A stretch of 64,000 bases of DNA, taken from Tricholoma matsutake. Taxonomy: Eukaryota > Basidiomycota > Agaricomycetes > Agaricales > Tricholomataceae. This document shows, in pieces, positions 1 to 64,000 of the stretch. How positions within the stretch are numbered: the first letter of the stretch is position 1; each line of letters begins with the position of its first letter. Location of the stretch: contig AP026542.1 of the NCBI GenBank assembly GCA_026075535.2, positions 7,130,001-7,194,000 of the forward strand. Reading direction: 5' to 3'. The notes beneath the pieces were generated by a model that had not been told where the DNA came from, searched no databases, and saw only the letters and a list, made by a program, of their open reading frames with translations. Both the position numbers and the translations under genes were made by a program.

Positions 1-1200
1 GTGGCCAGAAGCCGTGATGAGAAGGGATTTCCACCAGTCCTTCGCATCCGCTGTTCCGCCATGGAAAGGCCAGTCGAGTAAGTTTTAATATCAGCTATCA
101 GAGCGACAGCCAAGACTTTTGTCCATCCCCAACCCTTAGCAATACGAGCCGCAATGCAATATGCATCATCAAGTTTGCGAGAGTGTACTGCTGTAGAAAT
201 AGCTAGTTTTTGGCAGAGTGGATGGAGGAATAAAGCCAACCAGTGAAGATCTGTGTTCATTGTGTGGAATTGCATGTTAACAACACAGCGAGCATGACCA
301 AGAAAGTCAAGATCATCCCCATCAACTGGTTTAAGATGTATAAGCTCTCGGTGGGCCCAAATGAGTTGTAACATGCAGTCGGCAAGTGTCGCATCCTGTG
401 CTTCGACATCGCCAATTACATCAATGAGTGGCTTGCAGATACGGATCAGCTGGTCTGTCAAACACCAGCAATTGATATCGAACACTGTTGCAACAACATC
501 CTTTGCAACTGGTGTTAGCCCACGAACAGATCTCTGGGCATCGTCACGCATGCAAAGTTCCATTAACACGGCTTTATGTTCACGCACACTCATCGCCTGT
601 AAAACCAGTGCATAGAAGCGCGATTCCGTGTTTGTCTTCAATGCACAAGTGATCTTCTTGGTTTTTGCAACATCATCCAAGTGACCGCCCCAATAATGTG
701 ATGATCTAAAAAAGGATACAATGCATGTATTCTTTGTGATCATGGTCTTGATCGCAGGATATGCAACAATTTTCCCAACAATGGTGTTGATGCCATGCAT
801 GAAGCATGCAAGTGGCTAGGCTTCATGTGAGTTTACTTGTCTGATTGAATGGGCCCCGGATAGTGATCACGTACAAGAATCCACGGATATTTTTCTATCC
901 AGATGCGATGGAAGGCCCACATGGTTGTTGGGTTGTCTGTGCATACAGCTATAACTGCAGTGGCATTTACACCCTTTCTTTGAAGAGATCCATCTGATAC
1001 CTTGACTAGATTCTCTGCAGTAGCTCGCCTACCCGTCATTTCCTGCAGACCCAAAACAACAGGGTGCACAGCAACTTTGGCAAGAATACTACCATAGACA
1101 CTCCTCCACATTGCATCATCCCATCCATCGAGCAGAAAGGTCATGTTATTCCTTCCCTTCAGCCTCTCAAGGTCTTCTAGGATTACACATTGTTCCTCTG
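1..1200 (-). pseudogene. hAT transposase, catalytic part, partial at window edge
   Basis: This continues the gene across A1: after removing one CTCTG target duplication, LPAE is followed in frame by EQCVILEDLERLKGRNN. Catalytic-domain signatures follow: DGW (first Asp, about 1120), TDNPTTM (second Asp, about 930), and SSHYWGG (about 690). An intron at 816-874 joins KYPWIL to PLACFMHG. The frame stays open to about base 70, where a one-base loss shifts it. The correct family motif, ADAKDWWKSL, resumes in the next frame to base 1. The last catalytic Glu and the dimerisation tail lie outside the window. Interrupted and frameshifted, so inactive. Confidence 0.82.
816..874 (-). other. Intron 2 of hAT transposase
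   Basis: 59 nt on the minus strand, donor GTACGT, branch-like CTCAC, acceptor CCTAG. Splicing removes two in-frame stops and rebuilds the conserved stretch around ACFMHGINT. Confidence 0.8.
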
Positions 1201-1626
1201 TGTAAGGGGACTAGGGGGGTGCCCTGTGTGTTTTTCCTATTTTTTATGTTCGTCCTATATTTTTCCCCACCTCATTTCCTTCTATTCTTCATTTTCTATG
1301 ATTTTTCTGGATTTTATTACTAATTTTCCCTTGCTATCATGTTTGTACATGTTGACACTTGTATATTTAGAGGTGGAGTACCCCTTCTGACACATACCCC
1401 TTGGTATGATGTCATTTGGCAGCCTTGATCCGCCTATCTCCGCCTTTTTCTATTTTTAGGTTATATTTGATTTTTGTCATCTTCACATATACTGGGCATC
1501 AGCAAGGGGATCCTTAGAGTTTTCTCTTCGGATTTCCCTTTGCTAGGTGTGTCCCCAATGCCTGTATTATGTAGTATAATTTTAACTTCGGATTTCCCTT
1601 TGCTAGAGGCTTAGGTTGCCCTTATA
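1201..1626 (+). repeat. 5' LTR of Gypsy A1
   Basis: Starts TGTAAGGGGACTAGG and ends CCCTTATA, so it is TG...TA rather than TG...CA. Boundaries are set by the target duplications of A1, A2 and the solo LTR. Confidence 0.93.
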
Positions 1627-1792
1627 GTAGAAAACTCTCCCCTAAGGCCTGAAAATCACGAACACACTGCCCAAGATAGGCAGGTACGGACTGGACGACA
1701 CTTCCCAAAGCTCCACAGAGTCCCTACACACCGTTCCAGATAATCTTGCCTTTATTACACCGCCATTTTTGCCAAACGTGCTCCCTAGCAAC

Positions 1793-2911
1793 ATGGACGC
1801 ATCAGAATGCTTCGATGCGCTTGAAAGCGATGTTTCCGGAATGCACGCGCAAATTGACTCGCTTAAATCTACGATCGAAAACTTTGTTAGGACCCTCCAG
1901 GCTAACCCTACAACCAATAGTTCCCCCTTTACGACTCCAAGTGCACCCAACAACGATGTTTTGCCAAACACGTCCACTAAGGAACGTGCCCAGATCAAAC
2001 CATCCCCCCCCACTGAATTTAATGGTGCACATGCACAGGGATGTGCATTCCTTAATTCCTGTGAGTTATACATTAGTCTCCAGTTGCATCAATTTGTCGA
2101 TGAGGCTGCAAAAATTTATTGGGCCTTCACATACATGAAATCTGAACGCACCTATCTCTATGTGGACCGTATCCTATGTCAAACTAAAGAACTCGGTTCC
2201 CTACCTTTCTCCACTTGGGGTGACTTTCAAGCTGAGTTCGTACACCACTTCTGCCCCCTCAATGAATGCCACCGAGCAGTGACACAACTTGAGTCATCCG
2301 CTTACCACCAGGGACGTCGATCTGTGGATGACTATATCGATGAGTTCAAGGATTTGGTGGACATGGCAGGATATGGGAGTGGGTTACCAGTGGTGGTGAA
2401 GTTCCGACGGGGGCTCAACCAAGAAATTCAGGACCAGATTGCACAGATGTTGGAAGGGCGCCCAGCGGACGATGATATCCTTGCTTGGTATGAAGCTGCT
2501 TTACTCTGTGACGAGAACCGACTCACAAATGCAGCGTTTAATGCTGCATTCCATGCTCCAACTACCACTCATATGCCCTACACCTTCAATCGAAGCCTCC
2601 CCCGCCCTAACCCCATTCCTGTTCGTCAAACTCCCACACCAGCCGTCAATGTCCCAGTACCAATGGATGTTGATGCAGCCCGCAGCTGTGCATGTAAGTT
2701 GGATCTCTGCTACTGTTGTGGGGAACCTGGACACAGGGCTGGAGCGTGTCCCCATCATCAGGATATCCACATGCTCACCCCCGAGGGACGAGATGAACTC
2801 CTGCAAGATTTGTTGGCGCTTGTAGATGTTGAGGAAGCGAAGGATCAAGTTGCAGAGGAGATTAAGTGGGAAGTTGTAGAGGAGCAGGATTTTCCTATTT
2901 GCAGCAAGTGA
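1793..2911 (+). CDS. Gag polyprotein of Gypsy A1 (nucleocapsid)
   Basis: An open frame of 372 codons from the first ATG after the LTR. An N-terminal coiled-coil-like part (residues 1-60) is followed by a retrotransposon gag domain around residues 90-200 (WGDFQAEFV...F). A zinc knuckle CYCCGEPGHRAGAC lies near residue 310 (CX2CX4HX4C). The product packages element RNA in cytoplasmic particles. It is the only A-family gag here without an internal stop. The same frame is open upstream of this ATG to a non-ATG codon at 1769. Protease coding follows in a shifted frame. Confidence 0.88.
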   Translation: MDASECFDALESDVSGMHAQIDSLKSTIENFVRTLQANPTTNSSPFTTPSAPNNDVLPNTSTKERAQIKPSPPTEFNGAHAQGCAFLNSCELYISLQLHQFVDEAAKIYWAFTYMKSERTYLYVDRILCQTKELGSLPFSTWGDFQAEFVHHFCPLNECHRAVTQLESSAYHQGRRSVDDYIDEFKDLVDMAGYGSGLPVVVKFRRGLNQEIQDQIAQMLEGRPADDDILAWYEAALLCDENRLTNAAFNAAFHAPTTTHMPYTFNRSLPRPNPIPVRQTPTPAVNVPVPMDVDAARSCACKLDLCYCCGEPGHRAGACPHHQDIHMLTPEGRDELLQDLLALVDVEEAKDQVAEEIKWEVVEEQDFPICSK

Positions 2912-5475
2912 ATTGTATGCCCTCACTGCCTGTCCATAACCACTTTGAAGTCTTGTCAGTTGAATCCCCAGAGAATGAATCCATTTCTGTGACTGCTGCT
3001 CTCCTCTCTGACCCTTCGAAGTTGGCTAAAGATGTACCTGCTCTCCCCATCTCTCCTTCTACTCCATGTCCCAAAATTAAATCATGGGAGCGTAAACTAC
3101 CATGCAAGTATATTGTGGCATCCACTCCCTCTGCACATTCCTTAAACCTAGCCATCGAACTGCAGACGACCGACACTGGACAGATACTCAGTGTCTCTGC
3201 ACTCCTGGACTCTGGTGCAACTGGTCTCTTCATCGATTCCCATCTGGTACAACAACATCACCTAAATACTCGCTCACTCTCACGTCCGATACCTGTATAT
3301 AACTTGGATGGATCCCCAAAATGAAGCTGGTGCCATCCGAGAGGTTGCAGACCTGGTTCTCCGTTACAAAGATCATAGTGAGTGTACCCTTTTTGCTGTC
3401 ACTCAATTAGGAAAGCAAAAGGTGATTTGGGATATCCATGGCTTTGAGACCATAACCCAGAGGTCGACTGGCATACCGGGGAGGTTACCATGAGCCGATG
3501 TGCATCCTGCTGTTGGACGTGTTTCACAGAAGCCAGGCAAGAACGTCGTGGACAGAAGGTGGCGATACGATGTACTCAGAAGTGTCATGCTGGACCCCTG
3601 CCTATACCTGAAGTGGAATTGGAAGGGGTTCCTGATCTAATGCCGGACTCGGATGATGATGATGAGGACCCAGAGGAAGTGGAGGAGGGTGATCGGATCT
3701 TCTACACTGCGATTCGCTCATCACATGAGGTGTGTGCCACATTGAACATATCCCAATGCCTCGCCGAGGCCTTCCACAAAAACAACACTGCTAAATCCTC
3801 TACTAACTCCTTACTCCCTCATCTCCATGAGTTTGAAGATGTGTTCTCCAAGGAGTCATTTGACTCTCTTCCTGCGCGCAAGCCATGGGATCACGCGATC
3901 AAACTCACCCCCGGTGCAACCCCTTCATCCTGCAAGGTCTATCCTCTCTCTCTGGAAGAACAATGGCAGCTTGACCAGTTCATCGATGAGCACCTGGCCT
4001 CTGGACGTATTCGACCATTGAAGTCACCCATGGCCTCTCCCTTTTTCTTTGTCAAGAAGAAGGATGGCTCAGTTTGACCGGTTCAAGACTACAGAAGGCT
4101 CAACAACATCACGGTCAAAAATCGCTACCCACTACCCCTCATCTCTGAACTCGTAAACCAGCTCCGTGGAGCCCGATACTTCACCAAGCTCGATGTCCGT
4201 TGGGGCTATAATAATGTGAGGATAAAGGAGGGAGATGAGTGGAAGGCAGCCTTTCATACCAACCGTGGTCTTTTTGAACCGCTTGTCATGTTCTTTGGCC
4301 TTACTAATAGCCCTGCCACCTTTCAGACCATGATGAATGACATCTTCCACGACCTCATCCTCAAAGGCGTTGTCTGCATCTATCTCGACGACATCCTCAT
4401 CTTCACTCGCACAGTTGAAGAGCACCATCGCATCACACGCCTCGTCCTAGAGCAACTTTGACAGTACAAACTCTACCTTTGTCAGGACAAATGCGAGTTC
4501 GAAAAGACCAAGATCGAGTACCTTGGCCTGATTATCTTGGAGGGTCAGGTGGAGATGGATCCTATCAAGGTGAATGGGGTCACAGCTTGGCCGACGCCCA
4601 CGAACAAGAAGTAGGTGCAGTCTTTCCTGGGCTTCATCAATTTCTATTGGTGTTTTATCAAGGATTTCTCACATCATGCACGACCACTGTTTGACTTGAC
4701 AGGAAAGGAGGCATGGAGGTGGGATAATGCACAACAGGAGGCATTCGAAAAGCTTAAGGAGATGGTCACTTCCGCTCTGATCCTTACCTTTGCTGACGAT
4801 TCGCGTCCTTTTCGTGTAGAAGCCGACAGTTCTGACTTTGCAACGGGCGCCGTGTTGTCTCAGCAGTTTCCGGAGGACCAGAAGTGGCATCCTGTTGCAT
4901 TCTACTCCAAAAGCCTTAGTGCTGTAGAGCAAAACTATGAGATCCATGACAAGGAGATGTTGGCGATAATGCGTGCGCTTGAGGAGTGGTGACACTTCCT
5001 CGAGGGTGCCCAACACAAGGTGGAAATTTGGATGGATCACAAGAATCTCAAGTACTTCATGACGGCCAAGAAATTGAACCATCATCAAGCTCGTTGGTCC
5101 CTGTATCTATCTAGATTCGACTTCTCCTTGCACCACCGTCCAGGTTGCAGCATGGGGAAGACTGATGCCCTACCAAGGTTCCTCGTTGCAAGCCTATTGG
5201 TGAGCTACACCCTCTTCCTGTTCCAGAGAGTCATTGGGATGTCATCAGCGTCGACTTTGTGGTGGAATTGCCAGAGTCAAACAGGTTCGATGCGGTGATG
5301 TGCACAGTTGACTCAGTGGGAAAACGCGCTCACTTCATTCCCACTCACACCACTGTCAGTGCCCTAGGTGCCGCTCGACTCTACCTCCACCACGTGTGGA
5401 AATTACATGGACTTCCTGGTGCCTTCCTCTGTAAATGCCCCTCGGTTAATCAAGGAATTCCACCGATGGCACACT
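2912..5475 (+). pseudogene. Gypsy A1 pol remnant (protease, RT, RNase H, integrase scraps)
   Basis: Aspartic protease signature LLDSGATGLFID lies near 3206-3240. RT runs from about 3880 to 4620 and keeps the active site YLDD (about 4381-4392), the only A copy here to do so. RNase H follows (DSSDF near 4825; LSAVEQNYEIHDKEML near 4915-4960). Integrase is reduced to the first catalytic block ([10 protein letters not shown], about 5250) before a deletion. In-frame stops occur at about 4075 (TGA), 4459 (TGA), 4613 (TAG) and 4990 (TGA). The sister copies show CGA or GAG at these sites. Not functional. Confidence 0.85.
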
Positions 5476-5561
5476 GCTGCACCGCATCGCATTCAAGTCA
5501 TGGACTTTGGTCGTATGCGATTTCAAATGCATTGGGGCGATGCATCTTAGAGAGGGGGTAA

Positions 5562-5987
5562 TGTAAGGGGACTAGGGGGGTGCCCTGTGTGTTTTTTCTA
5601 TTTTTTATGTTCATCCTATATTTTTCCCCACCTCATTTCCTTCTATTCTTCATTTTCTATGATTTTTCTGGATTTTATTACTAATTTTCCCTTGCTATCA
5701 TGTTTGTACATGTTGACACTTTTATATTTAGAGGCAGAGTACCCCTTCCGACACATACACCTTGGTATGATGTCATTCGGCAGCCTTGATCTGCCTATCT
5801 CTGCCTTTTTCTATTTTTAGGTTATATTTGATTTTTGTCGTCTTCACATATACTGGGCATCAGCAAGGGGATCCTTAGAGTTTTCTCTTTGGATTTCCCT
5901 TTGCTAGGTGTGTCCCCAATGCCTGTATTATGTAGTATAATTTTAACTTCAGATTTCCCTTTGCTAGAGGCTTAGGTTGCCCTTATA
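5562..5987 (+). repeat. 3' LTR of Gypsy A1
   Basis: 426 bp, near-identical to the 5' LTR, preceded by a polypurine tract and followed by CTCTG, which resumes the hAT gene. Confidence 0.93.
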
Positions 5988-6600
5988 CTCTGCAGGAAGG
6001 TATCTCTCCATCAAAACATACCGTGATGCCGGATCATAAGATGGTCGGATGCCAAACACCCATTTAAGGAATAATGGGTTCTCAGATGCCTGGAAAGGGA
6101 TGTTGGCATGTATTAGAAATCTATGAAAGATGTAGGATCTGTTCATTATTGATTCAACTGTTGATTTCATACCTCAATAGCTGAATATTTGCCCTGTCAA
6201 CTTCATCTGGACTCATCGCCCGATCAAGGAATGCATCTAATCCTGATGTCTTCCCTTTCTTCATCACAACTACCTGTCCTGTGGGCCCTCTTGCCTTTTT
6301 CTGTGCTGGTCCTGGCCCAGGTGTGTCCTCATCATCAGAAACTTGTATGACTTCTATCCCTCCTTTCCACATGAGGAGTAAATGGGCCTCCCTGCATTCA
6401 TTTTCAGGCACATTTGGGCAACTATTGGCATCAGACAGGTGTTTTATACACCGTACATCACCATGTTCGATAAGTGGTGCAGTGGCTGGACAGTGATTAC
6501 ATCGCATATGCCACCGTCTAGACTTGGCACTCCTCTCTCCTGTCTTTGTGAAGTGTAGAGACACAAATACATCAGGGAGATGGCCTCCTTTGTTGTTCAT
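5988..6600 (-). pseudogene. hAT transposase, 5' exons with BED-type zinc finger
   Basis: The ATG at 6600 opens exon 1 (6600-6173), a BED-like zinc finger with CNHC followed by a downstream His/Cys pair, then an acidic and basic linker. A 52-nt intron (6172-6121, GTATGA...CATAG) joins QLLR to FLIHANIPF, restoring the usual fungal hAT motif LLRF.hanIPF. Exon 2 continues to the LPAE codons at 5988, where Gypsy A1 begins. The protein binds the transposon ends in the nucleus; the BED finger is the likely DNA-binding part. No stop occurs in the two exons, so the gene was intact here when A1 landed. Similarity to the family is from memory of conserved motifs. Confidence 0.8.
6121..6172 (-). other. 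Intron 1 of hAT transposase
   Basis: 52 nt, donor GTATGA, acceptor CATAG on the minus strand. Removing it joins two frames into LLR-FLIHANIPF without a stop. The length is typical of agaricomycete introns. Confidence 0.75.
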
Positions 6601-6924
6601 AGTAGTGTAGAGAAAATAATGTATTTGATGTACTAAAATTCTACTGCACGCGTTGGTTCATAATGGTGCCTCAAATATATGCTCACCACCACTCGCCACC
6701 CCAATTTGGAATTTTTTGATTGCCAGTGGTGATTGCCACCTGGCACAACCTGGCAAGGCAAGGTGGCAAGGCTGTGCCAACAACACTAATTACACCCTCC
6801 CCTCTGAAAAAATGAAAAAAAATTCTACCAAGGTATTGTAAAAACTGCTCATCGGGTGCGTTAAAAACCTGGTGGGAAAAGCTACCGGTGGCAGGGACAT
6901 GAAGAAGTTGAAAAGAACAACCAA

Positions 6925-8256
6925 CCCTCAACCTAATCCTGCCTGCCAGTCATCCAATGCAGCATTGTCCATGAGTTCCACACCTGGGAGCCAAGTGTCA
7001 TCGCCAGGCCCATAGCCCAGCCATCTTACCAGGTATTGCATACCTCGGCCTCACTTGTGTGCATCAATGATCTTCTTGATGTAGAATTCTTCGGTGCCAT
7101 CCTCAGTGATGATTGTGCCAGGTCTCACCAGGTCTCTGCTCAGGAACAGTGCACAGTCATTTTCATTGTAAGGCATGACTTTACTTGTGTGGAAGGTAGG
7201 GAACCTCTTTGACGATCGTGGAAAGTCCAATGTGATTGTCGATTTCTCCTTGTTCACATCCACAATGTAGTAGGGCCCCTCAAACCTAGGCATAAATTTA
7301 GCAACCTGTTTCTCACCTTTGGCTGTGTATTCCCGGCGTCTGTTCTCAGTCGACAGCATAACTCTATCCCTGATGTCCAATTCCAGGTCAGGTCCCCGTG
7401 AAGCATTTGCAAACACCACCTGTGTGACCTTTGCCTTCAACAGGTTATCCTGCGCTTTGCAGACATCAAGGTGCAAATGAGTGACAAGTTTGTGGGCCTG
7501 GACACCTTCCTCTGTCTCAACCAAAATGGGAGATATGAGTGGGGGAACCAGTCTAGGACTCTGCTCCATCCTCAGTTGGAAAGGGGAGAATCCTGTCAAT
7601 TTGTTGGCAGTATTCATCAGGTCAAAGTGCATGCGAGGCAGAGCACAAGCCCATCCCTTTTAATTGCAAGCAACATGATATTATAGGGCTTGGTTAACTG
7701 TTTTGTTGGACTGTTCACTTGCTCCATCAGTCTGAGGGTGGTAAGTAGATGACATTTTCAGTCTAATACCAGATAGTTTGTGTAACACACTCCAGAATTT
7801 TGATACAAATAGTTTGTCACAGTTGGACACAATCTTGAGTGGGAGTCCATTTTCACAATACCAATGGTCAAAGAAGACTTTGGCCAGTCGTTCAGCTGTT
7901 AGATCTGTGCATGTAGGGATAATCTGTATATCTGAGCCCAAATGGTCCATCATTGTGAGTATACAGTCAAAACCATTGTCTTCCAGCAGTAGCCCAATGA
8001 AGTCCAGTGCAACTGAATCTCCATGCTGATCAGGGATCGGAAGTGGGTGAAGCAGTCCTGCTGGCAGAGTTGTCCTGGATTTGTTGCACTGGCAATCTGC
8101 ACAGCTTGGCACATATGCCTGTTCAAGGTCACACCACATGTTAGGCCAGTAGTATGAATTTTGCAGTGAGCCATAAGACTTTTCAAATCCAAAATGTCCG
8201 AGAGTGTCGTGTGCAAGCCTGAATAGAGCCTCTCTCAACCCAGTCACGGATGGCAC
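6925..8256 (-). pseudogene. Integrase with C-terminal chromodomain, Gypsy B
   Basis: HHCC zinc finger (LAHDTLGHFG then CADCQC) about 8220-8090; core domain with ALDFIG (first Asp, about 8010). The second block reads SNCDKLF where SDRDKLF is usual, so the second catalytic Asp is now Asn. The third block keeps the Glu (TDGASEQSNKTV, about 7715). A stop ends this frame at 7681 and the GPY-like tail continues 7632-7051. After another TGA comes a chromodomain, GMQYLVRWLGYGPGDDTW (about 7040-6990). Chromodomains of this class target insertion to histone-marked chromatin. Confidence 0.82.
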
Positions 8257-8262
8257 TACCAG

Positions 8263-9891
8263 TCAATCACCAATAAACCAAAGGCCCTCTTTTTCCTGCA
8301 CCACTGGCATCCTAGGTGCAGCTGTCATCAGTCTCTTACACCAGGAATCCTTGAGATAACCATTGGTTATACTTTTCTTCAATTCTTGATCAGCTGCAAT
8401 TGTCAATGTAGCCATGACACTGTTGCAATCAGCCAGCAATGAGCTTGCCAAACAGCGGGTAGAGCACCACAGCGACACTCGAGATGCAGGCAAAACAATG
8501 TTTATGGAAGCCAGTTCATCATCATAGGGGCAGAACTTGTAAGGGGCACAGGCAGCTGTCAGCACAGTAGAACTGTCTGGAATGGCAATTGTAGGCAGGC
8601 AGGAGAGAGCATTGGCAACAGAGTTATCCTCTCCCTTGATGTACACAATTTTTGCGTCAAATTGTGACATGAATTCCATCCAGCGAGTTTGTCGGCGCAA
8701 CAAGTCATGCTGGGTATTGAAATTTTCCAGTGTTTTGTGATCAGTGAAAATAGGGAAAGCAGAACCAAAAAGATCAGCACACCATTTTTTCAATGTGTGG
8801 ATGATCACCAACATCTCGTTTTTGTGCACTGGATAATTTAGTTCCGCACCTTTGAATGTCATAGAGTTGAAAGCAATGGGATGCACAGATTCCCAGCTTT
8901 TGCCAAAGGAGAGCACTGCACCGGAGTGGAAATCACTAGCGTCAGTCATGACAAAGATTTTTCCTTCTGGGTTGGAGTGGTCAATAGTTGTCAGGCAGTC
9001 ATGACTCACCACAATGGATTTTATCATTTTGAACGTGAACTGATGCTCAGGACCCCAAGTAGGAAAGCTCTGGGTCACTTGCAACATAGTGAACGGTGTG
9101 AGAACTGAGGTATGCATCACCAGATTTGGTAAGAAAGAAGCCAGGTAGCGGACAAGCCCTAAGAATCGTCGAACATTGGTTGCACTCCAAGGTCTAGGCC
9201 AGTTCAAGATTTTCTCAACTTTGCTGTTATCAGGCTCGATACCAGACAGTGAGATGTGATGTCCCAAGAAATCAATAGAACCACAATACAGGTGTGTCTT
9301 CTTAGGGTTACAGAACAGCTTGGTGGCACAGAGGGCATTCAGAATCAGACGGACATTCTGGTGGTGCTCCTCGATAGTTTGCAACCAGACAGCAATGTTG
9401 TCCAGATACACATGGCATATTTTGCCAATGTATTCCTGAAGAGCCACAGCTACACAATGTTGGTGGATTGCAGGAGTGTTATGCAGACCCATCGGCATCA
9501 CCAACCATTCATAGAGTCCAAAAGGAGTCGACATGGCTGTAAGGTGCACATTGTCCAGGTGCATGCACATCTGAAAAAAACTGTCTGTCATGTCGATTGT
9601 TGCCCAGATTTTTCCTTTAACACAGTCATTCAGAATGTCGTTGACCCGGGGCAGTGGATGTGAATCAATGACAGTGTTAGCATTCAATTGATGGAAATCA
9701 TTCACCCACTGAGGGAGCACAGAAACATCTGCCTTGGGAATAATGAATGCTGGAGATGCCCACAATGATGAAGACAGTCGTATTCTCCCTGCATCCAGAT
9801 GTTTCTGCAACAAGGCTCCCCAAGCTTTGTGGAATTTGCGTGGGCACTGGTATACTCGTGTTTTTATGACTTGGTCAGCAGGTGGATCCAT
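8263..9891 (-). pseudogene. Reverse transcriptase and RNase H, Gypsy B
   Basis: A 542-codon open stretch. RT motifs in order: SPAFIIPKAD, WVNDFHQLN, IDMTDSFFQM, MPMGLHNTPA. The catalytic block reads VYLDNIAVW, so the second Asp of YLDD is Asn. Thumb motif NFLGH-like DFLGHHIS follows. RNase H begins about 9010 with VMTDASDFHSGAVLS and ends at ADALS-like VANALSCLP (about 8600). Upstream coding (to 10069) is one frame off. The intact length with a dead active site argues for recent loss. Confidence 0.85.
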
Positions 9892-10069
9892 GCAAGTACA
9901 TCTGTAGGTAAGTCATCAGCATGTGGTATCGGTTCGAACAGTTCATGGTACTTGGTTTTCAGTGTGTCTTCATGGTGCACCAGGTCAGCGAGGTGAGTTA
10001 ACACCTCAATGCAGGCGGTAACAGCAGTGGCCACATCAATTGGTTTAACAACATTGTAGGCAAGGAGAT

Positions 10070-10896
10070 TAGTGTTTGAAAGTCCGGTCCATAGGACCGC
10101 AAAAAGACCGACAACTGAACCGGACTGCAACTGGTCCTACATGGACCGTGGTTGTGGTCCTAGCTGGTTCAAAAGTGGTCTGGTTGTCAGTCCATCTCAT
10201 TTGTAGATTAGTAGTTGAACTGCAAAAGACTGGTCTAAACCGGTCTACAACTGGACCACTAGTCTATCCAAAATGCTTCAAGAAAAGGCAGAGCACCTCA
10301 GATCTCCTGTGTATTTTGTATGGATTATCACAGGAAAAACCTGTGAGTCAGGTTGCCATGACTGGCAGGTTCCTTTCCCATGATGACATACCCTGCAAGT
10401 CATGTCAACATGAGGCGTGGGGTGCTCATATCTGTAATAATGTGTTGAAAAGATACGATATTATTATAGATTTGAGCAACCTGCACCTCATGGTGACCTG
10501 ACTTGCAGGGTATGTCATTGCAGGAAAGGAACCCACCAGTCATGGCAACCTGACTCGTGGGTTTCTCACAATCAGGTTTCTCATTTCTGTAATAATTTGT
10601 TGAAAAGATATGAAATTATTACAGAAATGAGAAATTTGCGAGTCATGGTGACCTGACTCGCAGGTTATATCATTGTGGGAAAGGAACCCATGAGTCATGG
10701 TGACCTGACTCATGGGTTTTTCTGGATATAAGAAAAGACTGGGCAAAAGACTGGTTGCAACCGAACCAATGTGGACCAGTTGTAGTCGGTTCGGTTGCTG
10801 GTTGCTCTAAATTTGAAAAATGTATGGACTGGTCCGGTTCACGGTTGCCCCTTCTGGGGTCCAAAAAACCGGACCGGACTGGACTTTCAAACACTA
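10070..10896 (+). mobile_element. hAT-type MITE with internal fold-back
   Basis: 827 bp, ends TAGTGTTTGAAAGTCC and its inverse, flanked by a perfect 8-bp duplication AAGGAGAT (10062-10069 and 10897-10904). There is no transposase. The interior is built of nested inverted repeats: two stem-loops centred near 10460 and 10600 share GTTGAAAAGATA and TAATAAT, with arms such as GCAAGTCA/TGACTTGC. It interrupts the protease-RT region of Gypsy B; removing it with one TSD gives continuous B sequence. An autonomous partner is not seen here. Confidence 0.93.
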
Positions 10897-10904
10897 AAGG
10901 AGAT

Positions 10905-11602
10905 GGAATCAGCCCTGAAGCACGAACTTTAATTCCTCAACCATCAATTTACGGTCAATCCTTATCTGTCACAGTTGCTCGCAGATGCGAGGTTTTTGTT
11001 TCTTAGTGGTATGTGGTACAGGGTTTAGCAAGACAATTTATCAATACATGTATGTGCAGGATCTGTTACAATATTATTCCATACCAGAACGGCAGTCCAA
11101 GTACTACAGGCGCACAGAGATTTGGAGCAATAAGAGCGCATACAGAGTGGGAAGTCCATTCACCATCTATGGTGGTTACAGTCAGCTTCACCCATTAAGT
11201 CAAAGATGTTTTGGTAGGCATATTGCCATTCTTCATAGTGACATCAACAAGTTTGGGTACAGGTAAACAGCGGCAGCAGAGTCCCAGTTTTGTCACTAAG
11301 CCTGCATCAATGAGAACTATGTGAGCACCGCAGTCAAACAGCATCGGTAAGGTCAGTGGCAGTGGTTCATTCGGGCCTTCAATATCGCCCTGCCACCACA
11401 GGTGCTGACATCTGAAAGGGGCACTTACAGTATCATCCTCACTTTCATTACTATCTGAACCGTTTCCCAGTGTGGAGGAGCCCGCATTGTTGAAATCAGC
11501 TTGTTCACTAGCCCAAGATCCAACTGCTGCGATGGGCCATGGGAGATGAGGTTGGACAGTGTTAGCATTCATGGCCGGAGTAGGGCCAGTGGACGACAGC
11601 AT
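10905..11602 (-). pseudogene. Aspartic protease region, Gypsy B
   Basis: The active-site loop reads LFDCGAHIVLID (about 11340-11310), with DCG where DSG/DTG is usual; Gypsy D has the same DCG, so it may be a clade trait. Downstream VVLGLPFWYG (about 11090) matches the second protease strand. Several stops and a frame change follow before the MITE. Confidence 0.68.
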
Positions 11603-11659
11603 GGGAGCAGTGCAGTGGTCAACAAGACTGTGGTAGGAAGCTGCAATGTGGAAATTGTA

Positions 11660-12625
11660 GGGACATTCGGCAGAACGATGATAGGCGTAAATTTGTCAGC
11701 ACTTCCTGCATCCTTCCTTGGCATCCAACTTGTCTTTCTCCTCTTTAGTGAGGGGGGATAGGCTGACATGAGCTGTGGAAGTGGATGTGGAAGCATTTGT
11801 GGCAGTGGAGGCAGTAGCAGGGGCAGCAGAGGGGGTGAACTGTGATTGCCGACGTTTAGAATACAAGTTGTATGTATCGTCATTTTCATTGTGTCCATGC
11901 TTGCGTTCCCTCAGCAACTCAGCAGCAACCTGGTGTGTTCAGATGTGGTCAGCATGACAGGCATCATTGATAGTCTTCACCAATTGTGCCCAGGAGCAAA
12001 GGGGCACGATGTCCTGGCATCCTTTGTCCTGGCACTTCTGGGTAAGCTCTGCATCCAGACCGGCTTCGACTTTCTGGCAGAAATCCTTTTCCTTTTGGAA
12101 GGAGGTAGTGTCGATGAGGAGGGAGTTGAGTGACTGCATGCAGTTGAAATAATCCCAGAATGTGCTGCCTGCAGGGCAGGCAGCGAGTGTCAACGAAAGC
12201 AATTCAAGGTGGATAGTGTCAACCCAATCAGAAGCAAGGTAGCCTTCTTGGAGTTCCCCCATGAACTCGTCGACAGTGAGCTCAAGCAAATGTGGATGGC
12301 CTCCTTGAACCCAGTCCTGGATTCTGTTGTCATGGAAACACCCAAGTATCTTGCGCACTTGTTCTCCCTCAGGCACATTCTTCTCAGTGAAATAGTCGAG
12401 ACATGCAAGCTCGAAGGATTGCAGCACTTTTGGTGTGATGTTGCCAGCAGTCAGGATGGGAGACTTTGAAGAGTGGATCTGTTTGCATTCAGCAACAGGG
12501 AAGGAGGCATTTGAGGAGTTGTTCATTGTGATGGATCGTGGATATTCATAATTGGAAGAAGAATCAGAAATGTAAGGAGTGGGAGTGGCTATATGCACAT
12601 CTTCCTGTGGTGGCAGGCCAGGCAT
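11660..12625 (-). pseudogene. Gag of Gypsy B with broken zinc knuckle
   Basis: Frame open from an ATG at 12625 to 11939 with the gag pattern ELACLDYFTEKN...FMGELQEGYLASDW, alignable with Gypsy D gag. A shifted frame (11917-11696) carries a Ser/Thr-rich linker and ends in GCRKC. A TGA then splits the knuckle, whose second half reads QIYAYHRSAEC. The open frame extends upstream to 12700 without an ATG. Confidence 0.75.
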
Positions 12626-12740
12626 GTGCAGTGGGGACAGTGTGGGGTCAGGCAACACTGAAGATGCAATCGGAGACAGACAAGGTAGTGATGCTGCCAA
12701 CGGTGAGTGACATTGTCAAGCAGTCAGAACAGCTGGTGTG

Positions 12741-12853
12741 ACAGGCGCCGATCTAGTGCTTTGCATTGGCCGCAGGTTTGCACGGGGCAGAGTGGTGGAC
12801 AAAGCTTTTGGTGGCAGCTTGGGCAGGACAAACAAGTGTTTAATGGGACTGTG
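12741..12853 (-). other. Leader of Gypsy B next to the Gypsy C insertion
   Basis: Between the B gag and C. The minus strand reads GATCGGCGCCTGTCACACC near 12742-12760, which resembles a Gypsy primer-binding site. The rest would be the end of the B 5' LTR. Tentative. Confidence 0.4.
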
Positions 12854-13255
12854 TGTTAGGAAACCACCCCATTACCTAATAAAATTTCATTTTTATTTTA
12901 TTATGTCAAATTACACTACATGACGCCAAATTATGCTACACTTTGATAGCATGAGAATTTTATTTTGCACACATCAAAATGTATGTGCATGTATGAGTGT
13001 GTCGGTAACAACAATGTACAATATGTGTAACATAGTATATAAACCCTAAATATATGCCTAGGGGACCCCAGTTGTGTTCTCTTAGGTATTCCACCTACGC
13101 TTTCAGTGTGAAAGGCCTTTGTCAACAAACTCACCTATAAATAACCCCTCGCATCAAAACCATCAGTTCCCCCATCATGAGCACGGATCCCACCCCCTTC
13201 TTGTAGAGAGAACCTGCACGGTCTTAGCTAGCAGATAGTGGGTGTCGCCCTAACA
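12854..13255 (+). repeat. 5' LTR of Gypsy C
   Basis: 402 bp, TGTTAGG to CCTAACA. Differs from the 3' LTR by scattered transitions and a small indel near 13068. Confidence 0.94.
13035..13042 (+). promoter_or_regulatory. TATA box in Gypsy C LTR
   Basis: TATATAAA in the middle of the LTR, conserved in the 3' LTR near 18164. It is likely the Pol II promoter of the element. Confidence 0.5.
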
Positions 13256-13732
13256 GAAGAACACAACTTCCCATATCAGTGCGCCTTCTCTTACTTGCGC
13301 ATACGTCATTGTTTCACTGCGCCACATCCGATTACTCATCCTTTCAGCATGAGCCGGAAGTACTTGTATATACGTAATCTACCTTTTCTTTTGTAAGCCA
13401 ATGCCAGGCCTTGCCTTACATTGCGACCGCCAGTGATCGAGAGGCAGCGCTCATCATTAGGACAGCTGCAACCAGACAACTGATCAGATCTGGTTTAGTT
13501 ACGATTTACATCACTCTATTCGGATGACTATTTTAGTTACAAGCCAAATTCAGTGTTATCTCCGAGATCAGGCACTGTTGGAAGGGTTATTGATCCGAAT
13601 AGGCACCTGACAAACAACAAATGATCAACGAACGATTGACGAACCATCACGTGACCCATAAACATTTGGAGAGGTCTTGAAGAAAAAAATTTGAATTTGT
13701 CGAAGAAGTGATTCATCACAGATTCTACAATT

Positions 13733-14740
13733 ATGTCTGAACCTTCAACTTCTAATCCTGGTCCTAATCCTGTTCCCATACCAGCACTAGAGGTGAAAAT
13801 TGATGCGCTCACAGCACAAATGTCACAATTAGTGTCAGTATTGGCAGCATCACAGCCCAGACAAGTGGAAGTACAGCCAGAGATGATAGGAGAAAGAGAT
13901 GATGAGATGGAGGAGATGGTGGAGTGGATATCGCAGGAGGATGAGACGGTGGAGAAATCTGGAAATGGAAAAGTGCACTTACCTAAGTATGCACCCCCGC
14001 AAATCTTTGACAGTACCATGGAGAATACAAAATCCTTCATCAGCTCTATAGTATTGTACATCCATGGGAGGAAGCCAGAGTTTCATACAGCCGAGTCTAG
14101 GATTATGTTTGCTCTCTCATACATTCAGGGGGGGAAAGCACAGTTCTGGAGAAACGAGGCTATTAATCAAATTGCCGTGGGAAATAAACCATTTGCAACC
14201 TTCAAGGAATTTCTGGAGAGATTAGAGGCACAGTTTGGAGACCCTAATCCAAAGGCAACAGCCAATGCTAAATTAAAGACCATGCGCCAAGGTTCCCTAA
14301 CAGCAGATGAATTTATTTTGCAGTTCAAAGCAGAAGCTTCGCAAATGGACATGGGAGAAGCCGCATTGGTAGAGTTTTTGAAAGCAGGATTAAATCCCTC
14401 TTTATTCAAATCTATCTACCAACTACCTCCTATGCCAGAGAAGTTGGACGAGTGGTATAATTGGGCAATGCGCCTTGACCGGCAATATCGGCAGGAACAG
14501 GCAGAGTCAAAGTTGATGTATGGAAGTAGTAAATTTGGAAAGTCATCAGGAGGAAAGTCTGAGAAAGGAAAGGCACCTCAGGTGCAAGCTCCGAGGGCAC
14601 AGCCACTGGCCATGGCAGTGACACCTATAGTTACAGAGTCAGCAGCACCAGCAGAGGCAATGGAGGTTGATCAAGCAGGAAGATGAGCCCCACTTAAATG
14701 TTTTAACTGTGGGCAGTTAGGACACATTTCTAGGAATTGT
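13733..14740 (+). pseudogene. Gag of Gypsy C with zinc knuckle
   Basis: ATG at 13733 opens 317 codons: Pro/Ser-rich start with a short coiled coil (residues 18-45), acidic stretch, then gag domain (ALSYIQGGKAQFWRNEAI; FLERLEAQFGDPN). A TGA at 14684 precedes the knuckle CFNCGQLGHISRNC (14699-14740) in the same frame, so a single CGA-to-TGA-like change probably cut off the nucleocapsid. Confidence 0.85.
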
Positions 14741-14989
14741 AGGCAGAAAAGAAAGATTAGGGAAGCTACAATCGAGGAAGTGAAGCCGGAGGAAGGCAAG
14801 CAGAAGAATTTTGTGGAAGAGTCCCAGTGAAGGTTTCCCCATTGGTGACCCAGAATTGTTACAATGTATTAGTATCCAAGGAAACCTAGAGTAAATCAGA
14901 AAAGGAAATTGAGGAGGAGTACAACTGTTGCAAATCACGTGACAAAGAAAATTGTCACATGTCATTTCCGAAAACCCCTAAATTCTTTA

Positions 14990-15672
14990 TTCGCTCTGCG
15001 TGAATAGAACCCAAAATCACCTTGACTGTGGGATTGAAGACAGTGGACACACATGCAGCTATTGATGTGGAAGCGTTGCTTGATAGTGGTGCTACAGGAT
15101 TATTTATTAATTGATCCTTAATTACCGGAAATGGTATTAACACATGCAAGCTGGTGCAACCTATAATGGTGTACAATATTGATGGAACAGTCAATCGTGG
15201 AGGAACTATCAAGGAGGAGGTGACTATGGTACTAAAGTATCAGGAGCATCAGGAGCGAGCCGTATTCGAAGTGTGCGATCTTGGGAAAACCAATCTAATA
15301 ATAGGATGTCTGTGGTTACGGAAGCATAATCCCGAAATTGATTGGAAAACTGGGAAAGTACAAATGACTCGTTGTCTTAAGGAATGTAATGTGTATGGGA
15401 GGAAGATGAAGAAGGAAAAAAGGAAAAAGAAAGAGAAAGAACATCCAAGAAAGTATTCTGTTACGATGGAGGAAGTGGAGGATGAGGAAATGCCAAATGG
15501 GGAAGTTCCAATCATGATCGAGAAAGAAGAGCAGAAGCAAACCTTTAGAACAATCCATGGAGGACAGTCATGGGACAAGAATATCATGAAGGTGGAGAAG
15601 CCAGTGGAGGAATGGGTCCCAAAAGTGTATCATGAACATCTGTCAGTGTTCCAGAAGAAGGAGTCTGAGTGA
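14990..15672 (+). pseudogene. Protease of Gypsy C
   Basis: LLDSGATGLFIN lies at about 15076-15110, followed by a TGA. The second half (15154-15672) holds VYNIDGTVN and NLIIGCLWLRKHNPEIDW, the usual C-terminal strand of A-type Gypsy proteases. A Lys/Glu-rich linker leads to RT, and a TGA at 15670 separates them. Confidence 0.8.
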
Positions 15673-16990
15673 ATGCCAGTGTGGAAGCCATGGGATCATG
15701 CGATTGAGATGAAGCCAGGGTTTGTGCTGAAGAAGTCGAAGGTATATCTGTTATCTCTGATGGAACAAGAAGAAGTGGATGCATTCCTGAAGGAGCAATT
15801 GTGTAAAGGATACATACAACCTTCAAAATCACTGCAGACATCACCAATATTCTTCATGCCAAAGAAAGACCAAAGGAAGAGGATGTGTACAGATTATAGG
15901 TATCTGAATGAGTGGACAGTAAAGAATGCGTACCCCCTGCCGTTGATTTCAGAAATAATTGACAAGGTGGGAAAAGCCAAGGTCTTTACAAAATTGGATT
16001 TATGATGGGGATACAACAATGTATGAATAAAGAAAGGAGATGAGTGGAAGGCTGCATTTGCCATGCGTCGAGGATCCTTCAAGCTGCTTGTCATGTTTTT
16101 TGGGATGACTAATAGTCCCCGACCTTTCAAAATATGATGAACAACATTTTCAAGGACGTAATAGACAAAGGCATGGTAATAATATTTATTGACGACATTC
16201 TGATATTCACAGAGGATGAAGAAAATCATGAGGTGATAGTGCAGGAGGTGTTACAGAGGTTGGCAGAGAATGATCTATTTTTGAAACCAGAGAAGTGTGT
16301 GTTTGGGGCAAGTGAGATTGAGTTCCTAGGATTATTGATCGGCCCTGATGGGATCAAAATGGATCCAATCAAGGTACAGGTGATCACAGATTGGCCTGCG
16401 CCCACCCATGTCAAGGAGGTTCAAGCCTTCTTGGGACTCACAAATTATTATCGTCGCTTTGTGCACAATTTTTCTAAAATTGCTGCACCCTTACATAACC
16501 TTATGTGAAAGGGAGTAGTATGGAGGTGGGGAGAGCAGCAGCAGACAGCGTTTGAGGAGTTGAAGAGGAAGTTTGTGAAGGGACCAATATTAGCCCCAGT
16601 AGATTTCACACGCCCTTTGCGAGTGGAATCCAATGCATCTGATTTTGCTACTGGAGCAGTATTATCAATGCTGTGCAAAGATGACAAATGGCATCCTTGT
16701 GCATACTTGTCAAAAGGGTTGAATGATGTGGAGAGGAATTATGATGTGCATGACAAAGAGATGTTGGGGATAATATGAGCATTGGAGGCGTGGAGGCATT
16801 ATTTGGAGGGATGTACGCATCAGATTGAGATCTGGACGGATCATCAAAATCTGCAATACTTCATGTCTGCTAAAAAGCTTAATCGCTGGCAAGCACATTG
16901 GGCACTATTCCTATCGCATTTCAATTTTCACTTGGTCCACAAAGCAGGAAGCTTAATGAGGAAAGCAGATGCATTATCCAGACATATCGA
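15673..16990 (+). pseudogene. Reverse transcriptase and RNase H of Gypsy C
   Basis: RT motifs [36 protein letters not shown]; the catalytic FIDD is intact (about 16187-16198). Stops interrupt at 16003 and 16024, a one-base shift lies near 16120, and further stops at 16506 and 16777. RNase H: ESNASDFATGAV (about 16628), NYDVHDKEML, WTDHQNL, ADALSR (16967). Confidence 0.83.
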
Positions 16991-17970
16991 TCATAAAAGG
17001 GGGGTGGAGGAGGACAATAAAAATGTTACCTTACTCAAACCCAAATACTTTTGCATTTGCGCTATGCATCAAGGGCATCTATTAATAGATAGCTCGGAAA
17101 TGGAAATGTTGTCTAAAATTAGACAATGTTTGGAAATGGATGATGAAGTAGTGGAAGCCATGAAAGCTCTGAAGGGAGAGAAGAAAGGTAATATCAAAGG
17201 AGATGAATGGGCTGAGGAACAAGGGTTGGTGTTGTTTCGAGGAAAAGTGTATGTACTGAAGGATCAGGATTTGCGAAGGGAGATCGTCCGGTTACATCAC
17301 AATACGCCGATTGCCGGACACCCAGGAAGATGGAAGACATTGGAATTAGTAATGAGAAATTATTGGTGGCCCGGAATTTCGAAGTATGTGTTGGGGTATG
17401 TGGATGGATGTGATACGTGCATGAGGGGGAAGAAATTTCCAGAGAAACCTGCAGGAAAATTAATGCCGAACCCTATACCTAAAGCGCCATGGCGAGATAT
17501 ATCTGTGGATTTTATTACCGGATTACTTGAGGCTCTCTAAAGTAATCTTGCCTAATGTGGTAGTGCTAAAATTACCCCGATCATTCAAGATTGATCCTGA
17601 GATTAATGTATCCCGCCTATGCCCTTACTGTCCGCCCACTATTCCTGGCCAACAAACTACTCCGCAACCTCCGATAATAGTAGAAGGTGCTCCAGAATAC
17701 ATAGTTGAAGAAATTCTAGACTCATGTCTTCGATGGAACAAATTGGAGTTCTTAATAAAGTGGAAAAACTATACCAACAAAAATAATTTGTGGGAACCTG
17801 AAGAGAATTGTAAGCAAGCGCGTAACGCGATCGCCCAATTCTTTAAATATAATCTGAATGCTCCGCATCGCATTGCGAGAATGGTGTATGAGGGGATGAG
17901 ATTCCGGCCTTACCAAAATTTCACAGAGGGGACAGACACAATATTTTCTCATCTGGAAGTCGAGGCATAA
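16991..17970 (+). pseudogene. Integrase zinc finger fused to chromodomain, Gypsy C
   Basis: The HHCC finger is present (HHNTPIAGH ... CDTC, about 17293-17425) and the core starts with ISVDFITG (17500). The sequence then jumps at about 17530 to a tail VVLKLPRSFKIDPEINVS and a chromodomain EYIVEEILDS...LEFLIKWKNY...NLWEP (17695-17800). The second and third catalytic acidic residues are missing, so most of the integrase core is deleted. Confidence 0.85.
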
Positions 17971-17981
17971 AAGGGGGGTAA

Positions 17982-18377
17982 TGTTAGGAAACCACCCCAT
18001 TACCTAATAAAATTTCATTTTTATTTTATTATGTCAAATTACGCTACATGACATCAAATTACGCTGCACTTTGATAGCATGAGAATTTTATTTTGCACGC
18101 ATCAAAATGTACGCGCATGTATGAGTGCATTGGTAACAACAATGTACAATATGTGTAACATAGTATATAAACCCTAAATATATGCCTAGGGGGTTGTGTT
18201 CCCTTAGGTATTCCACCTATGCTTTCGGTGTGAAAGGCCTTTGTCAACAAACTCACCTATAAATAACCCCTCGCATCAAAACCATCAGTTCCCCCATCAT
18301 GAGTGCGGATCCCACCCCCTTCTTGTAGAGAGAACCCGCATGGTCTTAGCTAGCAGATAGTGGGTGTTGCCCTAACA
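17982..18377 (+). repeat. 3' LTR of Gypsy C
   Basis: 396 bp, same ends as the 5' LTR, followed by TSD CTGTG. Confidence 0.94.
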
Positions 18378-18382
18378 CTGTG

Positions 18383-18678
18383 CAGTGTAAAGACAGACAT
18401 TCAGCAGTTGTATTGTACAATGAAGACTGGTCTGAATTCAAAAAAAAGTGTAATCGTACCCGATAATAGGTAAGATTCACTCAGAGAAACCACAACAGAA
18501 TAGGACCAGATAATATAGAGAGAAGCAGATATGGGAGGAGGACAATAAGGACATTATGGGAGAATAGATATGGGGAAAAGGGAAGGAAGAAGAGTGAGTA
18601 TGTAGATGTAAGTATATGTGATGAGCAAAATGACAGGCATGCAAACATAACACAACATTAGTAAGCAGCATGATTACA
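18383..18678 (-). repeat. Putative 5' LTR fragment of Gypsy B
   Basis: Read on the minus strand it starts TGTAATCATGCTGC at 18678, agrees with the TGTAAT that opens the B 3' LTR at 6794, is pyrimidine-rich and has TATATTATC. It runs to the Gypsy C insertion. The 3' LTR is too short here to confirm by alignment. Confidence 0.42.
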
Positions 18679-18683
18679 GTTGA

Positions 18684-18917
18684 TTCAGTGGAGATTCAAC
18701 TCTGATTCTCATCAAGAATCATCATTTGAATTGTCTCTGAATTGTCATGTCACTCTGACTGTCAACCTTTTCTACAACGATTCAGATGTTGATTCATTGG
18801 TTGATCCTGCATAGCTCCCTGGCCAAAATGAAATATGTAATTTGATATAGTACCACACCTCTCATCACAACCATCATGCCCAAGCCTCCCCAATGCAGTG
18901 CTTGAGCAAAGACACTG
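18684..18917. other. Gap, no feature recognised
   Basis: AT-rich flank of Gypsy B upstream of an acidic ORF. I see no gene, repeat or terminus. Confidence 0.4.
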
Positions 18918-19490
18918 GTGAGGCTGTACACCACACTGCAGCATGGCTATGAGCAATGTAAATGCCTTCATATATCCAGGCTCAAACAGTTATATCATCT
19001 GCTAAGCATTCCATCCATGGGACATCTGTCATTGAGCTCCTTCTCATCTGAATCAACTCTAAGCAGCCTGAGTGATACCACAGACTCGGAAGATGAAGAA
19101 ACCACTAGTGAGGATTCTTGGGCTGAAGTTTTGGGATCAGATTGGTGGGGACAAAGAATTCTGGTTTCTGACACCTCCCTTGCCTCTGAGGACTCAGACA
19201 TTCCTGAGCTTGTTTCACAAGGTGACCACAACTCAGATTCCTCTTCCACCTCTTCCAGATATAGTGGTGATGCAGAATCAAGTTTTGAAAGTGATGGGTT
19301 GGAGGTGTCGGATAATGAAGATGCAGATGAAGACTCTAGTGTGTGCCATTGGGCATGGTTGAGGAGATGGGTGTGTCAGAACCTTGTAGAAATGTATGCA
19401 AGCTGCTATGAGATGCCACATAGTTGTAACGATGTTACTTATTTACACTTATTTACTGCTCAGATTGCATCCTCGGACAGATATGGATGA
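18918..19490 (+). CDS. Acidic Ser-rich protein, possible Harbinger-like transposase N-terminus
   Basis: 190 codons: a short hydrophobic start, then a long Ser/Asp/Glu region (residues 35-145), then a basic-aromatic tail WLRRWVCQNLVEMYASCYEMPHS. The acidic Ser-rich stretch followed by W..WV....MYA.RYE resembles the N-terminus of basidiomycete DDE (PIF/Harbinger-type) transposases as I remember them. The DDE domain is absent downstream, so this would be a remnant. It could also be an unrelated hypothetical gene. Confidence 0.35.
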   Translation: MRLYTTLQHGYEQCKCLHISRLKQLYHLLSIPSMGHLSLSSFSSESTLSSLSDTTDSEDEETTSEDSWAEVLGSDWWGQRILVSDTSLASEDSDIPELVSQGDHNSDSSSTSSRYSGDAESSFESDGLEVSDNEDADEDSSVCHWAWLRRWVCQNLVEMYASCYEMPHSCNDVTYLHLFTAQIASSDRYG

Positions 19491-19754
19491 CTTAGGGACT
19501 ACCTTTCCTTTTTACCATCATCATCTCCATAAACACAGATAGAGATCTCACACTTATAAAACACCTCTTTTGCCTGTTTACACTTAGTCTGGCTCTAGTG
19601 AAGCACAGCACATGCTTACACTTTTTTTTTTAAACATCGCTCAATGAGGTTTGCCATGCTGCCAACATTCTCTTATGCTCTCACTATCTTGCCAAAACCT
19701 TGATCACTTTCACTGTTTACAGGTCAAAAGACCGTGCTGTCCAAGCTGCCTATC
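19491..19754 (+). other. Leader before Gypsy D gag
   Basis: T-rich stretch with a poly-T run near 19621. It probably holds the end of the D 5' LTR or leader; no second LTR copy is available to set a boundary. Confidence 0.3.
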
Positions 19755-20890
19755 ATGCGCAAGCAAGCACTAGCTGCTCTGGATGCCCTGCAAGGCCCAT
19801 TGTCCCCATTGTTGCCCATGCTGACCCCTTCTGCAGGATGCTCACTGTCCCCACCTGCTGTTGACATAGACAAAAACTTGACACCCCCTTTGGAGACACC
19901 AAGTGTGCCAATGGACATGCATATAGCCACTCTGCTGACTGCTAATTCCAACTCTGATGGCTCTTCCTCTGCCTACGACGACTCCCCACGTGTACCAGCA
20001 ATGAAAATGTCACCGATGGGAGCTGCTGAATGCCTCCATGCAGAGCCTAAGCACATTCCACTGCTCACTCCTGGCATTGTGTCACCTATGGTTATGCATC
20101 AATGGGAAATGGCTTGCACAGACTTTTTCAGGGCTAACAAGAAGATCTTAAATGATGAACAGGTGGCTGCCATTTTGCCAGGGCTGAAAGATATGCGGGC
20201 TCATGATTGGGTAGCGATGCATGGAGATCATCTTGCTGAGCTTGATTTCCCAGACTTCATCAAGGAGCTGCAGAGGGAATTCCTGCCCGATGGCTGGGAC
20301 GATGAACTACATGCAAAAATACGCAATTCTCGCCTCAAGTCTTCCGATTCATTTCCCAACTGGGTGAACAATATTCATCACCTAAACATTGTCTTATGAA
20401 ATACAGAATACTACTTCTCGGATGTTGCTCTCCACCTTCAACTTGACAGCCTGTTAGATGCCAACCTATGAAACCACTGCAAAAATTGCAATGTAAAGGA
20501 GGTTGTTGATAAGGTTACGAGAGACACTCCTGGAAAGACTGATGAAGCTCAATTGTCTTACTGGATTGCAGAAGTCTGGAAGCTGGCAGAGGAATGGGCG
20601 AATGACACAAAGCAGTACTTGGAGGCAGCGGAGGATCTTCAATGCATGCCAAAAAGGCAGGCCCTTGTGAATCCTTCATGGAATGTGAATGCTGTGGGTG
20701 GCTACAAACTGCGTGGGCCCACCACTTCATCAATGCAAGTCGCATTGAGCTCTGCTTCCCATAAACCTCCTCACCTAACTGAAAATGAACGCTTGTTGCT
20801 TTTCAAACACCAGGACTGCTTGAAGTGTCAGTGTGGTTATCAAAACCATCATGCGATGGATTGCCCTAACGATTTTCCATATGGATGAAA
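19755..20890 (+). pseudogene. Gag of Gypsy D with zinc knuckle
   Basis: Same clade as Gypsy B. From the in-frame ATG at 19755: Pro-rich start, then WEMACTDFFRANKKILNDEQV...LADLDFPDF-like FIKELQREFLPDGWDDELH. Stops at 20397 (TGA) and 20468 (TGA); a later frame (20553-20888) carries KLAEEWANDTKQYLEAAEDL and a knuckle CLKCQCGYQNHHAMDC ending at about 20866. Confidence 0.78.
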
Positions 20891-20912
20891 CTATAAAGAA
20901 ATATCAGAAGAA

Positions 20913-21757
20913 ATGCTACTTGGTCAGAAACGACAAGTGAATGTGCCATCAGGCAGCAGACCTGTAGGAGTGGTGGGAGATGTCTCAGTACAGATTGAGG
21001 AGTTGAGCAAGGATGAAAATTCATTTGTAGTGGGGGCAGTAATGCCTTCAGCTGTGCTAGACTCTGGTTCTGAGATGGAGGAGGAGGTAAGCCCTCTTAC
21101 TGTTCTGCACCTGCACTGGACATGCTCCATGTTGGGACCTGCAGCTGACGAACTGATTGCAGTGAGCAGTATGCTTGACTGTGGTGTGCACATCATTCTC
21201 ATTGACGATGCGCTGGTCAAGAAGCTAGGCCTGCATCATTTCCACCTCAATAAGCTGCTGCCGATTTCCATGGCTCTTAATAACTCAAGTTCTTCCAAAA
21301 ACTACTTGCATGAATATGTTAAAATTGCACCTTTCACCTCAAACTCTGCATGGACATCTTGAACTGTAAAGGCTGTTGTGACCCCAAACTTATGTGTCCC
21401 TGTTTTATTTGGACTGCCATTCCTTACTGTAAACTGTATTATCACTGATTTCAAAGAGCAGACTGCAATCAATAAGATGACTGGTTACAATTTACTGAAT
21501 CCACCAGTACTTAAGCATCATAAGAAACTCATCAACCTGAAGTGGGTCATAGCAAACACTAAGAAAAATAAATGGCTGATGTTGGCTGAGCTGGTTAGCA
21601 TTTGCAAAAAGCATTTGGCGGATGGGAAAATGGTGCCAGAGGTGATCAAGCCACTGGACATGGTGGGCATGATCAAGGAACATGTAGAGTACCTGTGTTT
21701 TCAGCAAAAAGTGAGGAAGATTGAGAAGCAAATGCTCACCGAGTTTGCCAATGTTTT
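20913..21757 (+). pseudogene. Protease and RT leader of Gypsy D, cut by Q1
   Basis: Protease loop MLDCGVHIILIDDALVKKLGL (about 21170-21232) shares DCG with Gypsy B. The second strand is LFGLPFLTVNCIITD (21410-21450). The RT leader ends IEKQMLTEFANV at 21757, the edge of element Q1. The next residues of the same protein (FQLLTHVEKLP) are found at 46454 on the minus strand, beside Q2. One TGA at 21361. Confidence 0.85.
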
Positions 21758-22094
21758 GAGGTCTTTATCCTCCCCCATGTATTCCTGGAGGAATATTGGG
21801 AACCAATGTTCCAGCCATTTGTGACTCAAGTATATATTCCTGGATCTTCCCATTCCAGGGGGATTCCTGGTTGATTCCTGGTAAACTACACTCTTCCAGG
21901 AGGAATTCCTGGAATTCCCCAGGACTCTGGTACCAGGAATCCCCCAGGACTCTCAGGACTCTACCAGGAATTGGAACTCACCAGGAATCCATGAGGACTC
22001 TACCAGGACTCTACCAGGACTCTACCAGGAATCCACTGGGACTCCACTGGGATTTAACCAGGAGTCTTTATTACTACTAAGTAATAAAATAAAT

Positions 22095-22178
22095 GTCATG
22101 AGCCAGAATTGAACACTGAGCATTAGATGACAAAGGTCATAGCAGAGCCAATATAACCACTACACCACATGGATTTAC
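22095..22178 (-). ncRNA. tRNA-like Pol III module, left end of Q1
   Basis: On the minus strand an A box (TGTGGTGTAGTGGTTATATTG) and a B box (GTGTTCAATTC) are spaced as in a tRNA. It is too diverged to be a working tRNA. It points outward, toward the left terminus. Confidence 0.6.
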
Positions 22179-22415
22179 AACATATATCCACTAACTGCTC
22201 TAGGTACTATTGGGGCAGCTGTGCATGACAAAGCACACAGCCACATCATCAACACTGCCAGCTCATCAACCATCACCACCACTCTCGACGACGCCGCCGC
22301 CTCTCCCTCCTCTCCGCTCTACCACCACCACCACTGCATGGACACCCACCGCCACCACTCCCATGCCCACTCCCCCATCACCACCACCCGCAAACGAGCT
22401 GACTGGATGGAACGC

Positions 22416-22975
22416 GGGCCCAAATGACGCTGATCGCGTCATTTGGGGCCTAAGTATGTTTTTTTTTGTTTGCTTTTTTTGTTTTTTTTTGTTTTTATAT
22501 ACTAACTAACTTGTTTCGTTTGTTTTATAGGTTTTACTCTACTGCCAGACAGAACATGGGCCCAAACGATGCAGATCGCATCGTTTGGGCCCTAAGTAAG
22601 TTTTTTTTGTTTGCTTTTTGTTTTTATATACTAACTAACTTGTTTCTTTTGTTTTATAGGTTCTACTCTACTGCCAGACAGAACAGGGGCCCAGACGACG
22701 TGATTTGATGGAACGCAGGCCCAAACGATGCAGATTGCATCGTTTGGGCCCTAAGTAAGTTTTTTTTGTTTGCTTTTTGTTTTATAAACTAACTAACTTG
22801 TTTCTTTTGTTTTATAGGTTCTACTCTACTGCCAGACAGAACACAGGCCCAAACGACGTGATTGGATGGAATGCAGGCCCAAATGATGCAATCACATTGT
22901 TTGGGCCCCAAGTGTGCTTTTTTTCCTTTTTTTTTGTTTATATAAGCTAACAAAATATATTGCTTTCTTTTGTAG
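22416..22975 (+). repeat. Tandem hairpin-intron cassettes in Q1
   Basis: Four consecutive units. Each has a near-perfect hairpin with arms GGGCCCAAAYGAYGC and its complement, followed at once by an intron-like block and then GTTCTACTCTACTGCCAGACAGAAC. Intron-like blocks: 22454-22530, 22596-22659, 22755-22817, 22912-22975 (63-77 nt). Donors are GTATGT, GTAAGT, GTAAGT, GTGTGC; branch TACTAAC or GCTAAC; acceptors TTTATAG or TTGTAG. A fifth unit lies at 23320-23431. No long reading frame links the exons. Splicing is inferred from signals only. Confidence 0.7.
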
Positions 22976-23040
22976 CATCTAAACTACAGGTAACGAACAG
23001 TGACAACACAAAATGGGCCATGCCCACAACCGACCGAGCA

Positions 23041-23680
23041 CCTGCCCCCATGCCTGCGAGCCCCTGCTCGTAGGGTGGATCACGGGTGCCAGCAGAGCAA
23101 ACAGACCCCACAGGCCCAGCCCCACCCACCAAATGACACAACACCCATGTCCAGCCCCATGAGCAACTGCTTGTGGGGTGGATCATGGGTGGAATGACGA
23201 ATGAAGAAATGGAGAACGACGATGCAGAGAAGGAGGGCTGTAAGTAAGTTTTTTTTCTCTTATTTTTTTGGTCACTGACAAAACTTTTTAAGTACTAGCT
23301 ACTGACTACGATGAGACTGGATGGAACACAGGCCCAAATGACGCAGATCACGTCGTTTGGGCCCTACGTAATTTTTTTTTGTTTGCTTTTTGTTTTTATA
23401 AACTAACTAACTTGTTTCTTTTGTTTTATAGGTTCTACTCTACTGGTAACGACAGCCGGACATGAGACAACCCAACACACCCACCCCACGCCTGCAAGCC
23501 TCTGCTCGTAGGGTGGATTGTGAGTGTGTGCAGTCGACGACGATGACGACGCCACCACCTACCAGCACCAGAACCCCAAGAATGCAAAGCATGGCTGCCA
23601 ACCATGACGGACGACGACAACAGGGCCAACGACACACCACCCGCCTCCAGCCCCATGAGCCACTGCTCATGGGGTGGATT
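23041..23680 (+). ncRNA. Stem-loop cluster with covarying arms, Q1
   Basis: Repeated stem-loops each followed by GGGTGGAT.ATGGGTGGAA-like sequence: 23053-23074 (arms CCTGCGAGC and GCTCGTAGG), 23155-23178 (CCCCATGAGCA and TGCTTGTGGGG, two G-U pairs), about 23489-23512, and 23651-23674 (CCCCATGAGC and GCTCATGGGG, perfect). Stems are kept while bases change, the mark of structure selected as RNA or of recent inverted duplication. Confidence 0.6.
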
Positions 23681-23875
23681 GTGGGTGGAATGGCGATGAC
23701 GGCCACCACCATGCAGCGGGAGACGGCCAGGATGGCAACGACGACCAGGAAGGGCATGGCGAACAGGAGCAGCACGGAAGTGACACCCAGGACAGCAACG
23801 ATGAGGACAGCAACAACGAAGGCCTGGCACCCAGGATGACGGGGACAGGACGACAGGCACGACTCACCAGGCTGC

Positions 23876-24125
23876 CCCCACATTTTGTGTGGGGTGGTTT
23901 TTTTCATTTTTTATTTATGGTAATACCTTCCCCTTCACCCCCATTTTACATGGGTGAGGGGTTTTTCTTTCTTTTTCTTTATAATTGTAGTGCTCCCCTC
24001 GCATCGAATGCGAGGGGAGATTAGTTTTATATGTATATATTTGTAGGACTCCCCCTCGCACCTTGTGTGGGGGAGGTTTTTTTTTATGTAATTAATGGTG
24101 TATCCCTTGCATCCAATGCAAGGGA
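23876..24125 (+). ncRNA. Series of five GC-rich hairpins, Q1
   Basis: Hairpins at 23876-23894, 23929-23962, 23993-24019, 24051-24076 and 24103-24125, with arms such as CTCCCCTCGCAT/ATGCGAGGGGAG and CCCTTGCAT/ATGCAAGGG, separated by T-rich spacers. All five are present in Q2 (47000-47280) with base changes that mostly keep pairing. Function unknown. Confidence 0.65.
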
Positions 24126-24158
24126 TGTAGTTAATAAATTTTATTTGATCTTAATTGT

Positions 24159-24584
24159 TATAAGGGCAACCTAAGCCTCTAGCAAAGGGAAATCCGAAGT
24201 TAAAATTATACTACATAATACAGGCATTGGGGGCGCACCTAGCAAAGGGAAATCCGAAGAGAAAACTCTAAGGATCCCCTTGCTGATGCCCAGTATATGT
24301 GAAGACGACAAAAATCAAATATAACCTAAAAATAGAAAAAGGCGGAGATAGGCAGATCAAGGCCGCCGAATGACATCATACCAAGGGGTATGTGTCGGAA
24401 GGGGTACTCCGCCTCTAAATATAAAAGTGTCAACATATACAAACATGATAGCAAGGGAAAATTAGTAATAAAATCCGGAAAAATCATAGAAAATGAAGAA
24501 TAGAAGGAAATGAGGTGGGGAAAAATATGGGACGAACATAAAAAATAGGAAAAACACACAGGGCACCCCCCTAGTCCCCTTACA
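24159..24584 (-). repeat. Solo LTR of the Gypsy A family in Q1
   Basis: 426 bp, inverted, flanked by ATTGT on both sides (24154-24158 and 24585-24589). Q2 has the empty site (CACAATTAAGATC, about 46984-46996). Formed by LTR-LTR recombination after insertion. Confidence 0.95.
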
Positions 24585-24662
24585 ATTGTGAGCTTCGAGA
24601 GAGAAATACCTAAGTTTGAGTTTGAGGGTATAAATACACTATTATATTGGCAGCTAATAATT

Positions 24663-24748
24663 CTCCTGTGGCTCAACTGGTTAAGCACTTGTTTGGTTTG
24701 TCATGTGATTCTTGATCATGAGTTCCAGAGTTCAATCCCTGCTCTGAA
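24663..24748 (+). ncRNA. tRNA-like Pol III module, right end of Q1
   Basis: A box TGGCTCAACTGGTTAAGC (one mismatch to consensus) and B box GTTCAATCCC, 86 bp in all, longer than a standard tRNA. Faces the right terminus. Conserved in Q2 at 46827-46911. Confidence 0.7.
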
Positions 24749-24849
24749 CAAGTTTATTTTGTAGGTACTTTGTGAAATTCATGAAGTCTGAAGCACTTGA
24801 AACTCATAAGATATCTCAAATTGACTTTCCATTATGGTATGACTTTAGG

Positions 24850-24955
24850 GTACTGAGTCCCACTAGATTCCTGGTGAGTCCCACTAGATTCCTGGTGAGT
24901 CCCACTGGAGTCCTGGTGAGTCCCACTGGATTCCTCCAGGACTCTGTGGGGGAGT
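24850..24955 (+). repeat. Subterminal 21-bp repeats, right end of Q1
   Basis: About four copies of a 21-bp unit (GAGTCCCACTRGATTCCTGGT). Q2 has eight or nine copies. Such repeats near hAT ends typically bind transposase. Confidence 0.8.
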
Positions 24956-24966
24956 GTAAAGTTCAG

Positions 24967-25207
24967 GTTTGGATGCATGCAGACTGTCCTTGCTCATCCG
25001 ACCTGGTTGATCACAGACATGGATGGATGAAATCTGCAGAATCTGAGTAAAATACATGGATCCGTGCGGACTGTCACACTGTGTTGCACAGCTAAAATGG
25101 TTTATTGTATGGATTGCAAATCTGCATGGAGTCTGTGCAGATCCGTGTGGAGTCCACGCAATTCTGCACGGATCCACATGAAACATATGGGGCAGTGTAA
25201 AGACCTC
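24967..25207 (-). mobile_element. Displaced left end of element P
   Basis: Holds the P subterminal repeats (GGACTCCATGCAGATCC-like) and terminus GAGGTCTTTACACTGCCCC at 25207 (minus). The equivalent inner sequence abuts Q2 at 49044; the two parts were separated by the inversion. Next to it, AACAACAAC (25208-25216, minus) matches ACAACAAC at the other end of P (53779-53786), which is the target duplication of P. Confidence 0.8.
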
Positions 25208-26163
25208 TGTTGTTGTTGATATAGTGTACCTTCTTTTTAGAAGGTACTTCATGAGATAACTTGGGGGTCTGTAGACATGGGGAACCACATCTGTGGGTGG
25301 AAGGATTTTCTTGTTCCGCTGGGTTGGTGGAACGAGGTTGGACAGGGTTGGGATCTTGTTCTGTTGCTGTGGAACGAGGTATAGTAGGGTTGATTATTTC
25401 CCTATGGGCAAAGTGACTGGCATAACTTAATGCCAGATCTTTAAGTTGGTTTTCCAACTTAATCAGTTCAAAATCTCTTGCATCCATGCAATGGGGAAAC
25501 ATATCCATTGCGATCTGAGCAAAATGCTCAGCTCCAAATTCGTTGTCTGATTCATCCTCTCGAAATTTGGCCTCAAGGGGTTTTTTCTCTAGGCATTGGT
25601 GCAGCTGATCATCAGTGTTCATTGGCATTGCAGGCGCTGATGCTGTTAAATCTGGCCATACGGCAGGGAATAGTCCAGGTGTTTTGTACATCTGGCTGTT
25701 GTGGGGAAGATCGATATCACTACCGGGGGTAATCTGGTTGTTGCTGGGCTCTGGGGTCAAATCATCCAGAGGAGAAAGCTTCTGCAAGCCAGGAGGAGGT
25801 CCTGGATTGGAATGAGTGTCTCATTGACTGTTGTTTGACAAGAAAGATTTTCTGGATTCAGGTTTGCTGTCATCGGTGTCCTCGATGGTGTGGGCAGAGG
25901 GCAGAGGAATCAAGATTTCTCAAAGTGGCTGTATGCACTTTGAGGGTCTGATAGTCCCTCGTAGGAGAAACATTGTTTCTCAAGGTGCTTGTATGCGCCT
26001 CGAGTGGATGGGATCCAGTCAAATCTTTTGGAGCGCGCCAAGGAGAATCTGAGCCTGATGGTGACAGATGAGATTTACCTTGCGCATCCTGCTTGGGAGC
26101 AGGCTTCAGCTTGTTCTTGGTCTTGGCCCTGGTCAAAACCATGGTCTTGTTCTTGAGGTACAA
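25208..26163 (-). pseudogene. N-terminal part of Gypsy F gag, displaced
   Basis: Read leftward: MVLTRAKTKNKLKP start (ATG at 26142), one or two frame breaks near 25800-25870, then 190 residues to KKVHYINNNR at the P terminus. The protein resumes at 53787 on the plus strand (RIVLQRICNGD), across the P insertion. Rich in Pro, Asn and Glu, as usual for the variable N-terminus of fungal Gypsy gag. Confidence 0.75.
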
Positions 26164-26389
26164 TCTTCAGCAATGGAGAAAAAGAATTTTGGCTGTAGCA
26201 GCGGGCGAAAAGCAAAGAGTCGAGTGCAAAGAAACTTGATTTGGGTCCTAGCGACGGATATGCTTCCATCGCTGATCACGTTGAGAATTTTGTCCCTTTG
26301 TGGAAGAAGTTCAGGGTCGTGTTGAAGACAATTGCTGATGGGGTGATGTCGAGCTTAATTCTATATGAGTTTGAGTGTTTAAAAAACTG

Positions 26390-26583
26390 TAGTGAGTTGG
26401 AGGGGGGTCCCTTAAGATCACACAGGAGCTAACCACAAATAACGTATATTATTGTGTGTACTCGAGGTGGTAGTAAAAGATTATTATGTAAATAGAAGGT
26501 TGGTCCCTTTATAGGGGCCAGCCAGGTCAATAGCAAAGAAAAGTAATATATACAAACATGGGGTCAAGCCCCGGGTCACCACA
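26390..26583 (-). repeat. Putative 5' LTR of Gypsy F
   Basis: Minus strand starts TGTGGTGACCCGGGGCTTGA at 26583 and has a TATA-like TATAAAGGGA at about 26505-26514. The 3' end is not certain and no second copy lies in the window. Confidence 0.5.
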
Positions 26584-26738
26584 GCCAGTCCTCACAGGTC
26601 CGGCCCCAGTTCACGGTCCACTCATTGCCTGGACCTGGACCTGCTGAGGTGGTCTGGTCCAGCACTTAGGTGAACCTGGACCAGACCTGTGAGGGTCGGA
26701 CCCGGGTCAGCAGGTCCTGGCCTGGACCTTGGACAGTG
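26584..26738. mobile_element. Small GC-rich insertion, MITE-like
   Basis: Rich in GGTCCAGG and its complement, with loosely inverted ends (CAGTCCTCACAGGTCC and CACTGTCCAAGGTCC). It ends exactly where DUF6589-like coding stops (26739). Terminal match is imperfect. Confidence 0.35.
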
Positions 26739-27600
26739 TAGTTGATGGTGACAGGTAAGCCAAGATGTTGTCTATACCTTCTGAAAGACTGATCTTGTTG
26801 TATCAGAATGGCTTGGATATGCCATGTGAATGCTCTGTGTAGAGAATCAAGACCATTGGCAGGTACCTCAGGTTGAGGCATGATGTCTCATATACAAGGT
26901 GTAAACTGTGGGACAGCCTGGTGGATTGTCTTTATTGAATTGGCTCATGGCATGTAGCTCCCTAGTGAACTTCAAGTCCTGCAATGTCAAGCCTTGAGCA
27001 TATAGTGTGAAGGTTGCAGATGTCATGCTAGTATGAGAACCTATCTTTCCAGTGGTGGGCTGTGCGACCTTGAAATCCATATCAAAGTTGTTGTAGATGA
27101 ACATGGAGCAGGGTAAATGTTTATTTCTATCTATGGCACTCTTTGTGAGTGATTTGACCATGTTCTGGGTTGTTTGTGTTGAAGCTGAGACCCCCATGTG
27201 TGCAGGAAGATCAGTAACACCTTCTGGTGTGCACTTCAACTCCAAGAAGAAGCCAATGATGCACTGAAGCACATTGAAGTGCTCATTGGAACTATGACCT
27301 GTAATCATGATGATAACCACCTTCTTCTGCATTCTCAGGTGAGTAAGTTCTACACTTTGTTGAGAGAGTGTAACTTACTGTGTAGATCAAAGCAGCATTA
27401 TGATGCACGTGGTTCTGCTTTCAATAGTGGCATTTCTTGATTTCTGGCTGCTGTGTCTCATTCTCAGCTTCCTTGTTGGGTCATGCTTCATCACCCTTAC
27501 TAGCTGTGCCATCACCATCACCATCTTCTGCAGCATCTCTCTTGACCTCGGTGATAGGTCATCTCCTCGGCTCAAGGACCGATTCACCACTTTAGCATCA
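26739..27600 (-). pseudogene. DUF6589-like protein, C-terminal half of the split
   Basis: Minus-strand coding includes NVLQCIIGFFLE, VSASTQTTQNMVKSLTKSA and YNNFDMDFKVAQPT, then DLKFTRELHAMSQFN and, after a frame change at 26881, PQPEVPANGLDSLHRAF. These match, from memory, the region before the DUF6589 domain of many agaricomycete proteins of transposon-like distribution. A GTAAGT donor near 27373 suggests an intron. The N-terminal half is at 42310-42722. Biochemical role unknown. Confidence 0.55.
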
Positions 27601-28261
27601 TTCTAATCACATCGGCTAACTCCTACGACGTCCCAGACGCAGTGCAACCCACTCTATCGATTGCGATATCATATCGACCATGTTGAAACATCACCAGCGA
27701 CATCGATTGTATCAAAAGCCCACATCGCACAACCTTAGGACTACCCCAAAAGTCACTAAGATTCCCCTACATGACCATCGAACATCCCCGACCAACTTCA
27801 AACAAGCTGCAACTGCGATTGACCATCGTCGACCATCGTCGAGTGTCATCGATTGATATCGAGAAACTACGAGCAACATCAGGTGCCGCCTTCATTATCT
27901 AAATGGTGGAAGACCATGCACTAGGACGTATTCCAATTCGTGCTCAAACCTGCTGATCATAGGTCAGCCTCGTTCCAAGTCCCTATCGTGCACAGAACCC
28001 GCTGGACGCATTATTGTGAGACTTAGCGCAGTTTATACACAAAGGACAGTCTCTTTTAGTTCTTTCCCTTTATCACTCTTTCATCATATGACATATATAT
28101 CTTTCTTGTTCGGATTCCAGTCTCCTTTATGGCCTTGTGCCTTAACTCATATCTTTTGCCTCATGTTCTACACATGTTTCTCATTCCATTTTAGGAAGTT
28201 TCTTTAAAACATATAAAACTCTGTAGTATCTACTTGGAAATGACAAGAAATCATCTTCACA
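27601..28261. other. Gap, TCGA-rich sequence, no gene
   Basis: Many ATCGA/TCGAC words, like Gypsy H, so it may belong to H or a relative (LTR or leader). No convincing ORF or repeat match inside the window. Confidence 0.35.
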
Positions 28262-28633
28262 TATTGTCTCGTATACAGTTCTAAGCATCCGATCAACTTT
28301 CTAAAACAATCCAAGTCTCTGCAGGTTTTCTTGATCGATGAGAAACCTCTGTGATCGTTGCATCCTTGATCCTCCCTTGATCCTCTCATCATTAGTTCTA
28401 GCAACCCTTCCAACACTTCATAGTGGTTTGCTGCACCCTTCATATACTATCGACCTATCGAAAGGTCTGCAGAATTCACATATTGACCATCGACGATAAA
28501 CTTGTTTGCCATCGATCTCGTTGATCGCCCTCGATATTGATCGATACTCAATCGGACCGCGCCAAACACCTTTGTCTCTCATAACACTACCTTCACGACT
28601 AGTGTTAACTAGTAATCTTCTCATAGGTTTGAC
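28262..28633 (+). repeat. Direct repeat, left copy (continues at 34681-34790)
   Basis: Matches 41968-42317 at roughly nine in ten bases. Gypsy A2 sits inside this copy: TTGAC at 28629-28633 and 34681-34685, while the right copy has the uninterrupted TTTGACCACAAACATTC. It flanks Gypsy H, so it could be an H LTR, but its last 110 bp also read as DUF6589-like coding. Confidence 0.7.
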
Positions 28634-29059
28634 TGTAAGGGGACTAGGGGGGTGCCCTGTGTGTTTTTCCTATTTTTTATGTTCGTCCTATATTTTTCCC
28701 CACCTCATTTCCTTCTATTCTTCATTTTCTATGATTTTTCTGGATTTTATTACTAATTTTCCCTTGCTATCATGTTTGTACATGTTGACACTTTTATATT
28801 TAGAGGCGGAGTACCCCTTCCGACACATACCCCTTGGTATGATGTCATTCGGTGGCCTTGATCCACCTATCTCCGCCTTTTTCTATTTTTAGGTTATATT
28901 TGATTTTTGTTGTCTTCACATATACTGGGCATCAGCAAGGGGATCCTTAGAGTTTTCTCTTCAGATTTCCCTTTGCTAGGTGTGTCCCCAATGCCTGTAT
29001 TATGTAGTATAATTTTAACTTCGGATTTCCCTTTGCTAGAGGCTTGGGTTGCCCTTATA
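28634..29059 (+). repeat. 5' LTR of Gypsy A2
   Basis: 426 bp, TGTAAGGGG to CCCTTATA. Confidence 0.95.
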
Positions 29060-29225
29060 GTAGAAAACTCTCCCCTAAGGCCCGAAAATCGCGAACGCGC
29101 TGCCCAAGATAGGCAGGTATGGACTGGACGACGCTTCCCAAAGCTCCACAGAGTCCCTACACACTGTTCCAGATAATCTCGCCTTTATTACGCCGCCATT
29201 TTTGCCAAACGCGCTCCCTAGCGAC

Positions 29226-30342
29226 ATGGACACATCAGAACGCATCAACGCGCTTGAAAGCGACGTTTCCGGAATGCACGCGGAAATCAACTCACTTAAA
29301 TCTACGATTGAAAACTTCGTTAGGACCCTCCAGGCTAACCCTACGACCAATAGTTCCCCCTTTACGACTCCAAGTGCACCCAACAACGATGTTTTGCCAA
29401 ACACGTCCACTAAGGAACGTGCCCAGATCAAACTGTCCCCCCCTGCTGAATTTAATGGTGCACATGCACAGGGACGTGCATTCCTTAATTCCTGTGAGTT
29501 ATACATTAGTCTCCAGTTGCATCAATTTGTCGATGAGGCTGCAAAAATTTATTGGGCCTTCACATACATGAAATCTGAACGCGCCTATCTCTATGTGGAC
29601 CATATCCTATGTCAAACTAAAGAACTCAGTTCTCTACCTTTCTCCACGTGGGGTGACTTTCAAGCTGAGTTTGTACGCCACTTCTGCCCCCTCAATGAAT
29701 GCCACCGAGCAGTGACATGACTTGAGTCATCCGCTTACCACCAGGGACGTCGATCCGTGGACGACTATATCGATGAGTTCAAGGATTTGGTGGACATGGC
29801 AGGATATGGGAGTGGGTTACCAGTGGTGGTGAAGTTCCGATGGGGGCTCAACCAAGAAATTCAGGACCAGATTGCACAGATGTTGGAAGGGCGCCCAGCG
29901 GACGATGATATCCTTGCTTGGTATGAAGCTGCTTCACTCTGTGACGAGAACCAACTCACAAATGCGGCGTTTAATGCTGCATTCCATGCTCCAACTACCA
30001 CTCATATGCCCTACACCTTCAATCGAAGCCTCCCCCGCCCTAACCCCATTCCTGTTCGTCAAACTCCCACACCAGCCGTCAATGTCCCAGTACCAATGGA
30101 TGTTGATGCAGCCCGCAGCCGTGCATGTAAGTTGGATCTCTGCTACCGTTGTGGGGAACCTGGACACAGGGCTGGAGCATCTCCCCATTGTCAGGATATC
30201 CGCATGCTCACCCCCGAGGGATGAGACAAACTCCTGCAAGATTTGTTGGCGCTTGTAGATGTTGAGGAAGCGAAGGATCAAGTTGCAGAGGAGATTAAGT
30301 TGGAAGTTGTAGAGGAGCAGGATTTTCCTATTCGCAGCGAGT
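29226..30342 (+). pseudogene. Gag of Gypsy A2
   Basis: Colinear with A1 gag. TGA at 29718 (CAA in A1) and TGA at 30222 (CGA in A1) break it. The zinc knuckle reads CYRCGEPGHRAGAS: the last Cys has become Ser, so the CCHC box is lost. Confidence 0.9.
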
Positions 30343-30900
30343 GAATTGTATGCCCTCACTGCCTGTCCATAACCACTTTGAAGTCTTGTTAGTTGAATCC
30401 CTGGAGAATGAATCCATTTCTGTGACTGCTCCCCTCTCTGACCCTTCAAAGTTGGCTAAAGACATACCTGCTCTCCCCATCTCTCCTTCTACTCCACGTC
30501 CCAAAATTAAATCATGGGAACATAAACTACCATGCAAGTATATTGTGGCATCCACTCCCTCTGCACATTCCTTAAACCTAGCCATCGAACTGCAGACGAC
30601 CAACACTGGACAGATACTCGGTGTCTCTGCGCTCCTGGACTCTGGTGCGACTGGTCTCTTCATCGATTCCCATCTGGTACAACAACATCGCCTAAATACT
30701 TGCTCACTATCACGTCTGATACCTGTATATAATGTGGATGGATCCCCAAATGAAGCTGGTGCCATCTGAGAGGTTGCAGACCTGGTTCTCCATTACAAAG
30801 ATCATAGTGAGCGTGCCCTTTTTGCTGTCACTCAATTAGGAAAGCAAAAGGTGATTTTGGGATATCCATGGCTTTGAGACCATAACCCAGAGGTCGACTG
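30341..30900 (+). pseudogene. Protease of Gypsy A2
   Basis: Active loop LLDSGATGLFIDSHLVQQHR (about 30633-30690) is intact and IPVYNVDGSPNEAGAI follows; a TGA at 30767 (CGA in A1) ends the frame. Pepsin-like retroviral aspartic protease that cleaves the polyprotein. Confidence 0.85.
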
Positions 30901-30919
30901 GCATACTGGGGAGGTTACC

Positions 30920-32600
30920 ATGAGCCGATGTGCATCCCACTGTCAGACGTGTTTCACAGAAGCCAGGCAAGAATGTCGTGGACAGAAGGCGGCAATACGA
31001 CGTACTCAGAAGTGTCATGCTGGACCCCTGCCTATACCTGAAGTGGAATTGGAAGGGGTTCCTGATCTAATGCCGGACTCGGATGATGATGATGAGGACC
31101 CAGAGGAAGTGGAGGAGGGTGATCGGATCTTCTACACTGCGATTCACTCATCGTATGAGGTGTGTGCCACATTGAACATATCCCAACGCCTCGCTGAGGC
31201 CTTCCACAAAAACAACGCTGCTAAATCCTCTACTAACTCCTTACTCCCTCATCTCCATGAGTTTGAAGACGTGTTCTCCAAGGAGTCATTCGACTCTCTT
31301 CCTGCGCACAAGCCATGGGATCACACAATCGAACTCACCCCCGGCGCAACCCCTTCATCCTGCAAGGTCTATCCTCTCTCTCTGGAAGAACAATGGCAGC
31401 TTGACCAGTTCATCGACGAGCACCTGGCCTCTGGACGTATTCGACCATCGAAGTCACCCATGGCCTCTCCCTTTTTCTTTGTCAAGAAGAAGGATGGCTC
31501 ACTTCGACCGGTTCAAGACTACAGAAGGCTCAACAACATCACGGTCAAAAATTGCTACCCACTACCCCTCATCTCCAAACTCGTAAACCAGCTCCGTGGA
31601 GCCCGATACTTCACCAAGCTCGATGTCCGTTGGGGCTATAATAATGTGAGGATAAAGGAGGGAGATGAGTGGAAGGCAGCCTTTCGTACCAACCATGGTC
31701 TTTTTGAACTGCTTGTCATGTTCTTTGGCCTTACTAATAGCCCTGCCACCTTTCAGACCATGATGAATGACATCTTCCATGACCTCATCCTCAAAGGTGT
31801 TGTCTGCATCTATCTCGACAACATCCTCATCTTCACTCGCATGGTTGAAGAGCACCATCGCATCACGTGCCTTGTCCTAGAGTGACTTCGACGGTACAAA
31901 CTCTACCTTCGTCAGGACAAATGCGAGTTCAAAAGGACCAAGATTGAGTACCTCGGCCTGATTATCTCGGAGGGTCAAGTGGAGATGGATCCTATCAAAG
32001 TAAATGGGGTCACAGCTTGGCCGATGCCCACGAACAAGAAGGAGGTGCAGTCTTTCCTGGGCTTCATCAATTTCTATTGGCATTTTATCAAGGATTTCTC
32101 ACATCACGCACGACCACTGTTCAACTTGACAGGAAAGGAGGCATGGAGGTGGGATAATGCACAACAGGAGGCATTCGAAAAGCTTAAGGAGATGGTCACT
32201 TCCGCTCCGATCCTTACCTTTGCTGATGATTTGCGTCCTTTTCGTGTAGAAGCCAACAGTTCTGACTTTGCGATGGGCGCTGTGTTGTCTCAGCAGTCTC
32301 CAGAGGACCAGAAGTGGCATCCTGTTGCATTCTACTCCAAAATCCTTAGTGCTGTAGAGCAAAATGATGAGATCCATGACAAGGAGATGTTGGCAATAAT
32401 GTGTGCGCTTGAGGAGTGGTGACACTTCCTCGAGGGTGCCCAACACAAGGTGGAAATTTGGACAGATCACAAGAATCTCAAGTACTTCATGATGGCCAAG
32501 AAATTGAACCATCGTCAAGCTCGTTGGTCCCTGTATCTATCTAGATTCGACTTCTCCTTGCACCACTGTCCGGGTCGCAGCATGGGGAAGACTGATGCCC
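30920..32600 (+). pseudogene. RT and RNase H of Gypsy A2
   Basis: Acidic linker DSDDDDEDPEEVEEGD, then [50 protein letters not shown]. The catalytic block is YLDN (about 31811-31822) because GACGAC became GACAAC. TGA at 31883 (CAA in A1, so CGA in the ancestor) and TGA at 32420. RNase H has NSSDFAMGAVLS (first Asp replaced by Asn) and WTDHKNL, ending at ADHG near 32620. Confidence 0.9.
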
Positions 32601-34254
32601 TATCCCGACGTGCAGACCATGGGGATGGCAGCGGTGACAACCAAAACATTGTGCTGTTGCAGCCAGACCTGTTCACCATTCGGGCACTGGAAGGCATCGC
32701 ACCCCAGGGCGAGGAGCAGGACATCCTACGTGACATTCATCGCGCAAACCGTAGCGGTTTACATCAGGATGTTGTTGCCCAAGCTGTTAAAGAACTGAGG
32801 AAGGGATCGACCCTTTCCTTACATGTGGCAGAGTGGGCTGAAAAGGAGGACTTGTTGTATTTCAGGGATCACATCTATGTTCCCAATGACCCAGACCTTT
32901 GCCGGCGCATCATATCCCAACACCATGACTCACAGATTGCTGGCCACCCTGGACGCTGGAAGACCTTGGAGCTCACCTCATGGAACTATTGGTGGCCACA
33001 AATGTCATGGCTCATTGGTCAGTATTGTCGCACTTGTGACCTTTGCTTATGCACCAAGGTTCCTCATTGCAAGCCTATTGGTGAGCTACATCCTCTTCCT
33101 GTTCCAGAGAGTCATTGGGATGTCATCAGCGTCGACTTTGTGGTGGAATTGCCAGAGTCAAACAGGTTCGATGCGGTGATGTGCACAGTTGACTCAGTGG
33201 GAAAACGCGCTCACTTCATTCCCACTCACACCACTGTCAGTGCCCTAGGTGCCGCTCGACTCTACCTCCACCACGTGTGGAAATTACATGGACTTCCTGG
33301 TGCCTTCCTCTCGGATCGTGGCCCTCAGTTCATGGCAGAGTTCACTCGTGAGCTGTACCGACTCCTGGGGATCAAACCCCTCACTTCAACCACTTATCAC
33401 CCACAAACTGATGGCCAGATGGAGCGAGTCAACCAGGAACTGGAGCAGTACATCCGCCTCTTTGTCAATGAATGCCAGGACAATTGGGATGATCTCCTTC
33501 CTTTGGCCGAGTTCGGATACAACAACCATGTCCATGCTTCCACTCAACAGACCCCTTTCCTCTTAGACACTGGACGACATCCACGCATGGGATTTGCACC
33601 TCGCCAAACTCCCTCACACATCGAGACGGTGAATGAGTTCACAGAACGCATGAGGGATAGCTTGGAGGAGGCAAGGGCAGCTTTAGCAAAGGTGAAGGAC
33701 GACATGGCACAATTTTACAACCAACGCCACTCCCCAACCCCTCAGTACAAGGTTGGTGATCGAGTTTATCTTGACTCCAGTGACGTCTCCACTACACGTC
33801 CATCCAAGAAACTTGCTCATCGCTTCTTGGGACCTTTCCCCATTGTCAAGTGCATTGGAATGCATGCCTATTGTCTACGCCTCCCAGCCTCCATGTCCAG
33901 ACTCCATCCCATCTTCCATGTTGTCAAATTGCTTCCAGCTCCCCCAGATCCATTCCTGGGACGCCATTCACACCCACCACCACCACCTACAGTGATCAAG
34001 GGAGAACCCCAATATGAAGTCGAGTCAATCTTGGACAGCCGTTTGCGTTGAGGAAAACTCCAGTATTTGGTACATTGGAAGGGTTATGGGTATGAGGAGA
34101 ACTCATGGGTCGAAGAGTCTGACGTAAATGCCCCTCGGTTAATCAAGGAATTCCACCGACGGCACACTGCTGCACCGCGTCGCATTCAAGTCATGGACTT
34201 TGGTCGTATGCAATTTCGAATGCATTGGGGCGATGCATCTTAGAGAGGGGGTGA
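32601..34254 (+). pseudogene. Integrase with chromodomain, Gypsy A2
   Basis: Open frame 32450-34051. Zinc finger HHDSQIAGH...CRTCDLC (about 32921-33040). All three catalytic blocks are intact: ISVDFVVEL (33126), LSDRGPQF (33308) and QTDGQMERVNQEL (33400). The GPF tail LAHRFLGPFPIVK follows. A chromodomain (YEVESILDSRLR, stop, GKLQYLVHWKGYGYEENSWV) is cut by one TGA at 34051 where A3 keeps CGA. The enzyme part is the best-preserved integrase in the window. Confidence 0.92.
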
Positions 34255-34680
34255 TGTAAGGGGACTAGGGGGGTGCCCTGTGTGTTTTTTCTATTTTTTA
34301 TGTTCATCCTATATTTTTCCCCACCTCATTTCCTTCTATTCTTCATTTTCTATGATTTTTCTGGATTTTACTACTAATTTTCCCTTGCTATCATGTTTGT
34401 ACATGTTGACACTTTTATATTTAGAGGTGGAGTACCCCTTCCGACACATACCCCTTGGTATGATGTCATTCGGCAGCCTTGATCCGCCTATCTCCGCCTT
34501 TTTCTATTTTTAGGTTATATTTGATTTTTGTTGTCTTCACATATACTGGGCATCAGCAAGGGGATCCTTAGAGTTTTCTCTTCGGATTTCCCTTTGCTAG
34601 GTGTGTCCCCAATGCCTGTATTATGTAGTATAATTTTAACTTCGGATTTCCCTTTGCTAGAGGCTTAGGTTGCCCTTATA
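34255..34680 (+). repeat. 3' LTR of Gypsy A2
   Basis: 426 bp, followed by TTGAC. Confidence 0.95.
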
Positions 34681-35120
34681 TTGACCATGAACATTCAGAC
34701 CGTCTCACAACCTTCCTCTGACTCATCGCAAACATCATCGATTGCCTCATCGGCAGTTCTGGTGGTTTTCCTGGGTTGAGCATCATCATTTTTGGAGCCC
34801 ACCACGAGGGTTTCTGAATCATTTCATCGTTGGACCAACCTTGACTTCCTCGGCTTAGGCCAACACAAGCGAGAACCCTTCATATCAATACTCGCCACGC
34901 CTTCAAATCTCTCAAACTATCGGGAGACATTCTAATTCCAGTTTCCGAAGCAGAATCTACTCATTGTAGACTATTTCCTTCACCTATATCATCGCCCTCC
35001 ACATCATCATCTACTTCTTTGTCGTCATCATCGACCTCTTCATTTATCCTTCCAACAACTTCGACACCTCTACCATCTATTACACAAGTCTTAACCCCTA
35101 CCCCTAGAGTCATCACATTC

Positions 35121-36887
35121 ATGACTACCCAAACTGCGATGCCAGCTCGTGGGCACTCGACTGCTCCAAAATTCGACCCGACTCAGCCTTGAGAGCTTCA
35201 ACCATACTTCGAAGAGCTTGAACTGTTATTCCTGACCTGTGGCATTACTGAATCGAATCTAATGAAGAAACACGCTTGTCGCTACCTCAACATCGACTCT
35301 TCAGAACTCTGGGAATCGCTTCCAGAGTATCAACCCGGCACATCATTCAACAAATTTAGAACAGCAGTACACAAACTCTATCCCGGCTCAGAAGATGATC
35401 ACAAGTGGAGCATATCGGATATGGACAAATTAGTGGGAGAACAGCTACACATTTGGATATTTGACACGAGCAATCTAGGAATGTATTATTGTGCATTCTA
35501 CAACATTACTCACTTTTTGCGAGCAAAGAATAGGATCTCAGAAGCCGAGCAAAGCAGAGCTTATGTTCGAGGATTCCAACCCGGCTTATGGACTCGAATC
35601 GCTCGATGACTCGAACTCAAATTCCCCAACCATTATCCCGATGATCTGTATCCACTCAACAATATTCACGATGTGGCAAAATTTGTTCTAGCAGGCTCTA
35701 ACACATTGAACTCAGTAATCCACCAATCGACCTCTTCATTGCACTCAACATCGAACATCGGAAATATGGGCACCTCGTCACCTGGAACTATTACGATTAA
35801 AACCGAAGATCTAAATGCGATGTTCAAACGATTTGCTAGCACCATCGCTACACATATCGCAGGTACTAAAAATCCTCGCACTAATTTGGCAGACTGACAG
35901 GTGCACATTGATGCACTCATTTGCATATTTTGCAGTTTATTGGGACACTTTATTCCTGACTGTATGGTTTGTCAGTCGTACTTGAATGAAGGGAAGTGTA
36001 AGCGAAACGCATAAAGAAAGATTGTACTTCCAAATGGACAATTCACCCCTTGAAGTATCCCTGGCAGGTTTATCAAGGAACGGATCGATGAATGGTGGAA
36101 ACGCAACCCAGACGCAACCCCAGCAGCCACACTTTTATTCAGCATCGCAGCATCGGCACCTTCGACTTCAACTAGTTCAACCTCGGCTGCGATCACTTCG
36201 ATAACAGAGTCAGATGCCATTTCTATATCGGGATTGGAGATGAAAGGCATTTATCATAACTCGACGTTGACAGCTGACTCCGAAGATAGAATAGTGGCTC
36301 TCGAGCGCGAAATATTTGCGCTTCAAAGTGGTCGACCATTTTCGCGTCCAAACAAAGAGGTTCGAAATTCGGTTCCAGCCACGACAACCCCTGTCCCTGC
36401 ATCATCAACATCTACTGCTCCAGTCCCACCACCCTCAACATCTTCATCAACAACGGTCAACCCTTCGACTTCAACTACCGCTCCAACATCAACATTGACC
36501 ACTTCGCCATCGACCACCATACCCCCAACACAAACCTCGGTACACCCATACGCGTCGGTCAGGGAGAACACCTATCTGCCACCACATGAAAGGAACTTTG
36601 CTGGTGCATCGAAGGGTAAGGAAAAAGATGGACCATCGTATGCGACACAGGCACCGGTACAGAACGAGAAAATCGTGCACAATATATTTGCATGCTCGAT
36701 GAAGATGCTGATTGTCATGCTGACATCTGAAGAATTACTCTTGCTTTCACCCGAGGTTCAAACAAAATGGAGAGAACAGGTCACACCAAAACAAGTCCCA
36801 CAATCCGGAAACAATGCAACGAACCTGTTTAGTCCCAACATGATCATTGTGCCTGACCCATACGAGACCTACATTAGCAGTCTCTGA
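35121..36887 (+). pseudogene. Gag of Gypsy H
   Basis: ATG at 35121 (MTTQTAMPARGHST); TGA near 35191 where an Arg is expected; gag core KKHACRYLNIDSSELWESLPEY (35262 on). Stops at 35607 and 35896 precede a knuckle CIFCSLLGHFIPDC (about 35929-35970). The last part (36234-36887) has a short leucine-heptad segment (EDRIVALEREIFAL), a Thr/Ser/Pro-rich low-complexity stretch and a conserved-looking C-terminus. Confidence 0.8.
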
Positions 36888-37367
36888 CCCGGTGAAATCC
36901 CTCAGCCTTTCATCGTCGCTAAAGAAACTTCATCGATTAGATCAGTTATTATGGATGTCCATGGTAACAACCAGGTAGAAAGCATCGTCGATCCCGGTTC
37001 CTCGATCATATCGATGGCTGAAGATGTTTGCCACAAACTCGGTCTAGCATATGACTCCTCGATTAGGCTTCCGATGCAGTCTGCCAATGGGACTGTGGAC
37101 AAAACACTTGGTTTAGCACGCAACGTGCCCTGCGATCTCGGTGGAATCACCCTATACATACAGATACATATTATTCGGGACCCAGCTTACGATATTCTAC
37201 TCGGACAACCTTTCGACATCTTAACGGAAGGTGTCATTAGAAACTATCGGAACAAAGCACAAACCATCACGATATGCGATCTGAACTCAACTCGGACCGC
37301 TACTATTCCCTTGATACCTCGATTGCACCATCGTCGAAAAGCAGTTCGAGAGGATTTTCAGCATTAG
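36888..37367 (+). pseudogene. Protease of Gypsy H
   Basis: VESIVDPGSSIISMAEDVCHKLGL (about 36975-37050) holds the active Asp in DPGS, usual for this lineage. NGTVDKTLGLARNVPCDLG and YDILLGQPFDIL complete the fold. Preceded by a TGA at 36885 and ended by TAG at 37365. Confidence 0.82.
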
Positions 37368-37544
37368 AGAATGAAATTTCAGAACAGTGCGCTTTCATTA
37401 TCTCATTCGACTCTTCTGACTCCTCTATATTTATAGTGCACTGCAAATATCCCCGAAATCGACTCCTCCGAAGAATTATCTGCGACACTTTCTGACTTAT
37501 ATTTATCTGCATGCAACGAGTTCCATGTTCCTCAAAACGCCTCG

Positions 37545-38672
37545 ATGGTGTTTATACCTATGCGAACTTCTTCATTGTATGTTTCCCCTTCCTCAGTTAT
37601 TTCTGACAATCCACAGTCTAGTTATTTATCAACGAAGAAAAAGTATAAACCAGTCGCACAGAAGGTCCATCCAATCATGGCCGGACTACCCAATCATTTT
37701 AGAATTATTCGACGCATCGAGGGCGATCCCCTCAAAGACATGCCTCCACTAAATCCCCATCCTCCGATATTCAAACCATCTCCTCGATATAACCTCAAAC
37801 GCAAAAACATCATTGATCAAAATCATCCAGGCGATTTCTTATGGCCTCAAGAATGAGACCTCATGCATGACTTCATTCGAAACCAGCAAGCAGGGTTCAC
37901 ATGGACCAAAAACAAATGAGGAAGGTTTCGACCTGATTTCTTCCCCCCTATTGAGTTCCCAGTCGTCCCTCATACCCCTTGGGTCGAATGCAATATCCCC
38001 ATACCGCCCAGTTTGTATGAACAGATTTGCGAGATGCTGAAAAAGAAGATCAAAGCAGGAGTCTACGAGTCGTCGAACTCGTCATACCAATCACGATGGT
38101 TTTGTGTTGTGAAGAAAGACGCAAAATTGCTCCGAATAGTCCACAGCCTCGAGCTGTTAAACCAGGTTATGATTCAGCACTCAGGCATTGTCCCAATCCC
38201 CGAGCATTTAGCTGAACAGTTTGGAGGATGCGCTTGTGGTGGAATGTTGGATTTATATGTTGCATTTGATGAAAGGCTCGTATCTGAATCCTCTCGAGAT
38301 CTAACAACTTTCCAGACCCCATTTGGTGCACTTCGAATCGTCACCCTACCGATGGGTTGGACAAACTCAGTTCTGATCCTACACAACAATGTAACTTTCA
38401 TCCTACAACCCGAGGTCCCTCACATCACGATCCCTTATATCGATGACACACCAGTGAAGGGTCCAAAATCAGAATATCAAATGATCGGTGGGTCTTATGA
38501 AACGATCATCGACAACTCAGGCATTCGACGATTCGTGTGGGAGCATTTTGAGAACCTAAATTGCATCGTCCAGCGCATGAAGTATTGTGGTGGGACGTTC
38601 TCTGGACCAAAATTATTTGCTTGTGTCCCCAAGATAATCATTTTAGGTCATCGATGCAATATTCAAGGCTGA
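37545..38672 (+). pseudogene. Reverse transcriptase of Gypsy H
   Basis: Linker YKPVAQKVHPIMAGLP and NHPGDFLWP, stops at 37854 and 37917, then RWFCVVKKDAKLLRIVHSLE, TTFQTPFGALRIVTLPMGW and an intact catalytic YIDD (about 38436-38447), TVKGP after it. FVWEHFENLNCIVQRMKYCGGTFSG is typical of the family. TGA at 38670. Confidence 0.85.
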
Positions 38673-39538
38673 ATGGCTGACCCGACACGTATCGATAAGA
38701 TCCAGAAATGGGGTCCGTGTCGTATGCTCACAGAAGTTAAGGCGTTCTTAGGAACGATTGGAGTTTGTCAAATTTTCATCCAGAGTTTCGGACATCGAGC
38801 AGCTGCGCTAATCAATCTTACTCAAAAAGATGTGCCCTTCAAATTCAGCCCATCTCAGGTAGCAGCACAAGAAGATCTCAAGCATGCGCTCCTAAACTCA
38901 CCAGCGATTCGAGCCATCAACTATACCTCGAACGCCCTAGTAATCCTCGCAGTCGACACATTGAGCATCGCCATCGGCTATTTCCTAATGCAATGCAACC
39001 ATGATAACCCTCAAAAGCGATACTACAGTCAATTCGGCCTGATCATGCTCAATGACTGCGAATCCTGGTTTTCGCAACTGAAACTCGAACTTTATGGTCT
39101 ATATCGAGCCCTTGGGGCCCTTTGTTTATACTTGATAGGGGTACGAAACCTTATCGTTGAGGTCGATGCGAGGTATATCAAAGGCATGCTCTCAAATCCC
39201 GATATTGCACCTAGCGCTAGCATAAACCGATGGATAGTTTCCATTCTAATGTTCCACTTCACGCTAGTTCATGTCGCAGGTATGTACCATGGGCCGGATG
39301 GCCTTTCACGACGTCCTCGACAAACCAAAGATGACGATGTTGAAGTAGAAGAAGAATTTGGCAACTGGATTGACAAACTACACGGTTTCATTCACCAAAT
39401 CAACCCAATCTCGATTCGACCTTTCCTCTCTCACACGACTTATCCCACTTTCACCCAAGCTTTGGATTTCAGTAAGGGGGAGGACATTTCATACGAAGAC
39501 ATACCTAGATCGGACAAATCAAAGAAAGAAGACAAATG
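38673..39538 (+). pseudogene. RNase H region of Gypsy H
   Basis: 288 codons: GPCRMLTEVKAFLGTIG, AQEDLKHALLNSPAIR, ILAVDTLSIAIGYFL (first catalytic Asp), LELYGLYRALGAL (Glu), VEVDARYIKGML (Asp) and HGPDGLSRRP. These are the three acidic positions expected of RNase H. Confidence 0.82.
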
Positions 39539-40900
39539 ATTACTGCTTGTTCATCAATGGTTAGACAATATGGTGCGACCCCCACATCTATCAGACACAG
39601 AGTACACTACCTTCGTGTGATATTGCACCGAGTTCTTCATAGATTCCGGCAAACTATGGCGAAAAGATCGTCACGGCGAACACAAGATCATCGCAATTCC
39701 AGAGCATCGCATCGATATTATCCAGTCATTGCATGACCATATCAGCCACAAAATGAGCTTCGCCACGAAGTCTCACATCGCACTACGATTCTGGTGGCCC
39801 AACCTGAAAGCCGATATCGCATGGTACATCCAAACATGCCACTACTGTCAGTTGCGACAAACTCGAAATCTTCTTATTCCACCAATCGTCGCCACACCCA
39901 CTCCTCTATTCAGAAAAGTCTACATTGACACAATGCACATGCCGCCTTCTGGCGGATATCACTATATAGTACAAGGTCGATGTTCGATATCGTACTGGCC
40001 GGAGTTCAGGATGCTTTGCAATGAAACAGTAAAGACCATCGGCAATTGGATCTTCGAAGAAATCATTTGTTGTTGGGGCTCGCTTTATGAGATCATTACT
40101 GACAACAGCGCAGCATTCCTTTCTGCTCTCAAGTATTTGTCGAAGCGATATCATATCAATCATATTCAGATAAGTGGGTACAATTCTCGTGCCAATGGCC
40201 TCGTCGAATGAGCCCACTTTGATGTACGACAATCACTCTACAAGGCCATTGATGGTGATCAAACTCGATGGTCGGTTGGGACCTACTCGGTCTTTTGGGC
40301 AGAACAGGTAACAGTTCGAAAACAAATGGGCTGTTCGCCCTATTTTGCGATCACAGGTTCTCATCCACTCATCCCTCTCGACATATCAGAAGCGACATAT
40401 CTACAATCACCACCCGATTCGATACTCTCCTCCACCGATCTCATCGCCCGACGTGCTATCGCACTACAGAAACGGTCGACCGATCTCGAAGTACTCTACT
40501 CTAGAGTCTACACCGCTCGACAAGAAGCTGCAAAACGCTTCGAAGAGGTTCACAAGTGAACAATTCGAGACTACAATTTCGAAAAAGGTGACCTCATACT
40601 CATGCGAAACACACAGATCGAGAAAGCTCTTAATCGAAAAATGCAAGCTCGATATCTGGGCCCACTCATAGTCATCGCATGAAACTATGGTGGTGCTTAT
40701 ATTCTTTGCAAGCTCGACGGATCAGTTCTTCATCGACCAGTAGCAGCTTTCCAAATTCTACCCTATCTAGCACAGAAATCAATTCCCCTTCCTCCAAACT
40801 TCTTCAATATCAATGATGGTCAGCTCGAACAACTTTGAACAACATTGGACGTCAATGGAGACATCGATGAGGGCATTCCTGACCTTGACGAAGACAAATA
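39539..40900 (+). pseudogene. Integrase of Gypsy H
   Basis: Zinc finger SLHDHISHK...CHYCQLRQ (about 39728-39860). Core: VYIDTMHMP (first Asp, 39920), ITDNSAAFLSAL (second Asp, 40096), NSRANGLVE (Glu, 40207), followed by a TGA where an Arg is usual. C-terminal GDLILMRNTQIEKAL and ARYLGPLIV follow after another TGA. Catalytic triad intact, frame broken. Confidence 0.85.
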
Positions 40901-41224
40901 AACCATTTTTCTTTTCTTTTTCTACTTGCGATATTGAAACAAACTCTCGATTTTATAACAGTGTACTATTACAAGTCGCGATATCGTTCAAAATGTGTTC
41001 GCGCAAGCTCGACGGGGTTTTTCAGCCATGAAGGAGTTCTGAGCCTTTCCCCTATGTCTCGTTTTGATGAATTGTCCATCTTACTTTCTTTTTCTCTCTT
41101 TCCTATGTTTCTTTGCATATATCTTACATTTCCTGGCTTTGATCACACATGATATTTCTCATTTCAACCTTATCTCGCTCAGACACACAAAAAATGATAA
41201 AATTAAAATGATAAAAACAGAATT

Positions 41225-41461
41225 CTACTTGGATTCCTCCCACTTCCTCTCCAACACCTCTATTTCCTCCATCAACACTTCCACTTCCAACTTCTTGTGC
41301 ACCAGCACTTCTGCAAGATATCGATGATGGAGTCTTGCTGCATCTGACTGCATCATTTTGTCCTCCACCGCCATTGATGCTTCCTTGACCATACCCATGA
41401 CCTCAGGTTCGACTTCTCGTGCTTTCCCTTTCCCCTTTCCCTTCCCCTTCTCCTTCTCAGC
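41225..41461 (-). CDS. Short Lys/Glu-rich coiled-coil protein
   Basis: ATG at 41461: MAEKEKGKGKGKGK, then a helical, heptad-like stretch ending VEVLMEEIEVLERKWEES. Unrecognised. Its place just 3' of H on the opposite strand suggests a gene fragment carried by or next to a transposon. Composition alone could produce this ORF. Confidence 0.3.
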   Translation of the reverse strand, partial: AEKEKGKGKGKGKAREVEPEVMGMVKEASMAVEDKMMQSDAARLHHRYLAEVLVHKKLEVEVLMEEIEVLERKWEESK

Positions 41462-41482
41462 CATCTTCAGCTTTGCCTTCAC

Positions 41483-41967
41483 CGTTCATTTTGGGCGCTC
41501 GTCGAGTTTCGAGGGCCCGGCCTCCGCATTTTGGATGGGCTGGATAGCCCGAATGCATATGGCTAAGGAATCATACAGATTAGCAATCGTACTTGTGGAT
41601 CAAAAAGGATCACTTACTACGTCTAGGAGTTGACACCTCCATCGACTCCTCAGTACCCTTTGTAGCTCATTTAGAGCCCACCGTCTTCCTTGATTTGCCT
41701 CGATGGAGTCCTCACCTCGATACTCCCTCCCAGTAGCACCCCTGCAGCCCCTGAGTGCATTTCTTGCACTTTGGGGTGCCCTCCTCGATGACACATTCTG
41801 GAGCCGTTTTCAGCCCGGCGCAATGATCACACTAAAGCAATATTGGGAGCGTGATTAGCATGAATGATATCGAAAGGAAACAACTACTTACCGGCCCATG
41901 GAAGGTGATCAGATCACCCTCCTCCAATCACACCTGCTTTGCGACCACAGGTTCTTCATCCAACTCA
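41483..41967. other. Gap between H and the direct repeat
   Basis: No ORF with recognisable domains on either strand; moderately rich in TCGA words. Confidence 0.35.
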
Positions 41968-42418
41968 TTGTATACAGTTCTAAGCATCTGATCAACTTTC
42001 TAAAACAATCTAAGTCTCTGTGGGTTTTCTCGATCGATGAGAAACCTCTGCAATCGTCGCGTCCTCGATCCTCTTGTCATTAGTTCTAGCAACCCTTCCA
42101 ACACTTCATAGTGGTTTGCCGCACCCTTCGTATACTATCGACCTATCGAAAGGTCCGCAGAATTCACATATCGACCATTGACAATAAACTCATTCACTGT
42201 CGATCTCATCGATCGCCCTCGATATTGATCAATACTCGATTGGACCATGCCAAACGCCTTTGTCTCTCATAACACTACCTTCACGACTAGTGTTAACTAG
42301 TAATCTTCTCATAGGTTTGACCACAAACATTCGGAACGTCTCACAACCTTCCTCTGACTCATCACAAACATCATTGATTGCCTCATCGGCAGTTCTGGTG
42401 GTTTTCCCGGGTTGAGCA
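41968..42418 (+). repeat. Direct repeat, right copy with A2 empty site
   Basis: Pairs with 28262-28633 plus 34681-34790. Uninterrupted at 42312-42320, where the other copy carries Gypsy A2, so it shows the pre-insertion sequence. Confidence 0.75.
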
Positions 42419-42722
42419 TCATCATTGGCCCTCTCAATGGTCTCACCACCATCCAATCTGTCATCATCTGACTCTTTGCTCCCCTCATCATTACCCTCAA
42501 CAGCTGTTGCAATATCAGCCAGCTCCATCTCAATGTCTTCATCAACCATAATCTTAGCAGGTGCAGTATGATGATGATCTGGCACCACATTGAGCAGACA
42601 TCCAACCAAAGACCACAGATGCAGTGCAAGATGTTGGATCTTCTGTCCTAACTCAGCAATGGAGAAGCCTTCAAGTTGACTTAAGCCTGTATGGCTGCCA
42701 TCAAAATGAAGCCCACTTTGCT
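42310..42722 (-). pseudogene. DUF6589-like protein, N-terminal half of the split
   Basis: Minus strand: LHFDGSHTGLSQLEGFSIAE then LHLWSLVGCLLN and a long acidic linker (DDRLDGGETIERANDDAQ, DESEEGCETF). An [A]P.LW.LLG motif followed by an acidic linker is how I remember the segment upstream of the part found at 27332. Cut at 42722 by Gypsy A3. The last 110 bp are duplicated at 34681-34790. Confidence 0.5.
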
Positions 42723-44300
42723 TCAAGAGACTTGGATGATGATAATGAGGAGCCAGAGGAAGTGGAGGAAGGTGATCGGATTTTCTATACTGTGATTCAT
42801 CCATTGCATGAGGTGTGTGCTACATCAAACATATCCCAACACCTCACCGAGGCCTTCCACAAAAACAATGCTGCTAAATCCTCTACTAATTCCTTCCTTC
42901 CTCATCTCCATGAGTTTGGGGACATGTTCTCCAAGGAATCGTTTGACTCTCTCCCTGTGTGCAAGCCATGGGATCACATGATCAAACTCACCCCCAGTGC
43001 AGCCCCTTCATCCTGCAAGGTCTATCCTCTGTCTCCTGAAGAACAGCAACAGCTTGACCAGCTCATTGATGAGCACCTGGCCTCTGGACATATTCAACCA
43101 TCAAAGTCACCCATGGCCTCTCCCTTTTTCTTTGTCAAGAAGAAGGATGGCTCCCTTCGACCAGTTCAAGACTACAGAAGGCTCAACAACATCATGATCA
43201 AAAATTGCTACCCATTACCTCTCATCTCTGAACTTGTGAACCAGCTCCATGGAGCCTGATACTTCACCAAGCTCAACGTCTGCTGGGGCTACAATAATGT
43301 GAGGATAAAGGAGGGAGATGAGTGGAAGGCAGCCTTTCATACCAACTGTGGTCTTTTTGAACTGCTCATCATGTTCTTTGGCCTTACTAATAGTCCTGCC
43401 ACCTTTCAGACCATGATGAACGACATATTCCATGACCTCATCCTCAAAGGTGTTGTTTGTATCTATCTCAATGACATCCTCATCTTCACTTGCATGGTTG
43501 AAGAGCACCGTCGCATCACGTGCCTCATCCTAGAATGGCTTCAACGGTACAAACTCTACCTTCGTCAGGACAAGTGCAAGTTTGAGAAGACGAAGATCAA
43601 GTACCTTAGCCTGATTATCTCAGAGGGTCAGGTGGAGATGGATCCTATCAAGGTGAATGGGGTCATGGCTTGGCCAATGCCCACAAACAAGAAAGAGGTG
43701 CAGTCTTTCCTGGGCTTCATCAATTTCTATCAGCGTTTTATCAAGGATTTCTCACATCATGCATGACCACTGTTTGACTTGACAGGAAAGAAGGCATGGA
43801 GGTGGGATAATGCACAACAGGAGGTGTTTGAAAAGCTTAAGGAGATGGTCACTTCTGCTCCCATTCTTACCTTTGCTGATGATTCACGTCCTTTTTGTGT
43901 AGAAGCCGACAGTTCTGACTTTGTGATGGGCGCCGTGTTGTCTCAGCAGTCTCCAGAGGACCAGAAGTGGCATCCTGTTGCATTCTACTCCAAAAGCTTT
44001 AGTGCTGTAGAGCAAAACTATGAGATCCATGACAAGGAGATGTTGGCAATAATGTGTGTGCTTGAGGAGTGGCGACACTTCTTGAGGGTGCCCAACACAA
44101 GGTGGAAATTTGGACAGATCACAAGAATCTCAAGTACTTTATGATGGCCAAGAAATTGAACCATCGTCAAGCTTGTTGGTCCCTGTATCTCTCCAGGTTC
44201 GACTTCTCCTTGCACCACCATCCGGGTCGCAGCGTGGGGAAGACTGATGCCCTCTCCTGACATGCAGACCATGGGGATGGCAGCGATGACAATCAAGACA
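42722..44300 (+). pseudogene. RT and RNase H of Gypsy A3
   Basis: Colinear with A2. TGA at 43257; catalytic block YLND (about 43468-43479), the first Asp replaced, unlike A2 where the second is. TGA at 43764, a frame change near 44095, TGA at 44259. RNase H has ADSSDFVMGAVLS. Confidence 0.88.
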
Positions 44301-44302
44301 TT

Positions 44303-45851
44303 GTGTTGTTGCATCCAGACCTGTTCACCATTCAGGCACTGGAAGGCATCGCACCCCAGGGTGAGGAGTGGGACATCCTACATGACATTCATCACGCAAA
44401 CCATAGTGGTTTACATGAGGATGTTGTTGCCCGAGCTGTTAAAGAACTGAGGAAGGGATCCACCCTTTCCTTGCATGCAGCAGAGTGGGCTGAAAAGGAG
44501 GACTTGTTGTATTTCAGGGATCACATCTACGTCCCCAATGACCCAGACCTTCACCAGCACATCATACCCCAACACCATGACTCACAGATTGCTGGTCATC
44601 CTGGATGCTGGAAGACCTTGGAGCTCACCTCACAGAATTATTGGTGGCCACAAATGTCACAACTCATTGGTCAGTATTGTTGCACTTGTGATCTTTGCTT
44701 ATGCACCAAGATTCCTCATTGCAAACCCATTGGTGAGCTACATCCTCTTCCTGTTCCAGAGAGTCATTGGGATGTTGTTAGCATCAACTTTGTGGTGGAG
44801 TTGCCAGAGTTGAATGGGTTTGATGCAGTGATGTGCACAGTTGATTCAGTGGGAAAACGCGCTCACTTCATTCCCACTCACACCACTGTCAGCACCCTGG
44901 GTGCCGCTTGACTCTATCTCCACCATGTGTGGAAATTACATGGACTTCCTGGCACTTTCCTCTCTGACCATGGCCCTCAGTTCATGGCAGAGTTCACTTG
45001 TGAGCTGTACTGGTATAACTTCTGGGGATCAAACTCCTTGCTTCGACCACTTATCACCCACAAACTGATGGCCAGACTGAGTGATTCAACCAGGAACTGG
45101 AGCAGTACATCCGCATCTTCATCAATGAGCACCAGGACAATTGGGACAATCTTCTCCCCTTGGCCGAGTTCAGATACAACAACCATGTCCATGCTTCCAC
45201 TCAACAGACCCCTTTCCTCTTAGACACTGGACAACATCCACACATGGGATTTGAACCTCACCAAACTCCCTCACACATCGAGACAGTGAATGAGTTCACA
45301 GAACACATGCGGGATAGCTTGGAGGAGGCAAAGGCAAAGGATGACATGGCGTGCTTTTACAACCAACGCCATTCTCCGACCCCTCAGTACAAGGTTGGTG
45401 ATCGAGTTTATCTTGACTCCAGTGACATCTCCACTACACATCCATCCAAGAAACTCACTCATTGCTTCCTGGGACCTTTCCCCATCGTCAAGTGTGTTGG
45501 AATTGTCTATGCCTCCCAGCCTCCATGTCCAGACTCCACCCAGTCTTCCATGTTGTCAAACTCCTTCCAGCTCCCCCAGATCCATTCCCAGGATGCCATT
45601 CATGTCCACCACCACCACCTACAGTGATCGAAGGAGAACCCCAATATGAAGTCGAGTCAATCTTGGACAGCCAGTTGCGTCGAGGAAAACTCCAGTATTT
45701 GGTGCATTGGAAGGGTTATGGGTATGAGGAGAACTCATGGGTCAAAGAGTCTGATGTGAATGCCCCTTGGTTAGTCAAGGAATTCCACCGATGGCACACT
45801 GCTGCACCATGTCGCATTCAAGTCACTGACTTTGGTCATATGCAATTTTGA
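44303..45851 (+). pseudogene. Integrase and chromodomain of Gypsy A3
   Basis: Zinc finger HHDSQIAGH...CTCDLC; the first core block is VSINFVVEL, so the first catalytic Asp is Asn. An 8-base change near 45010 (TGGTATAACTTC) shifts the frame, and TGA replaces the Arg after the catalytic Glu. The chromodomain (YEVESILDSQLRRGKLQYLVHWKGYG, 45645-45730) has no stop, unlike A2. Confidence 0.85.
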
Positions 45852-45886
45852 ATGCATTGGGGCGATGCATCTTAGAGAGGGGGTGA

Positions 45887-46168
45887 TGTAAGGGGACTAG
45901 GGGGGGTCCCCTAGGCAGAGCCCCCCTTCCAACATCTACCCCTTGGTATGATGTCATTTGGCGGCCTTGATCTGCCTATCTCCACCATTTCTATTTTTAG
46001 ATTATTATTTGATTTTTGCCATCTTCACATATACTGGGCATTGGCAAAGGGATACTTAGAGTTTTCTCTTTGGATTTCCCTTTGCTAGGTGCACCCCCAA
46101 TCCCTGTAATATGTAATATAATTTTAACTTTGGATTTCCCTTTGCTAGAGGCTGAGGTTGCCCTTATA
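45887..46168 (+). repeat. 3' LTR of Gypsy A3, internally deleted
   Basis: 282 bp: the first 25 bp, then a loss of about 150 bp, then the rest to CCCTTATA. Followed by Gypsy D RT sequence, so A3 landed in D. Confidence 0.88.
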
Positions 46169-46454
46169 GTATTCCTGTTGAGCTGTTGATAGTCATTGAC
46201 CCACCTAGGTAGTACAGATGAATCTGCCTTCAGCATGATGAACACTGGGGATGCATGTGGTGACGAAGAAGGCCATATATGGCCTGCATCATATATGGCC
46301 CACATACAGATGTTCCTGGATCAATGTCTTCCATGTGTCACAAAATTTTTGGGGGTATGCATATGTACATGTCTTGATTGTCTGTTCCACATTCCTCAGT
46401 TTGATCTTGGCAGTCACACTTTGAGGTAGTTTCTCAACATGTGTTAGCAGTTGG
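46169..46454 (-). pseudogene. Gypsy D RT N-terminus, displaced by the inversion
   Basis: Minus strand: FQLLTHVEKLPQSVTAKIKL...TCTYAYPQKF...TLIQEHL, a short duplication that shifts frame near 46290, then SSPHASPVFIMLKADSSVLP and WVNDYQQLNRNT up to the A3 LTR. It continues directly from EFANV at 21757: across the octamer the codons read GCC AAT GTT TTC CAA. This is the same clade as Gypsy B RT. Confidence 0.88.
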
Positions 46455-46534
46455 AAAACATCCTGAACTTTACACTCCCCCACAGAGTCCTGGAGGAATC
46501 CTGGTAGTCCTACCAGAAAGACCAGGAATCCTCC

Positions 46535-46715
46535 AGGAATCCAGTGGGACTCACCAGGACTCCAGTGGGACTCACCAGGACTCCAGTGGGACTCACCAGG
46601 ACTCCAGTGGGACTCACCAGGACTCCAGTGGGACTCACCAGGACTCCAGTGGGACTCACCAGGACTCCAGTGGGACTCACCAGGACTCCAGTGGGACTCA
46701 CCAGGAATCTAGTGG
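46535..46715 (-). repeat. 21-bp tandem repeats, Q2
   Basis: Eight to nine head-to-tail copies of a 21-bp unit containing GGACTCCAGTGGGACTCACC, nearly identical. Recent slippage expansion compared with about four in Q1. Confidence 0.92.
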
Positions 46716-46826
46716 GACTCAGTGCCCTAAAGTCATACCATAATGGAAAGTCAATTTGAGATATCTTACGAGTTTCAAGTACTTTGGACTTCATGAATTT
46801 CACAAAGTACCTACAAAATAAACCTG

Positions 46827-46911
46827 TTCAGAGCAGGGATTGAACTCTGGAACTCATGATCAAGAATCACACAACAAACCAAACAAGTGCTTAACTGTTG
46901 AGCCACAGGAG
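46827..46911 (-). ncRNA. tRNA-like module in Q2
   Basis: Counterpart of 24663-24748; B box GTTCAATCCC kept, A box TGGCTCAACAGTTAAGC has lost the GG of the D loop. Faces the nearer Q2 end. Confidence 0.65.
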
Positions 46912-46999
46912 AATTATTAGCTGCCAATATAATAGTGTATTTATACCCTCAAACTCAAACTTAGGTATTTCTCTCTCGAAGCTCACAATTAAGATCAAA

Positions 47000-48770
47000 T
47001 AAAATTTATTAACTACATCCCTCGCATTGGATGCGAGGGATACACCATTAATTACATAAAAAAAACCTTTCCCCACACAAGGTGCAAGGGGGAGTCCTAC
47101 AAATATATACATATAAAACTAATCTCCCCTCACATCAAATGCGAGGGGAGCACTACAATTATAAAGAAAAAGAAAGAAAAACCCCTCACCCATGTAAAAC
47201 GTGGGCGAGGGGGAAGGTATTACCATAAATAAAAAATGAAAAAAACCACCCCACGCAAAATGCAGGGGAAGCCTGGTGAGTCGTGCCTGTCATCCTGTCC
47301 CCGTCATCCTGGGTGCTGGGCCTTCGTTGTCGCTGTCCTCATCGTTGCCATCCTGGGCATCATTTCCATGCTGCTCCTGGTCACCGTGCCCTTCCTGGTC
47401 GTCATTGCCATCCTGGCCATCTCCCACTGTGTGGTGGTGGCTGTCATCGCCATTCCACCCACAATCCACCCCATGAGCAGTGGCTCATGGGGCTGGAGGC
47501 GGGTGGTGTGTCATTGGCCCTGTTGTCATCGTCCGTCATGGTTGGCAGCCATGCTTTGCATTCTCTGGGTTCTGGTGCTGGTAGGTGGTGGCGTCGTCGT
47601 CGTCGTCGACTGCACACACTCACAATCCACCCTACGAGCAGAGGCTCGCAGGCGTGGGGTGGGTGTGTTGGGTTGTCTCGTGTCCGGCTGTTGTTACCAG
47701 TAGAGTAGAACCTATAAAACAAAAGAAACGAGTTAGTTAGTTTATAAAAACAAAAAGCAAACAAAAAAAAATTACGTAGGGCCCAACTGACGTGATCTGC
47801 GTTGTTTGGGCCCGTGTTCCATCCAGTCTCGTCGTAGTCAGTAGCTAGTACTTAAAAAGTTTTGTCAGTGACCAAAAAAATAAGAGAAAAAAAACTTACT
47901 TACTTATGGCCCTCCTTCTCTGCGTTGTCGTTCTCCATTTCTTCGTTCATCGTTCCACCCATGATCCACCCCACAAGCAGTTGCTCATGGGGCTGGACAT
48001 GGGTGTTGTGTCATTTGGTGGGTGGGGCTGGGCCTGCAGGGTCTGTTTGCTCTGCTGGCACCCATGATCCACCCTACGAGCAGGGGCTCGCAGGCGTGGG
48101 GGCAGGTGCTCGGTCAGTTGTGGGCATGGCCCATTTCATGTCGTCGCTGTTCATTACCTGTAGTTTAGATGCTACAAAAGAAAGCAATATATTTTGTTAG
48201 CTTATATAAACAAAAAAAAAGGAAAAAAAGCACACTTAGGGCCCAAACGATGTGATTGCATTGTTTGGGCCTGTGTTCCATCTGGCAGTAGAGTAGAACC
48301 TATAAAACAAAAGAAACAAGTTAGTTAGTTTATAAAACAAAAAGCAAACAAAAAAAACTTACTTAGGGCCCAAACAACGTGATCTGCATTGTTTGGGCCT
48401 GCGTTCCATCGAATCACGTCATCTGGGCCCCTGTTCCATCTGGCAGTAGAGTAGAACCTATAAAACAAAAGAAACAAGTAAGTTAGTATATAAAAACAAA
48501 AAGCAAACAAAAAAAACTTACTTAGGGCCCAAATGATGCGATCTGCATCATTTGGGCCCATGTTCTGTCTGGCAGTAGAGTAAAACCTATAAAACAAACA
48601 AAACAAGTTAGTTAGTATATAAAAACAAAAAAAAAACAAAAAGCAAACAAAAAAAAACATACTTAGGCCCCAAACGATGTGATCAGCATCGTTTGGGCCC
48701 GTGTTCCGTCCAGTTGGCTCGTTTGTGGGTGGTGGTGATGGGGGAGTGGGCATGGGAGTGGTGGCGGTGG
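47000..48770 (-). ncRNA. Hairpin and intron-cassette interior of Q2
   Basis: Mirror of Q1 22416-24125. Five GC hairpins (47010-47280), covarying stem-loops (such as 47477-47500 and 48070-48091), and intron-like blocks with TTACTTAC donors (read inverted, GTAAGTAA), GTTAGT branch complements and CTATAAAA acceptors near 48290, 48460, 48590. Differences from Q1 are mostly transitions. Confidence 0.65.
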
Positions 48771-49079
48771 GTGTCCAGATTCCTGGTACCAGAGTCCTGG
48801 GGAATTCCAGGAATTCCTCCTGGAAGAGTGTAGTTTACCAGGAATCAACCAGGAATCCCCCTGGAATGGGAAGAGCCAGGAATATATACTTGAGTCACAA
48901 ATGGCTGGAACATTGGTTCCCAATATTCCTCCAGGATTCCTGGTCTTACTGACAGGAATGCCAGGATTCCTGGTCTTACTGACAGGAATGCCAGGATTCC
49001 TCCAGGATTCCTCCAGGAATACATGGGGGAGGACGAAGACCTCATCCGAACAGACCATTTGAGCTTAGCAAAATAATGT

Positions 49080-49158
49080 CACCAATGGTATTTGAACCCA
49101 TAGCCTCATGACTAAGTAAGAGAGTACAGACACACATTACCGTTACACTATGGAGCCA
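49080..49158 (-). ncRNA. tRNA-like module, left arm of P
   Basis: Minus strand A box CATAGTGTAACGGTAATGTG and B box GGGTTCAAATACC. The inverted counterpart is 53481-53557. Faces outward. Confidence 0.68.
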
Positions 49159-49564
49159 TTACTGTTTGGGGCCATTGATGCAACTACATACCACTGTTTG
49201 GCTTTGTATGACAAAGCACACAGCTGTGTCATCACCATTGCCAGCTCATCACTCACCACCACCATCAACACCACCACCTCCCTCCCTCCCCTCCACTCTA
49301 CCACCACCACCACTGCATGCATGCATGCCACCACCATTCCCACGCCCACTCCCACCATCACCACCACCTTTAAATGGAGGCCTTTACACTCCCCCCAATC
49401 CGATCGGACTCCACTCGGACACTCGGACTTTGCTCAGACTTTGCTCGGACTTCTTTGGCTGAAAGTCCTGCCAAACTAAATGTCCAGTCTGAGCTGAGTC
49501 TGAGCTGAGTCCTCGGACTGTCCTAGGACTGTCCGAGTTGCTTATATAATTGACTGAAAAATCA

Positions 49565-49648
49565 GTGGCTACCGCAGGGATTGAACCCTTGTAGTCACAT
49601 GATAAAGTACATTTAAGGCAACAAGATAACCATTAGACTCAAGTATCA
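49565..49648 (-). ncRNA. tRNA-like module, left end of R
   Basis: Minus strand A box TGAGTCTAATGGTTATCTTG and B box GGGTTCAATCCC, the latter perfect. Faces the left terminus. Confidence 0.7.
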
Positions 49649-49894
49649 TTACAGGTAGATAGTTTTATCTCTCTATGTACCACCCCGGCTGTGATGACAA
49701 ATCAACACAGCCAGGTCACCAACGATGATGATCGATCATCACCAACCACCACCACCACCACCACCACTCGATGACGACGCCTCCCTCCCACATCCTGCTG
49801 CCACCACTGCCCCCTGAACACCCCACAGCCACAGGCCCCATGCCAGCACATGATGAAATGGGCCCAAACGACGATAGAGTCATTTGGGCCCCAG

Positions 49895-50261
49895 GTGAGT
49901 TTTTTCTTTTTTCTTTTCTCATGTTTTCTTTAAGCTAACACATTTTTTCATTAATTATAGGTTATATCTATACTGTAGCAGCAAAATGACCTCAAACCCA
50001 CCAAACGAGGAACAATGATGAGACCATGACCCAGCACCCGCCCCCGCCAGTGCGAGCAACTGCTCGCATGGGGGAGAGCGGCTGCTAATGATGACGACAA
50101 TGACAGGGAACGACGACACCACCCGCCCCAGCCCTACAAGCCACTGCTCATAGAGTGGACGATGGGTGGAACGACAACAATTAGGGGAGACCCAAGAGAC
50201 CCTAGGTAAGCTTTTTTTTCTTTTCTCATTTCATTTTTTGATGCTAACTAACTTTTTATAG
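49895..50261 (+). repeat. Intron-like blocks and stem-loops in R
   Basis: Block 1, 49895-49960 (donor GTGAGT, branch GCTAAC, acceptor ATTATAG); block 2, 50206-50261 (donor GTAAGC, branch GCTAACTAAC, acceptor TTTATAG). Between them is a stem-loop at 50051-50068 with arms TGCGAGCA and TGCTCGCA. A GGGCCCAAACGAC hairpin (49860-49890) sits just before donor 1, as in Q. Confidence 0.68.
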
Positions 50262-50808
50262 GTACAAACTACTATTGGCAACGACGACAATGGGGGGACA
50301 CCACCACCACCACTGCTGCGAGCCCCTGCTCGCAGGGTGGAAGGTGAGGGTGAAGAGACAAGGGGGAAGGGAGACAAGGGGGAGGGGAGACGAGAGGGAA
50401 GAGAGACAAGGGGGAACAGAGATGAGAGGGAAGGGAGACGAGAGGGAAGGGAGATGACAATGAGTGGGAACACCCACAATGACACCCGCCCCACACCTAT
50501 GAGCATCTGCTCATGGGGTGGTTCAGGGGGGAGAAGAATGGGGACAGGAGAGTGAGACGGCCAGGGGATGACCCGGGGAGAGACAAATGCCACCACAAGC
50601 AACAGTTGCTCATGGTGGGTGTTTTTAATTTATTTTTATTATTGATAGTTATGGCCCCCTCCCCTCGAGCTTGCGAGGGGAGGGCCTAGTATTACATATA
50701 TTAATTACCCCTCACACAGATGCGAGGGGGTCAATTTAATAATCTATTCATGACATATATAAAAATTAGATTTTAGTAATAAATAGATATAATGTATGTG
50801 ACTTTAAA

Positions 50809-50897
50809 TGACTACTTGGCTTAAGTGGTAGAGTGTGCATGTTTGGTCATCATGTGATCGCTAGTCCAGAAGTCTGTTGGTTCAATTCCTGCTGTGC
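50809..50897 (+). ncRNA. tRNA-like module, right end of R
   Basis: A box TTGGCTTAAGTGGTAGAGTG and a perfect B box GGTTCAATTCC. Faces the right terminus. Confidence 0.72.
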
Positions 50898-51125
50898 ACA
50901 CATCATTTTGTGAGACTTATAAGAATTTCTGTAAGTCTGGAACTTGGACAATACTTTAAAGGTGTAAGTAAATGCACAATTGATGTTGTCCGAGCAAAGT
51001 CTGAGTGCAGTCCTAGGACAGTCCGAGTGTCTGAGCAGAGTCTGAGCAGAGTCCGAGCAGAGTCCAAGTGTGTCCGAGCGGAGTCTGCTCGGACTGGGGG
51101 GGGAGTGTAAAGTACTGTTTAAATG

Positions 51126-51925
51126 AGCCAACTGGATGTAACGCGGGCCCAAATGATGGCAACTGTCATTTGGGCCATAGATAAGTTTTTTTTTCTTTTT
51201 TCTTTTTGTATTTATCAATGAACTAATTGTATTTTATTGCTTTTTAGGTTGTATACTACTGGGGACGACCTGCCACAACAAAAAATGTGCAACCCATGCC
51301 CATGCCCACCCAATCCCCCTCCTCCCTGTTCAAACGGGATGTGAGGCTGTTGACACAGGCTAGGAGGGTGCCGAGGGATGCCAGGAGACCCCCAGAAGGG
51401 GGATACCTGCCTAGTAAGCACCTACCAACCCCCGTACATGCACCACATTGCACTGATGCGCCCAAATCCCTCCCCCCCCCCCCCCCCCCCCAAAAAAAAA
51501 AGACAGAAATCCAAATGGGGGACAATGGAGACGAATGACAACAAGCCACCCACCCCCAGCCTCATGAGCAACTGCTCATGGGGTGGAACATGGGTGGAAT
51601 GACACCCAGGCACAGGGACAGGAGACAACGACACACCACCTGCCCCCAGCCTCACAAGCAACTGCTTGTGGGGTGGATCATGGGTGGAACAACGACAAGG
51701 AAGGGGGGGGTGTACAGACCAATGGGGAATGGTGAGGGGGGACAAGAGGGAGCCACAAGAGAGGGCCAACGATGAATGCACCTGCCCCTGCCGTCTCGCA
51801 TGCTAGCAAGATGGTGGGTTATTTATTTTATTCTATAGTCTACTGCCCCCCTCTTTGGCAGGGGGGCAACTTTTTTTGTATTTAATACTACCAATAAAAT
51901 GTCCCCCATTGTGGGGGCATCCTTG
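51126..51925 (+). ncRNA. Hairpin and intron interior of P, left arm
   Basis: GGGCCCAAATGA hairpin (51147-51178), an intron-like block to TTTTTAG at 51247 whose donor is ATAAGT (G lost in both arms), stem-loops at 51561-51582 (arms CATGAGCA, TGCTCATG) and 51651-51672 (CACAAGCA, TGCTTGTG), then hairpins at 51844-51868 and 51899-51920. An 18-C run at 51474-51491 is a low-complexity tract. Confidence 0.62.
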
Positions 51926-52059
51926 TTTTTTTTTGATGTTGAAAGTATTTTAAATAGTTAATAAATAACATAAATTTTTGTTTATCCTGTATGGCAGAAC
52001 AAACCCACCCATATGTCATCAACCCATGCCTCAATTCTTCATTTGGATCACCACATGGT

Positions 52060-52160
52060 TGGAGTCCATGCGGACTTATGCGGACTTATGCAGACTTATG
52101 CAGACTCTGTGCAGACTTATGCAGACTTATGTGGACTCTGCATGGACTGGGGTGGAGTCC
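52060..52160 (+). repeat. Subterminal repeats of P, left arm
   Basis: Short repeats of GGACTTATGC and CAGACTTATG, inverted at 52300-52435 in the other arm. Confidence 0.78.
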
Positions 52161-52191
52161 ATGCCAAAGGGGGTGTAATTTTTCATTTTGG

Positions 52192-52262
52192 TCACCAGAT
52201 GGTCGGACTCCGCACAGTCCACATGGATCTGCACGGAACATATGGGGCAGTGTAAATTACTG
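52192..52262. other. Spacer at the centre of the P palindrome
   Basis: 71 bp bounded on both sides by CCAAAATGAAAAATTACACC in opposite orientation. It contains a complete-looking P terminus, suggesting that P arose by fusion of two copies. Confidence 0.6.
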
Positions 52263-53480
52263 CCAAAATGAAAAATTACACCCCCTTTGACACGGACTCT
52301 GCCCCAGTCCATGCAGAGTCTGCATAAGTCTGCATAAGTCCGCACGGAGTCTGGATAAGTCTGGATAAGTCTGCACAGAGTCTGCATAAGTCTGCATAAG
52401 TCCACATAAGTCCGCACGGACTCCGACCATGTGGTGATCCAAATGAAGAATTGAGGCATGGGTTGATGGCATATGGGTGGGTTTGTTCTGCCATACAGGA
52501 TAAACAAAAATTTATGTTATTTATTAACTATTTAAAATACTTTCAACATCAAAAAAAAACAAGGATGCCCCCACAACAGGGGACATTTTATTGGTAGTAT
52601 TAAATACAAAAAAAGTTGCCCCCCTGCCAAAGAGGGGGGCAGTAGACTATAGAATAAAATAAATAACCCACCGTCTCACTAGCATGTGAGACGGCAGGGG
52701 CGGGTGCATTCATTGTCGGCCCTCTCTTGTGGCCCCCTCTTGTCCCTCCTCACTGTTCCCCATTGGTCTGTATGCACCCCCCTTCCTCATTGTTGTTCCA
52801 CCCACAATCCACCCCACGAGCAGTTGCTTGTGAGGCTGGGGGTGGGTGGCTTGTTGTCATTCGTCCCCGTCATCCCCCATTTGGATTTCTGTCTTTTTTT
52901 TTGGGGGGGGGGAGGGAGGGGTTTGGGTGCGTCAGTGCGACGTGGCGCATGTACAGGGGTTGGTGGGTGCTTACTAGGCAGGTATCCCCCTTCTGGGGTC
53001 TCCTGGCATCCCTTGGCACCCTCCTGGCCCATGTTGACAGCCTCACATCCCATTTGAATAGGGAGGAGGGGGATTGGGTGGGCGTGGGCGTGGGTTGCGC
53101 ATTTTTCATCGTGGCAGGTCATCCCCAGTAGTATACAACCTAAAAAGCAATAAAATACAATTAGTTCATTGATAAAAACAAAAAGAAAAAGAAAAAAAAA
53201 ACTTATCTATGGCCCAAACAACAGTTGCTGTCATTTGGGCCCATGTTCCATCCAGTCAGCTCATTTAAAGGTGGTGGTGATGGTGGGAGTGGGCGTGGGA
53301 ATGGTGGTGGCATGTGTGCATGCAGTGGTGGTGGTGGTAGAGTGGAGGGGAGGGAGGGAGGTGGTGGCATCGATGGTGGTGGTGAGTGATGAGCTGGCAA
53401 TGTTGATGACGCAGCTGTGTGCTTTGTCATACAAAGCCAAACAGTGGTATGTAGTTGCATCAATGGCCCCAAACAGTAAT

Positions 53481-53557
53481 GGCTTCATAGTGTAACAGTA
53501 ATGCATGTCTGTACTCTCTTACTTAGTCATGAGGCTATGGGTTCAAATACCATTGGT
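53481..53557 (+). ncRNA. tRNA-like module, right arm of P
   Basis: A box CATAGTGTAACAGTAATGC, B box GGGTTCAAATACC. Just beyond it, at 53587-53594, GTTCGGAT is the empty site of the Q2 insertion. Confidence 0.7.
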
Positions 53558-53778
53558 GACATTATTTTGCTAAGCTCAAATGGTCTGTTCGGATGCATGC
53601 GGACTGTCCTTGCTCATCTGACCTGATTGATCATGGATGCGGATGGACGAAATCCATGGAATCTGAGTAAAATACATGGATTCCATGTTAGTCTGCACGG
53701 ACTCCATGCAGATCCATGCAGAGTCCTCACAATTCCGCATGGATCCGCGCAGAACATATGGGGCAGTGTAAATTACTG

Positions 53779-55376
53779 ACAACAACAGGATTGTCCTTCA
53801 AAGGATATGCAATGGTGATATCCAGGATGGACATCCCACCTCGATCCCCGATCAGGGGATCTGTTTCAACAAAGATGGTCAACCTTGGGATAAGGATGAC
53901 CCTTCATCTCGCCATCAAAAGCGAGAGAGCCCACCATCTGTAAATTCCAGATGGCCTGTGCAGAGTCACGCTGGCCATGGAGGACCACCAGATGGAGATG
54001 GGTTCAGGGATGATAGTAATGGAAGTGATAGTGACTTGACGTATAGCACGTTGAGCAATAAAAGTACCGAACATTCTTCCCAATTCAAGAAAGAGGCATC
54101 CCGCAGAAACTTGTCAAATCCCTGACGAGGAGCGCAATCATGCACTTCTTCCAGATGTACCCCATCTGGATGTTCTGGTACCCCACAAGAACCAAGTAGC
54201 CCTTACTGGTCTACATCTTCCTATCCCGATTCTTATTGAGATAAAGGCTCTCGCCATCCCTCAAAATATTTGAGGGACATTCATGCCAAGATACATAGAC
54301 AGATCGACAACAAGGTCTCTGTCTTGACAGAGATTCCTGCCACTGGAGGCAAGAACGGTCCCAGAGTTCCCAATCCATCAAAGTATGGTGGATTACCCAA
54401 CACTGAAGCCTTTGAAATATGGATGGATGCCCTTCTTTGGTGGTTAAAGGTGAACAAGGTGTGCGGCCCTGAACTGGACTCAGACCGCATCGAATATATG
54501 GTGATGTTCCTTGAGAACACCGCCCTCACTTGGTTTGAAGATAGCGTTGATGCTGCGTACTGTCAACGATCTGCCTGGACTTTCAAGGAAGTCATCACCG
54601 CCCTATACAACCAGTTTGTGCATGAAAATGCAACCCACAATGCAACTGACAAGTTCTGGCACGTCGAGTATAATGCCAATGAGGGTGTTATGGGCTATTA
54701 CCACAAACTGGAGTGCTATGCTACCAGGATGATACAGGCACCCAATCCATTTATGTTCAAAACACAATTGGTGACCGGGTTGCCCACAAGCATCATATTC
54801 TTTGTACTAGACAAAGGATGTTCCGCTGAGACAAGCTCAGTGCAAGAAATCCTACACTTCGCCTGCCAGGCAGAGGAAATCGGTAAGATGAGAAAATGCT
54901 TCAATGAAAAGAAGCATATAATGGATTCCACCAAGTCAAAGAGCACATCCTCTTCGACTAAAACTTCCAAAACAAAAGACCCTTCTCCTGAACGGTCTCA
55001 TGAACAATCCCGGGATCATTCTCATAAACATGATAAGAACTATCATGATAGTTCTAATAGTTCTAAATATCCGGGGTCAAAGTATCCTACCAAGGAGCTT
55101 TGAAGTCATGGTGATAGTGATCGCCATAACAAAGATCGTCGTGATACTCGACATCGTGTGTCTGGAGGGAAACCATCCAGACACTCTGGATCCAAATCAG
55201 ACAAAAGGTCTGATGACAAGAAGACCCCAATTTGTTACAGCTGTGGAGGTCCACACTACTCCACAGATAAGGGCTGCCCTAAGTATGGACAGCCCAAACC
55301 ATCAGCTAAGATTTTCGCTGCTCGAGAAGGATCAGCATCTATGGCTGATCCCAAACCTCCCATGCTCAACTGAGCA
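53779..55376 (+). pseudogene. Gag of Gypsy F, main part with zinc knuckle
   Basis: Continues from 25208 (minus). NNNRIVLQRICNGDIQDG...SVNSRWP, TGA at 54122, then gag core: PSKYGGLPNTEAFEIWMDALLWWLKVN, WFEDSVDAAY, FKEVITALYNQFVHENA. A His/Asp/Ser-rich basic stretch follows, TGA at 55101, then knuckle CYSCGGPHYSTDKGC (about 55236-55280) in the same frame. The core is a standard retrotransposon gag. Confidence 0.85.
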
Positions 55377-55574
55377 GTGAGCATCATTCAAGTCCTACCC
55401 GGGACTCAGATTCACATTCTGTGATGAATGAGAGACTTGCCGCAGCGTACAGCGACTCAGAGGATAACTCTCACTCTGAATATGAGTCTGCCTTGTCAGA
55501 CATGAACCCTGACAGTTCTCAGTACAGTTCAGAAGGTGAACTGTGCAACTTGGAGTCTGACACTGGGGGTGACA
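55377..55574 (+). pseudogene. Gypsy F gag-protease spacer
   Basis: Acidic Ser-rich coding (AYSDSEDNSHSEYESALSD, NLESDTGG) that runs to the insertion of element G and resumes at 58420 as DASEYSGSEHFGA. Joined in frame once one target duplication is removed. Confidence 0.75.
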
Positions 55575-55765
55575 TGTAAGAGTGCCTCTTACATCATCAT
55601 TACATTATCACATGCCACTCAGTTATCACATGTTATTCTGATAGTATATAGTCTATACTTCGAGTACTTGTACTGTATTCTAGATTCCCCCATCAAATCA
55701 TATTAAGTTCCTTATAGTTTTCGTGCCCTTGAGTCTCAAGTGTTGGAAGCTCTGGCTTCCTTCCA
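55575..55765 (+). repeat. Left LTR of element G
   Basis: 191 bp. Opens with an inverted repeat, TGTAAGAG and CTCTTACA around TGC, and ends CTTCCTTCCA. Confidence 0.9.
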
Positions 55766-58223
55766 CTTTTTTTTTATAATGAACTTACTATCCACACTCT
55801 ACACTCTCACACATGTTCTTTTCCCGAAACCTCACCGACCCTGAAATTTCCGAAATGGTCGATTTTTTTACACCGCACACAAGTCCTGGAACTATCAAGA
55901 ACTACTCTCATTTATACACCGCCTATACCCCGTATTGATCCCACCCATCTCGCTCAGCTCCAAACACTTCAAACGACCCCACAAGACCGTTACCAACCCT
56001 GCACCACTTCAAGTTCATCACCACCATCACCATCACACACCACATCACGGTTGTCAATGTTGACAACAACCATCTCGCAACCAGTTTTCCAGTGTGGGCC
56101 CCCTCTTCCAACAACTCAGACACAACAGTACACATCTCCATACCAGCCTACAGCTCCCCAGAGTGCTCCCCATTCCCTCCTCTCACATCCCTTGCCCCCC
56201 TGTTTGTCTGCCACATCACCACCAAGAATGATGGCAAACCCAACTCCAACACCCCGGAAATGGCATCTAGGGCCTCGTCTAGCACACAGACTGAACCCAC
56301 CAGCCTGTGGAACCACCAACTAGCTGTAGACAATGCAACGACACCATTGACAGCCCAAGAAAAATGCTGTTACGTGAAGTCATATGGACATGTTCCTCTG
56401 AATGTGTCGTGTACTTGATGAAACCACCCAGGAGCCCCCCACACCACACCGTTACCCCCTGATTACCCCCATTACACACCTCGAACTGCCTGCTGCAACG
56501 GCCACATCATTGTCAACAACAGCACCCACAGCTGCCCCAAACCTCGCATATGGACGCATCGTGTACTTGATGAAACCTTCAATGCCAACCTACTACACTC
56601 CAGCAGAGTCCCCAGCCCCCCATTCTGTACCCTGAGCTGCCTATCACCACCGCCACTTCATCGTCAACAACGGCACCCACAGCTGCCCCAAACCAGCCCC
56701 CAGCCCCTCAAGCGACAGCACTCACTCACAAACCCACCTAGAGCACTCCACCCAACTCCCCAGCCCCCCCATTTTGCACCCAAAGCATGCCTATTCAGTT
56801 GCCATGCCACCATCACCAACAGCAACGCTGACCACTGCTAACACCTCCAAAATGATGACCTGGCCGCTGCCTAGCACACAAGCAACTACCTACACCTCAA
56901 ACACGGCTAAGCAGACCATAGACAACGTACAGAGAACCCCAACTCCCTGACAATGGATTTACGTGACACCGAGCACATTTGCTCATGGAAGCGTGTTGTT
57001 TGCTCATCGGAACAACTCGGCCAGCTCCTCCATCTATGACGACAACCCATGCCAGCTCCCACAGCCCCCATTCCCCCCCTGCTCAACCCCTGTTACCCTG
57101 TCCCCCCCCCCCCCCCCCATGAGCCTGCCACGACACCCCACACGCCAACAGACATGCAGCCTTGGCCCTCATCAAGGCACTGTGCCATGCCCTCTCCATG
57201 GTTCCCCACCCTCGACACTGTTCCTTGCCCTCCGCATGGGCCTCTCTATTCTGCCCCAAAACTCACCTCGACCTGCGCCGATAAATGCCTTTCTCTAACC
57301 CCCCAACACCCACTCGTCGCCAACATGGCGTTTCCAAATGCCAAACCTCCATTTTTTGCTGTCAACAGGTTCCCCTCACACCCGAGACCCATTTTTTGCC
57401 AACATGGCCTTTCTACACACCCCCAAGCCCCATTTTTTGCCATCGATGCCTTCTCCTCAACCACAACACCTGTTTTTCACCAATGTGGCCTTCCCACACT
57501 TCCCAAGCCCCCATTTTTCACCGTCGACATCCTTCTGCTCCTCCTGTCATCGTTGTACAACCATCAAGAACTCCTGGTATTTTTGCGCTTCATAATCAAC
57601 ATTCACCACAGACCAGACAGCAAAACAACTAGCTACGAACATATCCTGTTCAGATCCTTTTCTACTTACTTCTACCCCTTCAGGTAGACTCGCTCATAGG
57701 GGACATAATCTGTCTCCAAAACAACCACAGCTGAGAAAATGCCATTGCACGCCTACATGCCCATGCATACTTTTGGAATGCATGATCTGCTCGATGGATG
57801 AGCCCTGCCAACCCCACGACACCCCCCGCTGACCATCTACGCCCATGTTTCCATCCATCCACCCCAGCTTGCCCCAGGTGTCCTGTAAATGCACCATTTT
57901 GCCACCCCGCACCATGTCACTGTCCCTGTCCCCAGCTCCACATCACCTGCGCACCATCAATGCCACTGTCCTCATCAACACCACTATCCTCGTCAACACC
58001 ACTGTCCTCTTCAATGCCACTGTCCTCATCAATGCTCACTGTCCTTGTCAATGCCCCCTGTCCTCGACGCCCACCATCATCACCCACTTCCACTACCAGG
58101 CAACTCAATGTTTTCACCAATGTGTAAAGTGTGCCTGTGACGTGTTGATTCAAGCCCTCTGCAGCTTATGGATTCTCCCCCCCCCCCCCCCCCCCCAGTC
58201 ATTTTTTTTGAAGTATGAGAGAG
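55766..58223. other. Interior of element G
   Basis: Pro/Thr/Ser-coding low-complexity frames in several phases. The near-repeated block PPFFAVNRF/PIFCQHGL (57340-57530) reflects a degenerate tandem repeat (CATTTTTTGCC) rather than a conserved protein. No motif recognised. Confidence 0.5.
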
Positions 58224-58414
58224 TGTAAGAGTGCCTCTTACATCATCATTACATTATCACATGCCACTCAGTTATCACATGTTATTCTGATAGTATATAG
58301 TCTATACTTTGAGTACTTGTACTGTATTCTAGATTCCCCCATCGAATCATATTAAGTTCCTTATAGTTTTCATGCCCTTGAGTCTCGAGTGTTGGAAGCT
58401 CTGGCTTCCTTCCA
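58224..58414 (+). repeat. Right LTR of element G
   Basis: 191 bp, differs from the left LTR at only a few positions, so insertion is recent relative to most elements here. Confidence 0.9.
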
Positions 58415-58419
58415 TGATG

Positions 58420-59117
58420 CCAGTGAATATTCTGGATCAGAACACTTTGGTGCGATCCAAGAAATCCTTTTGGAGTATGACTCTGACAGTTGCCCATCTG
58501 CCCAGTCGGTATCCGACTCAGAGGAAGACTCTGAGGACGAGACGGGGAGAAATTCTCCATCATTTTCTGAAAGATTAGGCATCATGATAGACGACCTATT
58601 CAGAAACAAGCCACGCTTCAGAGGCATGACCACTTTGAGGAAGTCCTCTAAGAAAATAACCCATCCTCCTCGCTCTGAGAAGGACAACAGGTGCTTCATG
58701 GCAAAAATGAAGCTTCATGAACTTGAAGCTTTTGTACTCCTAGATTCAGGCTGGACATCTGATTTGATTTCCCCAGAATTCACCATGTCAGTGAATCTTA
58801 AAGCCCACAAATTGGAAGAACTGGTGCCCTTGCAATTAGGCACCGTTGGAAGCCATTCAAAGATCAACTTTGGACTATTCACTGATTTTGAAATCGGTGA
58901 AATAAAAAACACCCATTATTTTGATGTTGTTAACATCGAGAGATATGACACCATTCTAGGCACTGTCTTCATGAGGAAACATGGTATAGTTCTAGACTTC
59001 GAATGTGACAAAGTACGCGTCAAGGGCAAACACCTCGATACCATTATCGAGGGCCCTAACACTTTCAAGCAAGCCCGTCGGCATGCTATGCATCCTCAAC
59101 CTCCCAAGGATGAGTGA
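58420..59117 (+). pseudogene. Aspartic protease of Gypsy F
   Basis: Acidic leader (YDSDSCPSAQSVSDSEED), then AFVLLDSGWTSDLISPEF with the catalytic DSG (about 58740) and YDTILGTVFMRKHGIVLDF as the second hallmark. Linker ends KQARRHAMHPQPP, a TGA at 59115, and coding-like sequence continues to about 59220. RT and later domains of F are absent. Confidence 0.84.
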
Positions 59118-59240
59118 CACGAGAGCAGCCACATGGCCACTGATGATGCTCAACCCGGAAACCCAAACAAAACCCACAAAATGGCTTCGGATGGTATAAC
59201 ACGAGTCAGAGGAAGGATGTGAGGCCCTCTAGATGTCACC

Positions 59241-60648
59241 TGTCAGACCGACCATCAAATAGTCACAAAACAACTGCTTGTCAAAGCAGTTTGAGGCTAA
59301 AAGAATGTGTTTTGAGGACTTGCAATGATTTTCGAGGGGTTGCAATGATTTTCGAGGTGTTGCAATGATTTTCGAGGTGTTGCAATGATTTTTGAGATGT
59401 CGCAATGCTTTTCGAGATGTCACGATATTTTTCGAAGAAGTCTCGAGGAATTTCGAGTGCACAGATATATTCGGACGCAAGATCAGGGGACTAGACGAGT
59501 AGTAGAAGTGAAGAAAAGGCTAATCAAGGGAAGCGAGAGCGAAAATAGCATAATGCGAGGAATTTCAAGGAATTTCGAGGAAGTTTAGCATAAAACACCA
59601 AACTTCAGACTGAATAAGACTAAACTGAACTCTCAAATCACTGTGATCTGGGAGGAAGACAACGACTTTCTTGTTTTTCTTTGTATCTAGTACATCTTTT
59701 TATATAAAATAAAGAAAGTACCTAAAAAGGCTAGAGAACATGAGGCAAACATGTGGAAAACTCGAGGCAAAAGACAATATGAGTATATCAGAACAATAAA
59801 GCAAGCCTAGAAGGGGTGAACATAACACATCATGAAGAAATAATAAGAAAGAATAGCTAAAACCGGACTGTCCTTGTTATAAATTGAATAAAAGATTGGA
59901 AACTGCTTCAAGCGGATTGTATGCATGCACATGCAGTTGAAATGTGTTTGATATACTCAATATAGTGTCCCATGTGTCCAGCATGTGTCCGAAGATTGTT
60001 CAAACAGGAAATACTGTGTCCGACGATGTTTTTTGAGGTTCGATGTTTTTCGAAGATTTTCGAAGATTCTTCGGACTTTGTTCATGGCCCGATATTGGTG
60101 CGATATTGTTTGACAATGGTAGGGGATACGTCTGGCATGTGTGCGATGATTATTCGGATAGCGATATAGTGTCCAATGTCAATTTTTGATGTTCGATGAT
60201 TTTCGAAGTCAGTCAAGGAAATATCAGACTTGTTCGAAGGCCGATATCGTTGTGATATTGCTCGAAACTGGTTTGGAACTCATCAACAATGTTCCAAGTG
60301 TATATCCTGAGCTGTATGAAGGTCAGGGGAATTGTACTATAGTGGCCAAAGGCATACAAAGAATTTCGAGGTGTCGCAAAGAATTTCAAAGCATTTTCGT
60401 GACTTTGTAGAGGTTTGTAGAGGTTTGTAGAGCTTTGGAGGGGTTCGTAAAGCTTTGGAGGGGTTCGTATGGGTTCGTAGAGCTTTGACGACGATTGTAG
60501 ATGTGTTTTCCGAGCTTGAACAACAAGGTGGACCTTTATTGACGCGTACTTACTCTACTACAACAGTTGTTTATACTAGGTATAGTACGGATTAATAGAG
60601 TCACTTATCCAGAGACTGAGTTGTTTATACTAGGATTCACTTTCTACA
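59241..60648 (+). repeat. Putative 5' LTR of the Copia element
   Basis: Inferred limits: TGTCAGACCG, which follows the end of Gypsy F coding, to CTTTCTACA, which precedes GGTTATGGGCC, a likely primer-binding site. TATATAAAA near 59700 would be the TATA box. Contains short tandem repeats. The 3' LTR lies outside the window. Confidence 0.45.
59322..59440 (+). repeat. Tandem repeats in the Copia LTR
   Basis: About five copies of a 20-21-bp unit, GAGGTGTTGCAATGATTTTC, decaying rightward. A second run, TTGGAGGGGTTCGTA and GTAGAGGTTT, lies at 60408-60485. Confidence 0.88.
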
Positions 60649-60859
60649 GGTTATGGGCCATTCTCGTCGTCTTTGAACAATGGGAGAAAGTATCCTAGCC
60701 ACTCAACATTCTGCTTCGTCATACCTTCTGATCCGTTTCCCCGATCATTTTTTGATCTCGGATCAATTCCTTTGTCTTTCATGGACCCGGCTGCTCTACC
60801 ATTGCATCTCTCTCATCTCCCTTTGCACACTCGTCATCCACTGACCTCGGTTTTCTATC

Positions 60860-61980
60860 ATGGGTACCGATACTGTTGATCCCCCGTCCATTTCCCCTAT
60901 CAAACTTTCTGTGCAATATACCAGGGAGAAGCTCGACAAACTTAAATCAAATTACAAAGAATGGTGCGAGGAGATTATTATTGCTTTATCATTAAACGGC
61001 CTTTATGAGTATGTTATGGGCAGAATACCTGAGCCCACTTCTACCGAACTCTGAGCGCTTGCCAACTGGAAGGCGAATTCCCACCTCGCGTATGCGTTTA
61101 TCACGTCCAGCATCTCTCCATCTGAGCGTAAATTCCTGGACATTAAAGTAGGCCCTGATGCGAACTGGAAAATTCTCCAGGACTGTCACCAGAAGGAAGG
61201 CCCCATTCGGCAGGTCCAGCTCTTACAACAAGCGCTTTCCATCCAGTGTACGAAGGACACACCACTCCCCAAGATGGCAGAAAAGATTTGCGCGTTAATT
61301 GAACGCGCTTTTGCCATGGGTGATATACAGGCCGATCTTCTTTGTTGCATTGCTCTCCTTAATTCCCTTAGTGATAATTTTCCACATGCTCGCTCCGTTA
61401 TTTCACGGGATATTGCCGCTTCTTCCCTCTCAGCTCCATATGGCTTGAAGGATATCAAATTATTTCTGGAGAACGAACAATCACTACTTGAGAATGATCA
61501 GCATGGTGGTTCCAAAAACCATGCCGCTTTTACCGCACAGTCCAAATCTTCCAAGCTCCCTAATGCACCAATCTGCACCAATGCTAACTGTGGGAAACTT
61601 GGCCACACGAAACAATATTGCATTAAACCTGGCGGTGGTATGGCTGGGAAATCACTCGAGGAGTTGATCGCTGCTCGCAGGGCTGCCCGTGAGAAGAAAT
61701 CCTTACCAGCTGGCACTACAAAGGTTCCTATTACCGTGAAGGACATTAATGGTTGTGCCTTCACTGTCATGGTCGACCCCGATATTCCTACCCCACCTGC
61801 ACCAGAATTTGCCGGGCTTGCTCACGACCCGCTGCCTTTAGACCCTTCGGATGCGCAATATGAAGGATGGGTTGCTGTGGAGGAGGAGCTCACCACTACA
61901 GTGGGCTGGAAACACCATACATCACCCATCCCTGACAATGCGCTCACTGTGGAACCCCTTTCACAGACTTGTTGCTCACG
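60860..61980 (+). pseudogene. Gag of the Copia element
   Basis: ATG at 60860 (MGTDTVDPPSISPIKLS). LDKLKSNYKEWCEEIIIAL is the N-terminal gag motif; TGA at 61052; then QLLQQALSIQCTKDTPLPKMAEKI and LLNSLSDNFPHARSVI. Knuckle CTNANCGKLGHTKQYC at about 61576-61622. A Lys/Arg-rich stretch (EELIAARRAAREKKSL) follows. The frame ends at the protease, which is one base off. Confidence 0.88.
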
Positions 61981-62400
61981 CATCACCTTGATGCTCTCCC
62001 CTTTATTATTGACTCTGGGGCTACAGTACATATATCCCCTGACAAGTCTGACTTCCTCACCTTACGACCCATTTCACCTCACTCTGTCAGAGGTGTCGGT
62101 AGTTCATCTATTGATGCTGTCAGTGTTGGTGATATACAGCTAAGAATAGCCTGGGGCGCATCAATTATTTTACGTAATGCCCTCTACATCCCAAAATCGG
62201 CAGTTCAGCCGATCTCAGTGGGCACGCTGGCCGACGACTCTAACGCTGTCACACATTTTGACAGTAACACATGCTGGTTCACTGATAAATCCTCTGGGGC
62301 CTTCATAGCTCGTGGATTGCGCATATCTAGAAAGCTTTACACGCTCAACATTGCATCAGCCCAGGCTGATCACGTTCTACTCTCGAGACATGGCATCGTC
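61965..62400 (+). pseudogene. Protease of the Copia element
   Basis: HHLDALPFIIDSGATVHISPDKSDF holds the catalytic DSGAT (about 62000), with VRGVGSSSIDAVSVGDIQL and LRNALYIPKSA as later strands. Shifted relative to gag, and again relative to integrase near 62385. Confidence 0.86.
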
Positions 62401-63660
62401 GTCTGGGTCACGCAAATTACCAGGCACTCTGGGATATGGCCAAGAAGGGCGCTTTCACTGGTGCACCACTCGCTTCATTGCAAAAATTACCTAAATGTGA
62501 TTCCTGTGTCCTTGGCAAGCAGACCAAGTCTCCAGTCCCCAAGAAACATCAGGAGGGACCAGGCCATAAGGCGACAAGGAAGCTGGAAAAGGTGTGGGTG
62601 GATCTATCTGGACCACATTCAGTAACGTCGTGTGCGGGGAACCGTTATATCATGGATATAGTAGACGACTACACCTCATTCCCATGGTCTATACCATTGC
62701 AAAATAAAGATGATGCTTTCACAGAATTTAAAGCTTGGAAACTTGCCCGGGAGAACGAAACCGGCCTTAAAGTTGGGACCTATATCACCGATAACGGTGA
62801 ACTTAAATCACACGAAATGAAGGAGTGGTTGAAGACTCGTGGTATTGATCAGCATTTCACGGCACCTCACACCTCGGCTCACATAGGCCGTGTTGAGCGA
62901 ATGCATAGGACGCTTATGGCTAAAGTGCGCACTATGCAAATATATGCTGGTCTGCCAGCTTATTTGTGGGACGAGTTCTACCTCACAGCTGCCCACTTGC
63001 ATGCCAAGACTACGACCCGTTCACTAGCAAGCCTAATGCCTTGTGAATTGTGGTACGAGAGAAAACCTGATTATTCTTAACTTCGGGAGATAGGTTGCAG
63101 GGCTTTTGTGCTTATCCCAGGAAAGGATAATCCCAAGATACTTGAATGATCCATCAAATGTGTCTTGATAGGCTACGAGCCAAAATCAAAAGCATATCGC
63201 TGTTATAACCGCGCAATGCATAAGGTTCATATTTCATATCATGTCCGCTTTCTTGAGAGCCATGAAGGCTACTCACCACCTTCAATCGATGAATTAGGAG
63301 AGGATGATAATATTGGGTCCAGTGGTAGTCTACCCACATTCCTTGGTCCTATTTTACAGCAAGACGATGATGTTGAGTCTTCTCATGAATTCACTCTCCC
63401 TGATGCGCCCTCTAATAGTTTCACAACACTGCCACTGCCACCCGTTGCCCAGCCTATTTGTCGATCTACCCATGTTCTAATACCCACAGACAAAAACCCC
63501 AATGGTGGCCCTGCTATTACTAGAACAGTGGCTGCAGTGCAAAAATCATTGGAGAGTGCTGCGCGTGTAAAGGAGGCGCGGTGGGAGCATTGGGCTGCTA
63601 TTGTGGCTGCACAATCAGATCACATTACGGATCAATCCTCCGATCATGATCATGATGTCA
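62388..63660 (+). pseudogene. Integrase of the Copia element
   Basis: Pre-integrase finger WHRRLGHANYQALWDMAKKG ... CDSCVLGK (62391-62510). Core: VWVDLSGP (first Asp, 62597), YITDNGEL (second Asp, 62786), IGRVERMHRTL (Glu, 62895); triad intact. Stops at 63078 (TAA) and 63147 (TGA). The conserved tail SIKCVLIGYEPKSKAYRCYN and HISYHVRFLE ends near 63260, followed by an acidic linker. Confidence 0.9.
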
Positions 63661-64000
63661 TGGAAGAACTCCAACAATCATTTCATAATCTTGATTTGGG
63701 CAATCAAGCGCATCAATTTCAGGCCCTGATCTCGGAAATGGTAGATTTTGATCTGGAGTCACTTCAATTTGAGGATGAGCTGAAAACATGGGATGAAGCC
63801 AGAAGATCTGTTGATGCAACGCGATGGGAGCATGGATATCTGGAGGAATTGAACTCATTGAAAGAAATGGGGGTATACAAACTAATACCTAGGTCAGAGG
63901 TTCCACTAGGGAAACATATTAGGCGTGGGAGACCGATTTTCCACATTAAGTGCAATGAGGCGGGTACCCCTATTAGATGGAAGGTATGCCTAGTCTTCAG
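63661..64000 (+). pseudogene. Start of Copia reverse transcriptase
   Basis: DEARRSVDATRWEHGYLEEL, NSLKEMGVYKLIPRSEVPLG and RWKVCLVF are the first Copia RT motifs. The expected [K]ARLV is CLVF here. Frame open to the window edge. Confidence 0.85.

Follow-up and report, generated by a model that had tools for sequence, protein, structure and literature searches.

Elements P, Q and R are probably members of a single large group of TIR transposons, mostly non-autonomous, that would be moved in trans and descend from a modular ancestor. They lie in a 64,000-nt stretch of Tricholoma matsutake contig AP026542.1 (the window), to which all plain coordinates refer. Most members examined are without genes, yet share an elaborate layout, which in P1, P2, Q and R reads as follows.

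21758..24966 (+): element P1 with left end GAGGTCTTTATCC and right end AGTGTAAAGTTCAG; some 2.78 kb of it is P sequence and 426 nt a solo LTR
21758..22060 (+): P1 left end and subterminal CCAGGA/TCCTGG repeats, by eye
22085..22190 (-): P1 left tRNA-like unit, outward; A box TGGTGTAGTGG, B box TGTTCAATTCT, TTTT at +16; from family comparison
22217..22243 (+): conserved GCTGTGCATGACAAAGCACACAGC in P1, a weak hairpin
22417..22453 (+): P1 donor hairpin 1, directly 5' of an intron-like stretch (z -5.55)
22454..22530 (+): P1 intron-like cassette 1, GTATGT...TACTAAC...ATAG, read by eye from sequence only
22559..22594 (+): P1 donor hairpin 2, 15-bp perfect stem (z -8.33)
~22596-22659, 22755-22817, 22912-22975, 23240-23298 and 23368-23431 (+): further P1 intron-like cassettes, read in the same way
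23020..23700 (+): four CACCC...GAGC-N4-GCTC...GGGTGG-type hairpins of P1, two of them folded (z -5.86, -2.42)
23876..24130 (+): five closing GC hairpins of P1, T runs after most (z -2.75 to -6.03)
24159..24584 (-): solo LTR inside P1, 426 nt long and 97% similar to other LTR copies of the window
24669..24760 (+): P1 right tRNA-like unit, outward; A box TGGCTCAACTG, B box AGTTCAATCCC, TTTT at +18; from family comparison
24845..24966 (+): 21-nt subterminal repeats on the right of P1 and its right end, by eye
24967..25207 (-): left-end fragment of R (GAGGTCTTTACACTGCCCC), formerly joined to 49044 onward
46463..49043 (-): element P2, second P copy, flanks exchanged with P1
49044..49376 (+): left part of R with its left tRNA-like unit; R resumes after Q
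49377..51117 (+): element Q, 1,741 nt; flanked on either side by the perfect TSD TTTAAATG, with a tRNA-like unit at each end
51118..53778 (unstranded): rest of R and an inverted second R copy; right-type ends at 52262 and 53778

P1 lacks its own TSD, since it swapped flanks with P2. The solo LTR is foreign to P; one published account of marY1 gives the same LTR length, 426 nt (PMC10627285).

Ends, target duplications and shared layout

The left motif GAGGYCTTTACACT was found at 596+585 = 1,181 exact sites genome-wide (reversed control, 1+0) and the right motif CAGTAMTTTACACT at 359+378 = 737 (reversed control, 0+1). Left and right ends are related and asymmetric, and both motifs lie far above the controls. 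The ends of P itself, GAGGTCTT(T/C)(A/G)TCC and CTGAACTTTACACT, do not exactly match the motifs quoted in the sequence-only reading. Over that part of contig 1 for which the two motif lists are complete, inward-facing left/right pairs numbered 15 within 4 kb, compared with 7 for all other arrangements, and 18 compared with 13 within 8 kb.

The 8-bp TSDs were likewise recovered. Among 26 elements with both ends located, for each of which the best-scoring end pair was used, 16 had TSDs matching at 8/8 positions and four at 7/8 (20 together), while two were perfect but shifted by one base and four had none. The subterminal repeats were confirmed by eye on the left and right of P1, of which seven other long copies exist at 89-94% identity.

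The shared module order across the diverged families P, Q and R is real, as judged by eye and from sequence matches, and it recurs in three further families (S, T and U), where some modules are absent. Intron-like cassettes are visible by eye in P, and the donor, CACCC-GAGC and closing hairpins fold in 10 stretches (z -2.4 to -8.3). The GCTGTG hairpin, however, did not hold up as a structure (z -1.36; 19 of 200 shuffles were as good), and the ATGACAAAGCA part of the GCTGTGCATGACAAAGCACACAGC segment in which it lies is conserved in P, R, S, T and U. The second half of another element, E2, consists mostly of other repeats. Our open-access literature searches in one library returned no description of such a design.

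tRNA-like units and a gene-bearing relative

The outward-facing arrangement of tRNA-like units with an A box, a B box and a T run, the last lying 14-18 nt past the B box, is a new observation. A left unit is present in all seven families examined and a right unit in P, Q, S and T. By element, the left unit was found in 16 of 18, each time with its T run, and a right unit in 12 of 18, its TTTT lying at +16 to +18; of the six misses, two were pieces short of the right end, that of E4 was overlooked by the script, and none was found in R (twice) or U. As a control, of 4,200 random places 454 had a TTTT within 30 nt. Over the seven families, identity in the left A and B boxes was 0.68 and 0.77, compared with 0.34-0.41 in the surroundings, figures that are inflated by the picking of boxes by score, in which terminators played no part. 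Among the four right units compared, conservation extends into the 11 nt past the B box (0.76), so that the boxes are not clearly distinct there, and by box score alone some elements were no better than shuffles. The earlier designation as tRNA-like stands in part: boxes and terminator agree in place and strand, but no tRNA fold was recognised, as ARAGORN predicted none in the window, in 27 loci or in the P consensus, and no Rfam tRNA family matched. Rfam matches below threshold were treated as chance.

Another family, V, has a left end and a left tRNA-like unit of the same kind and, at the corresponding place behind them, a spliced-looking gene with an ATG, exons and GT-AG introns. Forty V candidates were scored: 14 other loci extend over 1.2-1.4 kb, 13 of these from the element end, and 23 share just about the first 300 nt, which looks like the usual autonomous/non-autonomous pattern. 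V elements are the best candidates for an autonomous lineage. The best Pfam matches of the V protein pieces fell below family cut-offs, a database search with these pieces gave none of 335 candidates at E <= 0.001, and no transposase was found in any element with these ends. The sequence-only reading had set against its own proposal an autonomous relative with ordinary transposase exons in the same intervals; a gene-bearing relative does exist behind a related end, but the gene corresponds to no known transposase, and the P cassettes find no match among its exons.

Origin of the interiors and decay of the hairpins

The interiors might be the decayed gene of a V-like ancestor, with a fossil leader, exons and introns, and with hairpins that are amplified exon pieces. 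This we consider possible while leaning against it. It would agree with the exon/intron structure of V behind its related left end and with the conservation of the ATGACAAAGCA...GCCAGCTCATCA region in P, R, S, T and U. However, the frame from the ATG to the first hairpin varies (remainders 0, 1 and 2 in 5, 18 and 11 of 34 instances), positions 382-1384 of V match neither the other elements nor the window, and cassettes are repeated up to five times in P. A coding role for P was also considered and rejected: the frame with GPNDADRIVWALS spans donor hairpins and introns, and that from the conserved ATG is not maintained. The sequence-only reading had taken the shared order to suggest selection on RNA structure. 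On such a view a transcript would fold into a fixed hairpin series for mobility or escape, with covarying arms. In line with this, 9 of 11 tested stretches fold at z below -2.7 and hairpin order is retained across families; further, in 90 sense donor hairpins wobbles exceeded mismatches (93:56, p 0.003), and of the eight pair positions one showed coupling at p 0.05, these donor-hairpin tests covering pairs inside the outermost stem, which the search pattern fixes. The other seven coupling tests gave p >= 0.29, however, and the excess proved uneven: the two outer pairs with CpG in both arms gave 44:32, the remaining excess was confined to positions 3 and 4 (49:6), and position 5 was reversed (0:17), as expected if the source had CpG in one arm only. 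Nine P copies together gave 62 wobbles and 62 mismatches at 39 CpG-CpG stem pairs, with 23 double changes compared with about 28 expected. By region, wobble:mismatch at CpG-CpG pairs was 19:12 in donor, 39:37 in CACCC-GAGC and 4:13 in closing hairpins, the last leaning towards mismatch (p 0.049). These counts are strand-specific, as palindromes match both strands, which swaps C.A and T.G and forces equality. Wobble:mismatch ratios of 224:66 and 131:19 obtained for other hairpins were discarded because they include pairs already wobble in the consensus. Since the paired changes look like independent CpG loss, with arms changing independently and double changes attributable to such decay, the covariation claim is not sustained and selection on RNA folding strikes us as very improbable. 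This arm-independence test offers a simple means of separating CpG decay in palindromes from true RNA covariation.

Under the preferred reading of a modular TIR group, a transposase supplied in trans would cut ends of the GAGG..TTTACACT / AGTGTAAA..CAG type beside the subterminal repeat arrays. The ends, copies and 8-bp duplications are observed, and we infer the cut-and-paste step and the supply in trans. The interiors would descend from a common ancestor whose modules, seen here as sequence, comprised a short outward Pol III-type tRNA-like unit close to one end or to each, a leader rich in CACC, cassettes with introns and palindromic hairpins rich in CpG; their transcription and splicing are presumed. 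After insertion, CpGs would be lost independently in both hairpin arms, which implies that the hairpins come down from source elements without being maintained in each copy. More speculatively, and with odds that we put well on the low side, selection on source elements may have kept the outward Pol III tRNA-like units near the ends in at least seven otherwise diverged families, probably as TFIIIC-bound boundaries that shield the intron-bearing interior and the ends from apparent CpG-methylation erosion. If the units do work, they would constitute an insulator, or a pair of small-RNA genes, carried by a transposon in a repeat-rich genome; a published account of the T. matsutake genome gives 71.6% repeats, with 25.4% unclassified (PMC10211490).

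Candidate transposases and comparison with known systems

Several superfamilies could in principle supply the transposase. hAT elements have a target consensus of nTnnnnAn and YARNG-type terminal ends. That P, Q and R are ordinary non-autonomous hAT elements, mobilised by a hAT transposase encoded in the host genome, we consider rather unlikely. The 8-bp TSDs, CAG right end and subterminal repeats are hAT-like, and the genome holds at least 151 matches to the dimerisation domain; among 30 of these loci taken with 1.5-kb flanks, two (L018 and L025) have the right motif with one mismatch and one (L030) the core motif. Against this, in 16 perfect TSDs T stands at position 2 once and A at position 7 four times (by eye), right CAGTA fits a YARNG-type end loosely and left GAGGT does not, and among the 30 loci ends were readable in two groups of families, as TAAGGCTCCAAC and TAGTGATGTA(C/T)AGGGCCC, the other groups showing no readable end. 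Among the matches listed, none was seen by eye within 15 kb of the V copies listed. At one locus (L031/L069), a hAT gene lies beside an S element; L031 is the one among the 30 loci to have an exact GAGG end, and hAT homology stops exactly at that end, which faces away from the gene. At six related loci the homology continues past that point. This candidate was rejected and is read as an insertion, whose other junction was not found. The label "hAT-like" rests on the CAG right end and on the 8-bp TSD, a duplication length shared with Zisupton; hAT membership is not established, because left end and target consensus misfit and readable hAT genes have other ends. A KDZ (Zisupton-like) transposase appears a distinctly poor prospect. 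Zisupton makes 8-bp TSDs, according to the account consulted (PMC12730594), as do these elements, KDZ matches number at least 165 in the genome, and the KDZ gene of one locus (L078) sits 3 kb inside a GAGG end, a pairing that was convincing at first. A second locus (C1:5245319-5251368) has this same end and the gene together, and another match lies 3 kb inside a GAGG site at C1:6006335. The L078 element, however, seems to have an edge of its own 0.97 kb inside the GAGG end (L078:1038), on which ground it was set aside as partner; since matches at four other loci start at this edge within one base, KDZ element and GAGG end look like separate insertions. At C1:5245319-5251368, moreover, the matching flanks extend outside the GAGG end, which reads as a duplicated segment. 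For MULE, inspection by eye of 60 matches showed none in the 15 kb inward of the listed V ends.

Among known systems, the hAT superfamily is alike in its 8-bp TSD, short TIRs, subterminal repeats and CAG at one end; the present elements differ in their GAGG left end and target sites, and no hAT transposase was found with these ends. KDZ/Zisupton elements, plentiful as genes in this genome, share the 8-bp TSD in the case of Zisupton, but the sole KDZ element examined seems to be separately bounded, and Kyakuja of Laccaria is described with 7-bp TSDs and CA..TG termini in the same account (PMC12730594). Our elements share the A box, B box and terminator with tRNA-derived SINEs, in contrast to which they carry up to two outward units inside a TIR element with an 8-bp TSD; no SINE tail was noticed in them. 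Large non-autonomous TIR elements and MITEs resemble them in having no transposase, many copies, common ends and differing interiors, whereas the elements described here span 1.7-2.8 kb and combine intron-like cassettes with paired Pol III-like units in a fixed order.

End motifs, target duplications and layout in the window

Exact sites for the GAGG-type left end motif, GAGGYCTTTACACT, and the CAG-type right end motif, CAGTAMTTTACACT, numbered 1,181 and 737, respectively, across 161,040,721 bases in 13 contigs, with a single site for each motif when read backwards as a control. Over the initial 10.75 Mb of contig 1, with its 100 left and 46 right motifs, left/right pairs within 4 kb were inward-facing in 15 cases vs. 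7 in other arrangements (18 vs. 13 within 8 kb), and the spacing was 1.07-2.16 kb in 12 of those 15 pairs. Target duplications (TSDs) were scored in 26 elements with both ends placed, using the best-scoring end pair: 8-bp TSDs were perfect in 16, matched at 7/8 positions in 4, were perfect but shifted by one base in 2 and were absent in 4. Families with differing interiors have these ends in common. The sequence-only observation, which had described related ends, 8-bp TSDs and a shared module order in the transposon families P, Q and R, was good and mostly right.

Features of the window (G000:C5:7130001-7194000)
21758-24966: P1, a copy of P, about 2.78 kb once a 426-nt solo LTR is subtracted
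24159-24584: the solo LTR inside P1, 426 nt, 97% like other LTR copies in the window
24967-25207, 49044-49376 and 51118 onward: R, in pieces
46463-49043, minus strand: P2, a further copy of P
49377-51117: Q, with TSD TTTAAATG
ending at 53778: second R copy, inverted

Copy comparison showed that the LTR of P1 is missing from the other long P copies (n = 7, identity 89-94%); the marY1 LTR is given as 426 bp (PMC10627285). In P2 (46491-46742) and at the host-genome locus L068, P's 21-nt subterminal repeat has grown into a tandem array.

On comparison of flanks, P1, like 4 of 26 other elements, had no matching TSD. The sequence to its left, AATGTTTT, matched the right flank of P2, GATGTTTT, and the left flank of P2, GTTCGGAT, matched the right flank of P1, GTTTGGAT. 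When the P1 left and P2 right flanks were joined, a gypsy-type reading frame ran unbroken across the junction, and the second R copy has the P2-left/P1-right junction intact near 53590. The swapped flanks and restored junctions therefore show that about 21 kb were inverted by recombination between the inverted copies P1 and P2. Separately, the two R copies at 49044-53778 are inverted around a short centre with right-type ends on both, which looks like a fold-back composite.

CpG decay and the fold of P copies

The shared order of modules had been taken as a sign of selection on RNA structure, under which wobbles should exceed mismatches and double changes should exceed independent decay. Nine P copies together show 863 departures from their consensus, 664 of them C-to-T or G-to-A changes. 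CpG sites of the consensus were intact in 492 cases, TG in 314, CA in 254 and otherwise changed in 65; methylation is the inferred cause of the CpG loss. Given such decay, palindromes with CpG in both arms yield paired changes even without selection. At 39 CpG-CpG stem pairs in these copies, 188 cells were intact, wobbles equalled mismatches (62:62) and double changes numbered 23 vs. approximately 28 expected from independent decay, which argues against the claimed selection.

Donor hairpins, the stem-loops just before intron-like cassettes, showed 93 wobbles to 56 mismatches on the sense strand (n = 90, p 0.003), counted over the pairs other than the outermost stem, which was preset by the search pattern. 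The ratio was 44:32 in the outer two pairs (both arms CpG), 49:6 at positions 3 and 4 and 0:17 at position 5; we read these inner-pair leanings as set by which source arm held the CpG. Eight tests of coupling between arms gave p ≥ 0.29 in seven and p 0.05 in one. There is no sign that the copies were kept to their fold, and the claim of selection on RNA is not supported; selection may have acted on the source elements, given that the outermost stem was preset.

Coding content and candidate transposases

The longest open frame in the P consensus spans 195 codons from stop to stop, and the reading frame between the conserved ATG and the first hairpin varies and is not preserved. The host-genome element E2 (L002 and L077) has an R-like end, GAGGTCTTTACACTGCACC, a left tRNA-like unit whose A and B boxes are both perfect and, behind that unit, a spliced-looking gene starting MPSTHSLTSKTHSG; past position 2880 lies another insertion, itself carrying reversed P-like hairpin modules. 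The gene-bearing family, named V, is known from its left end, left unit and gene. Among 40 scored V candidates, 14 other loci matched over 1.2-1.4 kb (13 from the element end), with the gene extending at one of them (L080), and 23 were alike over about the first 300 nt only. The V protein gave 154 genome matches, counted per exon, including open frames of 400-500 codons; its pieces reached the cut-off of no Pfam family and had no match among database proteins. The gene is not a known transposase. None of 60 genome matches to MULE lay within 15 kb inside the V ends listed.

A hAT survey covered 30 of at least 151 loci. Those with readable ends, in two groups of families, carried TAAGGCTCCAAC or TAGTGATGTA(C/T)AGGGCCC; the right motif occurred with one mismatch at L018 and L025, and a core motif at L030. 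At L031, hAT homology breaks off precisely where an S-family element has its GAGG end (L069:3156); six related hAT loci continue through that breakpoint, and the other junction was not found.

A gene for a Zisupton-like (KDZ) transposase lies inside a GAGG end at L078, an arrangement repeated, flank included, at C1:5245319-5251368, and another KDZ match lies inside a GAGG site at C1:6006335. Matches at four other loci start at L078:1038, give or take one base. This position, 0.97 kb in from the GAGG end, is therefore probably the KDZ element's own edge, and with the copies the true ends of this matsutake KDZ element could be mapped.

Module order and tRNA-like units

Read by eye together with sequence matches, the module order of P recurs in the further families S (E7, L069), T (E4, E5, E6, E8) and U (E3), with single modules absent in some. 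The left tRNA-like unit (A box, B box and T run) lies on the minus strand, and 82-369 nt separate its B box from the left end; it was found in 16 of the 18 elements examined (not in P2 and E6), where 15-17 of the 17 box positions match. Each of these 16 carries a T run, placed at +15 or +16, or at +1 and then +14 in the T family. A right unit with TTTT at +16 to +18 was found in 12 of 18 elements and not in U or R (twice); the misses include E1 and V, whose pieces stop short of the right end, and E4, where the script chose another place and the alignment does show the unit. By chance, TTTT followed within 30 nt at 454 of 4,200 random places.

Shuffling gave a mixed outcome for the box score alone, which was reached by 0/100 shuffles in Q, R, E8 and V, by 13-22/100 in the P copies, S, U and E4, and by 83/100 in E6; the case for the units rests on place, strand and terminator. 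Mean identity among left units of seven families was 0.68 in the A box, 0.77 in the B box and 0.34-0.41 in the surroundings, and among right units (n = 4) 0.65, 0.91 and 0.46-0.48, with 0.76 also in the 11 nt past the B box; this excess is partly self-selected, because boxes were chosen by score. Neither ARAGORN nor Rfam called any of the units a tRNA.

In the mechanism we propose, a transposase acting in trans on the ends and subterminal repeats would cut and paste the elements, Pol III would make short tRNA-like RNAs halting before the subterminal repeats, and a Pol II unit with introns would sit between the tRNA-like units, for which a TFIIIC boundary role is a guess. The surprise left is that outward tRNA-like units are fixed within an otherwise fast-changing transposon group. 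A published matsutake repeat table includes a 'Small RNA' class of 2,342 pieces and 1.9 Mb (PMC10211490), under which, as a guess, elements with such units may have been misfiled.
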